The position numbers and the translations under genes are program-made. From NCBI RefSeq assembly GCF_002208115.1, contig NZ_CP020946.1:3100001-3164000 (forward strand): 64,000 nt of DNA, written 5' to 3'. A model generated the notes under the pieces. It did not search any database, was not told the origin of the DNA, and was given only the letters and a program-made list of their open reading frames with translations. Numbering within the stretch: position 1 is the stretch's first letter; the number at the start of each line of letters is the position of its first letter. Origin of the DNA: Bdellovibrio bacteriovorus. GTDB lineage: Bacteria > Bdellovibrionota > Bdellovibrionia > Bdellovibrionales > Bdellovibrionaceae. This document shows positions 1 through 64,000 of this stretch, one piece after another.

Positions 1-190
1 TGCTGTTCAAACTTTGGGCAAAAAACGCGAGGGCCTGCTTTTAGTCAGTGTTGGGGGCATTATGAGCCCAGAAGATGTCTTTGAAAGATTGCAAATGGGC
101 GCCGATCTTGTTCAAATTTATTCTGCACTTGTATTTCATGGACCTGGTTTCTTCCATGACGTTGCTAGAAGGTATAATGACGGACGATAG
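1..190 (+). CDS. pyrD: Dihydroorotate dehydrogenase (class 2), C-terminal fragment
   Basis: The window opens inside this gene. Reading from base 2, 62 codons run to the TAG at 188-190. The fragment carries the FMN-phosphate-binding end of the PyrD barrel: a VSVGGIMSPEDVFER stretch, then GADLVQIYSALVFHGPGF, matching the class 2 (membrane, quinone-linked) pattern GVGGI...GASLVQIYS...F.GP. The enzyme oxidises dihydroorotate to orotate in pyrimidine synthesis. Its last codons overlap the start of the mutT-like gene by 14 bp, so the two are probably translated from one message. Only the 3' end is present, so catalytic residues upstream cannot be checked. Confidence 0.85.
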   Translation, partial: AVQTLGKKREGLLLVSVGGIMSPEDVFERLQMGADLVQIYSALVFHGPGFFHDVARRYNDGR

Positions 191-638
191 CGCAGTTGAA
201 TCAAAGCCAAAAAAATCTAAAATCCGCAAGGGTCATTGGATCCCGGTGGTGGCTGGTTTTCTGCGCAAAGACGGCAAGATTCTTGTCGGTCAGCGCCCTG
301 AAAACAACTCTTTGGCCGGCCAGTGGGAATTCCCCGGCGGCAAGATTGAAAACGGCGAAACCCCGGAAGAAGCTTTGGCCCGCGAACTGAACGAAGAGCT
401 CGGTATTGAGGCTGAAGTCGGTGAATTGAAGCTGGCCTGCACTCATTCCTACGGAGATGTAGGGATTCTCATATTGTTTTATGAAATCCTGTACTGGAAG
501 GGCGAGCCTCGGGCCAAGCACCACATGATGCTGGAATGGATCCATCCGGAAGAGCTAAAACACCGTAATATCCCCGAAGCCAACCGCAAAATCCTTCACA
601 AGATCTATAAAGCGTTGGGACTGGAATGGCGAAAATAA
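177..638 (+). CDS. mutT: MutT-like Nudix hydrolase (8-oxo-dGTP diphosphatase type)
   Basis: The protein has 153 aa from the ATG at 177, chosen because AGAAGG lies just upstream and the longer frame would run deep into pyrD. It holds a complete Nudix box (GX5EX7REUXEEXGU), residues 55-77, preceded by GQWEFPGGK. That is the signature of MutT enzymes, which hydrolyse 8-oxo-dGTP and so prevent A:T to C:G errors. The length is normal for MutT (about 130-150 aa), with a short lysine-rich N-terminal extension. The last 13 bp overlap the next gene. A Nudix enzyme with another nucleotide substrate cannot be excluded. Confidence 0.88.
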   Translation: MTDDSAVESKPKKSKIRKGHWIPVVAGFLRKDGKILVGQRPENNSLAGQWEFPGGKIENGETPEEALARELNEELGIEAEVGELKLACTHSYGDVGILILFYEILYWKGEPRAKHHMMLEWIHPEELKHRNIPEANRKILHKIYKALGLEWRK

Positions 639-1735
639 TCCTGGTTAGCAAACATGTGAACGCGACTTCGTGGCAGCTGGCGCAAGCTTTAAAGGCCCAG
701 CAGCACGAGGTGGTTCTGCTGACCAGTTATGGCGAAACTCCCCGCGACACCAGCGGCATCGAGTTCATGGGCTATTTCAAAAAATGGAGTTTCCTGGAAG
801 GCGTTCGCATCATCCCAGGACTTTTCGGCCTGCAACCCCAGATTCTGCATGTGCTTTTGGATGATGATAAAATGAATGCCGCGCAAATGGTGCTTTCCAC
901 CTTTGCAAAATCCCATCCGACTTGTGTTCTGACGACTTCTTTATTGAATATCAAAAACGGTCTGTCGCGCCGAAACCCGGTTCGTTATCTGGTTGAGGAA
1001 AGTGACATCATCACCTGCCCGACGGTGGAAACCCTGGGACAACTTCGTGGGTTGGATGTCCGATCCAATCGCCAGGGCCGTGGCATTTTGCCGCCGGTGC
1101 TGGATTTGAAAACAGACCAAACCGACGAGGCCATCGACAGCAGTGAACTGCCGCTAATCGCGAACTTAAAAAAATCCCCTTACGTGGTGCTGCCGTTCAA
1201 TGAAACCCGCTTTAATCCGGACTCGGATTATTTCCTGCGACTGCGGGCGGTGGCGCAAAAATACAAAGTGGCTTTGTGGGGAACTTACGCCCACTGGACC
1301 CTGCGTGATCGCAAGCGCTTCGCCGCATGGATGGCTGAATTCCAGTGTGCGGATCGTTGGGTTCTGACTGGACCTCTGTCTGCCCCGGTGACTCAGCAAC
1401 TTCTTAGTGGCAGCACGGCTTTGATGCTGGCCGGACAAAACTTCACACCGGTTGAAATGACTGAATATTATCTGCGTGCGATTCAATCCCACGCGGTGCT
1501 GATTCTGGACACGCGCCAGACCAGTGTTCACTCCGATCTTTGGAAAAACACCATCAACTGCTGGGTGCTGAATCATTCTCAACTGCAAAAAGATCTGATC
1601 AAACTGCTGGCCAAAAGCCATCTGCGCCTGCCGGAATCCCTTTCGGAAAAACTGGCCGAAGACCGCCATCTGATCGACTCTTCGATGAATGAACTCAATC
1701 GTCTGTACAACAAGGCCTTGAATCATCTAAGATAG
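626..1735 (+). CDS. Glycosyltransferase-like protein (GT-B-like fold)
   Basis: This 369-aa soluble protein starts at the ATG overlapping the end of mutT. The N-terminus (KIILVSKHVNATSWQLAQAL, then HEVVLLTSYGE) has the beta-alpha-beta pattern and the 'later half of a name in lower hydrophobicity' typical of the acceptor half of GT-B glycosyltransferases. A second Rossmann-like half begins near residue 185 (YVVLPFNETRF). No clear donor-binding E(x7)E is seen, so it may be a degenerate or regulatory partner of the next gene, which follows after 4 bp and is a recognisable family 4 glycosyltransferase. Surface polysaccharide or lipid glycosylation is an inference from that pairing only. Confidence 0.5.
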   Translation: MAKIILVSKHVNATSWQLAQALKAQQHEVVLLTSYGETPRDTSGIEFMGYFKKWSFLEGVRIIPGLFGLQPQILHVLLDDDKMNAAQMVLSTFAKSHPTCVLTTSLLNIKNGLSRRNPVRYLVEESDIITCPTVETLGQLRGLDVRSNRQGRGILPPVLDLKTDQTDEAIDSSELPLIANLKKSPYVVLPFNETRFNPDSDYFLRLRAVAQKYKVALWGTYAHWTLRDRKRFAAWMAEFQCADRWVLTGPLSAPVTQQLLSGSTALMLAGQNFTPVEMTEYYLRAIQSHAVLILDTRQTSVHSDLWKNTINCWVLNHSQLQKDLIKLLAKSHLRLPESLSEKLAEDRHLIDSSMNELNRLYNKALNHLR

Positions 1736-1739
1736 TTTC

Positions 1740-2999
1740 ATGGCCAAAAAGTCCCGACTGCCGGAAACACTCAATATCTGTCTGACGTCCCAACGTTTTC
1801 CGATTCTCAGTCGTGCCACCGATCATGGGTTCTTGTGGCCGATCGCCCGTGGTCTGGCCCGCGAAGGTCACAAAGTCACAGTTCTTGCCGCCAGCTCTGC
1901 CTTAAAAAAACCGGAAGTCACCCGCGATGGCGTGAAGGTGTTTTATCTTCACGAAGGTGCAAAAAATCTTTCTCATCTGAACTTCCAAATGGCTGTTCGT
2001 CAGAAGTTTGCACAACTGCACAAGGAAGATCCGTTTCACATCGTTCACAGCATCGATAAATCCGGCTATCGCATCGCCACCCGCAAAGATGATTTCAAAG
2101 TGGCCGTGGCCTATGACGTTGAGGCAACTCAGATGTCCCAGCTTTTTGCCATTTTGGCGATGAAACAAGACACACTGGGAAGTATGCTGACCACGGCGGT
2201 CGCAACCGCCTACAAATTTTTGACCACTTACTATGGTGGGGATCGCCAGTTGCTTTCCACCGCCGACGGCATCTTTGTCACCAACCCGCAACAGCGCATT
2301 ATTCTGGAAAGATATTATCTTTATCCGGACTTCCACACCTACACCGTGCCTTATGGGATTGAACTTGGAGATCTGACGCCGAAGGAAAAGTCCCTGGAAT
2401 TGCGTAAGAAACTGGGAATCCCGGAAAATGCCCACGTCGCCGTTTCCATCACCGACATGACCGATGTGCAGGAAGTGATTCCTTTGCTGCGGGCCTTTGA
2501 AAAAGTCGCCATCAAAAAACCAGGCAGTTACCTGTTGTTGGTCGGCAACGGCCCGAAATTCAAAGACATTGAGTTCCAGGTTTTGAACCTGGCCCTGGGG
2601 AACCGCGTGATTCTGACCGGGGCGATCCCGGCCGGAGAACTGGAAGATTACATCGTTTTAGGCGATGCCTTTGTGAATATGGGCTCCCGAACCACGGGTT
2701 TTGAGCCCTCCACCCTAGAGGCCATGGCCCAAAAGAAGGTCGTTTTGGGCTCAGAAGTGTCCCCAATTGCCAATATCATCGAAGATGGTCGGGATGGATT
2801 CCTGCTTCGCCCGGCGGATGTCGACTCTATGTCGAACCTATTGGTTGAGATCTTCTCTGGCACCATGCCGGCGGATGAAATCGGCGATCGGGCCCGCCAG
2901 AAGGTCGTTGACCTGTTTGATACGGCCAAAATGGTCCAGTCCGTGCTTGATGCCTATCGTAAAATCCTGCTCAACACGGGTCTGTATAAGAAGCATTGA
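1740..2999 (+). CDS. Glycosyltransferase, group 1 (GT4) family
   Basis: The 419-aa protein shows both GT-B halves. The N-terminal acceptor domain contains HGFLWPIARGLAREGHKVTV (residues about 29-48). The C-terminal donor domain contains LLVGNGPKFKD, then RVILTGAIPAGELEDYI, then GFEPSTLEAMAQKKVVLGS and DGRDGFLLRPAD. It should transfer a sugar from a nucleotide donor to a cell-surface acceptor. The first glutamate of the usual E(x7)E pair is a threonine here (RTTGFEPSTLEAM), while the second is kept. The gene follows its upstream partner by 4 bp. Only a weak ribosome site is visible, which suggests translational coupling. The substrate is not predictable. Confidence 0.8.
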   Translation: MAKKSRLPETLNICLTSQRFPILSRATDHGFLWPIARGLAREGHKVTVLAASSALKKPEVTRDGVKVFYLHEGAKNLSHLNFQMAVRQKFAQLHKEDPFHIVHSIDKSGYRIATRKDDFKVAVAYDVEATQMSQLFAILAMKQDTLGSMLTTAVATAYKFLTTYYGGDRQLLSTADGIFVTNPQQRIILERYYLYPDFHTYTVPYGIELGDLTPKEKSLELRKKLGIPENAHVAVSITDMTDVQEVIPLLRAFEKVAIKKPGSYLLLVGNGPKFKDIEFQVLNLALGNRVILTGAIPAGELEDYIVLGDAFVNMGSRTTGFEPSTLEAMAQKKVVLGSEVSPIANIIEDGRDGFLLRPADVDSMSNLLVEIFSGTMPADEIGDRARQKVVDLFDTAKMVQSVLDAYRKILLNTGLYKKH

Positions 3000-3019
3000 G
3001 TTAAATCATTGAAAAGTGG

Positions 3020-3047
3020 TAGTCAGCCCCCTTCTCTTCTGTATAAT
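3020..3047 (+). promoter_or_regulatory. Probable sigma70-type promoter of the IHF/HU gene
   Basis: A perfect TATAAT lies at 3042-3047. A weak -35 (TAGTCA, 3020-3025) sits 16 bp upstream. The predicted start near 3054 leaves a leader of about 27 nt to the ATG at 3081. Confidence 0.5.
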
Positions 3048-3080
3048 CGAGAGTGTTATCAATACTTTAAGTAGGTCCGA

Positions 3081-3374
3081 ATGACAAAAGCAGATTTGAT
3101 AAATTTGATTTCTGAAAAAGCGGGTATCACCCGTGTAAAAGCAGAAACTGTAGTAAACACTATTTTTGATTCTATGGTGGAAGCTTTGATGCGCGATGAC
3201 CGTATTGAAATCCGTGGTTTTGGTTCATTTGTGAACCGTCAGTACGGTGCTTACAAAGGACGTAACCCACGCACTGGTGAGATCATCAATGTTGATGAAA
3301 AGAAACTTCCGTTCTTCAAAGTTGGTAAAGAGTTGAAAGAAGACATCAACGGCGGCCCGGAAGAAAAGGGCTAA
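3081..3374 (+). CDS. Nucleoid protein, IHF-beta/HU family
   Basis: This 97-aa basic protein belongs to the HU/IHF family (usual length 90-100 aa). It has the dimerisation helices (MTKADLINLISEKAGI), the beta-saddle start DRIEIRGFGSF (residues about 40-50), the DNA-intercalating arm KGRNPRTGE, and the closing FFKVGKELKE. The RIEIRGFGSF and FKVGKEL forms are closer to IHF-beta than to HU. It would bend and package DNA as a dimer, and no partner subunit is encoded nearby. It has its own promoter and a strong terminator, so it is a monocistronic, probably well-expressed gene. Confidence 0.9.
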   Translation: MTKADLINLISEKAGITRVKAETVVNTIFDSMVEALMRDDRIEIRGFGSFVNRQYGAYKGRNPRTGEIINVDEKKLPFFKVGKELKEDINGGPEEKG

Positions 3375-3379
3375 ATTCA

Positions 3380-3439
3380 AAAGACCTTTCGGGGTCTTTA
3401 AGAATGAAAAAAGGGGCTTTTCAGCCCCTTTTTTATTTT
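3380..3439. terminator. Tandem hairpins ending the IHF/HU gene
   Basis: A first stem AAAGACC/GGTCTTT (3380-3386 with 3393-3399) is followed by a stronger one, AAAAAAGGGGCT/AGCCCCTTTTTT (3407-3418 with 3423-3434), running into a T-rich tract. The A/T flanks make the second one bidirectional, so it can also serve the convergent small gene at 3460-3744. Confidence 0.8.
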
Positions 3440-3459
3440 CCAAATATGCAGCGGAACCA

Positions 3460-3744
3460 CTATTTGCAACGCAGATTTTTAACGTCGTAGAAGTGTTCAG
3501 TCTTTTTGAAAGTAGTCACGCAAGTGTAAACTGCGCGAGTGTAGTAAACACGAACAGTCGTTTGGACTGCCAGATCTTCACCTTCAACAGTCACGAATTT
3601 GTAGTCATCAATCTGAACTTGAGAATCATCGAAACCGAAGTTTTCAAGAATGCTATCCGTCGTCATGATATAGATTTCTTTCATTTTTCCAGCAAATGCA
3701 GGTGCGGAAACAAACATCAAAGCGGCGATCAACAAAGCCTTCAT
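3460..3744 (-). CDS. Small secreted protein of unknown function
   Basis: The 94-aa product has a Sec signal peptide ending at AFA-G (MKALLIAALMFVSAPAFA), giving a mature periplasmic or secreted protein of about 76 aa. CGGAGG six nt before the ATG fixes the start. The mature part is rich in aromatic and beta-branched residues and has two cysteines, one in YTCVTTF and one in the final NLRCK, that could form a disulfide. I recognise no family. It belongs to a class of small exported proteins that recurs through this window (also near 24.2, 49.0, 49.7 and 51.4 kb). Confidence 0.75.
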   Translation of the reverse strand: MKALLIAALMFVSAPAFAGKMKEIYIMTTDSILENFGFDDSQVQIDDYKFVTVEGEDLAVQTTVRVYYTRAVYTCVTTFKKTEHFYDVKNLRCK

Positions 3745-3836
3745 AAGAACCTCCGGTGGTTTATTTAATGCGGAAGTTCTAACGGATGAAGCCCCCTAAA
3801 GACAGTCAAGATTGCCTTTTCTGTCATTTTTTCCGG

Positions 3837-5789
3837 TTATTCATATCGAAGCGCTTCAATTGGGTGCAGTTTTGACGCCTTGCTGGCTGGATAACTGCCG
3901 AAAACGATCCCAATCAGGGCAGAAAATCCAAAAGAAAGTATCACGGAGCCCGCAGAAACCACCGTCGACCACCCCAGAACCTTGGAAATCAACAGCGAAA
4001 ATCCAACCCCCAGGGCGATACCCAAAAGTCCACCGCACACACTGACAACGATGGATTCAGCCAGGAACTGCAAAAGAATATCCCGCCGGCGCGCGCCGAT
4101 GGCTTTGCGCAAACCGATTTCTTTGGTTCGTTCCGTCACGGACACCAGCATGATGTTCATGATCCCGATACCGCCCACCACCAAAGAAATTGCCGCAATC
4201 GACGCCAGCAGCATCGACAAGGTCTGACTGGTGGAATTCAGCGCCTGCTGAATATCGGCCATATTGAAAACATTAAATGCGTCACCTTGTGATGACACCG
4301 GCACCCGATGGCGTTTGTTCATCAGCTCTTGCAGTGAATCCTGCACATCCGGAATATCCGCGGCATCGCGAACTTCGATATCCACCGAATCCACATAATT
4401 TTTTCCGAATAGACGATACATCGCCGTCACCACCGGAACCAGGATTCGGTCATCCTGATCCTGCGGGCCCGCCGCGCCCTTTTCCGGCAGAACTCCGATC
4501 ACTCGAAAGTTCACTTTGTTGATTTTAATCATCTCGCCAATCGGGGATTTATCTCCGAAAAGTTCACGGGCCACCGTGGTGCCAATGACTGCCACAAGCA
4601 TGCGGCGCTGATTTTCTTCCTCGGAAAAGAAACGGCCAAAGATCGGCGTGCTTGCACGCATTTGTTCGTACGCGGGCGCCACCCCCATGACCTGCGTGTT
4701 CCAGTTTTTATTCAGGTAAGTGATCTGCCCTCGCCCCGACGAGGATGGCGATACGTCTTTAATCCCGCTGATTTGATTTTTAATAGTGTTAACGTCATCC
4801 AAAGAAATCCGAATGCGCACTCCGGATTCCTGCATCACCCCGCCCACCCGCACATTGCCTGCGCGCAAAACCAGAAGATTCGAACCCAAAGAGGACAACT
4901 GCTTTTCGATGCTTTGCCGAGCGCCCGTCCCCAGCGCCAGCATTCCCACAACCGCAGCGACACCAATCAAGATCCCCAGCATGGAAAGACCCGAGCGGAC
5001 TTTATTGGCCGCCAGGGTTTGGAATCCCTGATGAAGATGCTCAATCATTTCACGCACCGGCCATTTTGCCGGCTTTTCCCGTCGTTTTTCCTGCGCGATA
5101 GTGGGTGCTGCGGGCAAAGCCTGAAGGCGCTCATCAGATTGAATCACTCCGTCCCGCAGGCGGATCAAACGCTTAGCCTGCTGACCGATTTCTTCTTCGT
5201 GGGTGACGACGATGATCGTGATCCCCTGATCATTCAGCTTGTGCAGGATCTGCATGATTTCTTTTTCGCTTTTTGAATCCAGATTTCCCGTGGGTTCATC
5301 GGCAAAAATAATGCGGGGATTATTAATCAAAGACCTAGCAATGGCGATACGCTGTTGCTGTCCCCCGGACAGTTCATTGGATTTGTGATGGATTCTTTCA
5401 GCCAGACCGACCTTGTCCAAAAGCGTGTGAGCTTTGTCATAGCTAAACCCATCCTCGCTGTAAATCAGCGGCAGGGACACGTTTTGCCAGGCTTCCATGC
5501 GCGGAAGCAGATTGAACTGTTGAAAAATAAAACCGATTTCTTCCCGGCGAACAATGGCCAGCTCGTCTTCACTGAGATCCGCCACTTCACGGCCATTGAG
5601 GTTGTAACTGCCCTCGCTGGGAACATCCAATAACCCCAGAATGTGCATCAGGGTTGATTTGCCGGAACCTGAAGGCCCCATGATGGCCACGAAATCCCCG
5701 CGCTCAATCTTCAGACTGATGCCTTTAAGGACGTCCACTTTCGTGTCGCCCATCTGATAGGATTTGCGTATGCCCTTGATATCAATCAT
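3837..5789 (-). CDS. macB: MacB-type ABC transporter (ATPase fused to permease)
   Basis: The 650-aa protein has an N-terminal ABC ATPase (Walker [10 protein letters not shown] at residues 38-46, Q-loop in [11 protein letters not shown], signature LSGGQQQR, Walker [11 protein letters not shown]-loop VVTHE). A C-terminal MacB permease follows: one membrane helix near residue 275 ([17 protein letters not shown]), a large periplasmic domain, then three helices near the end, including [30 protein letters not shown]. This fused layout is MacB, which drives efflux of macrolides, peptides or lipoprotein-like substrates through a TolC exit duct. Its start overlaps the macA stop by 4 bp. It is the last gene of a tolC-macA-macB operon. 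Confidence 0.93.
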
Positions 5790-6748
5790 TGGCGACCCCG
5801 GCGCGGAGCTGACGGAGGACCAAATGGATTGGATCCTCCCGAGGATTTTTCTCCCAGCTTAAACTGCGTGACCAGAACTACGTCACCTTCACTTAAGCCT
5901 TCCACCACTTCGGTGTTGCGGCCATCGGTGATGCCCGTGCGCACTTCGCGCGGAGCGGGCTTGGAACCGGGCACCTTTACCAGAACTTCAGTGCGCCCCT
6001 GACTGACACGCAAGGCTTCACTTGGCACCAGCAGGACACCTTTTTTGGATGCGATCGTGAAGGTCACATTCGCCGTCATCCCGCTTCGCATGAAATCCGG
6101 AGTGTTATCAGGAATCACATCCACCAGATACGTGGTGACGTTATTGACCGTGGTCGCATCAAAGGCGATCTGATCCACCGTCGCTGGCAATGGGCTTTGC
6201 GGATAAGCATCCAATACGATGGTGGCTTTTTCTTTCAGTTTGATTTGGGCAATATCGGTTTCATCCACCTGGGCCTTCACAGTCAGGCGATCGGACATCA
6301 CAAAAATCGCGTCGGTGTTCGTGAAGGTCTGTCCCGGTTCAACATTCTTCAGAATCAGAGTACCTGCAATCGGCGCAATCACCGGGGTTGCCAGATAAAG
6401 TTCAGACCATTTTTTGTATTCTTCAGCCCCTTGTGCGCGGGCGGCGTCCAACATCGCCGCTCTTTCAGTGGAACTCATCCAGGCCAGAATCTGACCTTTG
6501 CGGATCTGCTGGCCTTCTTTCGCCAGAATCTGTTCAATGCGGCCCGCCACCGGGGCTTTGATTTCAAGACGGTTTTTCGGCTGCACGGTGCCCGTTGAAA
6601 GAATCGTCACGTCCAAATCACCTGCGATGACAGGGATTTCACGAAAGACCGGAGCATTTCCGTCTTCCTTTTTCCAAAGGTAAAAGCCCGCTGCGACAAC
6701 GACGACAAGGCACCCCAGGATCCAGCTTAGTTTCTTTGATGATTTCAT
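5786..6748 (-). CDS. macA: MacA-like periplasmic adaptor protein
   Basis: The 320-aa membrane-fusion protein has one N-terminal membrane anchor (LGCLVVVVAAGFYLW, residues about 11-25). It then has a split lipoyl domain (KAPVAGRIEQILAKEGQQI and VIAPIAGTLILKN), a beta-barrel domain, and a C-terminal membrane-proximal domain ending in a proline/glycine-rich tail. It links MacB to the outer-membrane channel. Between the lipoyl halves there are only about 30 residues of helix, much less than the long hairpin of E. coli MacA (371 aa). The contact with the TolC partner must therefore differ. It overlaps both neighbours by 4 bp. Confidence 0.88.
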   Translation of the reverse strand: MKSSKKLSWILGCLVVVVAAGFYLWKKEDGNAPVFREIPVIAGDLDVTILSTGTVQPKNRLEIKAPVAGRIEQILAKEGQQIRKGQILAWMSSTERAAMLDAARAQGAEEYKKWSELYLATPVIAPIAGTLILKNVEPGQTFTNTDAIFVMSDRLTVKAQVDETDIAQIKLKEKATIVLDAYPQSPLPATVDQIAFDATTVNNVTTYLVDVIPDNTPDFMRSGMTANVTFTIASKKGVLLVPSEALRVSQGRTEVLVKVPGSKPAPREVRTGITDGRNTEVVEGLSEGDVVLVTQFKLGEKSSGGSNPFGPPSAPRRGRQ

Positions 6749-8025
6749 GGCAGCACTCCTACACCTTGTGTTTTTTCCCAGTTGGCTTCCGCCACCACCC
6801 TATCACGACGTTTCAGGGTCTGATCCTTTTGATAGGAAATCAGATCATTTTCAATCTTGTCCCAATCATCAAAGGTCGTAAGCCCGTTGTTGTATTTACT
6901 GCGCCCGATTTCGGCACGCACGCTGCCCGCTTCGACGAAGGCATCACTGACTTTGACCTGCTCTACCGCTTCCGTGAATTCCGCAAAGGCCTGACGAAGC
7001 TTCACGATGATTTCAAGTTCTGAGTTTTTCCAGGTGTTTTCGGCAACCAGCTTTTGCGCGAAGGCGCTCTTATTGGTGAAATAGTCTTTGCCACCCGAAA
7101 ACAGAGACCAGGACAAGGTGGCTCCAACACTCCAGCGATCACGCTCCGGATACCAGCTTTCCCCCGTGTTACCCACAGAGCCGCTTAAATCCAATGATGG
7201 TAAAAATTCAGACCTGGAATTGCTTAATCCCGCCTCGGCACTTTGAATCTGCCCTTGGGCCTGTTGGTGTTCCGGAGTTTGTTCTGCAAGCTTTGTAAAG
7301 GATGGAGTCACAGATGAAGGATTGCTTTCCGGGGCTTTGCCTTGAACTTCAAATTCTGCGTCAGGGCTTAAACCCGTCACACGAATCAGAGAGCTGCGAG
7401 AAGTGTTAAAGAAGTTTTCGGCTTTCAGCACATCCAACTGGGCTTGTTTCAGGTAGGCTTTGGACAGCAGCACTGAACCTTTGTTCTCGCGCCCGCTTTG
7501 AAAGCGCAGTTCGACCATGTTCAGGTTGTCTGCCCGTCGTTTTTGAATACTTCGGGTCAGCTTTAAAGACTCCTGGGCATAAATGACATTGGCGAAGGCG
7601 GATTTTAAATCGTAGCTGATCTTGGCCTTCACGGTGCGCAGACTGGCCTCCGCCACCTTCAGCTTGCCCTCGTTTTCAGAGACCTTCGCCATATCGGAAA
7701 ATCCGTTAAAAACATTTTGAGTGGCATTCAAAGTTGCCGAATAACCTTCGCTTTCCACTTGATCCGTTTCACCCTTTTGGTATCCCAGGTTCGCCGAGAT
7801 TTGGGGCAGATAGTTGCTGTAAGAAGCATTCAGATTGTACCGGGCTGATTCCAGACTTTGTTCGGCGGCGATGAGCTCGGCGTTGTTCTTTTTCACCAGT
7901 TCCAGACAGTCTGCAAACGTGTAAACATTTGCGGCCAAGGCGGGTGTGCAGGTCAGAGTCAGAAGTAAAATTAGAGCCTGTGGTTTTATCATTCTAAATC
8001 TCATCAGCTTTATTGCATCGTTCAC
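6745..8025 (-). CDS. TolC-family outer-membrane efflux protein
   Basis: The 426-aa product has a signal peptide (cleavage near CTPALA-ANV) and two repeated outer-membrane efflux domains of long helices. The repeats share the pattern A...L..A.Y...QA, for example ESARYNLNASYSNYLPQISA in the first half and EAGLSNSRSEFLPSLDLSGS in the second. It would form the trimeric exit duct of the tripartite pump encoded with macA and macB, transcribed first in the operon. Starts at 8025, 8004 or 7992 are possible. None has a strong ribosome site, and the shortest still keeps a full signal peptide. Confidence 0.88.
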   Translation of the reverse strand: MNDAIKLMRFRMIKPQALILLLTLTCTPALAANVYTFADCLELVKKNNAELIAAEQSLESARYNLNASYSNYLPQISANLGYQKGETDQVESEGYSATLNATQNVFNGFSDMAKVSENEGKLKVAEASLRTVKAKISYDLKSAFANVIYAQESLKLTRSIQKRRADNLNMVELRFQSGRENKGSVLLSKAYLKQAQLDVLKAENFFNTSRSSLIRVTGLSPDAEFEVQGKAPESNPSSVTPSFTKLAEQTPEHQQAQGQIQSAEAGLSNSRSEFLPSLDLSGSVGNTGESWYPERDRWSVGATLSWSLFSGGKDYFTNKSAFAQKLVAENTWKNSELEIIVKLRQAFAEFTEAVEQVKVSDAFVEAGSVRAEIGRSKYNNGLTTFDDWDKIENDLISYQKDQTLKRRDRVVAEANWEKTQGVGVLP

Positions 8026-8206
8026 TCACAAGCGAGTCAACACCGTAAGGATAAGGAAAGACTGATGGGAGATTGTGGAATGCCAGACTCTCAATTTAAG
8101 ACTTAGGTTCAGGGCTTATAGGATTGATTTGGAAAAATATACAAGTCCTACGCCGTCCCAACTATTTCATGTGATGTCCAAGCAAGACTCGAATATGACA
8201 TGACAC

Positions 8207-9070
8207 ATGTTCCGGTTTCATCCTTATTTCACCATTCTATTTTTAAGCCTGGCTCTGGTTTCTTGCCAGCCGGTGCAGCAATCATGGACGCTCGCGACGG
8301 ACGGCGAAAATGCCATCATTGGCGGTGAGTTTGCGTCGGCGGGTGAATTCCCGTTTATGGTCAATATCTGGTTTAATGATCCCAAGGAAAACTATGTTTC
8401 ACATCACTGTGGTGGCAGCTTGATTGCCCCCCGCTGGGTGCTGACGGCCGCACACTGTGTGCTGGAAGAAGAATCAGAAACCCGCCAGCGGGTGGTCGCT
8501 CCCGCCAAATTGATGCTGTTTATTGGTGGCATCACCCAATCCGGCCAGGATGCTCGTTCGTTGAAGATTCGCTCTATCAAAGTTCATCCTGATTTTAACT
8601 GGCCAAAATCTGATATCGCGCTGATTGAACTTTCTGAAACGGTCACCGATATCCGGCCCGTTGACTTGAATACTGTGGACTTGGGTGATTCAACCCAAAA
8701 AGTTGTGATCACGGGATGGGGTCTAACAGATAACGAGGGACTGAAAGAGAGCGCCCAGCTTAAAAAACTGGAAGCCCCGTTGCTTCCCCGGGCTCAGTGC
8801 GCCCTGGATGATTTCCCCAAAAAACGCAGCTATGAGCTGGGACCGGAAACACTTTGCATTGACACCTTCAAGCATCAACAGTCGTCCTGTCCCGGCGACA
8901 GCGGGGGCCCCGTGTTCCTGCAGCAGAACGGCCGGGCCATTCAAGTCGGCGTCGTCAGTTGGGGTTCAGCCTGTTCAGGATTCCGCGCCAAAGGGTCTTC
9001 GGTCGGTGGATACGCTGCCGTTTCCCACGCCCTTCCGTGGATTCAGAAAGTTCTGGGCGGCAGCAAGTAG
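8207..9070 (+). CDS. Trypsin-fold (S1A) serine protease lipoprotein
   Basis: The 287-aa protease has a lipoprotein signal with lipobox LVSC (Cys20), so it is predicted to be membrane-anchored outside the cytoplasm. A short linker leads to the activation site IIGGEFA (residues 37-43). The catalytic triad is complete: His83 in LTAAHC, Asp136 in SDIALIEL, Ser232 in CPGDSGGP. The residue equivalent to trypsin 189, at the bottom of the S1 pocket, is Ser226, which argues for chymotrypsin-like rather than Arg/Lys specificity. No good ribosome site precedes the ATG. The stop lies 5 bp from the stop of the convergent fibre gene. A role in attacking prey surface or periplasmic proteins is an inference. 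Confidence 0.9.
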   Translation: MFRFHPYFTILFLSLALVSCQPVQQSWTLATDGENAIIGGEFASAGEFPFMVNIWFNDPKENYVSHHCGGSLIAPRWVLTAAHCVLEEESETRQRVVAPAKLMLFIGGITQSGQDARSLKIRSIKVHPDFNWPKSDIALIELSETVTDIRPVDLNTVDLGDSTQKVVITGWGLTDNEGLKESAQLKKLEAPLLPRAQCALDDFPKKRSYELGPETLCIDTFKHQQSSCPGDSGGPVFLQQNGRAIQVGVVSWGSACSGFRAKGSSVGGYAAVSHALPWIQKVLGGSK

Positions 9071-9075
9071 CAAAC

Positions 9076-12000
9076 TTACTTTGAGCAGAAATCCAGGGAA
9101 GCGTCCTTGGAACAAAGTGCTTTCTTCATCACGTCGACTTGATTCACGCGCGACTTAAGCGCTTTATTTTCTTCTTTCAGCGCATTGATTTCCTGCTCCT
9201 GCTGATTCACTTTTGCGTGCAACGCCTGAGAGTCCGTCTGCCACTGAGAATAGAACTCTTTGATCGCCTGAATGATCGGAGACACCAGATTCTGATAGGC
9301 CACGGATTTCATGCCTTTTGAATCTGTCTTGACGACTTCGGGGAAGACTTTTTCGACCTCTTGGGCAATCAGACCGATATCTCGTTTGTCTCCCCTGGAC
9401 GGATCAATCCAGTTATAAGTCACCCCGTTGATTTGCAGGATGGAATCCAAAGCATGATCGATGTTTGCGATATCACGTTTCAGCCGACGGTCAGACCCTT
9501 GAGTCAACGTCCCCGCCAAAGTCGCGGTCCCATCGGTTCTCAAGGTGAACAGACAAGTTCCAATACCGAAACACATGGCATTGGCACCCAGTGGAGCCCC
9601 CGTGGAAGAAGAGTACCATCGCCAAGCCTGCCCTCCAGCCGCGGTGCTTTGATTGGTGATGATCGAGTAGGGATCGCCGGAATTCACATGCAGGTGAGTC
9701 GATGGAACCGAAGTTCCCACCCCGACACGCCCTGTTTGATCGACCGTCATGCGAACCAGACCTTGAGTGGTCCCGTTGGCCACAGTCGTAAAGTTAATCT
9801 TATTTCCACGCGCAGTTGCTGACCAGTCTTCCGTTGCCAGCACCGTCATCGAGTCCGTTGAACCATTGCTGTTCACCCAGTTCGTGCCATCATAGGCCGC
9901 TGGAACCAAAGCCAGCAGGCCCATACCATTGGTCACCGCAGTTGGGGCCGCCTTTGTTCCTTTGGCTTTATAGGCGATAAACATCGGAACTTCCGTCGGA
10001 CCGTAATGGCGGGCCGCAAACCTTGCGCCGACATCAGCACCTTCAGCCTCAGCAATAATCCCGGCACGCTGGGGATGCAAGGCCCCGCTGTTACCTCCAC
10101 TATAAACGTGAAGATCCGTCTCTGGCGCAGATGTTCCGATACCCACATACCCCGTGCTTCCCAGGAACATATGGAAGGCGTTCCCTGCTCTGAAGGACAT
10201 CTGATCATTCGTGTGCGAATAAGAAATCCCCCCCGGATCACGACTGTCAGGATCAGAGAAATACAAAGCTGAAGCCGCCGTGTTCGGAGCCGTCACTTGC
10301 AACACGGTGTTCGAGTTCCCGATCACCGCCAGCTTGTCCACCGACACATAAGGTGCCGCCGTTCCACCGTCGGTCACAACCAGATCCGCCGTAGGACTTG
10401 TGGTCCCGATCCCGACGTTGCCCGGTTCAGTGATATGGAAGTTCGGAGAATAACCTTTATGCCCCAGACTTAAGCGTCTTTGCGCTGAATCACTCGAGTT
10501 GTAGTTGTACTCGATGCTTCCCGCCTGATAGTTGCTGTGCGCTTTACCGACAATGATATTTGTTTTACTGTAGGTGTCGCCAATGTTCGGAGCCAGCGCC
10601 GCAAAAGTGGTCAGACCCGAAATCGTGGAATTGGTGTTTTCAAAAACGGCCAACGGATTTGTTCCATCCGGCAGACTGCGGCTGATGTGCAGCAGTGTTG
10701 AAGGAGCTGCCGTACCAACACCCACATTTCCGGTTGTCAGCAACGTCATGCGAGCTGCACCCCCCGTTTCAAACTGGAGGTTTTGCGCATCGTTGGTACC
10801 CAGCACGGCTGTCGCCCCAAAAGAGTTCCCATTCTGAATAAAGGCATCCGTAATTCCGTAGCCGGCGGCCGTCGTGGGACTTGTCGCGGCCGTCACTCGT
10901 CCATAGATATCAACAGTCACTGAAGAATAAGTTCCGGCAGAAACTCCGCTGGTTGGCAAATCAGCAGCGGCCAGGGTTCTGAAGCTCGGAGCACCCGCTG
11001 CACCTGTTGGTGCCGCCCAGAATGTTTTTGCTGCCGGTGTGCCGAAATTCAATTTCGCAGAAGCAATTGTGCCCGAGATTCCGCTTTCGGTGATCGAAAT
11101 GCTTTGGCAAGTGAAGGTGTCGGTCAGAACAGACCAGTTCAAAGTTTTATCTGCACCACACCCCGCTGCCGGGAAAATAGTGTTGGCCGGAGTCACGGTT
11201 GAACGGATGTCGGCAAGGCTCAGGAAATTAGGCACATAGTTGGTTCCATCATAGCGCAACAACTGTCCGGCCGCAGTTGGAGCCGTTGCCGAAATGGATT
11301 TACCTCGCAGTTTTACCACATCCGGATTCGGATAAGTCCCGCCTAAGTCTCCACCGGCTGTCCCTGCTGGGGTGACTCCAGAAACCGTGACTTCGGTCAC
11401 CGAGGTCAGGCGGCCTTGAGCATCCACCACCACTTGCGGAACTTTGGTCGCAGTCCCATAAGTTCCGGCAGCTACGGTTGTGTTCGCCAGATTCAAAGTC
11501 ACATTGCCCGAACTGCCGCCACCACTTAAGCCGGTCCCGGCAGTGACGCCCGTGATAGTGCCGCCAGTACCGGTGGCGCTGATCGTGATCCCACCAGCCC
11601 CGTTAGTGATACTGACACCGGATCCCGCCTGAATATTGGCAGCTTGCGGAGCATCTCCCGTTTTTCCAATCAGAATCTGTCCATCGGTCAAAGCGGCGGC
11701 TTCAACAATTTTGCCCGCTGACGAAACCATCAGACGGTTGTTGTTCAAGGTCACACCACTTCCGGTGCCGCCTTCACTGACCGGCAGCACGCCGTTAATG
11801 CCTGCGGCTTTACCGGAAATATTCCCAGAGATCTTCGCTCCTGAAATAGAACCCGTGATCTGGGATTCCGTGATCGAAATACTGTAACAATCAAATTTGT
11901 TCGCCGGGGTCACAAACACCAGGGACTGTCCCGCCGTACAGGATGTCGGGAACATCGTCGCATCAATTTTGTTATTCAAAGATGTCGTCAATCCGGAAAT

Positions 12001-12840
12001 ATCAGCAGAGGTCAAGGTCGCCGGCACCCAGGTGCTGGAACCATTCATCTTCAAAACCTGGCCGGAGGTTGCAAGAGTCGCACTGACATCCTGTCCCCGG
12101 ATCTTTTCTGCGTTCAGAAAGCGCGCATCGTTCCCGGCAGCCAAAGTGCCTGCACCTGTTCCGACGTTGACAGAAATCACCGGGATGCTGGCGGTTCCGG
12201 ACTTCGCCAAATACGGCGCGGTGACGTTTACATCCGACACCATGCCAGCTCCACCGGCATCGTTTTGACAGACAAAATCAGCGCCATCATAGGTCAGATA
12301 CTGGCCGCTTGCACAAGTTGAAATGGAATTCTTAAGAACAAAATCCGTTGGCAGTTTGTCACCCAAAAGAGTCGCCGAGTGAGCATAGTTGGCAAAAGGA
12401 ACAGAGCGAATGATATTGTTGGGAGTGATCGCCTTCCAACCGCTGCCGTCATGAAACTGCACTCGTAAGACTCTGAGCGCATCCACAGCGGGAGTGTAAG
12501 TGGCACCACCATCACAGGTATGAGTGATGGAATTGTTAAATACATCCTGCAGGGAATAGCCGATGGTGGAAGGGTAAAGTTTTGTGCCTTCTCCAATAGG
12601 AATATCGAACACCCCTTTGGATCCCTGCATATTGATGGTGTTTCTTTGTTCTCGGTAAAGTACGCATGTGCCCGTTTCGTTGGTGAACTCAAAAGCAAAA
12701 CTGACGTTGTTGTACTCTAATGCAGTTCCATCACTGCGCAGGATTCGACCTTGATAGTTCAGGGTTTTAGGCGACGCAAAAAGGCTTTGAGATAACAAGA
12801 TGACCCAAAGAAATATTCCGAGACGTGCCGTATTTTCCAT
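9076..12840 (-). CDS. Mosaic adhesive trimer (MAT)-type fibre protein with S74 self-chaperone end
   Basis: The 1254-aa exported protein has a signal peptide (ending SLFA-SPK), an N-terminal globular domain (residues about 25-160), then a long low-complexity shaft rich in Gly, Ala, Ser and Thr. Its distal half carries four repeats of the tail-fibre motif GNVGIGTxxPxxxLHV. From residue 1116 (SDRRLKRD) comes a Peptidase_S74 intramolecular chaperone, then a coiled coil and a C-x8-C end. Family knowledge: S74 domains trimerise fibres and cleave themselves before the Ser of S-D-x-R-L-K. In Bdellovibrio, related 'mosaic adhesive trimer' proteins bind prey envelopes. A FliA-like box lies 6 nt before the ATG. 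Confidence 0.85.
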   Translation of the reverse strand: MENTARLGIFLWVILLSQSLFASPKTLNYQGRILRSDGTALEYNNVSFAFEFTNETGTCVLYREQRNTINMQGSKGVFDIPIGEGTKLYPSTIGYSLQDVFNNSITHTCDGGATYTPAVDALRVLRVQFHDGSGWKAITPNNIIRSVPFANYAHSATLLGDKLPTDFVLKNSISTCASGQYLTYDGADFVCQNDAGGAGMVSDVNVTAPYLAKSGTASIPVISVNVGTGAGTLAAGNDARFLNAEKIRGQDVSATLATSGQVLKMNGSSTWVPATLTSADISGLTTSLNNKIDATMFPTSCTAGQSLVFVTPANKFDCYSISITESQITGSISGAKISGNISGKAAGINGVLPVSEGGTGSGVTLNNNRLMVSSAGKIVEAAALTDGQILIGKTGDAPQAANIQAGSGVSITNGAGGITISATGTGGTITGVTAGTGLSGGGSSGNVTLNLANTTVAAGTYGTATKVPQVVVDAQGRLTSVTEVTVSGVTPAGTAGGDLGGTYPNPDVVKLRGKSISATAPTAAGQLLRYDGTNYVPNFLSLADIRSTVTPANTIFPAAGCGADKTLNWSVLTDTFTCQSISITESGISGTIASAKLNFGTPAAKTFWAAPTGAAGAPSFRTLAAADLPTSGVSAGTYSSVTVDIYGRVTAATSPTTAAGYGITDAFIQNGNSFGATAVLGTNDAQNLQFETGGAARMTLLTTGNVGVGTAAPSTLLHISRSLPDGTNPLAVFENTNSTISGLTTFAALAPNIGDTYSKTNIIVGKAHSNYQAGSIEYNYNSSDSAQRRLSLGHKGYSPNFHITEPGNVGIGTTSPTADLVVTDGGTAAPYVSVDKLAVIGNSNTVLQVTAPNTAASALYFSDPDSRDPGGISYSHTNDQMSFRAGNAFHMFLGSTGYVGIGTSAPETDLHVYSGGNSGALHPQRAGIIAEAEGADVGARFAARHYGPTEVPMFIAYKAKGTKAAPTAVTNGMGLLALVPAAYDGTNWVNSNGSTDSMTVLATEDWSATARGNKINFTTVANGTTQGLVRMTVDQTGRVGVGTSVPSTHLHVNSGDPYSIITNQSTAAGGQAWRWYSSSTGAPLGANAMCFGIGTCLFTLRTDGTATLAGTLTQGSDRRLKRDIANIDHALDSILQINGVTYNWIDPSRGDKRDIGLIAQEVEKVFPEVVKTDSKGMKSVAYQNLVSPIIQAIKEFYSQWQTDSQALHAKVNQQEQEINALKEENKALKSRVNQVDVMKKALCSKDASLDFCSK

Positions 12841-12846
12841 ACTTTC

Positions 12847-12873
12847 TTATCGGCAGTTATGTCTCGGAACGAA
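12847..12873 (-). promoter_or_regulatory. FliA-like promoter box directly upstream of the first fibre gene
   Basis: Read on the minus strand, 12854-12847 is GCCGATAA, a perfect match to the sigma28 -10 consensus. Six nt separate it from the ATG at 12840. The -35 (12873-12866) is poor, so the call rests on the -10 box and on its repetition before other genes in the window. Confidence 0.5.
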
Positions 12874-12958
12874 AGCCCCAACACTTGGGAATTACTCATA
12901 TTTCGAACGTTTTGCGGTTGTTTTCCCAGATGTAAGTCTCAGAATAAGACCCTCGGCC

Positions 12959-15900
12959 CTATTTACAGATCGGAGCCTGAGGATCCTTCGCACACAGATA
13001 GGATTTGATTTCCTGATTTTCGTTTTTCAGGTTCTGATTTTCCTTCTCAAGCTGATCCATACGGTCGCTGACGCCAACGAGTTTCAGATAAAGTTCCTGC
13101 AAGGCCTTCACCACCGGAGCCAGCAACTCTGAATAGTTCACTCCATAATAGTCAGACTCCAACTCATGATGGATCAGACCCACCGGAGCATCACTCGCTG
13201 TGGATCGTTTCACTTCAGATTCCAGCTCCTGCGCCATGAAACCCCAATGAGTCTTGGCTTTCGCTTTGTCGCGGTCTGATTTCCATTTGTAGGACTTCGG
13301 CTGCAAAGACAGGATGAAATCCAGGCCCTGCGAAAGGTCCTGCACTTCGGTCTTCAAACGCTGATCTGAAGTCTGGATGGTTCCGTTCACCGCATAAACG
13401 GCCTTCCAGCGATACGTGGTGGTACCCAGATCAAAGGCGTTGTCCGTGCGAGGTCGCAGCAGACTACCCACCTGAACGCCCCCGGTAAAATCACCCTGAT
13501 AGTTCAGATGCAAAGTCGCCCCCGTGTCTTTCACCAGCGCGCGAGAGCTGCCGGTGTTTCCACGATCCACCTGATTGTTGGTTCCCAGAACAAAATCAAA
13601 TCCGCCATTGATCACTGTGGTGCCGCGCAGGGAACCCGCCACATCCAACGGGTAAGCCGGAGATATCGTTGCGATCCCGACATTCCCGGAGCTGGTGATG
13701 CGCATTTTTTCGGACATCGCCAAACCGGAACCTTTGTAGGCAAACCGCAAACTGTCCTGGATGTCGTCACCAAAATAAATCGTGGCATCCCCGTCGTTGA
13801 TGGTCCCACTGTCCTCGTCGCGGTCCCAAATCGTGATCCCGGCAATGTCATTGGCCGCGCCCAGAACAGAAATTCCCAGACCCGTATTGTCCGTGCCCCC
13901 CAGATAAGCGTCCGCGACCGAGAATTTGGAAATTGGAGAGGTCGATCCAACCCCGACACTTCCAGTGGCAGTGACAGTCATACGGGGTATATCACTGGTC
14001 ACCAAGTGCAACGGATGCGCACTGCCCGTCCCGACACCGAAGTTTGCCGCGGGATTGGTCGTGTAAGTACGAAGCATCACAGAATCCGCTTTGGGAATAG
14101 TGCCGCCCCCCCAGTTCCCAGTCACTCCCGTACCATAACTGATCAGCTGCGCTCCGTTGCCGTCAGACTCCAGATCCACAGCGGCCATGGCCAGATCCGC
14201 GGTGCTTGTATTTTTAATTAACAAGGCTGTGTCAGCGCCTTGATCCTTTTGCAGGTGCAATATTTTTGTTGGGGTCGCGACACCAATTCCCACATTCCCG
14301 TCAGAATTCACACGCATGTGTGGAGTCGTGCTTCCGTTGGCAGCAAAGTCAATAGGTGCCACGGTGTTGGTAGTCAAAAGCAAACCATTGGTAGCGGAAC
14401 TGTTTGAAGCTAAAACCAAACGGTCCTGATATTGCGCCGAAGTGTGATCATTCGGATATACGGACAGCTGCCCGCTAACACCCGTTCCGACCAATTGCAC
14501 GGTTGCCTGCGCCGAGGTGTTCCCGGCAGCCATGTTGTTTTCCACACGCAATTCGGTCGTGGCGTTCTGAGCTTTCAGAACATGCACCGTGCTTGCAGGA
14601 CTGACAGTCCCTATCCCCACCGAAGAGTCGGACTTGAAAATAAACTGACCCGAACCACTCGTGGAAAAGTCTGCAAAGACCAAAGAACCAGCGCCCCCAG
14701 CACTGCCTGACCCCGTCGAAACCAAATTCCAGGTCTTGCCTCCAGCACTTGACGACGCCAATGCCAGACGCGAACCGCCGGTATCACTGGAGGTGAAGCG
14801 CCCCATGTTGATGGTGGAACCGCTCACATCCAAAACATGGACGGGAGTCATGCCGATCCCCACGTTTCCGGCAGAGCTCACCGTCATGCGAGTTGTACCA
14901 TTGGTTTCAAATCCCAGGCTATTGGCGTCGTTGGTACCCAAAACAGCCGTTGCTCCAAAGCTGTTGCCACCTTGTTTGAAATAGGAACTGTCGTATGCCC
15001 CCGCCGGAAGATCCGTGGAAGCCAAAGCTCTGAATACAGGAGCCCCGGTCGCCCCTGCCGGTGCCGCAAAGAAAGTACCGGCCGACTGGGAACCAAAGTC
15101 CACTTTTGCTGCCGCAATCGTTCCGGAGATATTTGATTCCGTGATCGAAATCGACTGACAGGTGAAAGAATCCGTCAGCGAAGACCAAGTCAAAGTTTGC
15201 GCGGCCGTACAAGCGGTGGAAGGAAAGATGGTATTGGCCGGAGTCACCGTCGAACGAATGTCCGCCAGACTTAGGAAATTGGGAACATACCCGGTGCCAT
15301 CATAGCGCAGCACTTGCCCAGCCGCAGTCGGCGCTGTCGCGGAAATAGTTTTGCCACGTAGTTTTACAACATCCGGGTTGGGATAAGTTCCCCCCAGATC
15401 GCCCCCCGCAGTACCCGCCGGAGCCACACCGGAAATAGTCACTTCTGACACCGAGGTCAGACGCCCTTGAGCATCCACTGCCAACTGCGGAACTTTCGTC
15501 GCCGTTCCATAGGTGCCCGCGCCCACGCCGGTGTTGGCCAGATTCAAAGTCACTCCACCTGAGTTGCCACCGCCAGAAAGTCCGGTGCCCGCCGTGACAC
15601 TTGTGATTGTGCCCCCAGCACCCGTCGCACTGATTGTGATCCCGCCAGGATTATTGGCGATCGTCACACCCGAACCCGCCACCAGATTGGCCACTTGAGG
15701 GGCATCTCCGGTCTTACCGATTAACAGTTGACCGTCAGTCATCACTGGAGCTTCCACAATTTTACCCGCACTTGAAATCATGATGCGGTTGTCGTTCAAT
15801 GCCGTGCTGCTGTTGGTTCCCCCTTGCGCCACCGGCAGAGTCGCGGTCAGACCGCTGGCCTTGCCACTGATATCGCCGGAAATCTTTGAACCGGCAATCG

Positions 15901-16894
15901 TGCCCGTGATCTGGGCCTCGGTGATGGAAATGCTATAACAATCAAACTTGTTTGCCGGAGTTACAAACACCAGTGATTGTCCCGCCGTACAGGACGCCGG
16001 GAACATTGTCGCATCGATTTTATTGTTCAAAGCAGCACTCAAGCCGGAAACATCACCTGTGCCCAACGTCGAAGGCACCCAGGTGTTGGCCCCATCCAAC
16101 TTCAAAACCTGCCCCGTCGTCGGCGCCGTTGCACTGACATCCAGCCCGCGGATCTTTTCAGCATTCAAAAAACGGGCATCATTGCCAGCCGCGACAGTGC
16201 CCGCCGCCGTGCCCACGTTCAAGGAAATCACCGGGATGCTGGCTGTACCGCCCTTGACCAGTGGCGCGCTGACATTCACGTCAGAAACCATCCCGGCCCC
16301 ACCCGCATCGTTCTGACAGACAAAGGCGGTCCCGTTGAAAGTCAGATACTGACCGGCAGCACAGGTGCTGACGGAGGACTTCAAGACAAAGTCAGTTTCA
16401 CTTTTGTCGCCCAGTTTGGCGGCGGAATATGCGTAGTTGGCAAAAGGAACAGAGCGAATGGTGTTATTCGGTGTGATGGCCTTCCAACCCACACCATCAT
16501 GGAATTGCACGCGCAAAATACGCACTTCATCCAGAGAAGGAGTGTACTTGGCGCCGCCGTCACAATCATGTTCGATGGAGTTATTAAATACGTCGCGCAA
16601 ACTGTAACCGGGAGTGCTTGGATACAACTTGGTGCCTTCACCGATCGGAATATCAAAGACCCCTTTGGATCCCTGCATGTTGACGGCATTTCGTTGCTCA
16701 CGATAGAAAATGCAGGAACCGCTGACGTTAGTGACTTCAAAGGCGAAACTGACATTATTGAACTCCAGCGGAGTTCCATCTGTTTTTAGAATACGTCCCT
16801 GATAATTCAGGGTGGTTGGAGATGCGACGGCCTGCAGCCCAAATAAGAACAACCACAAAAACATCCCACTACGTACCCTCTTGCGTGTTTTCAT
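12959..16894 (-). CDS. Second MAT-type fibre protein with S74 self-chaperone end
   Basis: This 1311-aa paralogue of the neighbouring fibre is near-identical in order and very similar in sequence through about the first 700 residues (signal peptide, N-terminal globular domain, Gly/Thr-rich shaft, GNSFGATAVLGTNDA). It then diverges. The distal part has five GNVGIG-type repeats interleaved with different modules, and the end is a different S74 chaperone starting at residue 1176 (SDQRLKTE), with coiled coil and a closing CAKDPQAPIC. The pattern is a shared stalk with an exchanged tip. The Ser/Lys pair needed for self-cleavage is present. A GCCGAAAA box ends 7 nt before the ATG and there is no good ribosome site. 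Confidence 0.85.
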   Translation of the reverse strand: MKTRKRVRSGMFLWLFLFGLQAVASPTTLNYQGRILKTDGTPLEFNNVSFAFEVTNVSGSCIFYREQRNAVNMQGSKGVFDIPIGEGTKLYPSTPGYSLRDVFNNSIEHDCDGGAKYTPSLDEVRILRVQFHDGVGWKAITPNNTIRSVPFANYAYSAAKLGDKSETDFVLKSSVSTCAAGQYLTFNGTAFVCQNDAGGAGMVSDVNVSAPLVKGGTASIPVISLNVGTAAGTVAAGNDARFLNAEKIRGLDVSATAPTTGQVLKLDGANTWVPSTLGTGDVSGLSAALNNKIDATMFPASCTAGQSLVFVTPANKFDCYSISITEAQITGTIAGSKISGDISGKASGLTATLPVAQGGTNSSTALNDNRIMISSAGKIVEAPVMTDGQLLIGKTGDAPQVANLVAGSGVTIANNPGGITISATGAGGTITSVTAGTGLSGGGNSGGVTLNLANTGVGAGTYGTATKVPQLAVDAQGRLTSVSEVTISGVAPAGTAGGDLGGTYPNPDVVKLRGKTISATAPTAAGQVLRYDGTGYVPNFLSLADIRSTVTPANTIFPSTACTAAQTLTWSSLTDSFTCQSISITESNISGTIAAAKVDFGSQSAGTFFAAPAGATGAPVFRALASTDLPAGAYDSSYFKQGGNSFGATAVLGTNDANSLGFETNGTTRMTVSSAGNVGIGMTPVHVLDVSGSTINMGRFTSSDTGGSRLALASSSAGGKTWNLVSTGSGSAGGAGSLVFADFSTSGSGQFIFKSDSSVGIGTVSPASTVHVLKAQNATTELRVENNMAAGNTSAQATVQLVGTGVSGQLSVYPNDHTSAQYQDRLVLASNSSATNGLLLTTNTVAPIDFAANGSTTPHMRVNSDGNVGIGVATPTKILHLQKDQGADTALLIKNTSTADLAMAAVDLESDGNGAQLISYGTGVTGNWGGGTIPKADSVMLRTYTTNPAANFGVGTGSAHPLHLVTSDIPRMTVTATGSVGVGSTSPISKFSVADAYLGGTDNTGLGISVLGAANDIAGITIWDRDEDSGTINDGDATIYFGDDIQDSLRFAYKGSGLAMSEKMRITSSGNVGIATISPAYPLDVAGSLRGTTVINGGFDFVLGTNNQVDRGNTGSSRALVKDTGATLHLNYQGDFTGGVQVGSLLRPRTDNAFDLGTTTYRWKAVYAVNGTIQTSDQRLKTEVQDLSQGLDFILSLQPKSYKWKSDRDKAKAKTHWGFMAQELESEVKRSTASDAPVGLIHHELESDYYGVNYSELLAPVVKALQELYLKLVGVSDRMDQLEKENQNLKNENQEIKSYLCAKDPQAPICK

Positions 16895-16901
16895 AGGATA
16901 C

Positions 16902-16929
16902 TTTTCGGCATTATTTTTACGAGGCCTTA
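16902..16929 (-). promoter_or_regulatory. FliA-like promoter upstream of the second fibre gene
   Basis: On the minus strand GCCGAAAA (16909-16902, 7 of 8 to the sigma28 -10) is preceded, after 12 nt, by TAAGGCCT (5 of 8 to TAAAGTTT). Seven nt separate the box from the ATG at 16894. Confidence 0.5.
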
Positions 16930-17037
16930 ACAGAGTTACGTGACGGTAATTCTAGTTTTCAAAGAGATGTTCCGCGAACCCTCTGAAAATGCGCACGAGT
17001 GTTTCAATCCAAGACACTTCTAGACTTATGTAGGGAA

Positions 17038-17071
17038 TAAAAAAAGCCCCCGGCATTTCTGCGGGGGCTTA
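17038..17071 (-). terminator. Terminator of the 528-aa lipoprotein gene
   Basis: The stem AAGCCCCCG/C(A)GGGGGCTT lies around 17044-17070, with a run of T on the minus strand. This fits termination just downstream of the stop at 17100. Confidence 0.75.
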
Positions 17072-17099
17072 TCAGGAATTCTCCTATTGATCTTGCAAT

Positions 17100-18686
17100 C
17101 TACTGTTTTACCAGCTTCAGGGTCATGCTGCGTTCTTCATCAGCATTTTTAGAGAAGTGCTCGTTAGTCGCACACTCTGCCGGATTTGAAAGATCCGCAA
17201 CAAAGTTGTTCTCAACTGTCACGGACGCTGTTGTCGCACTGATTTGGGTCATCGTCATCTTGTCGATGTAAGTACCACCACAAGTGATTGTGCCGGTGCG
17301 GTCCGCATTCGGGAAGGTCGAGTTGAAGTGATGATTTTCCATCACAGTGCCCACGTTGCCGATGATGAACAATTCACCCAGCATGAATTGATCCTGGGCT
17401 TTTTCCATCTGGAACAGAACCTTGCCGGAACCCGTGTCACGGCATCCGTCGAAGGACGTATCAGAACAAGTGCCTGTAGAGAAAACACCGGCCTGATTGC
17501 CGTTGCCATTGTTGTAGTCTTTATCAGAAGACAGTTCGTTGTTGTTTTCCCAGAAGACTCTGTAGCGTTTTTTGCAAGTTGCAGCACCCCAGTCGAAGTC
17601 TGGATTGTCGCCGCCGTTGCTCAATGCGCCCATCACACAATAAAGTTTGCAGGCGTCTTCGCTCATGCCCCAGCCACCGCCAGAGAAGTCAACTTCGCTG
17701 CAAAGTGTGGTACCGGAAACGATCGCACCGCCGCCCGTTTTTGTGGTTTTACCGCAAACAGCAGTCATGGTGTTGGTATGATCAGGATGCATTCGGGCCT
17801 TGGCCTTCGTCGTCAGTGTGCCAAGTTTCGTGGTGTCACTGATATCCATGGACACACCGCCGGTCATTGCACCAGCCCAGCCGCCTGTCGCTGTCCAGCC
17901 GCCATCAAGAGTGATGCCCTCTTTATCACCGCACGCCGTGCGAGCCGCGGCATCTTTCCAAACAGAAAGGCCCGTTTTAGTGGCACCTGCTTTGGTCGCC
18001 TGCAACTGCTTCAGATAAACCGATGTTGGAATGTCTTCGGCGCTCTGGGCCCCGTTACAGCTTGTCACCGGAATACCGTTTTGATTCAAAGATGTTTCAC
18101 AAGCACCGGTGATGCTCCAGGTCCCCGTAGGATCGGCCCAAACAACGGACGGAGCCACAGAAGAGTTCTGCGTGATATTTGCCACCGGCACAGACACCTT
18201 GGCATCTGAGATGGACAAATCCGTCGGAAGTTGAATGGTCGTCGCACCTTGATTGACGGCAAGGCCGGAACCACCGGTCGCACCCGTCATCCCGGCTTCT
18301 TCCGCAGTGAACTCGAAGTCAGCAACACGCTTGCCTGATTTAACAATCATACAGCCAATCGGCTGACCCGCACCGCCCGTGATGGACAAAGAGAAAGTTC
18401 CATCATCAGAAAGAGCACTGTGCCCCGCCGTAAAAGGTTCCACCATCATCGCGCAGATCACGGTGTAATCCGAAGCCGCAAAGGTCGTCAGATCACCGGC
18501 TTTTGCCATCGGCTTTTGCATAGACTGCAAGCTGACGCCTGAAAAACCACCGCTGATCACCAATGCAGAGTCTTCCGAAGGACTGCTAGATCCCCCGCCA
18601 CTGCAAGCTGAAATTAAAAGTGCTGTCCCTGTCACTGCCGTCACCATTCCGGCGACCATTTTCACTCGAGAATTTTTGGAAAACAT
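17100..18686 (-). CDS. Large lipoprotein of unknown function
   Basis: The 528-aa protein has a lipoprotein signal (lipobox ISAC, Cys28) followed by a Gly/Ser linker (SGGGSSS). The mature part is acidic, rich in Thr, Gly and Ser, with many paired cysteines that suggest disulfide-bonded beta domains at the cell surface or outer membrane. I recognise no catalytic motif. It stands alone, with about 145 bp to the upstream EpmA-like gene and its own terminator. Location next to the fibre genes may be coincidence. Confidence 0.75.
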   Translation of the reverse strand: MFSKNSRVKMVAGMVTAVTGTALLISACSGGGSSSPSEDSALVISGGFSGVSLQSMQKPMAKAGDLTTFAASDYTVICAMMVEPFTAGHSALSDDGTFSLSITGGAGQPIGCMIVKSGKRVADFEFTAEEAGMTGATGGSGLAVNQGATTIQLPTDLSISDAKVSVPVANITQNSSVAPSVVWADPTGTWSITGACETSLNQNGIPVTSCNGAQSAEDIPTSVYLKQLQATKAGATKTGLSVWKDAAARTACGDKEGITLDGGWTATGGWAGAMTGGVSMDISDTTKLGTLTTKAKARMHPDHTNTMTAVCGKTTKTGGGAIVSGTTLCSEVDFSGGGWGMSEDACKLYCVMGALSNGGDNPDFDWGAATCKKRYRVFWENNNELSSDKDYNNGNGNQAGVFSTGTCSDTSFDGCRDTGSGKVLFQMEKAQDQFMLGELFIIGNVGTVMENHHFNSTFPNADRTGTITCGGTYIDKMTMTQISATTASVTVENNFVADLSNPAECATNEHFSKNADEERSMTLKLVKQ

Positions 18687-18831
18687 TCTCTGTCCTTTCC
18701 TTCGTATTGAGTTTTCTGTTGGAAGTTAATCCACATTAATCGCTCTGAAAGACTGACAAAGAACAGTAAAGATGGGCAGTCCTTTGGGGTCCGAACTAGA
18801 CTGAGCTTAATTAGAAATAATAAAACTGAAC

Positions 18832-20049
18832 TTAATTCTGTTGAGGAAACAAACGAAGGTCCGAGATATTTTGCAGCCCCAGCAAGGCCATAAACAAACG
18901 TTCGACGCCCAGGGCGATGCCACCACTAGGTGGAAGTCCAGCCTCCAGGCACTGGAAGAACTCATCATCCAGACTGACGGGCTCCTTGTGCATTTCAGAT
19001 TTCTTCTGCAGGTCTTCCTGGGAGCGCAGACGCTGCACCGTCGGGTCGTTCAGCTCATGGAAGGCATTGCAAAGCTCCATGCCTTTCCAATAAGCCTCAA
19101 AGCGGTCGCCCCAGCCATCCGATGTCAAACGCGCCAGAGCGGCTTGATACGGAGGATACTTTTCGACAAACACCAGCTCATCGGCAGGCAGTTGGCTTTC
19201 AATTTTATCCATGAAGATCAGAAAGAAATAGTCATCAATGCTTTCAGCGCTGCGAACATCGACACCGATTTTTTCCGCCAGCGTTTTCAGCTCCTCTTTG
19301 GACGTGTCCGGCTTCAATTCAAAACCACAGTGAACTTTGAAAAGCTCGGCCACGGAATATGAAGTCACCTTCACTGGGCCTGCGACTTTCATCGCTTGCG
19401 CCAGATGGCTGACCAGTTTGACGGTGTCTTCTTTAATCAACTTTAAAGAGGCATACGCACGATACCACTCCAGCATCAAAAATTCAGGCTGATGTCTTTC
19501 AGTAACTTCGCCGTTACGGAAACACGGAGCCAGCTCAAAGATTTTTTCTGCCCCCAATGCCAAAGCCTTTTTCAAATGCAGTTCAGGGCTTGTGGGTAAA
19601 AACAATTTCTGCTGGCGCGAACCGATCTTCAAGTTCGTGGAAAAAACATCCAGACTGGGTTCCGTCCCCGGACAGACCACCAGCGACGGCGTCTTCAATT
19701 CCACAAAGCCTTTAGAAACAAAGAATTCACGTAAAGATTGCAGGTAGGCGCCCCAATTTTCAGTCAATTCCTTGTTATAGGAACGATTCGGCAGGGATTG
19801 CTTTTGCGGCGCCAGCAGCACCACTTCAGAGGCCGAGACAACGGCAACGATGTCACCCTCAATCAAAAATTCAGAGTGCTTCGGGGCTTTTTCAAAATGG
19901 ATTTTGTGAGTTTCGGAATCGCGGTGCAGGACCAGCTTTAAAGCGTCGCCTTCGCGTTCGATCTGATAAATGCGCCCTGCCGCCTGAGCATTTTCAGGCA
20001 TTGCGGGATAGGGCTTCCAAATCTGGGTTAAAAAGTCATTTCGGCTCAA
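18832..20049 (-). CDS. epmA: EpmA/GenX/PoxA-type lysyl-tRNA synthetase homologue with extra N-terminal domain
   Basis: The 405-aa protein carries the class II lysyl-tRNA synthetase catalytic core: motif 1 region GFVELKTPSLVVCPGTEP, motif 2 FELAPCFRNGEVTERHQPEF, and motif 3 GGIALGVERLFMALLG. The lack of a normal anticodon-binding domain and the sequence PGTEP followed by YLPTSPE-like text (FLPTSPELHLKK) identify the EpmA type, which attaches beta-lysine to elongation factor P. E. coli EpmA has 325 aa. The extra N-terminal ~80 residues (GRIYQIE, LVLHRD, EGDIVAVV, EVVLLAP) form a small beta-rich unit that looks like a reduced OB fold. It follows the small secreted gene by 12 bp. EF-P and EpmB are not in the window. 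Confidence 0.85.
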   Translation of the reverse strand: MSRNDFLTQIWKPYPAMPENAQAAGRIYQIEREGDALKLVLHRDSETHKIHFEKAPKHSEFLIEGDIVAVVSASEVVLLAPQKQSLPNRSYNKELTENWGAYLQSLREFFVSKGFVELKTPSLVVCPGTEPSLDVFSTNLKIGSRQQKLFLPTSPELHLKKALALGAEKIFELAPCFRNGEVTERHQPEFLMLEWYRAYASLKLIKEDTVKLVSHLAQAMKVAGPVKVTSYSVAELFKVHCGFELKPDTSKEELKTLAEKIGVDVRSAESIDDYFFLIFMDKIESQLPADELVFVEKYPPYQAALARLTSDGWGDRFEAYWKGMELCNAFHELNDPTVQRLRSQEDLQKKSEMHKEPVSLDDEFFQCLEAGLPPSGGIALGVERLFMALLGLQNISDLRLFPQQN

Positions 20050-20061
20050 AGCCCTGCCACT

Positions 20062-20301
20062 TTAATGGCAAAGGCCCTGATCACGCAAGGAATCAAGCTG
20101 GGACAGGATGGAATCCATGTCATTCGCACCGTAAACAACATCTTCGTTCACCACGATACGGTGCTTCACCCAAGAGCCCTCGAAGATACCTTCGGAAGTC
20201 ATCTTGCAGCTTGGAGTCGCCAAAGTCGAAGCATTCGCCGGACCCAAGTAAGTCACCATCACCATGAAACCTGTTGCTAGAAGTGCCAGAAGAACTCTCA
20301 T
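20062..20301 (-). CDS. Small secreted protein
   Basis: The protein is 79 aa from the second ATG (20299-20301). AAGGGG sits 6 nt before it, whereas that motif touches the first ATG at 20305-20307. The N-terminus is a signal peptide (MRVLLALLATGFMVMVTYL, cleavage near ANA-STL). The mature ~55 aa are polar with one cysteine at PSCKM and another at the end (GLCH). No family is recognised. It is the first gene of a two-gene unit with epmA, though a functional tie is not evident. Confidence 0.65.
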   Translation of the reverse strand: MRVLLALLATGFMVMVTYLGPANASTLATPSCKMTSEGIFEGSWVKHRIVVNEDVVYGANDMDSILSQLDSLRDQGLCH

Positions 20302-20524
20302 ATCCATCCCCTTGTATGTGCTGGTTCCTTATGACACCAGCAACCTCCCTGAGAACGTATAAAGCAAAGCCCTTGCCAACCCATTCTGGCCCCCCCCCTT
20401 CAGGCACCCTCGCCCCGCCGGGTATCGGTCGATAAGACTTTTCACAAACGGCCCTTCGAGGTTGTCTTTTGGGGCATGATTGGTTATTGGAAGTGCTTAA
20501 TTCTACTCGGAAAAGAGGTCTTTA

Positions 20525-21946
20525 ATGGATTTGCAAAGAACCCTCCACACGCTCAAAGGATCCGCTGACTGGGTCAGTTTGCGTCACGTGACTGAAAAAA
20601 CCACCTACCGCATGGTTCGCGATGAAAAGCCGGACCGTAACGTGATCAGTTTCGATCAAGGGGTCATGGTCGAGGTTTTGGTCGAGGGCCATTTTGGCTT
20701 TTCCGGCACCAGTGACCTGAGCAGCTCCGGGATCAAGCGCGCTTTGGATAAAGCCATCCTGATGGCCAAAGCGGCCAGCTCGCACAAAGTTCACAACTTC
20801 TCTGTGGACCAGCGCCCGATTGCCAAAGGAACTTACAAGTCCCCGGTGGTAAAACCTCTGGACTCCTTCTCGGCCAAAGAGATCTCGGACATTTTCGTGG
20901 ACGCAACCCGCGCCATGAAAGTTTCCGATAAAATCGTCAGCCGGTCCGCAACGGCGATGATCGTGGAAACCCACTTCCACACGGTGACATCTTCGGGTTC
21001 CGACTTTGAACAAAGCTTCTCGATCGTGAACACGGACTTCTCGGCAACAGCCGCTGCCGGTGGCGAAACCCAGTCCCGTTCCGACAGCGGTGGTTTGGCC
21101 CGCTGTCTTCAGGTGGGGGCTGAGGTCTTTGACCGTGCTTCTATCCTGGAGCGTTCCAAAAAACTGGCGGAAGAAGCCGTGGAACTGCTTTCTGCCGACA
21201 ACTGCCCGGACACGTCCATGGATCTGTTGCTGGCTCCAGACCAGATGACTTTGCAGGTGCATGAATCCATCGGTCACCCGCTGGAATATGACCGTATTTT
21301 GGGTGATGAAAGAAACTATGCCGGCTGGAGCTTCGTAAAACCTGAAGACTTCGGACACCTGCAGTACGGTTCCAAACTGATGAACGTGACTTTCGATCCG
21401 ACCATCGAAGATGCCTTGGCCTCTTACGCGTTTGATGATTCCGGTCATCCAGCCACCAAAGAATTCCTGATTCACAACGGCTTGTTGGTGCGCGGTCTTG
21501 GCGGACTTGAGTCCCAAAGCCGTCTGAATCTGCCGGGTGTGGCGAACTCAAGATCATCCTCCTGGAATCGGGCGCCGATTGACCGCATGGCAAACATCAA
21601 CCTTGAGCCGGGCACTTCCAAACTGGAAGACATGATCGCCTCTGTCGAGCGCGGTGTGTTCATGCTCGCGAACAAGTCCTGGTCAATTGACGACTATCGC
21701 AACAAATTCCAGTTCGGCTGCGAATACGCAAAGCTGATTGAAAACGGCAAACTGACCAAAACCGTGAAAAATCCAAACTATCGCGGCACCACCGTGAAGT
21801 TCTGGAACAATCTGAAAGCGGTCAGTGAAACTCGCGAGACCTTTGGCTCCCCTTACTGCGGTAAAGGCGAACCAAATCAGGTGATCCGCGTGGGTCACAC
21901 AACACCTTACTGCCTGTTTGCTGATGTGGAGGTTTTCGGTGCTTAA
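20525..21946 (+). CDS. tldD: Metalloprotease TldD
   Basis: The 473-aa protein is full length for TldD/PmbA (about 450-480 aa). It has the family's zinc motif HExxxH at residues 246-251 (HESIGHPLEYD) and the C-terminal Cys-Gly-Lys-Gly segment that supplies a further ligand. TldD is the catalytic subunit of the TldD/TldE heterodimer. It works as a cytoplasmic protease on unfolded peptides and matures microcins and other modified peptides, and cleaves the CcdA antitoxin in E. coli. AGAGGT lies 5 nt before the ATG. The stop overlaps the tldE start by 8 bp, consistent with co-translation of the two subunits. Confidence 0.92.
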   Translation: MDLQRTLHTLKGSADWVSLRHVTEKTTYRMVRDEKPDRNVISFDQGVMVEVLVEGHFGFSGTSDLSSSGIKRALDKAILMAKAASSHKVHNFSVDQRPIAKGTYKSPVVKPLDSFSAKEISDIFVDATRAMKVSDKIVSRSATAMIVETHFHTVTSSGSDFEQSFSIVNTDFSATAAAGGETQSRSDSGGLARCLQVGAEVFDRASILERSKKLAEEAVELLSADNCPDTSMDLLLAPDQMTLQVHESIGHPLEYDRILGDERNYAGWSFVKPEDFGHLQYGSKLMNVTFDPTIEDALASYAFDDSGHPATKEFLIHNGLLVRGLGGLESQSRLNLPGVANSRSSSWNRAPIDRMANINLEPGTSKLEDMIASVERGVFMLANKSWSIDDYRNKFQFGCEYAKLIENGKLTKTVKNPNYRGTTVKFWNNLKAVSETRETFGSPYCGKGEPNQVIRVGHTTPYCLFADVEVFGA

Positions 21947-23279
21947 TTTTACAGAAAAAACCAAACAGTCCTTCAACATCGTGGCCGATCACCTTTTGGC
22001 ACTTCTGAAAAAAGATGAGGCTGCCAACGTGAATCTGCACGCGGAAGAATCCCTGTTCGTGCGTTTCAACGCCAACAAGGTCCGTCAGAACACGCACGTC
22101 GAACAGCGTTCTCTGACTTTGACTCTGCAAAAAGACGGCAAGACCGCGAACATCAATTTCTCGATCACGGGCGAAGTCGATGAAGACAAAAAACGTGTCG
22201 AGTTCTGGCTGGATCAAGCCCGTCAGGAATGCGCCCTGCTGCCGGAAGATCCGTACCAGGTGGCCATCGTCAATAACGGCACCAGCGACAGCACGTTTAA
22301 AGGCTCTTTGCTGAAAGACGAAGAGGTGATCAAGGCCATCACCACTCCGGCAACGGGTGCTGACTTTGCCGGTCTTTACTGTGCGGGTCCGATCATTTCT
22401 GCGAACAAAAATTCGGCCGGCCAAAGCCACTGGTTTGCGACGGAAAACTTCTTCGTGGATTATTCCCTGTACATGGGTGAAAAAGCCGTGAAGTCGATCT
22501 ATGCCGGGACTCACTGGGACCAAAAAGAGTTTGAGGCGAATATTGCCCAAAGTAAAAATCAACTGAGTTTGATGGATCGCCCTAAGAAAGTCCTGCAGCC
22601 AGGTGCTTACCGCACGTATCTGGCGCCGGGCGCGGTGGCGGAACTGGCTTCGATGTTCTCTTGGGGGGCGTTGAGCTTTAATGCTTACAAACAAGGTGGC
22701 AGCGCTTTGATGAAACTGGCGGACAAGGAAAAGTCCCTGTCCCCGCTTTTCAGTGTGCGTGAAAACTATGCCATGGGTCTGACCCATCGTTATAACTCGT
22801 TGGGGGAACTGGCTCCGGAAACGCTGAAGCTGATCTCCAACGGCCAGTTGGACAGCTATGTGATCAGCAGCCGTTCAGCCAAGGAATACGGCGTGGAAGG
22901 CAACGCCGGGGATTCTTATGAAGGTCCTCGCGCGATGGAGATCCTGCCGGGGTCCTTGAAAAAAGACGACATTTTGAAAGAACTAGGCACGGGACTCTAT
23001 TTGTCGAATCTGCATTACCTGAACTGGTCCGACCGTCTGAATGCGCGCATCACCGGCATGACCCGTTATGCGTGTTTCTGGGTGGAAAACGGCGAAATCG
23101 TGGCGCCGATCGCGGATCTGCGTTTTGATGAAAGCCTGTTTGACTGCCTGGGTGAAAACCTGCTGGCCGTGACGGACTTCCAAGAGGTGGACCCGATGGT
23201 TTCCACTTATGAAAGCCGTGCTTTAGGTGGCAAAAAAGTGCCGGGCATGCTAATCAAGGACTTTAAATTCACTCTTTAA
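21939..23279 (+). CDS. tldE: TldE/PmbA, inactive partner of TldD
   Basis: The start is taken as GTG at 21939, because GGAGG lies 7 nt upstream inside the tldD end and the protein then begins LNFTEKTKQSFN. The 446-aa product belongs to the PmbA/TldE family but lacks HExxxH, as expected for the non-catalytic subunit that embraces the substrate with TldD. Conserved text includes ARITGMTRYACFWVENGEI and the final PGMLIKDFKFTL. It is the second gene of a tldD-tldE-DUF4286 unit. Confidence 0.88.
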   Translation: MLNFTEKTKQSFNIVADHLLALLKKDEAANVNLHAEESLFVRFNANKVRQNTHVEQRSLTLTLQKDGKTANINFSITGEVDEDKKRVEFWLDQARQECALLPEDPYQVAIVNNGTSDSTFKGSLLKDEEVIKAITTPATGADFAGLYCAGPIISANKNSAGQSHWFATENFFVDYSLYMGEKAVKSIYAGTHWDQKEFEANIAQSKNQLSLMDRPKKVLQPGAYRTYLAPGAVAELASMFSWGALSFNAYKQGGSALMKLADKEKSLSPLFSVRENYAMGLTHRYNSLGELAPETLKLISNGQLDSYVISSRSAKEYGVEGNAGDSYEGPRAMEILPGSLKKDDILKELGTGLYLSNLHYLNWSDRLNARITGMTRYACFWVENGEIVAPIADLRFDESLFDCLGENLLAVTDFQEVDPMVSTYESRALGGKKVPGMLIKDFKFTL

Positions 23280-23287
23280 GGAGCGTC

Positions 23288-23611
23288 ATGGTTACCTATA
23301 TCGTTCAACTGGCAGTTCGTTGGGAGACATACCCTGAGTACGTCGAATGGCTTAAAAACGAACACATCGCTGAAGTACTTGCTCTACCGGGCTTTATCAA
23401 AGCGGAGCTTTGCTTGCGTAAAGGCGGCGCCATGGAGGCGTCCAGCAAAGACGTGAAGATCATTTACACCCTCAAGGATGAAGACGCGATCAAGACCTAT
23501 ATGTCTGAATACGCGATGCAAATGCGCGAAAAGGGGCTGGAAAAATTCTCTGGTCAGTTCTCTGCCCAGCGCGAAGTGTGGCTTGAAACTATTAATTTTA
23601 CGTCAAAATAA
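23288..23611 (+). CDS. DUF4286-family small protein (ferredoxin-like fold)
   Basis: The 107-aa cytoplasmic protein shows the DUF4286 pattern: YIVQLAVRWETYPEYVEWLKNEHI at the start, IYTLKDEDAIKTYM in the middle, and a closing LEKFSGQFSAQREVWLE. The family adopts a dimeric alpha/beta barrel-type ferredoxin fold and has no firmly assigned role. AAGGAG lies 5 nt before the ATG. The gene begins 8 bp after tldE, so it is probably the third gene of that operon. Confidence 0.8.
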   Translation: MVTYIVQLAVRWETYPEYVEWLKNEHIAEVLALPGFIKAELCLRKGGAMEASSKDVKIIYTLKDEDAIKTYMSEYAMQMREKGLEKFSGQFSAQREVWLETINFTSK

Positions 23612-23675
23612 CCCTAAGGGGCTATGAATTCCCCTCTTGCGGGTGTATGTTGGGAATGTAAACAAAGGAGACCTT

Positions 23676-23927
23676 GTGGCAACTGCAGCTTTCCAAAAAA
23701 TTCTAGAGAATCTTTCTGGCAACAAAAACGTTCAAAACCTTCTTGAAAGCTTCCAAAAGCTGAGCGACGAGATCAAAAAGAAAGAGTCTGAGCTTAAAGG
23801 CCGTTTTGATCAGGAAAAAGAAGACAAGATCGAACCTGCTAAACCAGCTGCAACAACAAAGAAAAAAGCGACAGTAAAAAAAGCTGCCGCAAAAAAAACG
23901 ACCAAGAAAGTTTCCAAGAAGAAGTAA
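23676..23927 (+). CDS. Small basic protein with histone H1-like lysine-rich tail
   Basis: The start is GTG at 23676 (AAAGGAG spaced 5 nt), giving 83 aa. Residues about 1-45 are a predicted helical, charged segment (NLLESFQKLSDEIKKKESELK). The C-terminal ~30 residues are Lys/Ala/Thr only, in a KKxAxxKKAAxKK pattern like the tails of histone H1 and of bacterial H1-like or AlgP proteins. Such tails bind DNA without sequence specificity, so a nucleoid-associated role is inferred. A condensed nucleoid is known in attack-phase Bdellovibrio. The gene is monocistronic, with a strong terminator. Confidence 0.75.
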   Translation: MATAAFQKILENLSGNKNVQNLLESFQKLSDEIKKKESELKGRFDQEKEDKIEPAKPAATTKKKATVKKAAAKKTTKKVSKKK

Positions 23928-23952
23928 TTCCTCTCGAAACAACCTAAGTCAC

Positions 23953-23985
23953 AAAAAAAGGAAGGCCCCAAGCCTTCCTTTTTTT
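23953..23985. terminator. Terminator of the H1-like gene
   Basis: Stem AAAGGAAGGC/GCCTTCCTTT (23957-23966 with 23972-23981), 5-nt loop, followed by T residues. It is preceded by a run of A and so is usable in both directions. Confidence 0.85.
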
Positions 23986-23998
23986 ATTCCCAACCCCC

Positions 23999-24073
23999 AA
24001 AAGGTACCTGCTTACTTTTGCAGAAGCAGCGCTCCCAACGCGATGTTTATGCAAAAGTAAGCAGGTACCTTTT
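23999..24073. repeat. Perfect 24-bp inverted repeat around a 27-nt core
   Basis: The left arm 23999-24022 begins AAAAGGTACCTG and ends TTTTGCA. The right arm 24050-24073 is its exact reverse complement. The arms include KpnI-type palindrome GGTACC. The core holds a small GCG...CGC pairing. It lies between a terminator and the promoter region of the next gene and is far longer than the terminator stems in this window. The element is REP-like or a remnant of a small mobile element. No other copy was noticed in the window. Confidence 0.85.
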
Positions 24074-24186
24074 TTCCCGGTCCTTGATCTTGTGGCTCTG
24101 GGACCTTTTGTCTTGTTCCGCGATAAACTGTGGACACTTTGTGTTTGCCGCTGACAGCATGAATAGACATCCATGGAGGGACTACT

Positions 24187-24519
24187 ATGAAACACCTGCT
24201 TCTTTCACTCACAGTTTTGTTGTCTGGCGCTGCGGCTCAGGCACAGGATCTTTTCTGCAAAATTTCTGTGAACAATGAAGTGATGGTCGACACGAAAGTG
24301 TCCACTGTTGTCGGTAAAAATGCTGCCATCGGCACTTATGACAACTATCAGATCAGCGTGCGCAACCAGAGCGCTGGCAAATTCTATATTGAAGTTTACG
24401 AAACCAACGTGTCCCGTTCATACGCTGACGGCGTTTTGCGCACGGAAGAGGACGAAATGAAATGGACCCTTTGGAGTCGTGAAATTCTGATGGAAGCTTC
24501 CTGCCGTCTGGCGATCTAG
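24187..24519 (+). CDS. Small secreted protein
   Basis: The 110-aa product has a signal peptide (MKHLLLSLTVLLSGAAAQA, cleaved before QDLFCK) and a mature domain of about 90 aa made largely of predicted beta strands. Two cysteines, one near the mature N-terminus and one near the C-terminus, may pair. GGAGGG 6 nt upstream supports the start. The N-terminus resembles that of the small secreted protein at 49688. No function is recognised. Own terminator follows. Confidence 0.72.
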   Translation: MKHLLLSLTVLLSGAAAQAQDLFCKISVNNEVMVDTKVSTVVGKNAAIGTYDNYQISVRNQSAGKFYIEVYETNVSRSYADGVLRTEEDEMKWTLWSREILMEASCRLAI

Positions 24520-24545
24520 TTTTCATCCGTTCGAACCAAAAACTG

Positions 24546-24578
24546 AAACGGACCGAACCACCTTCGGTCCGTTTTTTT
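24546..24578. terminator. Terminator of the small secreted gene at 24187
   Basis: Perfect 12-bp stem (24546-24557 AAACGGACCGAA with 24563-24574), followed by a T run. Confidence 0.88.
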
Positions 24579-24692
24579 ATTCCCTAAAAGGCCCCCCGGT
24601 GACGGTTTTGGGCCCTCAAACCCCGGCCTATGGGTTCCATATCAAATATAAGCTTTCCTCCGAATGGCGGGGGAATTGCTGTATTTCAGGGA

Positions 24693-26447
24693 ATGGTTAA
24701 GAAGTTATTATTCTTTAGCTTATTCGTTCTTCAGATCCTGGTCGCCCCGGCCCTGGCCGACAGCTATGACTATGCCCGGATCTTTGATGTGGCTTTCAAA
24801 ACCATGACCCAAAAGGACCTCTATAAGGCCCTGAACGAATCCATCATTCAGCAGAAAAATCCCCTGACTCAAAGTCAGTTGGTGTTCTTGCTGAAGAAAA
24901 ATCCTGAATACATCGCGATCCTTGAAGACACGACGGCAAAGTTGGCCAAAACCCAAAGTGAATCACCCGAGGCCTACGCCGCCTATTTAAAAGAAGTTAA
25001 AGCCCAACTGAAGACCGTGGTGCAAACCCCGCGCTTTGCCGAACAACTGGCCAAATACGAAAGCCCGTCCCAGCCCCTGACAATGGATCTGCCGGGTGGG
25101 TCTCCGGGATTCCGTGGCATGCGTTTATTCATCAATCACCCGCATCTAAAAACCATCAACGGCAAAACCCGCACCTTACCGGGCGATGACCTGCGCAAAG
25201 TCGTCGTGGACTTCATCACTGGGGCCGAGCAGGAAATCTGGTACAATGTTTTTGATTTCGATCTGAAAGTGATCGCCGATGCCCTAAAAAACCAGCACAT
25301 GAAAAAAGGTGTAAAGGTCACTGGCGGCATTGATGCCGGTACGATCAACACCCGTCCTGAAGTGAAAGCCATCTTTGATGATCTTGCCACTTTGGAAGGT
25401 GAAAACTTTAAAACGGTCGCTGTAAAATCCGTGGGCCTGAATCACCAGAAGATCATTCTGCGGGACCCGTTTGGCCCAAAGGCCGCCGTGCTGTTCCTGT
25501 CCGGCAACTTCACCCAAAGCTGCATCGGTCCTGAAGGGGATCTAGTGAATCTGCCACCGGAAAAACGCAACGAGTTTTCCATCCCGAACGCCAATCATGC
25601 TTTGATGATCCTGGGAACTTTGCCAGCACAAGCCACCAAGGCCGAGCTTAAGAAAACTCTGGAATACAAAATCCGTGGTCAAAGCCAGTACCCGATCAGT
25701 GGCAGTTACAAAATCATGGGCGAAAAGAAAAGCCCGCATGAAGAAGCCTCCTACATCGTCCTGTCATTCTCGCCCAACGGCGGTGAAGGTGATGTGAACA
25801 AAAGCATTTTCGTGCCGCTGATTCAAAACTCCAAAGGTCCGATTGAGGCTGTGCACTTTGCGTTTTCTTCCAAGCAAATTCAAAGCGCGCTGATTGAACG
25901 TGCCGCCCGTGATATGAAGGAAAAAGGCCAGTTTGAATTCCGCTCGGTCGGAGACACCCCATTTGCCATGCGTGAATGGAGTGCGTTCCTGCTGCTATCC
26001 GGACTTAAAAAAGATCTGACCTCGGGCAAGTATCTGACAGATGCGGAAGCTCCGATTCTGCAGGCCCTGGGTGCCGCAGGTGTGACGGACCTTCAGGACA
26101 AGATCCGCACAGCGCCCTCGATTTACGGTGAACGCCACTTCCGGCTGGAAGATGGGACGGCCGTGAAGACCACGTCCAAAATTCATCACAAGGTGTTTAT
26201 CTTCCCTGAAGAATCGACGGCTGTTTTGGGAACATCCTTTAATCCAAGTGAAAACGCTGAAAACAACAACGAGCAGATCGTGATCGTCAAAGATGCCGCC
26301 ATCGTGGAACAAGCCCGAGGTCTGTTCGGATATCTGTACCAACAGTCAGCCCGGTCCGTAACCCAGGAAGCAAATAAACGCAATTTCAAGGCGCTGCCTT
26401 CCCCGGACGAGACTGTGGGCGATGAATCCATGGAAAGAGATCAATAA
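24693..26447 (+). CDS. Exported phospholipase D-family protein
   Basis: The start at 24693 is preferred because it opens a clean signal peptide (MVKKLLFFSLFVLQ, cleavage near ALA-DSY). An in-frame ATG at 24630 has no ribosome site either. The 584-aa product has two PLD domains. The first motif is complete: HxKx4D as His251-Gln-Lys253-IILR-Asp258, followed by GNFTQS. The second is His498-His-Lys500 followed by GTSFNPSENAENNNEQ, but Pro/Glu replaces the usual Asp. PLD enzymes act as phosphodiesterases on phospholipids or nucleic acids, and an exported form would act in the periplasm or on prey. The substrate cannot be told from sequence. Confidence 0.85.
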   Translation: MVKKLLFFSLFVLQILVAPALADSYDYARIFDVAFKTMTQKDLYKALNESIIQQKNPLTQSQLVFLLKKNPEYIAILEDTTAKLAKTQSESPEAYAAYLKEVKAQLKTVVQTPRFAEQLAKYESPSQPLTMDLPGGSPGFRGMRLFINHPHLKTINGKTRTLPGDDLRKVVVDFITGAEQEIWYNVFDFDLKVIADALKNQHMKKGVKVTGGIDAGTINTRPEVKAIFDDLATLEGENFKTVAVKSVGLNHQKIILRDPFGPKAAVLFLSGNFTQSCIGPEGDLVNLPPEKRNEFSIPNANHALMILGTLPAQATKAELKKTLEYKIRGQSQYPISGSYKIMGEKKSPHEEASYIVLSFSPNGGEGDVNKSIFVPLIQNSKGPIEAVHFAFSSKQIQSALIERAARDMKEKGQFEFRSVGDTPFAMREWSAFLLLSGLKKDLTSGKYLTDAEAPILQALGAAGVTDLQDKIRTAPSIYGERHFRLEDGTAVKTTSKIHHKVFIFPEESTAVLGTSFNPSENAENNNEQIVIVKDAAIVEQARGLFGYLYQQSARSVTQEANKRNFKALPSPDETVGDESMERDQ

Positions 26448-26485
26448 GGCTGACAGATTCCACGGCTTCTGTTAGCTTTCTGTTC

Positions 26486-27265
26486 ATGAAGTTTCTGCGC
26501 AGCACATTGAAGTATCTGATGTTTTTCACGTTGGGGATCGTGACCTGCGCCTTTGTCGGAATGGCTGTCATCACCTACTACACGGTCGACTATCTGATTC
26601 AGGATCCCGCGACCACCACCGCTGTTCAAAAGAAACCTTACCCCGTAGCCAAAGCCACTTTGACTCCGGATTTGAAAGCCGCTGATCCGGCCTCGGAACA
26701 AGAGCTGATTCCCGCGTCCTCCAAAGAAAACTTCCGCAAAGCCTTCGACACTTCAAGGTCGTTTGTGATGATGAGTGCCGAGATCGGCGATCTGGTGCGC
26801 AAGTTGGAAAAAGCCAATATGCCGCCGCTGTGCCCGTCGCTGTGTGATGCCAGTCACATGGACCGCGAACAACTGAGAGAAAACAAAGTCGCCTATCTGG
26901 AAAAGTACTATCAGCAACAAGGCACCCGCGCCCTGCAGGACCCTGATTTCCGTCTGATCACCGATGATATCAGCCGCATTCACCGCCTGATGGTTCCAGC
27001 CCACAAGATCATGACCAAGATTGATCGCCTGAAAGAACGCCAGCAAAACCCTGAAGGTGTCAGCACCACAGATAAGCTGGTTATCACTGCAGAAATTCAA
27101 GGCGCGGTGTTAACTGATTTCTATGGCTTTGTTCACGACGTCGAAGCGCTGAAATCCGAAGACAGGAAAATGAAGCTGATTCGCGATCTGCGTAAATCCT
27201 GCCACAAAGGCAAATCTGCCAAACAGCTGATATCAGAGTGCGACTCAATAATGTCGCAACAATAA
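26486..27265 (+). CDS. Membrane-anchored protein of unknown function
   Basis: The 259-aa protein has one N-terminal transmembrane segment (LMFFTLGIVTCAFVGMAVITY, residues about 11-32), a Pro/Ala/Lys linker, then a mostly helical domain of about 170 aa. That domain has a CPSLCDASH cysteine pair (near residue 115) and later cysteines in SCHKG and SECDS. The orientation places the domain in the periplasm. No family is recognised. It follows the PLD gene by 38 bp on the same strand, so the two may form one unit. Confidence 0.7.
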   Translation: MKFLRSTLKYLMFFTLGIVTCAFVGMAVITYYTVDYLIQDPATTTAVQKKPYPVAKATLTPDLKAADPASEQELIPASSKENFRKAFDTSRSFVMMSAEIGDLVRKLEKANMPPLCPSLCDASHMDREQLRENKVAYLEKYYQQQGTRALQDPDFRLITDDISRIHRLMVPAHKIMTKIDRLKERQQNPEGVSTTDKLVITAEIQGAVLTDFYGFVHDVEALKSEDRKMKLIRDLRKSCHKGKSAKQLISECDSIMSQQ

Positions 27266-27323
27266 ATCACTTTCGTATCTATTGATTGAATATCACACTC
27301 AAATGAATTACCTATAGGACCCT

Positions 27324-28508
27324 ATGGGAAAAGGCCTCTCTCGCACACAAGTTTTCTTCATGACCCTGACCTGCATTCTGGTGGTGGGCAATATGTACTA
27401 CAACCAACCGCTGCTGGGGATTCTCGCGCGTGAATTTGGTGTGACAGAAAGCAAAGTATCTTTGGTTCCGGCCTTCACCCTGATCGGTTATGCCTTGGGT
27501 ATTTTGTTCCTGGTCCCGATGGGCGACATGATTGAACGCCGTAAACTGATCCAAGGCTCCATGACCATGGCGGGCCTGCTGGCCATCGCACTTCCATTCA
27601 GTCCAACCCTGGGTGTGTTCTGTGCGATCAGTTGTGTGATGGGCTTCTTCAACGTGTCCCAGTCTGTGTTGATTCCCTTTGCGGCAAACCTGGCCAAACC
27701 TGAAGAGCGCGGCAAAGTCGTCGGCATCGTTCTGTCCGGAATTCTGATTGGCTCTTTGATGGCAAGAACCCTTGCAGGTTTCATTGCGCAGTACTTCGGC
27801 TGGAAGACGGTGTTCATTTTTGCCGGTTCGGTCAGCTTGATTCTTTCCATCGTATCGCAGTTCGTGCTGCCGATGTCCGAACCTAACTTCAAGGGCACCT
27901 ACAAACAGCTTCTGCTTTCCACCGCCAAACTTTTCCGTGAACTTCCCACCATGCGCGAAGCGGCTTTGATGGGCGCGATCTTGTTTGGAACGTTCTCGGC
28001 TTTCTGGACGACGCTGACCTTCCTGCTGGAGGCCGCTCCGTTCAACTATGATCCAAAAACCATCGGCCTGTTTGGCGCCCTGGGCATGATCGGTGCTTTG
28101 GCGGCTCCTTTGGCTGGGCGTTATGCCGACAAAAAAGGCGCTGCGGCGACCATCCGTATGGGTCTTTACTGCTCCATGGGGGCCTTTGCCCTGCTTGCAC
28201 TTTCCTCCACCTTCGTAGCAGGAATCATCCTGGGTGTTTTGGTGCTGGATCTGGGCATTCAGGTGGCCCATATCTCCAATCAGTCCCGCGTGTTTAGCCA
28301 TCCACCCGAGTACCACTCCCGCCTGAACACGATTTACATCTTTGCCTACTTTACCGGAGGAAGTCTCGGGTCTTACGTGGGCTCAACGCTATGGAGCTGG
28401 GGCCAATGGCCTGCTGTCAGCCTGGGTGGGCTCGGCTTTTGCCTGATCGCGACCCTCATTTTCCGCCGGGGGCAGAAAATCCGAGCGGCCGCCGCCAAAA
28501 TAGCCTAA
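27324..28508 (+). CDS. Major facilitator superfamily transporter (DHA1-like)
   Basis: The 394-aa protein has about 12 membrane helices and an MFS motif A-like loop (PMGDMIERRKLIQGS, after helix 2). A second loop has GRYADKKGAA after helix 8. The start GNMYYNQPLLGILAREFG resembles the YnfM/NepI-like efflux group of drug:H+ antiporters. It would export a small molecule using the proton gradient, and the substrate is unknown. AGGACC lies 4 nt before the ATG. The gene appears to stand alone. Confidence 0.85.
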   Translation: MGKGLSRTQVFFMTLTCILVVGNMYYNQPLLGILAREFGVTESKVSLVPAFTLIGYALGILFLVPMGDMIERRKLIQGSMTMAGLLAIALPFSPTLGVFCAISCVMGFFNVSQSVLIPFAANLAKPEERGKVVGIVLSGILIGSLMARTLAGFIAQYFGWKTVFIFAGSVSLILSIVSQFVLPMSEPNFKGTYKQLLLSTAKLFRELPTMREAALMGAILFGTFSAFWTTLTFLLEAAPFNYDPKTIGLFGALGMIGALAAPLAGRYADKKGAAATIRMGLYCSMGAFALLALSSTFVAGIILGVLVLDLGIQVAHISNQSRVFSHPPEYHSRLNTIYIFAYFTGGSLGSYVGSTLWSWGQWPAVSLGGLGFCLIATLIFRRGQKIRAAAAKIA

Positions 28509-28609
28509 GATATACCCATTTCGCCTCGCATTAGCTCAAGCGCTCTCGTTGCAGAACTTTCATCCTTGAGGGTGGTTATGTTAGTCTCGGGGCGTTTATA
28601 GAGGTGTGA

Positions 28610-31486
28610 ATGAAAATCGCTGATCTTTCTCCTAAGAATGAGTTTATCCCCCGTCACATTGGTCCTACAGATTCTGACATCCACGAGATGTTGAAAACTC
28701 TGGGTTTCAATTCCCTGGATCAAATGGCTGACAAAGTGATCCCGGCACAAATCCGCACAACCCACACTTACGCAGATGTGGGCTCGGGTATTTCTGAGCA
28801 CGGTCTTTTGAATCATCTGAAACAGATGGTTTCCAAAAACAAAGTTTACAAAAACTATATCGGCATGGGTTACCACGACACCATCACTCCAACTGTGATT
28901 CAAAGAAACATCTTTGAAAATCCAGTGTGGTACACAGCCTACACTCCTTACCAGCCAGAGATTTCTCAAGGCCGCTTGGAAGCTCTGTTGAACTTCCAAA
29001 CGATGATCGCTGATCTGAACGGCATGGAAATCGCCAACGCCTCTTTGCTTGATGAGGGCACGGCGGCGGCTGAAGCCATGTTCATGGCGCACTCTCTTTG
29101 CAAAAACAAAGCAAACGCCTTTGTCGTATCCCCGGACATGCACCCGCATGTGATCGAGGTTATCGGCACTCGTGCAGAGCCGCTGGGCTTTGAGATGATC
29201 GTGATGGATCCGGCGAAGTATGATTTCGCAAAACCTGTGTTCGGTGTGTTCTTCCAGTATCCAAACACCAACGGCACGGTTGAGGACTATGCTGCCATCG
29301 CAAAAAAATACAAAGACCACGGTGCGCTGGTGACAGCTTCCACGGATCTGCTGGCGATGACATTGCTGACTCCTCCGGGTGAATGGGGTGCTGACATGGT
29401 GGTGGGTAATTCCCAGCGCTTTGGTGTGCCACTGGGCTTCGGTGGTCCTCACGCCGGTTTCCTGGCAACGAAAGACGCTTTCAAGCGTTTGATGCCGGGC
29501 CGTCTGGTGGGTGTCAGCGTGGATTCTCAAGGCAAGTCCGCTTTGCGCCTGGCTTTGCAAACTCGTGAACAGCACATCCGTCGTGAAAAAGCGACTTCCA
29601 ACATCTGTACGGCTCAGGTGCTTCTGGCGAACATGGCTTCCATGTACGCGGTTTACCACGGCCCTGCAGGCTTGAAGAAAATCGCTCTGCGCATTCAGCG
29701 TCTGACGGCGATCCTTTCTGCGGGTCTTAAAAAATTGAATCTTGAAGTTGCTGCAGGTCACGTGTTTGACACTGTGACGGTGAAAACCGACAAAGCGGCA
29801 GAGATCATCGCTCAGGCTGAAAAAATGCAAATGAACTTCCGCAACTACGGCGGCGGCAAGCTGGGTGTTTCCCTGAACGAAGCAACGACTTTGGAAGACG
29901 TTGAGCAAATCTGGGCTGCCTTCAACCTTGGCAAAGCGGCGGGCTTCACAGCCTTGTCTGTGGATGAGTCCTTGGCAGATGTGACCTTGCCAGCGAACTT
30001 GACTCGTTCCTCGGCTTACATGACTCATCAGGTGTTTAACTCTCACCACAGCGAAACAGAAATGCTTCGCTACATTCACCATTTGCAAAACAAGGATCTG
30101 ACGCTGACTCATTCCATGATTCCGCTGGGTTCTTGCACGATGAAACTGAATGCGACGACTGAACTTGTGCCGGTTTCATGGCCTGAAATCAGCAAGCTGC
30201 ACCCGTTTGCGCCAACCGCGCAAGCCGTGGGCCTGATCGAAATGATCCATGATCTTGAGAAAAAACTTTGCGACATCACTGGTTTTGCAGCAGTCAGCTT
30301 GCAACCGAATGCGGGTTCTCAGGGTGAATACGCGGGTCTTTTGGTGATCCGCAAGTATCACCAGTCCCGTGGCCAGGGTCATCGCAACATCTGCTTGATC
30401 CCATCTTCCGCGCACGGAACCAATCCTGCTTCTGCAGCGTTGGTGAACATGCAGGTTGTGGTTGTGGCGTGTGACGATCAGGGTAACGTTGATGTGACGG
30501 ACCTGAAAGCCAAAGCCGAACAGCACAAAGACAATCTGGCAGCATTGATGATCACTTACCCTTCCACACACGGTGTGTTCGAGGAAGGCATCGTGGAAAT
30601 CTGCAAGATCATCCACGACAACGGCGGTCAGGTTTACATGGACGGCGCGAACATGAATGCTTTGGTTGGCATGTGCCGCCCAGGTGTGTTCGGTCCGGAC
30701 GTTTCCCACATGAATCTGCACAAGACCTTCTCGATCCCTCACGGTGGTGGCGGTCCGGGTGTAGGTCCTATCGGTGTGGGCGCGCACTTGGCAGAATTCC
30801 TGCCGAAGCACTCTTTGGTGCCTGAAGCGGGTCCTGCCAACGGGATCTCTGCAACGACGTCGGCTCCTTGGGGCAGCGCGAGCATCCTGCCAATCTCCTG
30901 GGCTTACATCACCATGATGGGCGCTCAAGGTCTGCGCAAAGCCACTTTGGTCAGCATCCTGAGTGCAAACTACATCGCGAAGAAGCTGGAAGCTCATTAC
31001 CCTGTTCTTTACAAAGGTAAAAACGGTCTGGTGGCGCACGAGTGTATCGTGGATGTTCGCGAGATCAAAAAGACCTCTGGCATTGACGTGACTGACGTTG
31101 CAAAACGTCTGATGGACTTCGGTTTCCATGCTCCGACCATGAGCTTCCCGGTGGCAGGCACTTTGATGATCGAGCCAACTGAATCTGAATCCAAAAAAGA
31201 ACTGGATCGCTTCATTGAATCCATGGTGACCATCCGCAAAGAAATCAATGCGGTTGAAGCCGGCAAGATGGACAAAGAAAACAATGCGCTTAAAAACGCT
31301 CCTCACACAGCGCAGATGCTGATGAAACCTGAATGGAATCATCCGTACAGCCGTGAAGAGGCCGTTTATCCGGTTGAATGGTTGCGTGGTAACAAGTTCT
31401 GGCCGGTTGTTGGCCGTGTCGACAACGCTTACGGTGACAGAAACCTGATTTGCTCCTGCCCTTCGATTGAAGACTATCAGGCGTAA
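28610..31486 (+). CDS. gcvP: Glycine dehydrogenase (decarboxylating), P-protein of the glycine cleavage system
   Basis: The 958-aa protein matches the single-chain P-protein (E. coli 957 aa). It contains the PLP lysine Lys705 in [16 protein letters not shown], and the fused, duplicated alpha/beta halves are both intact. It decarboxylates glycine and passes the aminomethyl group to lipoyl-GcvH. GcvT and GcvH are encoded 7.4 kb away as a separate pair, and the L-protein is not in the window. No glycine riboswitch is visible in the 100-bp leader. AGAGGTG precedes the ATG. The stop TAA shares a base with the next start. Confidence 0.96.
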
Positions 31487-32487
31487 TGAAGCGCATCCTT
31501 CTTATCCGCTTAGATAAAATCGGTGACCTGATCTGCAGCATGCCTGTAGATCAGGTTTCTTTTTTAGAGGGTTGGGATAAGCACTGGGTGATCGCCAAAG
31601 GTTTGGGATTCGTCCCTGAAAACGCCGACCCTCAAAGAAAATTTCTGGAACTGAAAAAAGACGACGCCAAGGAATCTCTGCCAAAACTAAGAGCCTTCTT
31701 GCGTGAATACCGCCCTGATGTCGCCGTCAGCCTGCAGGCACCGTGGTGGGTCAGCTATGCACTTTGGACAGAAGGCGTGCCCGTTCGCGCGGGTGTGCGT
31801 TCGCAGTGGCACAGCTTTTTGTTTTTGAATAAAGGCCTGCGCCAGCGTCGCAGTCTCGCGGTTCAACACGAGGCTGATTACAATCTGGATGTCCTGAAGC
31901 ACGCCCTTGGCATCAGCGAGAATGTAAAAACCCCGGTTTTGAAACTGACGGCCCCGGAAAACCCGGCGCTGCTTTCCAAATACCACCTGACCGCGCAAAA
32001 CTATGTCGTGGTTCATCCCGGCATGGCAGGCTCCGCCCTGAACTGGCCGATTGGCAATTACATCGAACTGATCAGAACGGTGTCTGAAACCACGCAAGTG
32101 GTTCTGACCGGCACCCCGGCCGATGAAAAATGGCTGACCGAGATCAAAGCGACCTTCAAAGACCACAAAAACGTCCTAAGCCTGCAAAGTCTGCTGTCTG
32201 CCACCGAACTGTTCACGGTGCTTAAGAACGCCAAAGCGGTGGTGGTGCCAAGCACGGGTGTTGCGCATATGGCGGCTTCTTTAGGCACTCCGGTTCTGGG
32301 TATTTACCCGCACGTGCGCGTGCAAAAGCCCCTGCGCTGGGCGGCCCGTGGACCTAAAGTGCATATTTTCGAAGCCCCGACCCAAAATGCCGATGGCAGT
32401 GTCTGCGACGGCACCCACTGTGAAGAATTTCACTGTATGGCAAAAATTAAGGTCGAGGATTTGCTTCAGGCCCTGTCCTCCCTTTAG
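31486..32487 (+). CDS. Glycosyltransferase family 9 (heptosyltransferase-like)
   Basis: The 333-aa protein begins KRILLIRLDKIGDLICSMP, the standard GT9 N-terminus, and has the donor-site text VVHPGMAGSALNWP and VVVPSTGVAHMAASLGTPVLGIY. Family members add heptose or related sugars to the lipopolysaccharide inner core at the cytoplasmic face. A cysteine-rich stretch near the C-terminus (CDGTHCEEFHC) is common in this family. The ATG overlaps the gcvP stop by 1 bp (TAATG), so it is translationally coupled to an unrelated metabolic gene. Confidence 0.88.
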   Translation: MKRILLIRLDKIGDLICSMPVDQVSFLEGWDKHWVIAKGLGFVPENADPQRKFLELKKDDAKESLPKLRAFLREYRPDVAVSLQAPWWVSYALWTEGVPVRAGVRSQWHSFLFLNKGLRQRRSLAVQHEADYNLDVLKHALGISENVKTPVLKLTAPENPALLSKYHLTAQNYVVVHPGMAGSALNWPIGNYIELIRTVSETTQVVLTGTPADEKWLTEIKATFKDHKNVLSLQSLLSATELFTVLKNAKAVVVPSTGVAHMAASLGTPVLGIYPHVRVQKPLRWAARGPKVHIFEAPTQNADGSVCDGTHCEEFHCMAKIKVEDLLQALSSL

Positions 32488-32496
32488 AATACCTTC

Positions 32497-33513
32497 ATGC
32501 AAAGAGAATTCACCTGTCCCGCTTCTTTTGAAGAATCCATCAATCGTGCCCTGGCGACTTACAAGTTGTCGTTGACGGATTCCAAGGCCCTGGCCAAATG
32601 TGTGCTGGCTTTGTCGGACTTCTTTATCGCCAAACCTGACAGCCCCACCCCTTGGAACGAATCCTGGGCGCAGGTGGCGTATCTTTGTTATTACCTGCCG
32701 CTGAATTCCACCCGCCTGACCGGACTGATTGAAGAGGCCGACAAGCGCGGATTCTTTAGTGGCCTTTCCCACGTGATCGATTTCGGTGCAGGCCTGGCGA
32801 CGGCATCAATGACCTTGAATGAAAAACACAAGTTCAGCTATCAGTTAATCGAGCGCGCGGCCGAGCCCCAAAATCTGATTGAAAAGCACTTTCCGCAGTT
32901 CCCGCCTCAGGAATGGCTGCGCACCTTTAGCGGGGCCCGCCTGAAAGACGGGGCAAAAACCCTGGCACTATTTTCTTATTCTTTGACCGAGCTGACAGAC
33001 CTTCCGGACTGGGCTTATCAGTGCGAAGCACTTATGCTGGTCGAACCATCCACCCAGCAAGATGGCAGAAAGCTTTTACAGTTGCGTCAGAAGCTTTTGG
33101 AAAAAGGCTATCACGTATGGGCCCCGTGCACGCATGAACAGGCTTGTCCTCTGCTAAGCCAGTCTAAAACGGACTGGTGCCACGACCGCGTTCACTTCAA
33201 AGCGCCGGCGTGGTTCACGGCCCTGGAAGCTGAGCTTCCGATGAAAAATCGCACACTGACCATGAGCTATGTGCTGATGAGAAAAACCAAACCGCAAGCC
33301 ATCAAAGCGGCCCGTGTGGTGGGCGACCGCCTGAAAGAAAAAGGCAAGGACCGTCAGATGATCTGCCGTGGTTCCGAGCGCGAGTTTTTGGCGTGGCTTC
33401 ACAAGACCAAGATCGAACAGGACATCCCACGCGGGGTTCTGGTTGATATTCCGGACGACATTCAAAAAGTTTCAAATGAACTGCGGGTCAGCCGCGAGAT
33501 CACAGTTCTTTAG
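32497..33513 (+). CDS. Rsm22/METTL17-type ribosome-associated methyltransferase-like protein
   Basis: The 338-aa protein has a SAM-fold motif (VIDFGAGLATASM, residues 93-105), LVEPSTQQDGRKLL (191-204) and the family's cysteine cluster: Cys211 and Cys217 in PCTHEQACPLL, Cys228 in DWCHDRVHF, and Cys290 in QMICRGSE. In the mitochondrial homologue METTL17 the equivalent four cysteines hold a 4Fe-4S cluster, and the protein acts in small-subunit assembly. YLCYYLP near residue 63 is another family mark. The gene starts 9 bp after the GT9 gene. Its last 42 bp overlap the convergent binding-protein gene. Confidence 0.82.
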   Translation: MQREFTCPASFEESINRALATYKLSLTDSKALAKCVLALSDFFIAKPDSPTPWNESWAQVAYLCYYLPLNSTRLTGLIEEADKRGFFSGLSHVIDFGAGLATASMTLNEKHKFSYQLIERAAEPQNLIEKHFPQFPPQEWLRTFSGARLKDGAKTLALFSYSLTELTDLPDWAYQCEALMLVEPSTQQDGRKLLQLRQKLLEKGYHVWAPCTHEQACPLLSQSKTDWCHDRVHFKAPAWFTALEAELPMKNRTLTMSYVLMRKTKPQAIKAARVVGDRLKEKGKDRQMICRGSEREFLAWLHKTKIEQDIPRGVLVDIPDDIQKVSNELRVSREITVL

Positions 33514-34254
33514 GGATAGTTCCGCCCGCAAATACTTCTTCCACTCTCCGGATCGCCGCAAGCGCTGGATTTCACCCTCCAGCCATTTGTGCAGATCTTT
33601 TTGGGACTGTGGCGAAACCAGAATTTTTCGATCAAAGCGCTCAATGGTTTTATCTGAGATGTAAATCTGATCTTCCAGCCCCAGATCGCGAATCAAATAG
33701 ACGGCCACAATCCGGCCCATAACCATAAAGTCAATCCGCCCCCGGGCCAGCATGCGCAGACTGTTATTAAAGGACTGTGTGGATTCGGCTTTTACCATTC
33801 CGGCTTTTTCCAACTGTTGCACCGGCTCGACAGCATGACCCAGAACAATCGAAGTTCTTTTACCCTGCAGTGAAGCCGGACTTTCGTATTCCAGAGCGCG
33901 TTTACGAGGCGAAAGCACCAGATTTTCATCTTCCATCAGAGCCGATGTCCAAAGGTACTTCTTTTCATCGCCATCCCCGAACCACTTCGGCGAAACCAAA
34001 GGAACCACATATACACCGCTGCGCTGAAGAATCTTCTGCAAGCGAACCCGGGGGACAACCACCACCTTGAACTGATATTTTCCCTGGGAACGCACCGTTA
34101 GAAGTGATGCCAGATCATAGACAAGACCCTGCTCTTTTTTCTGATCAACCACAAATGGTGGAGTGTCGTAAGGCGAAACCATCTCGATCACTTGCGCAGC
34201 GGAAGTGATGACGGAATAGCAAAGCAGTGCCGATACGATCCAGAGCGGACGCAT
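33472..34254 (-). CDS. Periplasmic solute-binding protein, family 3 type
   Basis: The 260-aa product has a signal peptide (cleavage near TSA-AQV) and the bilobed SBP_bac_3 pattern: an N-terminal strand with SPYDTPPFVVDQ, then LVYDLASLL, a hinge near KRTSIVLGHAVEPV, and a C-terminal helix (LRRSGEWKKYL). No ABC permease or ATPase is adjacent, so it may be an orphan binding or sensing protein. Related domains occur in tandem in the gene at 51768. Its 3' end overlaps the Rsm22-type gene tail to tail. Confidence 0.78.
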   Translation of the reverse strand: MRPLWIVSALLCYSVITSAAQVIEMVSPYDTPPFVVDQKKEQGLVYDLASLLTVRSQGKYQFKVVVVPRVRLQKILQRSGVYVVPLVSPKWFGDGDEKKYLWTSALMEDENLVLSPRKRALEYESPASLQGKRTSIVLGHAVEPVQQLEKAGMVKAESTQSFNNSLRMLARGRIDFMVMGRIVAVYLIRDLGLEDQIYISDKTIERFDRKILVSPQSQKDLHKWLEGEIQRLRRSGEWKKYLRAELSLKNCDLAADPQFI

Positions 34255-34361
34255 AGTATTCCCCTTGGTCTGTACTGTTATTCTACCACAGACCAGTGTT
34301 CAACAGAGCTTCTCAATTTAAGACGAGACAATTACTCAACTGTCATTCTGCAAATACCCAT

Positions 34362-34388
34362 TAATCTTGGGAACAAACATTCCGATAT
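34362..34388 (+). promoter_or_regulatory. FliA-like promoter of the 1067-aa lipoprotein gene
   Basis: TAATCTTG (34362-34369) is followed after exactly 11 nt by TCCGATAT (34381-34388). These score 5/8 and 6/8 against TAAAGTTT-N11-GCCGATAA. A normal leader of about 20 nt with AAGGA leads to the GTG start. Confidence 0.4.
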
Positions 34389-34410
34389 GTAGTCCATAAG
34401 GAACGCACAA

Positions 34411-37400
34411 GTGAACATACGGCACGTTACAGAACCATTCATTGTTCTTCTTTTGGTCTCTATTTTGGGACTGACGGGATGTATTCGTGCCAGCGTTCAT
34501 AATGGAACGCTGACGGCGGATCTGGCCTCCGAAAGTGACTCCTCTTACTTCACCAATAAGAACCCGATCGAAGTCCTGGTTATTTTCAATCGCGCACCCG
34601 ATCAGTTTTACCCGGAAAACTTCACGCTTGAAAATGCCACAATGGGTTCCATCGTCCAGGTGGACAAAGTCACTTACCGCGTGCAACTGATCCCCACCAA
34701 CCAGGGCGAAGTGCGCATGAACCTGCCAAAAGGCACAGCCGTCGGCAATCGTGGAGAAACCAACGCTGAATCCGGAATCTTTGAAGTTTACTATGACAGC
34801 ATTCTGCCAACGATTGGGACCGCCACCATTTTGCCAGCGGCGGTCAGCCCCAATCCCGTTCCGTCCGTCCAGGGAACGACCGAACCCAAAGCCATCGTCA
34901 CTCTATATAATTCACTTGCCTGCACCGGAGACAAACTGGCGGACTCCACCGCCGATGCGGTGACCGGTAATTTTGAATTCCCGCTGGGCAACGCTCTGAC
35001 CGCCGAGGGGGCCTATGCCTGGAGCGTTCAGGCCCGCGATGCCGCTGGTAATATTCATTGTTACCCCTTCCCCCTGGCTTACACTCTGGATCAGACCGAG
35101 CCCTCGCTGCCTTCGATCTCGGTGGCACATGGCCCGGTTCAGGACAACCCGGCGGCTGTGGATGTCACCTCTTGCGATGACGACAACCAAACGCCGGACT
35201 CTTTCCATCAGGTGATTTTCGTGCAAGACAGCTCCGCCCCGCCGGATTTGGACAATCCGAACTGGATTGCTTGTTCAGCGGGCATTAACAATGTCACCCT
35301 GACCGGCGCCGACGGCGATCACACACTTGTGATGTGGGCTCGTGATGAAGCCGGAAATATTTCTTCCAGCAACCAGATTACCATCACCCTGGATACCACA
35401 ACACCAAGCCTGTCTGTGCCGACCACCGCAAGCCTTGATCGTAACAGCGCAAGCACGGTGATTCTGGCTGATGCCGTCGTGGATTCCGACGAAGAGGGTC
35501 TTGGCACTTATTCCCTGCTGACAGCGGATGCTCCAGCCTGTGCTGATCATGGCACTGTATCAATCAACGCCAGCAATGGTGCGGTGACATTTGCTCCCGC
35601 AGCCCACTATTTCAACCGTTACAGCGGAGCCGATCATCACGGAGGCCCCTGCAATATCAAAGTGCAATTCGCCGACCGGGTTTCCCCAACCGCTCACACC
35701 GTGACTGCTGACACCGCAGTGACCGTAAACTTTGTGAATGAGCCCGTGCAGATCACGGCTTGGCCGGGAACCAATGGCACGGCTTTGGAAAAGTGCGGCA
35801 ACAAATGTTTTGCCAATTCCATCTTTGATCTGAGCTTTACTGTTTCCCCAGGTGGCAACGCCACTTATCCCGACCCACAAAGCATTTCATGTTCTGCCAC
35901 TACGGCCGATGGATACTATGTCGACATCGCCAGTTGTGCAGTGACTGGCACCGCGGGAACTTTGTCCGTGCAGATGGGAACGGCACACGCCTCTGCCACC
36001 GATGGCACCGTGGTGTCCTTGACTGTTAATGATGGTGTGGGCACTGATTCAGAATCTTTCAGCCTGCATGTGGATAACTATGTGATGAGCATGTATCCCG
36101 CATTAGCCGTTCGCACCCAACTGTCCTGCATTTTGTGTCACGCCAACATTCAAGCCGATATCGTGACTGATTTTGGGGTTTCACAAGCCAATTACAGCAA
36201 CGCAAGCAGCATTCTGGGCGTGGCGAATCTGGCGGGTTCATACATTTATCACAACGACAATTCGGCCATTGATTTCCTGGTGACAGGTTCGATCTATATG
36301 CCGAATATCACTGTCACTGACAAAAACTTTATCAAACAAACTTCGGGCAATCCGAACTCTGGTCCCATCAATCTAAGAAGCTTCCTGCAAAACAGTTGGA
36401 ACCAATATCCGCCGATCACCGACAGTCAGGGAACGATCTTGTTGGATGGTGACGGTTTTATGCAGGTGGATCCGACGCCAGTGGCGAAAGCACCGCAACT
36501 GGTTGCACCGAAAGTGCAGGGTGGATTGCAACTGAAGTCCGCAATCACCATTCGTGCGCCATCAGATGCCGAAGTACTGGCGCTGGACAGTTCTTTGACG
36601 GCAGGTACGGCGGCATTCGTTTACAAAGGGCCGAATTCGAAACCGGCTTTAAGCGGTCTGCAACTGCATGATTTTGGTTACGGTCAATTCATTCGTAACA
36701 ACGGCACGATTGTTTGCCATGGCAGTATCATCATCAGCGGAACGTTGTATCTAAATAACCCCGACATTCAAACCGATGACGTCGGTTGTTCGATCTATGT
36801 AGCAGGCAACGTGTTCATCGAAACCAATCGCGGCACAGCCATTCAATATGTCGGCGGTGCAAGCTCACCGACTTTGCAGATCACCAGTTCCCGCAACATC
36901 CATATGGGTATCGGCCTTTATGATATTCGCTTTATCCGTCGCAGTCTGAATAACTATGAAGACGCTCAGAAGATTGTGAATGCCGCAAACCCTGGCGGTC
37001 TGCGCGACGCTGCGGAAGGTGCTTTGACCATCAAGTCCAATGCCAATGCCGGAGCCTGGGAATGGATGCGCTGTCCATTGCGCCCCGAACACGCCCGCTA
37101 TCTGGACACTCATTACATTTCAAACGGCAACTACACGGCTTGTGATTCATCCACCGACCCATGGAAATGTTCGATGGCGCGCGAGATGTTCAACAACTGG
37201 ACCGGCGTCGTCACCGGCTATGACCACATCACCGATGAAAAAGTCGTCAATCGTTCCGGCACACTGGTGAATCCAGTGGTGGCATACGAAACCATGTGCC
37301 GCGTGAACGGCGCATATCAAATGGGAAGCTATAGCAGTTATGCCTGGGACTGGTCCGGCTATTGGGGCGAGCAGCCCGATCGTGTCGGCGCTGCCAGTGT

Positions 37401-37614
37401 GAATGCCACGCGCGTTTCCACCGTCTTTGATCACGTTCGCATCAACGCCCAGAACGTGCACAGCCGTTACTATGGCGAATTCCGCGGCTCCGTCATCGCC
37501 CCATGGGCCCTGTTCGCTGTCGGAAACTTGGTCTTTAAGTACGACACCCGACTGAACGCCGTCGTGCCTTACCCGCGGCTGATGGTGCCCAACCCGATCT
37601 TCGATGTGCAATAG
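34411..37614 (+). CDS. Very large Ig-like lipoprotein with a single CxxCH motif
   Basis: The 1067-aa protein starts at GTG (AAGGA 8 nt upstream) and has a lipobox LTGC (Cys24). Residues about 50-560 read as successive Ig-like or cadherin-like beta domains (for example AWSVQARDAAGN, MWARDEAGNISSSNQITITLDTTTPSL). A CILCH motif follows at residues 573-577. The C-terminal ~480 residues look beta-rich, with patterns like a solenoid (GSIIISGTLYLNNP, SIYVAGNVFIE). One CxxCH could bind one c-type haem, or be chance, and no distal methionine is obvious. A surface-exposed adhesin or polymer-binding role is an inference. I do not recognise a named family. Confidence 0.75.
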   Translation: MNIRHVTEPFIVLLLVSILGLTGCIRASVHNGTLTADLASESDSSYFTNKNPIEVLVIFNRAPDQFYPENFTLENATMGSIVQVDKVTYRVQLIPTNQGEVRMNLPKGTAVGNRGETNAESGIFEVYYDSILPTIGTATILPAAVSPNPVPSVQGTTEPKAIVTLYNSLACTGDKLADSTADAVTGNFEFPLGNALTAEGAYAWSVQARDAAGNIHCYPFPLAYTLDQTEPSLPSISVAHGPVQDNPAAVDVTSCDDDNQTPDSFHQVIFVQDSSAPPDLDNPNWIACSAGINNVTLTGADGDHTLVMWARDEAGNISSSNQITITLDTTTPSLSVPTTASLDRNSASTVILADAVVDSDEEGLGTYSLLTADAPACADHGTVSINASNGAVTFAPAAHYFNRYSGADHHGGPCNIKVQFADRVSPTAHTVTADTAVTVNFVNEPVQITAWPGTNGTALEKCGNKCFANSIFDLSFTVSPGGNATYPDPQSISCSATTADGYYVDIASCAVTGTAGTLSVQMGTAHASATDGTVVSLTVNDGVGTDSESFSLHVDNYVMSMYPALAVRTQLSCILCHANIQADIVTDFGVSQANYSNASSILGVANLAGSYIYHNDNSAIDFLVTGSIYMPNITVTDKNFIKQTSGNPNSGPINLRSFLQNSWNQYPPITDSQGTILLDGDGFMQVDPTPVAKAPQLVAPKVQGGLQLKSAITIRAPSDAEVLALDSSLTAGTAAFVYKGPNSKPALSGLQLHDFGYGQFIRNNGTIVCHGSIIISGTLYLNNPDIQTDDVGCSIYVAGNVFIETNRGTAIQYVGGASSPTLQITSSRNIHMGIGLYDIRFIRRSLNNYEDAQKIVNAANPGGLRDAAEGALTIKSNANAGAWEWMRCPLRPEHARYLDTHYISNGNYTACDSSTDPWKCSMAREMFNNWTGVVTGYDHITDEKVVNRSGTLVNPVVAYETMCRVNGAYQMGSYSSYAWDWSGYWGEQPDRVGAASVNATRVSTVFDHVRINAQNVHSRYYGEFRGSVIAPWALFAVGNLVFKYDTRLNAVVPYPRLMVPNPIFDVQ

Positions 37615-37669
37615 CGGCTCGGCCGAGCAAAGCTGGAGCGCCGCCAGGCGCGCAAGCTGAAGCAATAAA

Positions 37670-37697
37670 AAAACCGAGGGGGCTTCCCTCGGTTTTG
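37670..37697. terminator. Bidirectional terminator between convergent genes
   Basis: 11-bp stem AAAACCGAGGG/CCCTCGGTTTT (37670-37680 with 37686-37696). It serves the lipoprotein gene on the left and the regulator gene ending at 37726 on the right. A 12-bp palindrome (GCTCGGCCGAGC, 37617-37628) lies just before it. Confidence 0.82.
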
Positions 37698-37725
37698 GTG
37701 TCGAGTTGATTTTTTAAACGCGCAA

Positions 37726-38202
37726 TTATTCAGCGGCGTAGCTGGCAACAGGAATCAAAGAAACAGAAATCTGGTAAGTCTTGCCCTGAATCACGCCATT
37801 ATCAAGGAACTGAGCCAGTTCACGACGGAAGCCTTTGATTTTCTCTTTGGCTTCGTCCAAACGAGCTTCATCCACATTGATGGTGATCGTGGAATGTTCG
37901 CGCTCTTCACTAGGCATCTTCTCCAATAGACGCTCCAGTTTGCGCTTCATTTTTTTCTCACGGCTGATTTCACCAAAACGCTGAAGTTCATCCGAGTTGA
38001 GGTTCAAACGCTCCCCGAACATACGAATTGTTCTCATCGTAACGGTACGTTTGCCGTTCAGGATTTTGGACAAGAAAGACGAGTCCACTTCCAAGTGACG
38101 GGCGAACGCACGCAAAGAGTAACGGGGATAGTTTTGGCTACGACGAGCCAATTCATCTTCAAGAAATTGTCTAAAATCTGAGTTTTTATTTACATCCTGC
38201 AT
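37726..38202 (-). CDS. Compact TIGR02147-type transcriptional regulator
   Basis: The start is placed at the ATG at 38202, giving 158 aa (MQDVNKNSDFRQFLEDELARR). A longer frame to 38277 lacks support. The N-terminal ~75 residues hold a helix-turn-helix of the Cro type: YSLRAFARHLEVDSSFLSKILNGKRTVT. This is very close in order to the paralogue at 50627. The C-terminal tail (KIKGFRRELAQFLD...YQISVSLIPV) also matches the paralogue's end. The ~100-aa middle of the full-length family (DUF4423 region) is missing, so this is a short form. It may compete with or co-regulate targets of the long form. Confidence 0.78.
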   Translation of the reverse strand: MQDVNKNSDFRQFLEDELARRSQNYPRYSLRAFARHLEVDSSFLSKILNGKRTVTMRTIRMFGERLNLNSDELQRFGEISREKKMKRKLERLLEKMPSEEREHSTITINVDEARLDEAKEKIKGFRRELAQFLDNGVIQGKTYQISVSLIPVASYAAE

Positions 38203-38305
38203 GAGGACACAATTATGTGCAGGGCCCCTGATAATCAATATTTTGTTCACAGTCTTACAGACATTTAATATAGCCATTCGGAGCGCGTCAAAAACTCGCC
38301 GAACA

Positions 38306-38821
38306 TTACAGAATTTTATCGAATATCAACAACTTACGGTTTCGGCCTCTTTCATCGATCGCAATGATTTCACCATCACTTTTGTACGAAAAATTCGGCA
38401 GATTTTGTAGCCACACAAACAGTTTTTCTTCATCACGTTGTGGACCCAGTATCAATCGGTCCGCACTCAAAACGCCGTTTTCAGTCAAGGAACGAACAAT
38501 TTCCAGAATCGTGTGCGCGCCGACACCGGCGATCACCACGCTGCCCTGAATGGCCTGCCCAAGCTGCTCTCCCGGCCGCGGGTGGAAAAATGCCTGGCTG
38601 GCTGAATCCTCGCGGAAGTATTCATTCTGAAAGCGCTGCTCCAGACGCTCGATGATGTGCGGAACCTGATCGACAAAGTGCACTTCGGTGAAAAGACCGC
38701 TTTCATACGCGTTTAAACCCATATAGCCGTGGTCGCAGCAGAAGTCCCAGACAGGCTTTCCGGGTAAAAGATGATCGTAAATAAGCTGCATGCGGCGCGA
38801 GAGTTTGAACATAGGGCGCAA
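38306..38821 (-). CDS. TrmK-like SAM-dependent methyltransferase (short form)
   Basis: The 171-aa product begins KLSRRMQLIYDHL and has the methyltransferase loop VWDFCCDHGYMGLNAYESG. Next come VHFVDQVPHIIERLEQRF and VVIAGVGAHTILEIV, in the order of TrmK, the tRNA m1A22 methyltransferase, but shorter than its usual ~225 aa. A TTG start at 38821 is chosen because GAGG lies 8 nt upstream. An ATG at 38812 has poor spacing. The catalytic role on tRNA is likely but not proven from sequence. It is divergent from gcvT with only 50 bp between the starts. Confidence 0.7.
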   Translation of the reverse strand: MRPMFKLSRRMQLIYDHLLPGKPVWDFCCDHGYMGLNAYESGLFTEVHFVDQVPHIIERLEQRFQNEYFREDSASQAFFHPRPGEQLGQAIQGSVVIAGVGAHTILEIVRSLTENGVLSADRLILGPQRDEEKLFVWLQNLPNFSYKSDGEIIAIDERGRNRKLLIFDKIL

Positions 38822-38871
38822 GATAGAATCCTCATTGACTGAATGTCACGGGGAAAGGATTATGCAACCGC

Positions 38872-39954
38872 ATGAAAAAGACACCTTTAGCAGACACACA
38901 TGAAAAGCTGGGCGCCCGCATGGTCGACTTTGCCGGTTGGTATATGCCCGTTCAATACATCGGTCTTCGTGAAGAGCACAACAACGTGCGCACGAACGTA
39001 GGCCTGTTCGACGTCTCCCACATGGGAGAAGTTCGCGTGAAGGGCCCCAAAGCCCTGGAAACTTTGGAGTGGTTGACCACCAATGACGTTTCCAAGCTGA
39101 ACGACGGCGAAGCTCAGTATTCTCTGCTGCCGAATGATCAAGGCGGCCTGGTCGACGATATCATCGTTTACTGCCTGTCTAAGGATTCTGACTATCTGGT
39201 GTGTGTGAACGCCTCTAACAAAGACAAAGACTTTGCCTGGATGACCAAACACAACAAGGGCGCCGACATCACCGACGAATCCGACCTTTGGGGTCAGATC
39301 GCCATCCAAGGCCCGAAAGCGCTGGAGCTGTGTGACCGCGTCTTTGACATCAAAGTCAGCGAAATGAAGTCCTTCACCATCAAATCCGGCACTTTCAAGG
39401 GCCATAAAATCATGATCGCCACCACCGGCTACACTGGCGAAAAAGGCTGCGAAGTCTTTGTCGAGGCGGCGGGCACGGCGGATCTGTGGATGACTTTGCT
39501 GGAAAAAGGCAAAGACCTGGGCTGCATGGGCATCGGATTGGGCGCTCGTGACACCCTAAGAACCGAAATGAAGTATTCCCTGTATGGCCACGAAATCGAT
39601 GACACGACGAATCCATACGAAGCGGGCCTTGGCTGGGTGATTAAACCGGCAAAAAAGGACTTCATGAACAAAGCCCAAATCGTGGGCAAAAAAGAAGCCG
39701 GCCTGACCAGAAATCTTGTGGGATTTAAGATGCTTGAGAAGGGCATCCCCCGTCAGGGATACAGCCTGTTTTCTTTTGACAACAAAGAAATCGGCAAGGT
39801 AACTAGTGGTACACACTCACCGACCCTGGACGAGCCTATCGGTATTGCATTTATCGATGTGGCTTACGCGAAAGAAGGAACTGAATTCCTTCTGGATATC
39901 CGCGGCCGTAAGGTGAAAGCCGTGGTTTGCAAAACACCGTTTGTAACGAAATAA
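38872..39954 (+). CDS. gcvT: Aminomethyltransferase, T-protein of the glycine cleavage system
   Basis: The 360-aa protein is full length for GcvT. It has the N-terminal KTPLADTHEKLGARMVDFAGW, GLFDVSHMGEV, the folate-site text ATTGYTGEKGCEVF (with GLGARDTLRTE following), and the C-terminal barrel ending in RGRKVKAVVCKTPFV. It transfers the aminomethyl carbon to tetrahydrofolate and releases ammonia. AAAGGA is 12 nt upstream of the ATG, rather far. The gene is followed 10 bp later by gcvH. Confidence 0.95.
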   Translation: MKKTPLADTHEKLGARMVDFAGWYMPVQYIGLREEHNNVRTNVGLFDVSHMGEVRVKGPKALETLEWLTTNDVSKLNDGEAQYSLLPNDQGGLVDDIIVYCLSKDSDYLVCVNASNKDKDFAWMTKHNKGADITDESDLWGQIAIQGPKALELCDRVFDIKVSEMKSFTIKSGTFKGHKIMIATTGYTGEKGCEVFVEAAGTADLWMTLLEKGKDLGCMGIGLGARDTLRTEMKYSLYGHEIDDTTNPYEAGLGWVIKPAKKDFMNKAQIVGKKEAGLTRNLVGFKMLEKGIPRQGYSLFSFDNKEIGKVTSGTHSPTLDEPIGIAFIDVAYAKEGTEFLLDIRGRKVKAVVCKTPFVTK

Positions 39955-39964
39955 GGAGCCAGAC

Positions 39965-40354
39965 ATGGGATTTCATATTCCTGAAGATTACTACTACACA
40001 AAAGAACACGAATGGGCTCAAGTTGACGAGAACATCGTAACCGTAGGCATCACTGAGTTCGCTCAAGACCAATTGGGTGAAGTGGTTTACGTGGAACTTC
40101 CAGAAGAAGGTCAAAAAATCACTCAAGGCCAAACTTTCGGTGTTATTGAGTCCGTTAAAGCTGTGAGCGACCTTTACGCTCCTGTTTCCGGCACTGTAAT
40201 CGAAGTAAACGCGTCCCTGGGCGACGATCCGTCTGTTTTGAACGACGATCCAGTAAATGAAGGCTGGTTGGTTCGTATCGAAATGGATACTGAAAAAGAG
40301 CTCGCAAACCTGATGAGAGCTCCAGATTACAAAAAATTGATCAGCGAGAAGTAA
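39965..40354 (+). CDS. gcvH: Glycine cleavage system H protein (lipoyl carrier)
   Basis: The 129-aa protein has the lipoylation site Lys65 in GVIESVKAVSDLYAPVSG, the EHEWAQVD N-terminus and the closing NEGWLVRIEM. It shuttles the aminomethyl group between GcvP, GcvT and the L-protein. AAGGAG six nt before the ATG is a strong ribosome site. It forms a two-gene operon with gcvT. Confidence 0.96.
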   Translation: MGFHIPEDYYYTKEHEWAQVDENIVTVGITEFAQDQLGEVVYVELPEEGQKITQGQTFGVIESVKAVSDLYAPVSGTVIEVNASLGDDPSVLNDDPVNEGWLVRIEMDTEKELANLMRAPDYKKLISEK

Positions 40355-40365
40355 TTTTCTTGCAT

Positions 40366-40385
40366 TAGCCTAGGCAACTAGGCTA
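40366..40385 (+). other. Hairpin with GCAA tetraloop between gcvH and tRNA-Leu
   Basis: A perfect 8-bp stem TAGCCTAG/CTAGGCTA closed by GCAA, a stable GNRA loop. There is no T run after it, so it is more likely an mRNA 3'-end stabiliser or processing signal than an intrinsic terminator. Confidence 0.6.
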
Positions 40386-40410
40386 TCAATGTTCTTCGAA
40401 TTTAAGGTGT

Positions 40411-40493
40411 GCCCCGCTGGTGAAATTGGCAGACACGCTAGACTTAGGATCTAGTGCGCAAGCGTGGGGGTTCAAGTCCCTCGCGGGGCACCA
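40411..40493 (+). tRNA. tRNA-Leu (UAG)
   Basis: The acceptor stem GCCCCGC pairs with GCGGGGC at the 3' end, followed by discriminator A and an encoded CCA (40491-40493). The anticodon stem CTAGA/TCTAG encloses the loop CTTAGGA, giving anticodon UAG (Leu, CUN codons). A long variable arm of the class II type and the T-arm GGTTCAAGTCC are present. Confidence 0.97.
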
Positions 40494-40524
40494 AGTTTCT
40501 TCCAAATAGGAAGAAATCCGCAAA

Positions 40525-40555
40525 AGAAGCTGACTGAATAAGTCGGCTTTTTTTA
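40525..40555 (+). terminator. Terminator after tRNA-Leu
   Basis: Stem AAGCTGACT/AGTCGGCTT (40527-40535 with 40541-40549, one G-U pair), followed by a T7 run. A second small hairpin, TTTCTTCC/GGAAGAAA (40496-40503 with 40509-40516), directly follows the CCA end and may guide 3' processing. Confidence 0.8.
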
Positions 40556-40601
40556 TGTCCGAAATCCATTCCAAGGGAATGATTCTTTCAACTCTTCCGC
40601 T

Positions 40602-41027
40602 TTATCCCGCTTTTCTATTTACAGGTTCGCCCAGCAGGATTCCGTTGAAGCGGTCTTTGAGCTTTACGAGCTGAGTTTCCTTTTTGGGGTATCTGCCATA
40701 GTTTGCGCGGATTCGGTCGTACCACCGATGATAGCGATCGTGATCGTTTCGCGACATAACACACAAGTTTGCAGGTCTGTTGTCACTGCGACGGCCGTTG
40801 ATGTGGTGGACGACCTCCCACGGCTTCAATCGTCGCCCCAGGACTCTTTCGGCGACCACGCGATGCTCGTACCGAGGTCTTCCATAGGTTGATTTTCTAA
40901 GAACATAACCATCTCGTTTTTTTGAAGACAGAAGCCACGATAACGGCAGAAAGATCAATTTGACCGGAAGGCTTGCAACAAACCAGACAAAGCGAATGAG
41001 ACTAAGGCGTCGTCTTCGAGATCTCAT
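40602..41027 (-). CDS. HNH endonuclease with hydrophobic N-terminal segment
   Basis: The 141-aa protein has an Arg-rich start (RSRRRR), then a hydrophobic stretch with prolines (residues about 10-34, IRFVWFVASL...LIFLPLSWLL) that could insert in or cross the membrane. An HNH_3-type nuclease domain follows: VVHHINGRRSDNRPANLCVMS with His74, His75, Asn83/Asn87, and then NDHDRYH with His96. Phage-type HNH proteins normally lack such an N-terminus. A perfect GCCGATAA box ends 7 nt before the ATG. The neighbouring tRNA could suggest past integration, but no att repeat or integrase was seen. Roles in host-DNA breakdown or homing are both possible. Confidence 0.8.
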   Translation of the reverse strand: MRSRRRRLSLIRFVWFVASLPVKLIFLPLSWLLSSKKRDGYVLRKSTYGRPRYEHRVVAERVLGRRLKPWEVVHHINGRRSDNRPANLCVMSRNDHDRYHRWYDRIRANYGRYPKKETQLVKLKDRFNGILLGEPVNRKAG

Positions 41028-41034
41028 GACGGAC

Positions 41035-41061
41035 TTATCGGCGAAACCAGCTGGACCATTA
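41035..41061 (-). promoter_or_regulatory. FliA-like promoter of the HNH gene
   Basis: On the minus strand TAATGGTC (41061-41054, 5/8) is followed after 11 nt by GCCGATAA (41042-41035, 8/8). The ATG at 41027 comes 7 nt later, with no Shine-Dalgarno site between. Confidence 0.6.
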
Positions 41062-41097
41062 GCCAGGTCGCGAATGACTCAGAATGGGAATCAGTTT

Positions 41098-41868
41098 CTA
41101 CAGCATCATATCCACGAAGGACTTATAGAAACCCGCACCACACTTGGCGGTGTCTTCATAGAACTTCACCGCCTGCTTTGTTCGGTGGTTCATCGGCTGC
41201 TCAGTTCGCACGGCGGCGTCTTTTGACGTATCGACTGTCGCAGGCTTCGAGGACTCTGTCCTTGCGCTAGAAACCTTGGCTTCAGTGGCCGCCTTTGGAG
41301 CTTCCGTGGCAGAGGACTTTGATTCTTGCTTTGGGGACTCGGAAGTTTTGGCATTGGCTTTCGCTGCGGCGTCGGCTTTCGCTTTTTCAGCCTTTGCAGC
41401 AGCTTCGGCTTTTGCCGTGGCTTCAGCCTTGGCTTTGGCTTCAGCCTCGAAATCCGGCCCCGTCCATTTTTTGGCTTCTGGCTTTGACTGCGCGGATTCT
41501 GGTTTGGCCGAAGCCTGCGCTGTCGTCGGCTTGGCCGTTGATTTTGGTGCTGACTTCACCGTGGTGTCGTATCTTTGCCGAGCCACCGGATCCATCAGCG
41601 TGTCGCGGGACACGTTCAGCTTTTTCATCACCTCGGTCGCGGCCCGCAACTTTTGCGGGTCGTTCTGATAGCGATCCGGATGATAGGTTTTCATCAGACG
41701 GCGATAGGCCGTGCGAATTTCTTCCGTAGAGGCATTTTTACTGACATTCAAAATGTCGTAATGGCTGCTTTGCGAATTCATAATGCGGCGAACTTCATCC
41801 GCAGTTTGAGCCCGTGTCACAACCGGCAAAATCAAAGGCAGCAAAAGCATCAAAGTCACATTCTTCAT
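41098..41868 (-). CDS. Exported J-domain (DnaJ-like) protein with TolA-like helical region
   Basis: The ATG at 41868 overlaps the upstream stop as ATGA, so it is used instead of the GTG two codons earlier. The 256-aa product has a signal peptide (MKNVTLMLLLPLILPVVTRA), then a J domain at residues about 36-90 with the HPD tripeptide at 63-65 (YHPDRYQND). An Ala/Lys/Glu-rich stretch (about 140-190) like TolA domain II follows, then a polar linker and a conserved-looking end (KFYEDTAKCGAGFYKSFVDMML). J proteins activate Hsp70, which is cytoplasmic, so an exported one is unusual. Confidence 0.78.
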   Translation of the reverse strand: MKNVTLMLLLPLILPVVTRAQTADEVRRIMNSQSSHYDILNVSKNASTEEIRTAYRRLMKTYHPDRYQNDPQKLRAATEVMKKLNVSRDTLMDPVARQRYDTTVKSAPKSTAKPTTAQASAKPESAQSKPEAKKWTGPDFEAEAKAKAEATAKAEAAAKAEKAKADAAAKANAKTSESPKQESKSSATEAPKAATEAKVSSARTESSKPATVDTSKDAAVRTEQPMNHRTKQAVKFYEDTAKCGAGFYKSFVDMML

Positions 41869-43418
41869 TTGCACACCCCGGATTTGGAGGATTCACGAAT
41901 GGCATCAGCGGCCTTCTCTGGCTTTTTCTTTAACAGCGCCAGAACTTCTTTGCGTTCCGCCTGAGGCAAGTCCGAAAGATACCCCAGGAACATTCCCATT
42001 TCTTCTGAATCAACTTTTTTCTGGCTGTTTTCCAGAACCTTCAGCACGTCTTTGTCTGAGGAAATTTCCTTCAATGACGTGGCGATGGATTTCACCGATG
42101 CGGCTTCAACCTTGGCGCCTTCGTTGGCGACTTTCGCGTAAGACCCCAGCTTGGAAGCCTGCGCGGCATTCTTCATCACTTTCAAGCCCGCACCAAACGG
42201 AATGATGGAGGCGGCTGAAAAGCCCGCTTCCGCCAATTCGGAATAAGCCTGGTCCGTAGCAGCGTCGGCCTTGCCAAAAGCAGCTTGAGAAGAACCTTCT
42301 GCAAATGCCGACGCCCGCAGGTCACGAGCCTCGATGAAAGATTCATGAGCTTTGGAAGAAGCATACACCGCCTCACCACCCCCGGCGATAGTTCCGGCCA
42401 AAGCCGCCCCGGCGGCCACGGTGGTCAGAGTGCCTGCGGCTGCAGTCCCGGAAAGAACCATTGCGCCGACCCCGGCCCCGATGCCAGTCGCCAACAAAAC
42501 TCCGCCGACCACAAGTCCACCCCAGAAGATGGCTTTATCCAAGGTTTCATTACGCTGGGCTTTTTGATCATAGCCCTGCAGGACTTTACAAATCATGTCC
42601 AAGGCTCCCGGATTTTCCATCAGGTACTGAGCACTGGCCGCGGGATTGGTCACCAAAAGCTTTTGCAGGGACTCATCGATATCGCCCTGGGCTGCCTCTG
42701 CCAGATAGTCTGCGTGATTCTTGAGTTCGGTTTGAACCTCGGCAAAAGCTTTTTTCACGTCGGCCTGAACTATGACGTTTTTATTCTTTCTTTCGCGGAT
42801 GGCTTTTGTATACAGAAGCAGCTCTGTCCCGGCCTGAGGAGGTTTTACTTTCATCTCGCGCTCGCGGTCTGTCAGCTCAACGGCAATATCCAGGGTGTCC
42901 TGATTGGAAGCTTCTTTCCAATAGGTCTGAGTGCTGGTTAACTGCTTTTGCGCGGAACCAAGAATCTTTGCACGGGCTTCTTCCTTCAGGTTCTTTTCCA
43001 TGTCTTTGCCGAACACCTGAAGCTTTTTTTCCTGTTCGACGAACTCGGCACAGATACCGCCACTCAGCGCCTGCGAATCCAGTGCCTTTGCCAAAGCTTC
43101 CGAAACACCCTTGGCGGCGGCATGGGTTAGCAGACACTGCTGCAGACGCTCTTTAAGCTGGATAACGGCCAGCAGGCTATTTCCCTGCAGCAGAATCTTT
43201 CTGCCCTCGGCGGTTTGCAACTGCTGCATTTTAGACTTGTCGGCGACAAGCTTTTGGAAGGATGAACGAAATGATGCAACGACCTTGGGGTCTTCCAGGT
43301 TCGCGGCTGTCCAGGCGATTTGTTTCGTGTACAGCAACTCCAAATTGGAATCCGCTGTCGCCAGATTCGGCGAACACAGGGCAAGCAGCAATAGCATCAA
43401 AAACGCAGGGACGTGCAT
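41865..43418 (-). CDS. Exported 517-aa protein with glycine-rich hydrophobic segment
   Basis: The signal peptide (residues 1-22, ending ATA-DSN) is followed by about 270 residues of charged helices. A long Gly/Ala/Val/Thr-rich hydrophobic stretch (296-349, with GGLVVGGVLLATGIGAGVGA) reads as a membrane hairpin with glycine-zipper spacing. A second helical region ends in KSGVCK. The layout resembles membrane-inserting or pore-like proteins, but no family is recognised. It is coupled by ATGA overlap to the J-domain gene. A TCCGATAA box ends 7 nt before the ATG. Confidence 0.7.
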   Translation of the reverse strand: MHVPAFLMLLLLALCSPNLATADSNLELLYTKQIAWTAANLEDPKVVASFRSSFQKLVADKSKMQQLQTAEGRKILLQGNSLLAVIQLKERLQQCLLTHAAAKGVSEALAKALDSQALSGGICAEFVEQEKKLQVFGKDMEKNLKEEARAKILGSAQKQLTSTQTYWKEASNQDTLDIAVELTDREREMKVKPPQAGTELLLYTKAIRERKNKNVIVQADVKKAFAEVQTELKNHADYLAEAAQGDIDESLQKLLVTNPAASAQYLMENPGALDMICKVLQGYDQKAQRNETLDKAIFWGGLVVGGVLLATGIGAGVGAMVLSGTAAAGTLTTVAAGAALAGTIAGGGEAVYASSKAHESFIEARDLRASAFAEGSSQAAFGKADAATDQAYSELAEAGFSAASIIPFGAGLKVMKNAAQASKLGSYAKVANEGAKVEAASVKSIATSLKEISSDKDVLKVLENSQKKVDSEEMGMFLGYLSDLPQAERKEVLALLKKKPEKAADAIRESSKSGVCK

Positions 43419-43425
43419 TCCGAAC

Positions 43426-43454
43426 TTATCGGAAATTTCAGACCGTAAACTGAC
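43426..43454 (-). promoter_or_regulatory. FliA-like promoter of the 517-aa/J-domain operon
   Basis: On the minus strand TCCGATAA (43433-43426, 7/8) lies 7 nt before the ATG at 43418. GTCAGTTT (43454-43447, 5/8 to TAAAGTTT) lies 13 nt further upstream, two nt more than ideal. Confidence 0.48.
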
Positions 43455-43505
43455 CGGACTTTTGTGAAGATTCGTGTCTCAGGTTGAGACTGGGCCTCTG
43501 AAAAC

Positions 43506-43537
43506 AAAAAACCCACACCTGTTCAGTGTGGGTTTTT
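43506..43537 (-). terminator. Terminator of the secreted-protein gene at 43563
   Basis: Perfect 12-bp stem AAAAACCCACAC/GTGTGGGTTTTT (43507-43518 with 43526-43537), with T run on the minus strand. Confidence 0.85.
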
Positions 43538-43562
43538 CGATCCTCAACCTGTTCAATTCAGA

Positions 43563-44033
43563 TTAGAACTCGCAAGTCGTCGCCAGATCGTACTTTTCAA
43601 AACCATCCATCAAGCAGCGGAAGGTTTCACGGATAGTCACTTGGTTGCCATCAAGAACCAGTACTTTTTTGTAGCCGATAGCACCACCAAAATCACCACA
43701 AGCATCACCACCCGGGCGCTTGGAACTTGTGCTTACAACCGCCGTGTTGGCATCTTTAAGCTTGGTTTCTTTATCAAGACTTGCACTTGGTGTGAAGTAC
43801 ATGCCCGTGTCCTGCAGGTAAACTGCGATAGCCTGACTGCCATCGATGCTTTCATAATTTTGAAGCTCAAGACGGCATTTACCGGTGTTGCTTTCGTCAT
43901 AAGAAGCAACGATTTTACCTTCACGACCGTCAAGGGCCTTCAGACGTTTCAAGAAGTCATTGCCGCCAGCGGAAGCAGAAATGGAAGACAATAGAATTGC
44001 AGAAGTCAGAATTTTACCAAACGTATTTTTCAT
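43563..44033 (-). CDS. Secreted protein of unknown function
   Basis: The 156-aa product starts at the ATG at 44033, supported by AAGGAA 6 nt upstream. The longer frame to 44078 has no support. A signal peptide (MKNTFGKILTSAILLSSISASA) precedes a mature domain with four cysteines (KCRLEL, GDACGDF, FRCLMD and TTCEF) that could form two disulfides. No family is recognised. Pattern and size fit the other small exported proteins of the window. Confidence 0.72.
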   Translation of the reverse strand: MKNTFGKILTSAILLSSISASAGGNDFLKRLKALDGREGKIVASYDESNTGKCRLELQNYESIDGSQAIAVYLQDTGMYFTPSASLDKETKLKDANTAVVSTSSKRPGGDACGDFGGAIGYKKVLVLDGNQVTIRETFRCLMDGFEKYDLATTCEF

Positions 44034-44331
44034 AGTGTTTCCTTTGTTACGCCACCGATATTCCAAATCCTGTGCCACCCTAAATACGCGTCCTCCCCTA
44101 TTCTATTGAATCTGGCCCAGCAACCCTGAAAAAACTGCTGGCAAGTGACCTGCATATGGACATGGCGACCTCCCAGAGCCACACCAGACAGACAGGCGTA
44201 GGAAGCCAAAGAATAACTCACCAATTCAGGTAATTTCGTTGTTTATGTCAAACGTCGACTGTTGACTATTTGCGGAAACAGCCGTGGAATATTTGGACTC
44301 AACTGAGTATTAACAGCTTAAGGAGCTACAA
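44034..44331. other. Non-coding region ahead of the outer-membrane barrel gene
   Basis: 298 bp between divergent genes. It holds the AAGGAA site of the leftward gene and, on the right, AAGGAG (44320-44325) for the barrel gene. A TTGACT (44262-44267) is a possible -35 for the latter, but its -10 is not clear. Confidence 0.5.
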
Positions 44332-45162
44332 ATGTTTTCTAAGGTAATCGCAGCGGCCATCGTATTGGCTTCCGTCTCTGCAAACGCAGCCGACAATGAA
44401 TTCTTCTTCCAGTCCAAAGCGGGTCAGTCTGATGTGACTGCACGTTTGGGTCTTGTTTCCACTGCTACAGAAGCAAAAGGTGCTTCTGAAGAGACTAAAT
44501 ACACTGGTTTTGTTACTGGCGTTGCTTACGAATACGGTATCAACGATCAGTTCGCTGTTGAAGGGGCCTTGGCATTCACGTCCATCGAAGATGATTCCAC
44601 TCCAAAAAACAAAACAACCGGCCTTCAGGATCCAACAGTCACTTTGAAAGGTAACTCCGCAATGGGAGCTTCCACTCTTCGTTACGGTTTGGGCATTGGT
44701 TTGGCTTTGCAAAAAGCTACAACTGATGGCGACGAATCTTCTGCAGCTTCCGGTGGTTTCTCTTTCAATCCATATGTAGGTATGGACACTGAAGCAGCTG
44801 GCGGTGTTATCGGTGGTCGTTTGAACTACACATACAAAATGGAGCGCACAACTGACGTTGAAGGCTTCGGCGACGTTAAAACCAAAGGTGGCAACGTAAT
44901 GGGTCTGTCTGCATTCTACGAGACAAAGGTTACTGACATCACTTTCGGTGGTGCTTTGAACTACGTAAGCACAGCTGAGACTGAAAACGAAAATGGCGGC
45001 ACAGCTATTGACTCTTATAACACTTTGGGTCTGTCTGCATACTCTGTAATGCCAATGGGCACCTTCGCGTTGATCCCTCGTTTGGACTACGATTTCTCTA
45101 ACAGCGAAGCTGATAAATACAATGTTATCCTTGTGTCTGTAGCAGGTCGTTTCAACTTCTAA
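44332..45162 (+). CDS. Outer-membrane beta-barrel protein
   Basis: The 276-aa protein has a signal peptide (cleavage at ANA-ADN) and a mature part of alternating strands rich in Gly, Thr and aromatic residues. It ends in the C-terminal phenylalanine motif AGRFNF used by the BAM complex. Short periplasmic turns and longer acidic loops (DTTDVEGFGDVKTKGGN-type) suggest 10-12 strands. A strong AAGGAG site, own terminator and a codon bias towards T-ending codons (GTT, ACT, GCT) unlike its neighbours suggest high expression. A porin-like or structural role is likely. Confidence 0.82.
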   Translation: MFSKVIAAAIVLASVSANAADNEFFFQSKAGQSDVTARLGLVSTATEAKGASEETKYTGFVTGVAYEYGINDQFAVEGALAFTSIEDDSTPKNKTTGLQDPTVTLKGNSAMGASTLRYGLGIGLALQKATTDGDESSAASGGFSFNPYVGMDTEAAGGVIGGRLNYTYKMERTTDVEGFGDVKTKGGNVMGLSAFYETKVTDITFGGALNYVSTAETENENGGTAIDSYNTLGLSAYSVMPMGTFALIPRLDYDFSNSEADKYNVILVSVAGRFNF

Positions 45163-45190
45163 TTTTTAGTTGTTGATACATTGAAAATAG

Positions 45191-45220
45191 AAAAAGCCGA
45201 CTGCAAAGTCGGCTTTTTTA
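45191..45220. terminator. Bidirectional terminator after the barrel gene
   Basis: 12-bp stem AAAAAGCCGACT/AGTCGGCTTTTT (45191-45202 with 45207-45218), usable for the DUF1552 gene that converges from the right. Confidence 0.88.
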
Positions 45221-45264
45221 TTGTTCAAATTCTGCGGTAACCTTATTCCCGAAACCTGCCTCCT

Positions 45265-46719
45265 CTAAGTCAGAATCTCTGAAATCGGCTGATAGAATCT
45301 GCCCTTCAAAACATGGCTCGTGGGGAATTCCCCATAATAACCAAAGCCCTGCCCATTTGGCGTCGCAAAGGCGTATTCAGACGGAGGCACACCCATCAAC
45401 TGCAACAACGTGATCAGGAAACAGTTATACGGCAACCCCGATGACGGCATCGTCACATAGCGACCCGAGCGCAAAGCCCCGCCCATATTTCCGATCAACA
45501 ACTGCTGGGAATCATAGCCCTGATGTCCGTTGTCATCACCAAGATCCCCCATGCCACCAGCACACAACATCCCGGTCACCATGTTTTCAAGATATGTACG
45601 CCCCGTAACACCCTCTTCAACATTCAAAGGCGCCAGGAAACGGTCGGCAATCATATTGGCAAAGTATTTCCACCAAACCTCAAATGCCGTTCTTTGAATA
45701 GCGCTGCCACGGCTGCCATGCATGGCATCGTGAACGTTCGTGCCCAATCCACTCAAGCCCGGAATCCACTGAGGATCCTGGGCCTCCAAAGCCATAACGC
45801 CCACTTTGGTCAGACCGCACTTAAAGGCCACAGCCAGCAGGTCCATATAGATTCGGTTGCACAGAGCAGGATCTGAAACCGAGCCCGGATCCGCCGGCTT
45901 TGAGCACGTTGGCGTCGGAGCCACCTGCACCAAAGATTTCTGCAGATCAGAAATGTAACCCATGTGCTGTTCAAGACGGGCCTTGTCTTCGGCGGAAATT
46001 TTACGGCTGTTTTTAAACCCAGTGTAAGCCCCGAAAACCCGATTCAAAATATTGGATTTCAGCTCATTGGTGTTATCAGCCGGAGCCGTTGTACCCGCCG
46101 TCAGACTGCCAAAGACTTCGTTATAAAAGTTTCGAATCGTCCAGTCTTCGTAGTGAGGAAGGACCTGAACTCCGCTCCCCACCTTTTGATAAAACAACCC
46201 CGCCCCCAAAAGCCCCACTCGAATGGCCTTTCGAACATAGGCCGGGGTAGAATCGGGATAAAGCGTCTTGGATGATTCCAATACAGACTCAAGCGAAGGG
46301 AATCCCCCCTCGGAATTTCGATCCTGGGCCGAGGCCACCACGAAGTTCCCGTGGGCCGAGCCCCAACGAACTGAGGCATCCAGACCGCGAACAATTGTCA
46401 TCTGGTCATTGTTTTTCAAAGTTTCATACAGAGGATTGTTCAGCACAGGGCTGATCGTACTGGCCGTACCCAGGTTTCGCAGCAGCACTTCACGCATTCC
46501 GCTGGAGCCGACCGCTGTCGTTGCCGCACTTTTTGCGGGCCAAAGGACATTCAGATTACCGTGGTCAAACCAGAACATCATCATTCGCTTTGGTGGCGTC
46601 GCCGCCTGCGCAAAAGCTTCCACGGGCATCAGACTTGGCAATAAAGGCAGGGCCAGAAGTGTTTTTCCGGAGCCCACCAAAAACTGACGACGGGTTTTCT
46701 TGCAATAGTACATCGACAT
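45265..46719 (-). CDS. DUF1552-family protein with Tat signal
   Basis: The 484-aa protein begins with a twin-arginine signal (KKTRRQFLVGSGKTLLALP, R10-R11), so it should be exported folded. The body matches the DUF1552 family: RMMMFWFDHGNLNVLWP, SPVLNNPLYETLKNNDQMTIVRGLD, HGNFVVASAQD, and NMVTGMLCAGGMGDLGDDNGH. The family nearly always sits beside DUF1592-type haem proteins, as here, with 9 bp between the two genes. It resembles sulfatase or alkaline-phosphatase-like DUF1501 proteins in style, but its reaction is not established. Confidence 0.85.
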   Translation of the reverse strand: MSMYYCKKTRRQFLVGSGKTLLALPLLPSLMPVEAFAQAATPPKRMMMFWFDHGNLNVLWPAKSAATTAVGSSGMREVLLRNLGTASTISPVLNNPLYETLKNNDQMTIVRGLDASVRWGSAHGNFVVASAQDRNSEGGFPSLESVLESSKTLYPDSTPAYVRKAIRVGLLGAGLFYQKVGSGVQVLPHYEDWTIRNFYNEVFGSLTAGTTAPADNTNELKSNILNRVFGAYTGFKNSRKISAEDKARLEQHMGYISDLQKSLVQVAPTPTCSKPADPGSVSDPALCNRIYMDLLAVAFKCGLTKVGVMALEAQDPQWIPGLSGLGTNVHDAMHGSRGSAIQRTAFEVWWKYFANMIADRFLAPLNVEEGVTGRTYLENMVTGMLCAGGMGDLGDDNGHQGYDSQQLLIGNMGGALRSGRYVTMPSSGLPYNCFLITLLQLMGVPPSEYAFATPNGQGFGYYGEFPTSHVLKGRFYQPISEILT

Positions 46720-46728
46720 AACGTCCCC

Positions 46729-48696
46729 TTAGTATTTCCAGCGTCTGAATTCAGGTGAAAGAACCAGGCTCTTAATGGCACCCTTGATAGAACCCTGTGT
46801 GCCGTCCTTACCGTACAATGTGGTCAAGCTGCGGTTCATCTGGCAGTTCGCGTTGGCATCTGCCGGCACGCGGGCCTCAAAGCGCTTCAGATGTTTTGTA
46901 AAGCACATCATCGCGCGATCACTCACCCCCAGTTGTTCCGACATCTGGCGGGCTCCACTTCCGGAAACGGAGCTTCCGGTGATTTCTTTGGTCGTATAAG
47001 ACGTGTCCACCGGAAGTGAGCCAATGGCCTGATTGTTCTTATAAATGGCTTCTGAGGTGCGCGAACGGCCAAAGCTGTCAAAGCCCTCGAAAGCGTATCC
47101 CAAAGTGTTGAATCGGGAATGGCACCCCACGCAGGTAGTCCCTGACGCTTCTGTGGAATGAGCCGTGCGATAGCGCGTGGTGATCATGTCTTCGGTCAGA
47201 ACCGGCAACGAAGTCGGCGCACTTGGTGGCGGCAGACCGATGTCCTGACAAAGCACGTGTTCAATAATGCTCAATCCCCGCTTGATCGGAGACGCCGTGA
47301 AACCTGAACGTTTCGTCAGCATCGCCGCACGACTCAGGAATCCAGAGCGGTCTTCAGCCAGGGTGTTGGTAACAGCATTCACATTGTAAATCACACCCAT
47401 GCGCCCGTCAGTGGCATTGGTATATCGGGAAGTCATGATATCCAGGAACGAACCTGAACGATTCAAAACGATCTCTTCAAAAAAACCATCCAGTTCTGAG
47501 GTCATCACCTCTGCCAGGCCCGAGGTGTTAACACCCCCAATAAACCCAGAGTCGTACTGCAGTCGATCAAAGACGTCGTATCCATAGGATTCACGGAACA
47601 GGCGGCGGATCATGTCTTTGGCGCCGTCCGTCCCCAGCAGTCGGTCGGCCTGCTGTGCAAGAACGGTGTCATCCAGAATCTGACCATTGTCAGCCAAAGC
47701 TTTCAGCGTGCTGTCCGGGGGTGCCCCGGTCAGGAAGAACGCCATCTTGGTTGCCAGTTCGTGGGCGGACAGGCTTAGCACCGTCGTACTGCCAACAACT
47801 GCAGATCCCTTGTCATAAACCTTATAGATAAAGTCCGGCATTGTTGTCACACCCGTGAAGGTCACCTTCAACAGATCGGCCTTGGCCATAGAGGAATCCC
47901 AGAATCGGGCCGCCACTTCATTGGCCTCTGTTACCGCCAATGGACGGCGGAAGGCACGGCTTCCCAGTTCCCGCACAAACTGCTGGTGACAGCTTTGCGT
48001 GATGGTTGCTGCATTCAGGCACTGACTGGTGTTGGGATAATTTCTTAATCCCGTTGTTGCACCCACAATAAGTTCAGAAGCCCGGAAGGAGGCTTCAAAC
48101 AACCCATTTGAAATCGGCGCGGTCATCAACAGCGATTGTTCTTTTAACGTGTCACGATTTTCTGTGGCAACATCCGTGGGAATCGCATCCAGTTTTGCCA
48201 GCAAGGTCGCATCAGTTTTCAAGCTGGTGGCAAAATCATCCAGCAAAGACATCAGCGCCGTTCTATACTCGCGCTTGGTTAGCCTCACCATCGGGGTGTT
48301 TTGCAGTTGTCCCGGCGTGCAGGCAAATTCCTGGCGGTTGTCTTCATTAACCACCGGTGGAGGATTGTAGGATTCGGGTGACAGGGCCTTGGCAATCAGC
48401 TCAATCTCGCCTTGGCTTAAACTGATCATTTTCATCTGCGATTCGGTTCTGATAGCGATAGAAATCTGTTCTGCCGTGCGCGCCCGCTTGGCGGTCGACT
48501 TGACTGAACCATGGCAACTGGCGCAATTTTCAGCGTACAGCTTTTGCCCCTGCTGCACTTCTTCAGTGACGACGGGGGCCCCCGTTCTTAACTGAACCGC
48601 CCCCATATCCAAGGCGCTACAGTTCTGAAAAGCCACCATCATCGGCAGCGTGACGACCAAAAAGGCTCCAAGTCTGTAAGCAGCTTTAACGTCCAT
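46729..48696 (-). CDS. DUF1587/DUF1592/DUF1588/DUF1585 protein with c-type haem motif
   Basis: The 655-aa exported protein has an N-terminal hydrophobic signal with a Cys at FQNC (atypical lipobox). A cytochrome-type domain follows with CASCH (Cys58, Cys61, His62), then the PSD1-type series: VRLTKREYRTALMSLL (DUF1587), GSRAFRRPLAVTEA and TKMAFFLTGAPPD (DUF1592), IKRGLSIIEHVLCQDIG with TTCVGCHSRFNTLGYAFEGFD (DUF1588, second CxxCH), and RAMMCFTKHLKRFEA (DUF1585). Such proteins are abundant in Planctomycetes and Myxobacteria and are thought to act in periplasmic redox or polymer breakdown. It is the first gene of a pair with DUF1552. Confidence 0.87.
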   Translation of the reverse strand: MDVKAAYRLGAFLVVTLPMMVAFQNCSALDMGAVQLRTGAPVVTEEVQQGQKLYAENCASCHGSVKSTAKRARTAEQISIAIRTESQMKMISLSQGEIELIAKALSPESYNPPPVVNEDNRQEFACTPGQLQNTPMVRLTKREYRTALMSLLDDFATSLKTDATLLAKLDAIPTDVATENRDTLKEQSLLMTAPISNGLFEASFRASELIVGATTGLRNYPNTSQCLNAATITQSCHQQFVRELGSRAFRRPLAVTEANEVAARFWDSSMAKADLLKVTFTGVTTMPDFIYKVYDKGSAVVGSTTVLSLSAHELATKMAFFLTGAPPDSTLKALADNGQILDDTVLAQQADRLLGTDGAKDMIRRLFRESYGYDVFDRLQYDSGFIGGVNTSGLAEVMTSELDGFFEEIVLNRSGSFLDIMTSRYTNATDGRMGVIYNVNAVTNTLAEDRSGFLSRAAMLTKRSGFTASPIKRGLSIIEHVLCQDIGLPPPSAPTSLPVLTEDMITTRYRTAHSTEASGTTCVGCHSRFNTLGYAFEGFDSFGRSRTSEAIYKNNQAIGSLPVDTSYTTKEITGSSVSGSGARQMSEQLGVSDRAMMCFTKHLKRFEARVPADANANCQMNRSLTTLYGKDGTQGSIKGAIKSLVLSPEFRRWKY

Positions 48697-49033
48697 AGTT
48701 AGAGTTTACCTCGTGATATCTGCTTTTCGGCAGATAACTGAGGGAATAGACCCTAAACTACGAGTTATTCATGGCATTTACACTTTCTTCGTCTTTTGTC
48801 CGGAGCAAAGTGAATAAGCACTAGGCATTACCAATTTTACGTGGGAAAAATGCCGTCTGTTTCAGTCTCATTCCGCAGCAGTTCCTGCACAAAAAAAACA
48901 GTCCTATCGCCTGATCGGGCAAGGCCTTCCAACGCTTTATTATACTTTCAAAGCATATATTCTTTCTTTCTATGCAATTTACTTCATTCACTGTCAGGCC
49001 TAAAACAGGCGCATCACACAAACTGGAGTCCCC
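48697..49033. other. 337-bp non-coding region between divergent genes
   Basis: It holds a hairpin TATCTGC/GCAGATA (48717-48723 with 48730-48736) in the leader of the haem-protein gene. A GCCGAAAA box on the minus strand overlaps it (48731-48724), a weak FliA-like candidate 27 nt before that gene. Further right, TATACT- and TATATT-like boxes near 48945-48962 could drive the rightward secreted gene. No open frame with a ribosome site was found. Confidence 0.45.
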
Positions 49034-49537
49034 ATGAAAATCCTATTGGCACTGATGCTTTCTGTTTTCTCTGTAAACGCTCTTGCTTCTTCCAAAGCGG
49101 AACAAGCCTTTCTTAAAAAACTCTATGCTGTGATCGAATCCGGCACAGAGACTTTGGAAGAAATCGAATTCGGCAATCTGAGTTCTCAGGACCAAGCAGC
49201 CCTTATGAAAGCGGCCGAAAATGAATCCAACATCTGGTACGACACCATCCTTGAAGGCGACTATCAACTGAAAGGCGACGCCAGCGTGGGTTATGGTTAC
49301 CTGGCCAAGGTTTACTCTGCAAAAGGCGAATTCATCGCCTACAAGGGCATCATCCAGCATGACGCTTACGATACTGGCAGTTGTGACGTTCCCTATGAAG
49401 AAGAAGAAAAGGTGATTGAGGAATACCTGAAAGAAAACTGCATCGCCGGCGACATCTTCAGTGGCATCTATGTCAGCCCGGATTTCAAATTCCATCTGCG
49501 TGATGAAAATGAGATCGAGAACTTCCAGGAATGGTAA
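49034..49537 (+). CDS. Acidic secreted protein of unknown function
   Basis: The 167-aa protein has a signal peptide (MKILLALMLSVFSVNALA, cleaved before SSK) and an acidic mature domain (DVPYEEEEKVIEEYLKE) with two cysteines, one in TGSCDV and one in ENCIAGD. Predicted helix first, then beta strands. No family recognised. CTGGAGT lies about 8 nt before the ATG. A terminator follows. Confidence 0.72.
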   Translation: MKILLALMLSVFSVNALASSKAEQAFLKKLYAVIESGTETLEEIEFGNLSSQDQAALMKAAENESNIWYDTILEGDYQLKGDASVGYGYLAKVYSAKGEFIAYKGIIQHDAYDTGSCDVPYEEEEKVIEEYLKENCIAGDIFSGIYVSPDFKFHLRDENEIENFQEW

Positions 49538-49550
49538 AGATGTACTCTGA

Positions 49551-49575
49551 AAGCCACCTCCGGGTGGCTCTTTAT
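49551..49575 (+). terminator. Terminator after the acidic secreted gene
   Basis: Stem AGCCACC/GGTGGCT (49552-49558 with 49563-49569), followed by CTTTATT. Confidence 0.7.
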
Positions 49576-49687
49576 TCCCGGAAAAGACCGGAACACTTCC
49601 CGGCATCTTAACGGGATCCAAACACTCAAAAGATCGCTTTTAGGTTACAAGGTCCGTGCAAACACACTTTAACCAAAGAGGATTTTC

Positions 49688-50026
49688 ATGAAACACCTGA
49701 TCGCCCTTTCTGCTCTTTTGATCGCTGGCCCGGCATTCGCTGACGCTGTTAAATGCGAAGGCACTTTGAACTCTGGCACTTACGCTGAATTTGAAATGCC
49801 GGCAGCAGGCACGGCAACTTTGGCTTTTGATTATCGCGAATTCGTGATCGACATGAATTGCCAGGGTTATGCTGCTGACATTCCGGTTTATGAGTGTGTG
49901 GAAATCATCCCTGGCGGCAACAAGTTTGTTGTTCAGTTCGCGTTGGGCGCAGGTCAAGCTTACGTGTCCCAGGAAAGCAACACTCCGGGCTTCAACACGG
50001 AAAAAGGCACTTTGACCTGCAAATAG
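49688..50026 (+). CDS. Small secreted protein
   Basis: The 112-aa product has a signal peptide (MKHLIALSALLIAGPAFA) and a beta-rich mature part of about 94 aa with four cysteines (VKCEG, MNCQG, YECVE and a final LTCK), which suggests two disulfides. AGAGGA lies 6-7 nt before the ATG. It is convergent with the secreted-protein gene at 50081, which is of similar size and also ends near a cysteine (SLICTYPTLP). The two may be distant relatives. Confidence 0.72.
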   Translation: MKHLIALSALLIAGPAFADAVKCEGTLNSGTYAEFEMPAAGTATLAFDYREFVIDMNCQGYAADIPVYECVEIIPGGNKFVVQFALGAGQAYVSQESNTPGFNTEKGTLTCK

Positions 50027-50046
50027 GTCTTGGAATCAGATCCAGT

Positions 50047-50076
50047 AAAAAGGCCGCGAATCCCGCGGCCTTTTTT
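50047..50076. terminator. Bidirectional terminator between two small secreted genes
   Basis: Stem AAAAAGGCCGCG/CGCGGCCTTTTTT around 50047-50076 with a 5-nt loop. It also covers the end of the leftward gene at 50081. Confidence 0.85.
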
Positions 50077-50080
50077 GTTT

Positions 50081-50431
50081 TTACGGCAACGTTGGGTAAG
50101 TGCAGATCAAAGAATCAGCCTGCCCCACGCTCAAAACATCATTGGCCTGTTTTGCGATGATGCGGGTTACGTGATCGAACTCAATATCAAAGACATGACC
50201 TTCAAAACGGGTCGTTCCTTCGATCAGCCCGCCGCGGTCCTGCGCCTTCACCTGCCCGGCAACCATCACCACCACATCCACATCAGACGTGATTTCATCG
50301 GCCACCCCCATCACGGTCAACGCAGAGTCCACGGTCGGAAGACTTTCACAGTGGAACACCACCTGACCGTCAGAAGCCTGAGCCACAGAAGCCGCCAATA
50401 CCATCGCGCCTGCCAAAATCATTGTTTTCAT
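50081..50431 (-). CDS. Small secreted protein, divergent from the TIGR02147 regulator
   Basis: The start at 50431 is set by AAAGGA 7 nt upstream and gives 116 aa with a signal peptide (MKTMILAGAMVLAASVAQA). The longer frame to 50533 would run through the operator array. The mature part is acidic and beta-rich, with one Cys near each end (VVFHCES and SLICTY). No family recognised. Its promoter region is shared with the phased TGACAC/GTGTCA sites, so it is a likely target of the neighbouring regulator. Confidence 0.7.
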   Translation of the reverse strand: MKTMILAGAMVLAASVAQASDGQVVFHCESLPTVDSALTVMGVADEITSDVDVVVMVAGQVKAQDRGGLIEGTTRFEGHVFDIEFDHVTRIIAKQANDVLSVGQADSLICTYPTLP

Positions 50432-50505
50432 TATAAATCCTTTCGTTAGTTGGTTGATTCCTGCCCTCGCTTTTAAAAAGGTCCCGAAGAAAAGCCAAGT
50501 TACTT

Positions 50506-50579
50506 TGACACAAAGTGTGTCAAACACTGACACGCCCCGGATTCATTACATGTGTCAAAAGCTGACACGGATTGTGTCA
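50506..50579. promoter_or_regulatory. Phased array of six TGACAC/GTGTCA half-sites
   Basis: TGACAC at 50506, GTGTCA at 50517, TGACAC at 50528, then GTGTCA at 50552, TGACAC at 50563 and GTGTCA at 50574 (first bases). Steps inside each triplet are exactly 11 bp, one helical turn, with orientation alternating. The gap between triplets is 24 bp. The whole 74 bp is symmetric about 50542/50543. It sits between divergent starts at 50431 and 50627. Confidence 0.88.
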
Positions 50580-50626
50580 ATAAGTCTGGCTTTTCCCTTG
50601 GTATCAATGCTAAGACCGTGCTCGCC

Positions 50627-51430
50627 ATGGAACTGACCCGACTTAAAAGCAAAAGAATCCAAGCCCGCAACTTCAAGCAGCTTCTGCAAGATGAGCTGGT
50701 TGCCCGTTGTCGGACCAATCCCAATTATTCGCTTCGATCTTTTGCGCGATCCTTGCAAGTGGAGCCTTCCGCCCTTTCCCAAATGATCAACGGCAAGCGC
50801 CCCATCACCGAAAAAATGAAAATGCGTCTGGGAATGGCTCTGGGACTTTCCACTGATCAACTTCGCCATTTGCCAACGACACCCGAGACGGCACCGGAAA
50901 ACACCCACGCCAAAGCCCGCTTTCAGCAATTGACTTTGGACACCTTCGCCGTCATTTCGGACTGGTACCACTATGCGATTCTGGAGCTGACCTATGTGGA
51001 GGATTTCAAATCTGACAGCACCTGGATCAGCCAGCGCCTGGGAATTACCAAGTCTGAGGTGAATATTGCGATTGAGCGGTTGTTGCGCCTGGGTCTTTTA
51101 AAGAAAAACAGCAAAGGAAAATGGATTGATGCCTCTGAAAACGGCGAATTGACTCACCTGAGTCCCGCTGAAACATCCGATGCCGCCAGAAAATATCAAA
51201 TCCAACTGCTGGAGCTCTCGCAAAAAGCCGTGCAGGAAGTTCCTTTGGCCCAACGCAATCACACCTCCGCGACGTTGTGTTTTGATCCCGAGGATCTGGC
51301 CCCGGCAATAGAGCGCATTGCCGAGTTTCGCCGTTCCTTTGCGCGGGAATTCCAGCCCCGCAAGGCCAAAGAAGTTTATCAACTGCAAGTCAGTTTTTTC
51401 CCAATGACCAAACAAAAGGACGTTCTATGA
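50627..51430 (+). CDS. TIGR02147-family transcriptional regulator (full-length form)
   Basis: The start is taken as the ATG at 50627, giving 267 aa. The GTG at 50552 would place the start inside the operator array. Residues about 10-75 carry a Cro-type helix-turn-helix (YSLRSFARSLQVEPSALSQMINGKRPIT). The middle ~110 aa form a second, winged-helix-like unit (WISQRLGITKSEVNIAIERLLRLGLLKK) typical of DUF4423. The C-terminal segment (AIERIAEFRRSFAREF...YQLQVSFFPM) matches the short paralogue at 37726. The family is characteristic of Bdellovibrio and Fibrobacter. It overlaps the next gene by 4 bp. Autoregulation through the array is inferred. Confidence 0.85.
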   Translation: MELTRLKSKRIQARNFKQLLQDELVARCRTNPNYSLRSFARSLQVEPSALSQMINGKRPITEKMKMRLGMALGLSTDQLRHLPTTPETAPENTHAKARFQQLTLDTFAVISDWYHYAILELTYVEDFKSDSTWISQRLGITKSEVNIAIERLLRLGLLKKNSKGKWIDASENGELTHLSPAETSDAARKYQIQLLELSQKAVQEVPLAQRNHTSATLCFDPEDLAPAIERIAEFRRSFAREFQPRKAKEVYQLQVSFFPMTKQKDVL

Positions 51431-51684
51431 AATCATTTTTCAGCGTTTGTTTTCTGTTTCTTATGGGCCTTTCCTCTGTCGCGTCCGCCCGTGGAGTGAA
51501 AGAGGGTGGCGGCGATACTGGTATCTTTGAAATGTGCGTGAACGAGCACCTTACAATGATACAATCTGAATTGATGCGCGATGATCTGATTTTAGAGTTA
51601 TCCTCGGATGAAAAGATCCTGTACGTCGTCACAGTTACTGGAGAAGTCCTAGGCCGTGTGGACATATCGGTATGTCATCGATAG
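51427..51684 (+). CDS. Small secreted protein coupled to the regulator
   Basis: The 85-aa product begins in the regulator's stop (ATGA) and has a signal peptide (MKSFFSVCFLFLMGLSSVASA). The mature ~64 aa start RGVKEGGGDTG and hold two cysteines, one in FEMCVNE and one in ISVCHR. Direct coupling to a DNA-binding regulator suggests a shared control circuit, for example an exported effector or signal. No family is recognised. Confidence 0.68.
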   Translation: MKSFFSVCFLFLMGLSSVASARGVKEGGGDTGIFEMCVNEHLTMIQSELMRDDLILELSSDEKILYVVTVTGEVLGRVDISVCHR

Positions 51685-51731
51685 CATTTCGTTGATTTCT
51701 ATCCGCCCGTGACAGAGACGATGAAATAATT

Positions 51732-51761
51732 TTGACAAGAGATGCCCGGACTCACTATCTA
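51732..51761 (+). promoter_or_regulatory. Sigma70-like promoter placing the start at the ATG
   Basis: A perfect TTGACA (51732-51737), an 18-bp spacer, and TATCTA (51756-51761). Transcription would begin about 7 nt later, at or next to the ATG at 51768, which has no ribosome site. Confidence 0.5.
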
Positions 51762-51767
51762 GTGATC

Positions 51768-53222
51768 ATGGATTCGTGTCGCTTTGTCCTGATTCTTGTT
51801 TTTCTTGTTGTTTGTCAGGGTCACTACGCTAAGGCCGGTGGCGGCATTAAGTTTGGCTTTAACGCCAGCAATGCGCCTCCGTTGCTTTTTCAATTTGAAA
51901 ATCAAAACAATCCCATCCCCACCGGGGGGCTGATTTACGAAGTTTCCGTCGCCATCGGTGAAGAGCTGGGCGGCGAATATTCCATCGCCCGCCTTCCGCG
52001 AAAGCGCATAGCCACCAATATCATTAACAACAAGATCGATCTGGTATGTCACAACAGTCTTAGCTGGCGGCATCCGTTCGCGGACGGGGCTTTATGGAGC
52101 AAGCCTCTTTTCACCCACACGAATGTACTGGTCGGACTGACGACGATTCCCTTTTCATCCGCTGATCAAATCAAGGGCCTTATCGGCACCGTGGAAAACT
52201 ACGTCTATGCAGATCTTGAGGAAAAATTCAAAACTTTGGAGCTGCTTCGCAATGACAGTCCGAATATTGAAGTCAGTGTGAAGAAACTGCTGACGGGTCG
52301 GGTCCCCTACATTCTTTTAAGCGACATTGAATACATCTACTACAAAAGCCAGTACCCGCGACTGCAGCGAAGCACTTTTGCCATGGACAAGACCGACATT
52401 CAGTGCTCGCTGTCCAAGAAGTCCACCCTGACCATGACCAGACTCAATCGGGCCATTGATCGCCTGCATGAAAAACAAGTGCTGGCTAAAATTATCAAAC
52501 GCTATTCAGATCCAGAGACCACTCCCAAACCGGTGAGCTATGGTCTGAACAGCAATGATTCTCCTCCCTTCATCCACTTCGACAAGACCTCGTCCAGCGA
52601 GGGCATCGTGCGCGGCGGAGTCTTTTTCGATATCGCCCTGGCCATCGGAAAAAAAATCCAGCGCCCGATCAATTTTGTCCTGCTGCCCCGTGGTCGCCTG
52701 GATGCGCGCCTGGCTTCCGGACAAATTGAGCTGGTCTGTTATGACACTGAAGCCTGGGCTGGCGAGTACGCCAAACAATATCACTGGAGCACCCCGATCT
52801 TCCGACAAAGTGACTATATCGTTGGGCACAAAGCTGACGCGGAAGTGGCCAAAATCCGCACGCTGGAAGACCTTAAAGGCAAGCGCATTGGTGCCGTCCT
52901 GAACTTTGTTTATCCCGCGCTGACACCCCTCTTTGAAGACAAAAGCCTGCAACGCGAGGATGCGGGGTCCGGAGCCGCTAACGTGGAAAAGCTCAGTGTG
53001 AAACGCGTGCCGCTGATTCTTTTGAACAGTCTTGAATACAGCTACTATAAAAGCAAAGATTCCAGGCTGCAAAAGGCCCCGTTGGAAATTGACCCCGTCG
53101 ATGTGAAGTGCGCCCTGTCCAAAAAATCCAGTTTGAAAATAGAGGAAATCAATTCTGCCATCCACGATCTCGAAAAATCCGGCCGGATGCAGAAGGTCTT
53201 TGCCCCTTCCTATCTGCTTTGA
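51768..53222 (+). CDS. Tandem solute-binding protein (two fused SBP_bac_3-like domains)
   Basis: The start at 51768 gives 484 aa with a signal peptide (MDSCRFVLILVFLVV, cleavage near AKA-GGG). Two homologous halves (about 25-255 and 262-484) share LPR.R...I..G.I.LVC in the first lobe, and RVP.ILL...EY.YYKS...RLQ then DP/KTD.(Q/K)C.LSKKS near the end of each. This is an internal duplication of a family 3 binding domain. No transporter subunits are adjacent. The tsx gene follows after 11 bp, so capture in the periplasm of a solute admitted by Tsx is a reasonable idea. Confidence 0.8.
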   Translation: MDSCRFVLILVFLVVCQGHYAKAGGGIKFGFNASNAPPLLFQFENQNNPIPTGGLIYEVSVAIGEELGGEYSIARLPRKRIATNIINNKIDLVCHNSLSWRHPFADGALWSKPLFTHTNVLVGLTTIPFSSADQIKGLIGTVENYVYADLEEKFKTLELLRNDSPNIEVSVKKLLTGRVPYILLSDIEYIYYKSQYPRLQRSTFAMDKTDIQCSLSKKSTLTMTRLNRAIDRLHEKQVLAKIIKRYSDPETTPKPVSYGLNSNDSPPFIHFDKTSSSEGIVRGGVFFDIALAIGKKIQRPINFVLLPRGRLDARLASGQIELVCYDTEAWAGEYAKQYHWSTPIFRQSDYIVGHKADAEVAKIRTLEDLKGKRIGAVLNFVYPALTPLFEDKSLQREDAGSGAANVEKLSVKRVPLILLNSLEYSYYKSKDSRLQKAPLEIDPVDVKCALSKKSSLKIEEINSAIHDLEKSGRMQKVFAPSYLL

Positions 53223-53233
53223 CAGGAGGATTT

Positions 53234-54040
53234 ATGATCAAGGCTTTGATGCTGTTTCTCGCTCTGGCGGCTCTGCTTCCTGCGACCTCTCAAGCCCAGG
53301 AACCGGACAAGTCCCGCAACTATCAGTGGTTGCAATTCAATCTTTACAAGGGCTTTGACAACAAAAATCCTTTTGATCAGCAGGATGACACTTACCTGGA
53401 AATGGAGTTCGGGGGAAAATCGGGTTTTTTGGACTTTTACGGGTTCTTTGACGTCTTTGATATCATCGATTCCCAAGACAGTGACTTCCACAATACAGAC
53501 AATTTTTTTCTAAAAACCTTCCCGCGCTTTTCACTCAATCACATGACCCAGAAAGACCTTTCCTGGGGGCCGATTCAGGAATGGTATGTGGCTACCCTGT
53601 TGATCGTTGGCGACCGGGCGTTGTTTGAGGAATGCATCGGCCTGGGAGTCGACTTCAAAGTGCCCTGGAATGGAAAGCTCGGAGCCAATCTGATGGCCCG
53701 CTATGTGCGGGAAAACTATGGCGCCATCAACGAACACACCTGGGACGGTTACTTTCTGGCAGTGAACTGGTTTGCTCCGTTTTATCGCTTCGCCAATGAA
53801 AGCTTCCTGTCTTATCAAGGGTATCTGGATTTTATTTTTTCTGCCGATGAAATTGGTCAGGAACCCGGCCGAACCACCAGCTCCATCGCATGGTACAACG
53901 GCTTTTACTGGCACCAGACTGACTATTCACTGGGTTATGGGCTGAAGTATTACAAAGACTATGGTCAGTTTGTCGATGGTGGCATCGCCGGAGAAACCTC
54001 CGGCTTCGGTCACTATGTGGTTCTGGGATACAAATTCTGA
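53234..54040 (+). CDS. tsx: Nucleoside-specific outer-membrane channel Tsx
   Basis: AGGAGG with good spacing sets the ATG at 53234, giving 268 aa with a signal peptide (MIKALMLFLALAALLPATSQA). The barrel matches Tsx in order: DDTYLEMEFGGKSGFLDFYGFFD, FPRFSLNHMTQKDLSWGP then EWY, ENYGAINEHTWDGYFL, SSIAWYNGFYWHQTDYS, and the C-terminal GHYVVLGYKF. E. coli Tsx (about 272 mature aa) passes nucleosides and deoxynucleosides. In a predator that degrades prey nucleic acids this fits nucleoside uptake. It converges with the thioesterase gene with one base between stops. Confidence 0.9.
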   Translation: MIKALMLFLALAALLPATSQAQEPDKSRNYQWLQFNLYKGFDNKNPFDQQDDTYLEMEFGGKSGFLDFYGFFDVFDIIDSQDSDFHNTDNFFLKTFPRFSLNHMTQKDLSWGPIQEWYVATLLIVGDRALFEECIGLGVDFKVPWNGKLGANLMARYVRENYGAINEHTWDGYFLAVNWFAPFYRFANESFLSYQGYLDFIFSADEIGQEPGRTTSSIAWYNGFYWHQTDYSLGYGLKYYKDYGQFVDGGIAGETSGFGHYVVLGYKF

Positions 54041-54041
54041 A

Positions 54042-54575
54042 TCAGACTCCGGCGGCTTTCGACTGGCCCTGATCGGCGGTGATCCAGGATTGCAGGTATT
54101 CCGGCATTGCCGGCGCCGTCAGATTTTCACCCACGGCCTTCATCAATTCTGCCGGAGAAACTGTCCCGCCTTTTTTACTTAAAAAACGGGCGCGGATCAT
54201 GCCAATGGCAATAAGCTCTCCGCGGCTCATAAACTTATGCTCAAGATAAAGGTACTTGTCATCCCAAGTGATCAGTCGCGTGTGCAATGTGAATTTCTGA
54301 AAGACCTTCAAAGACCGGCGAAAGCGGATGGTTTCTGATGCGACCACCGGATACCAGCCTTGCGCCGAAATTGCTCCGGCAGCCTGAGCGCGGATCATAT
54401 AATCCGTGCGCGCCAGATCCTGCAATGACAGATAAACCCCGTTGTTCATATGACGAAGAACATCCAGATCCGTGGGCCACACACGAAAAGGTGTCGCGCA
54501 CTCATCCATGATTCCCACGCGGGAACGAAAACGGGAAAAAATCAAAACATGCAAAAGACGGAAAAACAGATTCAT
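54042..54575 (-). CDS. Hotdog-fold acyl-CoA thioesterase-like protein
   Basis: The 177-aa protein has the 4HBT-type pattern RVWPTDLDVLRHMNNGVYLSLQDLARTDYM (residues about 31-60), where D-x-D/HMNNGxYL is the active-site region. The later text ETIRFRRSLKVFQKF and KYLYLEHKFMSRGELIA matches the second strand set. It resembles YbgC/THEM6-like thioesterases that hydrolyse acyl-CoA esters. A hydrophobic N-terminus may attach it to the membrane. GAGG lies 5 nt before the ATG. Confidence 0.8.
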   Translation of the reverse strand: MNLFFRLLHVLIFSRFRSRVGIMDECATPFRVWPTDLDVLRHMNNGVYLSLQDLARTDYMIRAQAAGAISAQGWYPVVASETIRFRRSLKVFQKFTLHTRLITWDDKYLYLEHKFMSRGELIAIGMIRARFLSKKGGTVSPAELMKAVGENLTAPAMPEYLQSWITADQGQSKAAGV

Positions 54576-54642
54576 AAAAACCTCGAAAGCCCCTGGGCCC
54601 TTACAAGCCTAACAAGCGGGGCTTTGCGAAGTCAAAATGGAG

Positions 54643-55704
54643 TTAGTTCTGGGCTTTTAAAGATCCCTCCGCGTCCGGCTTTAAGAACCGGAACATCGGC
54701 GTTGTTTTGAATTTCCCGCTGATGTTTCCGATCAAATCATAGCTTTTCGCCAGAGTGATTTTCTTCACCGCGGCCCCTTTCTTGAAATCCAGCTTGGGCA
54801 TTTCCACCCAAACCAGATAGGGGCTCAAAGTACTTTCATAAAAATAAAGTCCACGGGTCAGATCCGCAACCGTGCGCCAGCGGGTGGTGGAAATATACGG
54901 CCGTGCCGGATCCGGCGTCCCGAATGGCTGAGAAACATTTCGCAAAACACTCAACACCCCGGCCACAGCCTCGCGATAGTCCTTGGGTTCTGGCAGGCGT
55001 TCGGTATAGAAAGCCGCACGCACAAAGCGGTCCGCCGCCTCGGTTGTGCCGGGAAGCTTTTTACTGCCACCAAAGCCCTGATACTGCTTCATCGATTTCA
55101 GTTGCTGATCAAAGGGAGGCGAATTCGTCATAAAGCGATACTCTTTGCCGTGATAGATTTTGATTTTGCCATCAATGTATTCCATCACCACGGAATCACC
55201 CGTCTTGTCTGACAAAGCCAAATGCACCGTGCCCTGGCGCACACCCTGAGCCGTGGGCACGCTGGCCCTCAGGACCTGAATCGGAGACTTTTCCAATGAG
55301 GCCATGGCCTCGGCGACGGTAGCGAAGTTATCCAGGAAATACTGCGCCCACATACTGACTGACAAACCCGGAACAGCCTGATCCCGGGAACCGAAGTGAC
55401 TTTCAGACAAGTAAAGCAAATTGGCCGTCAATCCTTTTTCATTCAGTCCGTCGGCCGTTCCCACATCGTACATCGACAGAATCACGCTGCCATACTTGGA
55501 GGTCCACTTGGCTGAATTGCTCGCGGCCATTCCCTCACGCTCCATGCCTCTGGGAAGTAGCCACAAATTGGATCCGGTGTCCTCGGCCCAGTCCATATTG
55601 CGCCCGACAATCACATCCTGATTCTTTCCATCCCAAAGAATGCGCGTACAGGGATAAGCCGGAACCGCCAATAACAGACTTAAAAGCACAGACAGTGTCT
55701 TCAT
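54643..55704 (-). CDS. Choloylglycine hydrolase-type Ntn amidase (exported)
   Basis: The 353-aa product belongs to the linear amide C-N hydrolase family. Signal cleavage after MKTLSVLLSLLLAVPAYP would expose Cys19 as N-terminal nucleophile (CTRILWDG). Partner residues follow in GRNMDWAED (Asp), GLNEKGLTANLLYL (Asn region) and TRWRTVADL (Arg near residue 275). Such enzymes cleave conjugated bile salts, penicillin V or acyl-homoserine lactones. In a soil/water predator the last two, or prey acyl-amides, are more plausible than bile salts. It stands alone. Confidence 0.85.
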   Translation of the reverse strand: MKTLSVLLSLLLAVPAYPCTRILWDGKNQDVIVGRNMDWAEDTGSNLWLLPRGMEREGMAASNSAKWTSKYGSVILSMYDVGTADGLNEKGLTANLLYLSESHFGSRDQAVPGLSVSMWAQYFLDNFATVAEAMASLEKSPIQVLRASVPTAQGVRQGTVHLALSDKTGDSVVMEYIDGKIKIYHGKEYRFMTNSPPFDQQLKSMKQYQGFGGSKKLPGTTEAADRFVRAAFYTERLPEPKDYREAVAGVLSVLRNVSQPFGTPDPARPYISTTRWRTVADLTRGLYFYESTLSPYLVWVEMPKLDFKKGAAVKKITLAKSYDLIGNISGKFKTTPMFRFLKPDAEGSLKAQN

Positions 55705-55828
55705 GGGTAATAACTCCTTGTTTATATCCTTTACACCTTAAAGTCTGTCCACAAGCCAGCTGTATGAAAGCAAAAGGCCTCTGACTTTCGTCAAAGGCCC
55801 GCGGTCGGTACACTTTTTCTGGATCAAC

Positions 55829-57484
55829 TTAGAATCCGTCGGTCGTTCCGACTTTGGCACGCGGATCTTCATCCGTATCAAACGGAATCACTGCCGCTGC
55901 TGGCGGAGGCGCAGTCTTTTTCGGCGGAGGCGTGAACTTCATAACCTTGGCAGACTTCGCTTCTGGTTTTTTCGCAGCTTTGGCAGGGGACACACGGGAC
56001 GATACAGGCGCTTCAACCGGAGCCTCCACGGCGGTGGTTCCCGTAACAAAACTGTTTAACTCACGCACCATGATTTGCATTTGCTCGGACTGGGAGGAAA
56101 TCTCTTCGGACGTCGCCGCGATCTCTTCAGAGGAAGCCGCATTGGACTGAGAGCTCTGATCCAGTTGATTCATTGCCTTGTTGATCTGCTGAATACCTGT
56201 GGTCTGCTCGGCACTGGCCGCAGAAATTTCGTTATTCAGATCTGCCACCTTCTTAATGGAATTCACGATGTTATTTAGAACATCCCCGGACTTATCCGCA
56301 ATGTGGGTCCCATTTTCAATTTTTTCCACCGAGTCTTTAATCAAAGACGTGATGTCTTTGGCGGCTGAAGCGGATCTTTGTGCCAGGGCACGAACCGCTT
56401 CGGCAACAACTGCGAAGCCTTTCCCCTGCTCGCCGGCACGGGCGGCTTCCACCGCCGCATTCAGGGCCAGCAAATTCGTCTGGAAGGCGATATCGTCGAT
56501 GACGTTGATGATCTCTTCGATCTTTTTCGAAGACTGAGAGATATCACGCATGGATTCAACCAGATTCTTGATCTCGCGTTCACCGTCCTCGGCCGCGGAA
56601 CGGGAGGACTGCGACAGCGTCGCCGCCTGTTTGGCATTGTCAGAATTCATTTTCACCATGGAAGTCATTTCCTCCAAAGAGGCCACGGTTTCTTCCAAAG
56701 AAGCCGCCGCAGAAGTGGAGGACTGAGACAGCCCCTGACCGGCCAGGGTCAGTTGTGTGATGGCTTCGTTCACCTGATGACCAGCCCCTGCCAGACGGGA
56801 AACCGTGTTGTTCACCGTACGGCTCAAAGACATACCGATAAACATCAAAAGACCAAACACCAAAGCCGCTGCCACACCACCAATGGCCGCCAGCATGATC
56901 AGGCCTTTTTGGGTTTCAGCTTTCTGTAAGGTGTTTTTTTGAGCGGCAAGCTTTTCATACATCACCACAACATCGCCAGCGACTTTTTTAATCACTGTGG
57001 AATGCTTCAGGTAGGAACCCTCGGTCATAACCTCACGCAACTTATCAAAGTCGGCGCCTGGTTTTTCCAATGCTGCAATGAGTGCTTCGACTTCCTGAAC
57101 ATATTCCGCATTGACTTTACGTGCGGGCTCATACATCTCGGCTTCACCGGGCTGGAACGAGGCCGCTTCATAGGCCTTGATGGCATCCTTATATTCAGTA
57201 ATGGCTGTCTTTGCTTTGCCTACATAACTGTCACGATGCTTGGGAACATCTTTGTTGGCCAGTGCCCCCCAAAGATACTGCCCAATGCGGGCTCGACTGC
57301 CTTCGATTTCGCCGACGGCCTTCATGTTCGGAATGACATTAACATAAGCGTCATTCAGCATAGAGCCGGCGATGTTCAGATCTTTATAGGCCACCCAACC
57401 CAGCAGCGCAAAGCCTGCCATCGGAATCAAAGCACACACAAAAAGCTTGCCTTTAATACCCTTGAACCAAGAACTGATTGCCAT
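55829..57484 (-). CDS. Methyl-accepting chemotaxis protein
   Basis: The start at 57484 gives 551 aa. Two membrane helices (about 13-33 and 190-212, GLIMLAAIGGVAAALVFGLL) bracket a periplasmic four-helix-bundle-type sensor of about 155 aa. A short HAMP-like region and a long coiled-coil signalling domain follow, with the conserved tip IDDIAFQTNLLALNAAVEAARAGEQGKGFAVVA. The C-terminal tail is Pro/Ala/Lys-rich. It lacks the NWETF-type CheR tether. It would steer swimming, and two FliA-like boxes lie upstream. Ligand unknown. Confidence 0.92.
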   Translation of the reverse strand: MAISSWFKGIKGKLFVCALIPMAGFALLGWVAYKDLNIAGSMLNDAYVNVIPNMKAVGEIEGSRARIGQYLWGALANKDVPKHRDSYVGKAKTAITEYKDAIKAYEAASFQPGEAEMYEPARKVNAEYVQEVEALIAALEKPGADFDKLREVMTEGSYLKHSTVIKKVAGDVVVMYEKLAAQKNTLQKAETQKGLIMLAAIGGVAAALVFGLLMFIGMSLSRTVNNTVSRLAGAGHQVNEAITQLTLAGQGLSQSSTSAAASLEETVASLEEMTSMVKMNSDNAKQAATLSQSSRSAAEDGEREIKNLVESMRDISQSSKKIEEIINVIDDIAFQTNLLALNAAVEAARAGEQGKGFAVVAEAVRALAQRSASAAKDITSLIKDSVEKIENGTHIADKSGDVLNNIVNSIKKVADLNNEISAASAEQTTGIQQINKAMNQLDQSSQSNAASSEEIAATSEEISSQSEQMQIMVRELNSFVTGTTAVEAPVEAPVSSRVSPAKAAKKPEAKSAKVMKFTPPPKKTAPPPAAAVIPFDTDEDPRAKVGTTDGF

Positions 57485-57842
57485 AATATTTTTTGAAACC
57501 TCAAAAAGAGTTGTTTTTAGATCCCCTCTTTTTTCGGTGAAAAACTGGCCCACCTGAAGGGCTTAATACAAATAGTAAAAATGGGACAGTTCCACGAGTT
57601 TACTCACATGCCGAACTTACACTAGTTGCTTTGGTTTATGTCGAAACTGAGACGCCCGCCTCAAGTAAACGAATCTTTGAACTATTCAATGATTCCGAAG
57701 GTGTGGCTTTTTTATCGGTGTAACAAAGCGGGATTATTGCATTCAGGAATTATCGATAACACCCCTAATTGAATTTCAAAAAGCTCCCGAAGAATAAGAC
57801 GTCACCTATTTGGGGTAGCTATTAAACCATAAGGAAGTTGAA
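57485..57842. other. 358-bp non-coding region upstream of the chemoreceptor
   Basis: On the minus strand there are two boxes like the sigma28 -10: ACCGAAAA (57538-57531, 47 nt before the chemoreceptor ATG) and ACCGATAA (57719-57712). A 10-bp palindrome TTATCGATAA is at 57750-57759. On the right, AAGGA precedes the lipoprotein start at 57843. No open frame with a ribosome site was found. Confidence 0.4.
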
Positions 57843-58544
57843 ATGAAATTCTCAAACGGCACGTGGAATCATAAAGCAGTCATCGCAATCGCTCTAACCT
57901 CCCTTTTCTTTGGTTGCGCCAAAAAAGAAGAAGAAACACCCAGCACCGGCGAGGTGACTGTGGCCCAATTGGAAGGCACACGCTGGGGCTCATGCACAGC
58001 GGTGAGCGGCAGCACCTATGGGTCAGCAGTAAATGGCATGTCTTATATGCGCGGCCTTACTTTCCAGTCTGATGGCACTTATGCAATTACGACGTTGTTC
58101 TTCACGGGCACGACCTGCGCCTTTGGTGGGGATAACGTCTTTACTATGAGTCAGGCAGGGACCTTCGAAATCGGTGAAGTTCAGGAATCCGGCGCCACTC
58201 AGATCATTTACACTACCGCAGGTTCTGTACTGACGACCTTTGCAGGCACCTCCGCCGGCGGAACGACTTGGGCCGGAAACTTTAACGACGCAACCTGCAC
58301 GGGCGGCCCTGATCTGGTCGTGGATACAAATGCGACTGACACTAACACGGTAACTGGTCTGTCGTGCTCTGATTCAAGTCCCGACTTTGCCTTCCCAGAG
58401 TTTGCGCCAGCGGGAACTGTGTTCTATGACCTGGTAACTCTTTCTGGCTCCACCCTTACAGTCGGTGATCTGGCCCAACTATGGAACATTGGTCAGGTGT
58501 CCTCGTACCCAACCAGCGCCACTCAACAATTCATTGAATACTAA
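57843..58544 (+). CDS. Lipoprotein of unknown function
   Basis: The 233-aa product has a lipobox FFGC (Cys25), then a charged linker (AKKEEETPSTGE). The mature domain is rich in Gly, Thr and Ser with short beta-strand repeats (GTRWGSCTAV, LTFQSDGTYAITT) and several cysteines. It resembles lipocalin-like or 'copper-resistance NlpE'-like small barrels in general look only. AAGGA supports the start. It converges with the next gene with 27 bp between stops. Confidence 0.72.
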   Translation: MKFSNGTWNHKAVIAIALTSLFFGCAKKEEETPSTGEVTVAQLEGTRWGSCTAVSGSTYGSAVNGMSYMRGLTFQSDGTYAITTLFFTGTTCAFGGDNVFTMSQAGTFEIGEVQESGATQIIYTTAGSVLTTFAGTSAGGTTWAGNFNDATCTGGPDLVVDTNATDTNTVTGLSCSDSSPDFAFPEFAPAGTVFYDLVTLSGSTLTVGDLAQLWNIGQVSSYPTSATQQFIEY

Positions 58545-58571
58545 ATTCACACCTGCCGCCGCAGAGAAAAA

Positions 58572-59135
58572 CTAGCGGATAGGAAGAATACGGATCTGAC
58601 CTGGCATGCGCACGATGCGAACCAGGGACAGGTCCTTTTTCAGAACGCTTGGAGTGCCATTTTGCTGATTCATTTCAGCATTTACTTCCTCTTGAATCAC
58701 TACCATGTAAGTGGCTTCAAAGATGTGCCCGGTGCCGGCATGACGGAAACCCACAAAGTAAGTGTACTGAGCTCCGGCACTCATCCAGCCTCCACGGGCA
58801 AAAGACGTCTGGACCGGGTCGGTGAACTCTACGGAACCACAGTCCTCAATCCAACTGTCAAAACGTGGTGCCGAAGGGTCACAGTTTTCTTTTTCCAGTT
58901 CATCCCGCAAGCTGGCCAAACGGGTGTTTGGATCATCCAAAAGCATTTTCATGAACTTTTCATTTTCTTCACCGTCGACAAACATGGCCGCCTGAATTCC
59001 CTGCCCTTCATCGGTAACGATTTTGACCACAGCCCTTTCAGCATCAACTTTCGTGAAATGGCGGCTTTCTGCGGCAAAAGCGGCGGAAGAAAAGACAATA
59101 GAACCCAAAATGGACAGCACAATCCATGTTTTCAT
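58572..59135 (-). CDS. Secreted protein of unknown function
   Basis: AAGGAG set 9 nt before the ATG at 59135 fixes the start, giving 187 aa and a signal peptide (MKTWIVLSILGSIVFSSAAFA). The longer frame to 59195 has no support. The mature domain has two cysteines (KENCDP and EDCGS, 18 residues apart) and mixed alpha/beta content. No family is recognised. Confidence 0.72.
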   Translation of the reverse strand: MKTWIVLSILGSIVFSSAAFAAESRHFTKVDAERAVVKIVTDEGQGIQAAMFVDGEENEKFMKMLLDDPNTRLASLRDELEKENCDPSAPRFDSWIEDCGSVEFTDPVQTSFARGGWMSAGAQYTYFVGFRHAGTGHIFEATYMVVIQEEVNAEMNQQNGTPSVLKKDLSLVRIVRMPGQIRILPIR

Positions 59136-59241
59136 TATAAAGAACTCCTTGTTGTGAAGAACATAAGGGATAGTGCAGAACTTTTCTTGAGACAAATTAA
59201 CATGCCTTCATTAAGGCACTGTCATGTGGTAGGTTGGACGG

Positions 59242-60336
59242 ATGACTGAGCTCAAAGAACGATTATTAAAATATTACGAAGAAAACGAAACCAAAGTTGA
59301 TATAGCATTCTTTCTGGGCGGCTTCTTTTTCGATATTCTGACCCTTTCCGCCATAGATGATCTGTTGGGTATCTCGCAACAAATCATCTATTTACTGATT
59401 CTGGGGTCGGTGCTTTATTACGACTTCCTGTTCACCCATGGCCTGTTCCAGCCCTCCCGCCGCCTGGGCAAAATCTGGGAATACCGCCAGTTGATCGTGC
59501 ATTTCCTGCTGGGAAGCCTGCTCAGTTTGTATTCGCTGTTCTTCCTGAAAAGTGCGTCTCTGTTTTCGTCGGTGGTCTTTGTCGCCCTGCTGATGGGGCT
59601 TATGGTGGCCAATGAAATGAAGCGCGTTCAGCGCAGTGAAATCAATATCAAGATCGGCCTGTACGTCATCTGTGTGTTTTCATTCTTTTCCATGACGATC
59701 CCGGTGATCCTGGGCTTTGTCGGGCTGTTCCCGTTCCTGCTGTCCATCGCCTTTACCGGGGTTGCCATTTATGGGGCTTTCCTGCTGTTGAAAAGAAAGA
59801 TCCAGGATCAGCGCACCTTGCAAAAATCCCTGCTGCTTCCCGGAGCCACGGTGCTGGTGCTGTTTTTGGCGTTCTATTTGGTGGGGTGGATTCCGCCGGT
59901 GCCGCTGTCGATTCAAAACATGGGTATCTATCACAGCGTGGAAAAATCCGAGGGCAAATACATCCTGTCCCACGAACAGGCCTCCTGGAGATTCTGGCGC
60001 CGAGGAGATCAGGAATTTTACGCTGAACCCGGCGACACCGTTTATTTCTTTGCCGAGATCTTTTCCCCGGCAAGGTTCAGCGACTCGGTGATTCTGCACT
60101 GGTATTACAAAGACCCCGTCCGCGGCTGGCAAACCACCGACAAAATCCCGATGAACATCACCGGCGGCCGTAAAAACGGCTATCGCGGTTTTGCCTCAAA
60201 ACAAAACTATTCCGCCGGTGACTGGCGCATCAGCGTAGAAACCACCGACGGCCGCGAAATCGGACGCATCTATTTCAAAGTAATTAAATTAGAATCAAAC
60301 AACCCAGAACGAACCTTCTACAAAGACATCTACTAA
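59242..60336 (+). CDS. Integral membrane protein with C-terminal DUF2914 domain
   Basis: The 364-aa protein has about seven or eight membrane helices in its first 220 residues (from FFLGGFFFDILTL to ATVLVLFLAFYLVGWI). The C-terminal ~130 residues form a DUF2914 domain: GDTVYFFAEIFSPARFSD, ILHWYYKDPVRGWQTTD, and then SAGDWRISVETTDGREIGRIYFKV. DUF2914 is a beta-sandwich found attached to membrane or other exported modules, with unknown function. It converges with a small secreted gene with 7 bp between stops. Confidence 0.82.
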   Translation: MTELKERLLKYYEENETKVDIAFFLGGFFFDILTLSAIDDLLGISQQIIYLLILGSVLYYDFLFTHGLFQPSRRLGKIWEYRQLIVHFLLGSLLSLYSLFFLKSASLFSSVVFVALLMGLMVANEMKRVQRSEINIKIGLYVICVFSFFSMTIPVILGFVGLFPFLLSIAFTGVAIYGAFLLLKRKIQDQRTLQKSLLLPGATVLVLFLAFYLVGWIPPVPLSIQNMGIYHSVEKSEGKYILSHEQASWRFWRRGDQEFYAEPGDTVYFFAEIFSPARFSDSVILHWYYKDPVRGWQTTDKIPMNITGGRKNGYRGFASKQNYSAGDWRISVETTDGREIGRIYFKVIKLESNNPERTFYKDIY

Positions 60337-60343
60337 AGAGGCC

Positions 60344-60583
60344 TTATTGATTCACTCGCACCAGTTTCACTTCAAAGTCCTGGGAGGGGCTTTTTTGAAG
60401 CTGTTCCTGGGCTTGTTCATTGGCGGCAATCGCCACTTCCGAGCTATTCAGAATTCTCAGCAACCTCTTGCGCAGAATCTTTTCGCTGATTGAGGCTTCC
60501 TTGATCATTTCGTTGAATCCCTGAACCTCAGCTTGGGAAAACGAAGCAGACATTAAAATCAGTGAAATTATTAAGAAGCGCAT
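60344..60583 (-). CDS. Small secreted helical protein
   Basis: The 79-aa product has a signal peptide (MRFLIISLILMSASFSQA) and a mature ~60 aa of charged amphipathic helix. AGGAGG lies 6 nt before the ATG. No family is recognised. Confidence 0.65.
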   Translation of the reverse strand: MRFLIISLILMSASFSQAEVQGFNEMIKEASISEKILRKRLLRILNSSEVAIAANEQAQEQLQKSPSQDFEVKLVRVNQ

Positions 60584-60596
60584 CCGTGCCCTCCTG

Positions 60597-60612
60597 TTCC
60601 TATCTATAGGAA
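60597..60612. repeat. Palindrome TTCCTAT-CT-ATAGGAA upstream of the small gene
   Basis: 7-bp perfect arms separated by 2 nt, 14 nt before the ATG at 60583 and next to the ribosome site. It could be an operator or a small leader hairpin. Confidence 0.5.
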
Positions 60613-60639
60613 ACAGGCTGGGCTTCGGTCGGTTAATAA

Positions 60640-62460
60640 TTAATTAGAAGCCTCTGGCGGGTGCTGAGGATCAATATACGTCTTTTCAGCATCCTCTTTA
60701 AGGACCTGGGCCAACTGCTGAGCGGCCTGGCGGGAGACGTCGATGAAAGTCTTCTGATCGTGGCGAACTTTGAATTGCTCTTGCAGCATCAGTTCATCAT
60801 GCAGGCGGAAGCGCTCAATGATTTCATGGGCGCGCTTGGCAGGAGTGCCCATTGCAACCAGCAACTGCTCAGAAAGCGCAATGCTGGAATCAATCGTTTC
60901 ACGGCGAACATAAGCGACTCCGGCTTCCATCAGGTCAAACGTGTGCTGACGGTTGCGGGACCGGGCAAAGACTTTCACATGCGGATAATCATCCCGCAAA
61001 ACCTGGGCAATTTTGTTGGAGGTCTCAACATCATCCACCGCCAGCACGAAGAACTTGGCATTTTTGATCCCCGCAGCCTCCAGAATCTCGGGACGGGAGG
61101 CATCACCATAATAGACCTTATTGCCAAAACGGCGAAGCATGTCGATTTGTTCTGTATCATGTTCAATCGCGGTGAATTTGACATCCTGGGTCCGCAAGAC
61201 ACGGCCAAAGATCTGACCGACACGACCGAAGCCGGCGATAATCACGGCATTGCCACTGTCACCCTCATCAATCTTGTCATATTGAGGACCACCGCCCGCC
61301 GGGCTTTTGCAGGCAATCATGGCCTGGATCTTTTCATTCAGCACGATGATAATCGGACTTGCGATCATGGAAAGAGTCACCACCAGAGTGAATCGCTGGG
61401 TCCATTCTGGTGAAAGCACCTGCGCACTTTGCCCCACCCCGAAGATCACAAACGCGAACTCCCCGCCTTGCACCAGATACACGGCCAGATTGTTGGAGGC
61501 CGGACGGTGCAGGTTCATCACACGTCCCACACCATAAATCAGGAAGCCTTTCAGAACCATGTAACCCACAGTGATCCCCAGGATCAGACCGGGATTTTCA
61601 ATCAGCAAAGACAGCTTGACCGACATGCCCACAGATACAAAGAACAGACCCATCAGCAAACCCTTGAACGGTTCAAGGTCGGCCTCCAATTCATGGCGGT
61701 ATTCAGATTCTGAAAGCAGGACGCCGGCCAGGAATGCCCCCAATGCCATCGACAGTCCCACGCTTTCCATCAGGAAGGCCACACCGATCACCGTCAGCAA
61801 CGTCACCCCGGTGAAAAGTTCGCGGCTGCGGGTTTCCGCCACCACTTGCAAAAATCTTCCCATCAGAATGCGACTTCCCAACGCCAGGCCGATAAAGATC
61901 GCCAGGGCCCCGCCCCAGTTCACCTCGCGGGTGGAGGCCGTCACCAGCCCCAAACTTGGGATCACCGCCAATGCCGGAATGGCCACCACGTCCTGCATCA
62001 ACAGGATCGCAAAAGAAGCCCGGCCAAATTCGGTGTTCAGAACCTTTCTTTCAGACAAGCTTTGCAACGCAAACGCCGTCGAAGACAATGACAGAGCAAA
62101 ACCCACAACAGCCGCGCTGGCCCAAGAGATGCCCAACTGGTGCCCGGCGAAAGTGAACACCACGGTACAGAACAGAATCTGCAACCCACCGAAGCCCAGC
62201 AGGGTTTTTCTTAAACCCCACAGTTTTTTGGGCTGTAGCTCAAGGCCGATGATAAAGAGCAGGAAGACCACGCCGAATTCAGCGATGGTTTGCACGAACT
62301 GAAAGTCGGAAATCAAACCCCAACCCAGGGGACCAATCAATATCCCGGCCGCCAGGTAACCCAGAATGGTTCCCAGGCCCAGCTTTTGAAACAGGGAAAC
62401 AAGAACGACAGAAAAACCCAGGAACGCAAGAATCTGCAGAAGCTGCTCATGTAAAATCAT
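60640..62460 (-). CDS. Kef/CPA2-type cation:proton antiporter with TrkA-N domain
   Basis: The ATG at 62460 is used, giving 606 aa. The longer frame adds 70 residues that do not belong to the family. About 12 membrane helices fill residues 1-390, with the CPA2 marks GLELQPKK (72-79) and QGGEFAFVIF (331-340). A cytoplasmic TrkA-N/RCK domain starts near 404 (AVIIAGFGRVGQ, GxGxxG at 410-415), binding NAD(H). It resembles KefB/KefC and YbaL, K+ efflux systems. No KefF/KefG partner is adjacent. It is divergent from the TetA-like gene. Confidence 0.88.
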   Translation of the reverse strand: MILHEQLLQILAFLGFSVVLVSLFQKLGLGTILGYLAAGILIGPLGWGLISDFQFVQTIAEFGVVFLLFIIGLELQPKKLWGLRKTLLGFGGLQILFCTVVFTFAGHQLGISWASAAVVGFALSLSSTAFALQSLSERKVLNTEFGRASFAILLMQDVVAIPALAVIPSLGLVTASTREVNWGGALAIFIGLALGSRILMGRFLQVVAETRSRELFTGVTLLTVIGVAFLMESVGLSMALGAFLAGVLLSESEYRHELEADLEPFKGLLMGLFFVSVGMSVKLSLLIENPGLILGITVGYMVLKGFLIYGVGRVMNLHRPASNNLAVYLVQGGEFAFVIFGVGQSAQVLSPEWTQRFTLVVTLSMIASPIIIVLNEKIQAMIACKSPAGGGPQYDKIDEGDSGNAVIIAGFGRVGQIFGRVLRTQDVKFTAIEHDTEQIDMLRRFGNKVYYGDASRPEILEAAGIKNAKFFVLAVDDVETSNKIAQVLRDDYPHVKVFARSRNRQHTFDLMEAGVAYVRRETIDSSIALSEQLLVAMGTPAKRAHEIIERFRLHDELMLQEQFKVRHDQKTFIDVSRQAAQQLAQVLKEDAEKTYIDPQHPPEASN

Positions 62461-62539
62461 GTTAACGAAGGTATCAAGCTGTCTTGATCCGGGCAAGATT
62501 CCTGTGACAACCATGGAACGATCTTTTAGTCTGGGGCCT

Positions 62540-63739
62540 ATGACAAAGAAAACTGCAGGCATCTGGTTTATTTTTATCACCGTGACTTTGGACATGATCG
62601 GACTGGGTTTGGTGATCCCGTCCCTTCCGGACATCATGCGCCGTTTTGTTTCCAGCGAAACTTCGGTCACGGAGTACTTCGGCTATTTCATTTCCATTTA
62701 TGCGCTGATGCAGTTTTTAGCGTCCCCGCTTTTAGGGGCCCTGTCGGACCGTTTCGGTCGACGCTCCGTCCTTTTGATTTCACTGCTGGTCGCGGGCTTT
62801 GACTACATCCTGATGGCTTATGCGCCAACGCTTGAGATCCTTTTTGCCGGGCGAATCATCGCGGGCCTGACTGGTGCCAACATCACCGTGGCGATGGCCT
62901 ATATTGCTGACGTCAGCAATGATGAAAACCGTTCGGCGAACTTTGGCATGGTGGGCGCTGCCTTCGGCCTGGGCTTTATTATCGGGCCGGCGATCGGGGG
63001 ACTGCTGGGACACCTGGGACCTGAGTACCCGTTCTTGGTGGCAGCAGGTCTGAACCTGCTGAATTTTTTATTTGGTTTGTTCATTCTGCCGGAATCGCTG
63101 CCAAAGAACCTGCGACGCAAAATCGATTTGCGCCGAACCAATCCGCTGTATTCGCTGTTGGGGGTTTTGCGTTCCAAACACCTGCTGGCTCTGTTGCTGG
63201 TTTATTTTTTCTTCCAGTTGGCGGGTCAGACTCACCCATCCATCTGGACGCTGTACACTGAAACACGTTACGGGTGGACAACAGCGCAGGTCGGCCTGTC
63301 GTTGGCTGTGGTCGGACTGCTTTCTGCTGTGGCCCAAGGTTGGCTGACAAGGCTGGTGATTCCGAAGTTTGGCGAACATCGCACTGTGGTGATCGGGGCC
63401 TTTGGTTATGCGGTTTCATTCATTTTCTATGGCATGGCCACAGAAGGCTGGATGATGTATGCGATTCTGATTTTGTCAGCGGTGTTCTGGACTTCACCTC
63501 CGGCACTGCAGTCCTTGATCAGTCACAAAACACCTCCTCAGGAACAGGGTGAATTGCAGGGCTCCCTGGTCAGTCTGTCCAGCCTGGCCGCGATCATCAC
63601 CCCGCTGGTTACAACCAAACTGTTCGCACATTTTTCTTCAGGAAATCCGGCAACTCTCTACCTCCCGGGGGCACCTTACTATTTCGGCGCGCTGATCTGC
63701 TTCATTTCCTGGGCGATAATGTACCGTCGTAAAGTGTAA
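62540..63739 (+). CDS. MFS transporter, TetA/DHA1-like
   Basis: The ATG at 62540 gives 399 aa. Earlier in-frame starts at 62459 and 62513 would reach into the antiporter promoter region. Twelve helices are visible with motif A GALSDRFGRRSVLLISLL in loop 2-3, and GFIIGPAIGGLLGHLGPEYPF for the motif C region. This pattern is that of class A/B/C tetracycline:H+ antiporters and related DHA1 efflux pumps. No TetR-type repressor is adjacent. The substrate is not predictable. Confidence 0.85.
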   Translation: MTKKTAGIWFIFITVTLDMIGLGLVIPSLPDIMRRFVSSETSVTEYFGYFISIYALMQFLASPLLGALSDRFGRRSVLLISLLVAGFDYILMAYAPTLEILFAGRIIAGLTGANITVAMAYIADVSNDENRSANFGMVGAAFGLGFIIGPAIGGLLGHLGPEYPFLVAAGLNLLNFLFGLFILPESLPKNLRRKIDLRRTNPLYSLLGVLRSKHLLALLLVYFFFQLAGQTHPSIWTLYTETRYGWTTAQVGLSLAVVGLLSAVAQGWLTRLVIPKFGEHRTVVIGAFGYAVSFIFYGMATEGWMMYAILILSAVFWTSPPALQSLISHKTPPQEQGELQGSLVSLSSLAAIITPLVTTKLFAHFSSGNPATLYLPGAPYYFGALICFISWAIMYRRKV

Positions 63740-63805
63740 CCAGAGAATTGCTAACTTTCTCGTTCGGCTTTCATCAAATCTTGACCTCTCGTTTTTTCGG
63801 CGTCC

Positions 63806-64000
63806 ATGTTATGCTTAAAAAAACGGGAGGTGGTTATCTATCACGGCGAACGCTTTAACAGCATCACTCACCTGATCGGTGCCGCCTTGTCGGTGGCAGG
63901 ATCTTCTGTGCTGATCACGCTGGCGACCGTGACCGGTGACTTTTGGAAAATTGTCGCGACCAGTGTTTATGGCGGCATGCTGGTTCTGCTCTACACCATC
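63806..64000 (+). CDS. Haemolysin III (YqfA/PAQR family), N-terminal fragment
   Basis: The frame is open to the end of the window. The text YHGERFNSITHLIGAALSVAG, then VYGGMLVLLYTI, is the start of the HlyIII family (seven-helix membrane proteins related to PAQR receptors). Residues E and H of the metal-site region in helix 1 (SITHLIG) are present. The ATG at 63806 is used, and GTG at 63830 preceded by GGGAG is an alternative. Later helices lie outside the window. Confidence 0.7.
   Translation, partial: MLCLKKREVVIYHGERFNSITHLIGAALSVAGSSVLITLATVTGDFWKIVATSVYGGMLVLLYTI

Follow-up and report, generated by a model that had tools for sequence, protein, structure and literature searches.

Half-site triplets next to the -35 element as predicted operators of TIGR02147 regulators in Bdellovibrio bacteriovorus

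The window analysed here, a stretch of 64,000 nucleotides from Bdellovibrio bacteriovorus, contains six alternating TGACAC/GTGTCA half-sites between two divergent genes, one for a TIGR02147 regulator and the other for a small secreted protein. The question raised by the locus is what reads these half-sites, and with what effect on the genes at either side. The half-sites of the original prediction were borne out. All six are free of mismatches, in forward orientation at 50506, 50528 and 50563 and in reverse orientation at 50517, 50552 and 50574, with steps of 11, 11, 24, 11 and 11 bp over the span 50506-50579. A genome-wide count showed the exact 17-bp palindrome TGACAC-N5-GTGTCA to be unique to this span in the complete 3.77-Mb genome. 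Three places match with one mismatch, and the genome scan gave 5 forward matches in total, compared to 9 for the reversed control pattern. The one-mismatch match at 75312, which lies just 3' of a gene for a Lon-like protease and lacks a convincing promoter, was taken as chance.

Read towards the genes, the array is two copies of a promoter-proximal unit, GTGTCA-N5-TGACAC-N5-GTGTCA (half-sites h1, h2 and h3), one for each divergent promoter (Table 1). Both units have the same orientation relative to their own gene and end 6-7 bp upstream of the -35 element. The predicted transcription start of the left promoter is at approximately 50463, and the regulator start codon lies at or just past its predicted +1. 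The expectation that the array would serve both genes is supported by this arrangement, with one unit at each promoter. The gene for the 85-aa secreted protein is presumably co-transcribed with the regulator; a 4-nt overlap between the regulator stop and a secreted-protein gene recurs at many loci of the family. Downstream of this operon, the product of 51768-53222 has two solute-binding stretches that resemble SBP_bac_3.

Table 1. Features of the two divergent promoters and their genes. Positions are those of the window; c is the centre of the h2-h3 dyad.
Feature	Position	Strand	Basis or remark
Small secreted protein, 116 aa	50081..50431	-	Signal peptide by eye
-10-like TAAAAG, left promoter	50470..50475	-	17 bp from -35; sequence and family frame
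-35-like TTGGCT, left promoter	50493..50498	-	Sequence; TTG at c+16..18 in the family frame
h3, left unit	50506..50511	-	h2-h3 spacer ACTTT is the family consensus; c = 50514; score 18.7
h2, left unit, TGACAC on the - strand	50517..50522	-	Exact match
h1, left unit, GTGTCA in the direction of the 50431 gene	50528..50533	-	Exact match
h1, right unit, GTGTCA	50552..50557	+	Exact match
h2, right unit, TGACAC	50563..50568	+	Exact match
h3, right unit, GTGTCA	50574..50579	+	c = 50571; score 16.2
-35-like CTGGCT, regulator promoter, weak	50586..50591	+	Sequence and conservation in orthologues
-10-like region GCTAAGAC, regulator promoter, weak	50609..50616	+	Sequence
TIGR02147/DUF4423 regulator, 267 aa	50627..51430	+	N-terminal XRE/HigA-like HTH, central MarR-like winged helix
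Recognition helix codons E46-P47-S48-A49-L50-S51-Q52...R58	50762..50800	+	Strongest co-variation with the half-site at 46, 47, 48 and 52
Small secreted protein, 85 aa, RGVKEGGGD motif	51427..51684	+	Start overlaps regulator stop by 4 nt

The reading which we hold to be probable is that each triplet is the promoter-proximal operator of the adjacent TIGR02147 regulator. The N-terminal HTH would read the half-site TGACAC, and with three half-sites directly upstream of the -35 element in fixed phase, the bound regulator would most likely contact RNA polymerase. It would in this way activate its own operon, ie the regulator and the small secreted protein, and in the window clade the divergent secreted-protein gene as well. 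Three half-sites with one rigid and one flexible spacing exceed what one dimer explains; physical binding, like the stoichiometry on the three half-sites, is inferred.

TIGR02147 takes its name from Fibrobacter. The window protein scores 106.8 bits against the TIGR02147 model (cut-off 50) and 141 against PF14394, or DUF4423 (cut-off 30). Of 144 genomes sampled from the phylum, 127 have regulators of this kind, many of them at least ten; in G012, G025 and G035, which are high-quality genomes, a few of the homologues carry single in-frame stops. The view that their operators are undescribed holds for the literature searched, which names neither TIGR02147 nor any operator for such regulators and mentions DUF4423 in one paper only, in passing: Bd3700 is given there as up 2.67 among the proteins tabulated as upregulated when the bacterium grows inside prey. 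In the predicted structure, which has a mean pLDDT of 87, the HTH resembles that of HigA and the winged helix that of MarR. Searched with Foldseek, the model matched known structures only in these HigA-like and MarR-like domains and nowhere over its full length, all matches having E >0.02. The protein falls below the cut-off for HigA antitoxins (TIGR02607, 32 compared to 47.7 bits), and its neighbours encode secreted proteins and no toxin. It also falls below that for MarR_2 (23.4 compared to 27 bits), the weak fold likeness being confined to the central domain.

The upstream regions of 93 non-redundant relatives (<60% identical), chosen by similarity to the window regulator, were examined for a common layout. 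This has the form half'-N4..8-half-ACTTT-half', at a fixed distance to the -35, the -10 and the ATG, and the half-site differs between regulators (for example GTGGAC-N7-GTCCAC-ACTTT-GTGGAC, GGTGCA-N8-TGCACC-ACTTT-GGTGCA and GATTCA-N6-TGAATC-ACTTT-GATTCA). Of the 93 regions, 29 paired at 11 or more of 12 positions, compared to 0.8 in dinucleotide shuffles, and 15 at all 12, compared to 0.2. The 29 sites, picked by pairing alone, share C at c-3, ACTTT and G at c+3; 27 have T at c+16, in the -35, and 21 have A at c+40, in the -10. In cross-validation the complementarity within regions was 3.33, compared to 1.91 (sd 0.13) with regions swapped. Acceptable sites were present in 55 of the 93 similarity-sampled relatives and in only 21/66 and 21/47 of two held-out sets. 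The -10 and the start codon played no part in site selection. An in-frame ATG was found at c+48..56 in 48 of the 55 sites, with the mode at 51-52 where +1 is expected, and a Shine-Dalgarno-like 4-mer in only 5. Because the start codons coincide with the predicted +1, it is suggested that the mRNAs of the family are leaderless.

As a first control, upstream regions of other genes gave 11 acceptances in 233. Since this set probably contained family promoters, the fitted model was instead run, unfiltered, over about 320 kb. At a score of at least 14.5 it returned almost exclusively promoters of the triplet family, and reached members not used in choosing the scanned sequence. Matches at L253 1781 (+), L256 10049 (-) and L266 11594 (+) led to further TIGR02147-type genes, likewise not used for choosing regions, two of which begin at c+52; regulators can be found with the site model. 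Judged by their upstream sequences, numerous relatives of the regulator in predatory bacteria appear to share this layout, each with a half-site of its own. The triplet rule covers a subfamily only, since 12 of the 13 TIGR02147 genes of the window genome, and nearly all of those in G006, have no recognisable triplet site. The window regulator is a member of the subfamily proposed here, having a triplet in the family frame at its own promoter. A clade with the helix SPAQ(L/I)SQ (L353, L028, L031, L032 and L121) has GTTTCA-N5-TGAAAC-N3-GTTTCA-like sites, in which the h2-h3 spacing is 3 compared to 5. Several of its members have a lipoprotein gene downstream, and it includes the sole site-like case of G006.

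The direction of control is the part of this reading most open to an alternative. We know of no description of the TIGR02147 family as activators, and the well-known autoregulators of the XRE/HigA type are repressors, which counts against activation. The regulator may bind the triplets and repress, as HigA/Xre antitoxin-like regulators do, in negative autoregulation that extends to the secreted genes; we regard this as possible, if unlikely. In its favour, the closest solved relatives are HigA antitoxins (2icp, E 7e-6), and the Xre-RES complex of P. putida represses its own promoter via palindromic repeats (PMC12204516). However, the whole operator is upstream of the -35 and keeps a fixed distance from it, a position that would leave the core promoter free, and the -35 elements are weak. 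The fixed phase expected of an activator contacting RNA polymerase next to the -35 was found in the pairing-chosen sites, in the T at c+16. Autoactivation is suggested, because the operator ends upstream of the -35 in rigid phase, and given binding, activation rather than repression is judged likely. The output would include the secreted protein overlapping the regulator stop and, as the sequence suggests for the window clade, a second secreted protein.

With the HigA/Xre autoregulators (PMC12204516; PDB 2icp, 6chv) the window regulator shares a homologous N-terminal HTH and palindromic half-sites in its own promoter, through which it may, by analogy, autoregulate. It differs from them in having no toxin gene, an extra winged-helix/DUF4423 domain, an operator upstream of the -35, and secreted-protein partners. 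The operator abuts a weak -35 in rigid phase, which resembles the placement at class-II-type activators.

A single cooperative array of 74 bp, binding several dimers for joint control of both genes as originally predicted, is considered quite improbable. In its favour, the two triplets mirror each other almost perfectly in the window and in G002. That symmetry is genuine, but with one triplet for each promoter it is a by-product of divergence: the two units look like one symmetric array in these two genomes because the genes are divergent and the units face each other. The outermost inverted repeat, GAAAAGCCA at 50489-50497 and TGGCTTTTC at 50587-50595, is the two -35 regions. Twenty-four Bdellovibrio genomes were compared, B. 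bacteriovorus strain kdesi, which carries the regulator, being one of the relatives of the window genome. Besides the window genome, six Bdellovibrio genomes have orthologues of the regulator, 69-94% identical, and the 116-aa secreted protein occurs in the same 7 of 24. Neither was found in the other 17, in which the best triplet matches had 3 or more mismatches, no better than the reversed control. Conservation of the sites upstream of orthologues was upheld, TGACAC/GTGTCA units being present in all seven regulator-bearing genomes, at the promoter of the regulator, of the small secreted-protein gene, or of both. Read towards the gene, the order is always GTGTCA-N5-TGACAC-N5-GTGTCA, in some cases with a degenerate half-site, and TGG or TTG follows 6-7 bp on. 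The genes are divergent in the window and G002; in G021, G001, G019 and G007 they are in tandem, and the units stand singly before single genes in the same orientation, which does not fit one 74-bp operator. Nor is the step between units constant, at 23 bp in G016 compared to 24 bp in the window. The exact 11-bp phase was dropped as a family-wide rule, because the h1-h2 spacing ranges from 4 to 8 bp; what is rigid is the h2-h3 spacing (5) and the distance to the -35.

A search for wide regulons gave no support for them. Within about 6 kb of 20 paralogues, cognate dyads were no commoner than swapped ones (1 compared to 1.6), so the regulators look dedicated and local. Exceptions are the window clade and L250, which has a second TGCTGC site before a secreted-protein gene. 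This second unit, GCAGCA-ATCAAA-TGCTGC at L250 5070-5100, is identical in h1, spacer and h2 to the regulator's own near 5976 and precedes the gene at 5258-5851; the regulator there may control the adjacent secreted protein, in a second lineage. With all sites local, linkage alone could keep them beside orthologues, and the triplets could be sites of another transcription factor that merely travel with the regulator gene. We find this very improbable, as in independent lineages the half-site bases shift together with residues in the recognition helix of the neighbouring regulator.

When mutual information was computed between 235 protein columns and the half-site bases, the top four were E46, P47, S48 and Q52 of the window protein (residues 34, 35, 36 and 40 of the aligned piece). 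These align with T27, Q28, Q29 and Q33 of the 434 repressor, the classical base-contacting positions, and Q47 paired with T, which is A on the opposite strand, resembles the Q28-A contact there. The arrangement differs from 434/lambda-type repressors in that the helix would read the half-site of the h2-h3 pair in the opposite direction, and in the presence of a third half-site. Residue 47 relates to base 5 by a rule fixed in writing ahead of the held-out tests: P, A or V gives A, S or D gives G, H gives C and Q gives T. In the two held-out sets, first and second, it was correct in 19/20 cases (mean of 15.5 under permutation, p=0.005) and in 18/21 (mean of 8.2, p=5e-5). Among 48 phylogenetically independent pairs, from a tree built without the helix columns, base 5 differed in 15 of the 16 with different residue-47 classes and was the same in 28 of the 32 with the same class (Fisher p=5e-8 overall). 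One of the 48 pairs sets PPGRLSEI with GGGAAC against PSGRLSEI with GGGAGC. A simple rule from residue 48 to base 4 was rejected, being right in 11/20 cases of the first held-out set where permutation gave a mean of 10.3; base 4 appears to depend jointly on residues 46, 48 and 52. A rule from residue 52 to base 3 gave 16/21 in the first held-out set, and in the second 10/21, which was not significant (p=0.11). Because the recognition-helix residues co-vary with the half-site bases, it is most likely that the regulator uses its N-terminal HTH to bind its own promoter, and the proposal that the array is its operator gains support from the same co-variation. The approach resembles that for the LacI family, whose recognition code was derived from local autoregulation (PMC2978694), in correlating residues of an HTH family with bases of own-gene sites and in the support from convergence. 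Here the protein is an XRE/HigA-like HTH with DUF4423, and the operator a half-site triplet in fixed phase to the -35 of apparently leaderless promoters.

Chance repeats, or RNA hairpins or terminators such as the palindromes could form, are hardly credible given the uniqueness of the exact pattern in the genome, a family-wide pairing far above shuffles, and a position upstream of the -35, outside the predicted transcript; the conservation of the sites and their co-variation with the protein likewise count against them.

Returning to the regulator as activator at its own triplet, we think it on balance somewhat favoured that a large TIGR02147 subfamily in the Bdellovibrionota consists of self-contained, mutually orthogonal autoactivators, each reading a half-site triplet in a leaderless promoter of its own by a simple residue-to-base code and driving a co-transcribed secreted-protein gene. 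Promoters of Bdellovibrio have been described as largely unmapped (PMC3627812). What results is a layout for the operator, a prediction of promoter and start site, and a rule for base recognition; with layout and rule given, the cognate operators of many uncharacterised regulators of predatory bacteria become predictable. The TIGR02147 regulators are linked here to functionally uncharacterised lipoproteins and small secreted proteins, and if the proposal is true, the specificity of each regulator would be readable from a few helix residues.
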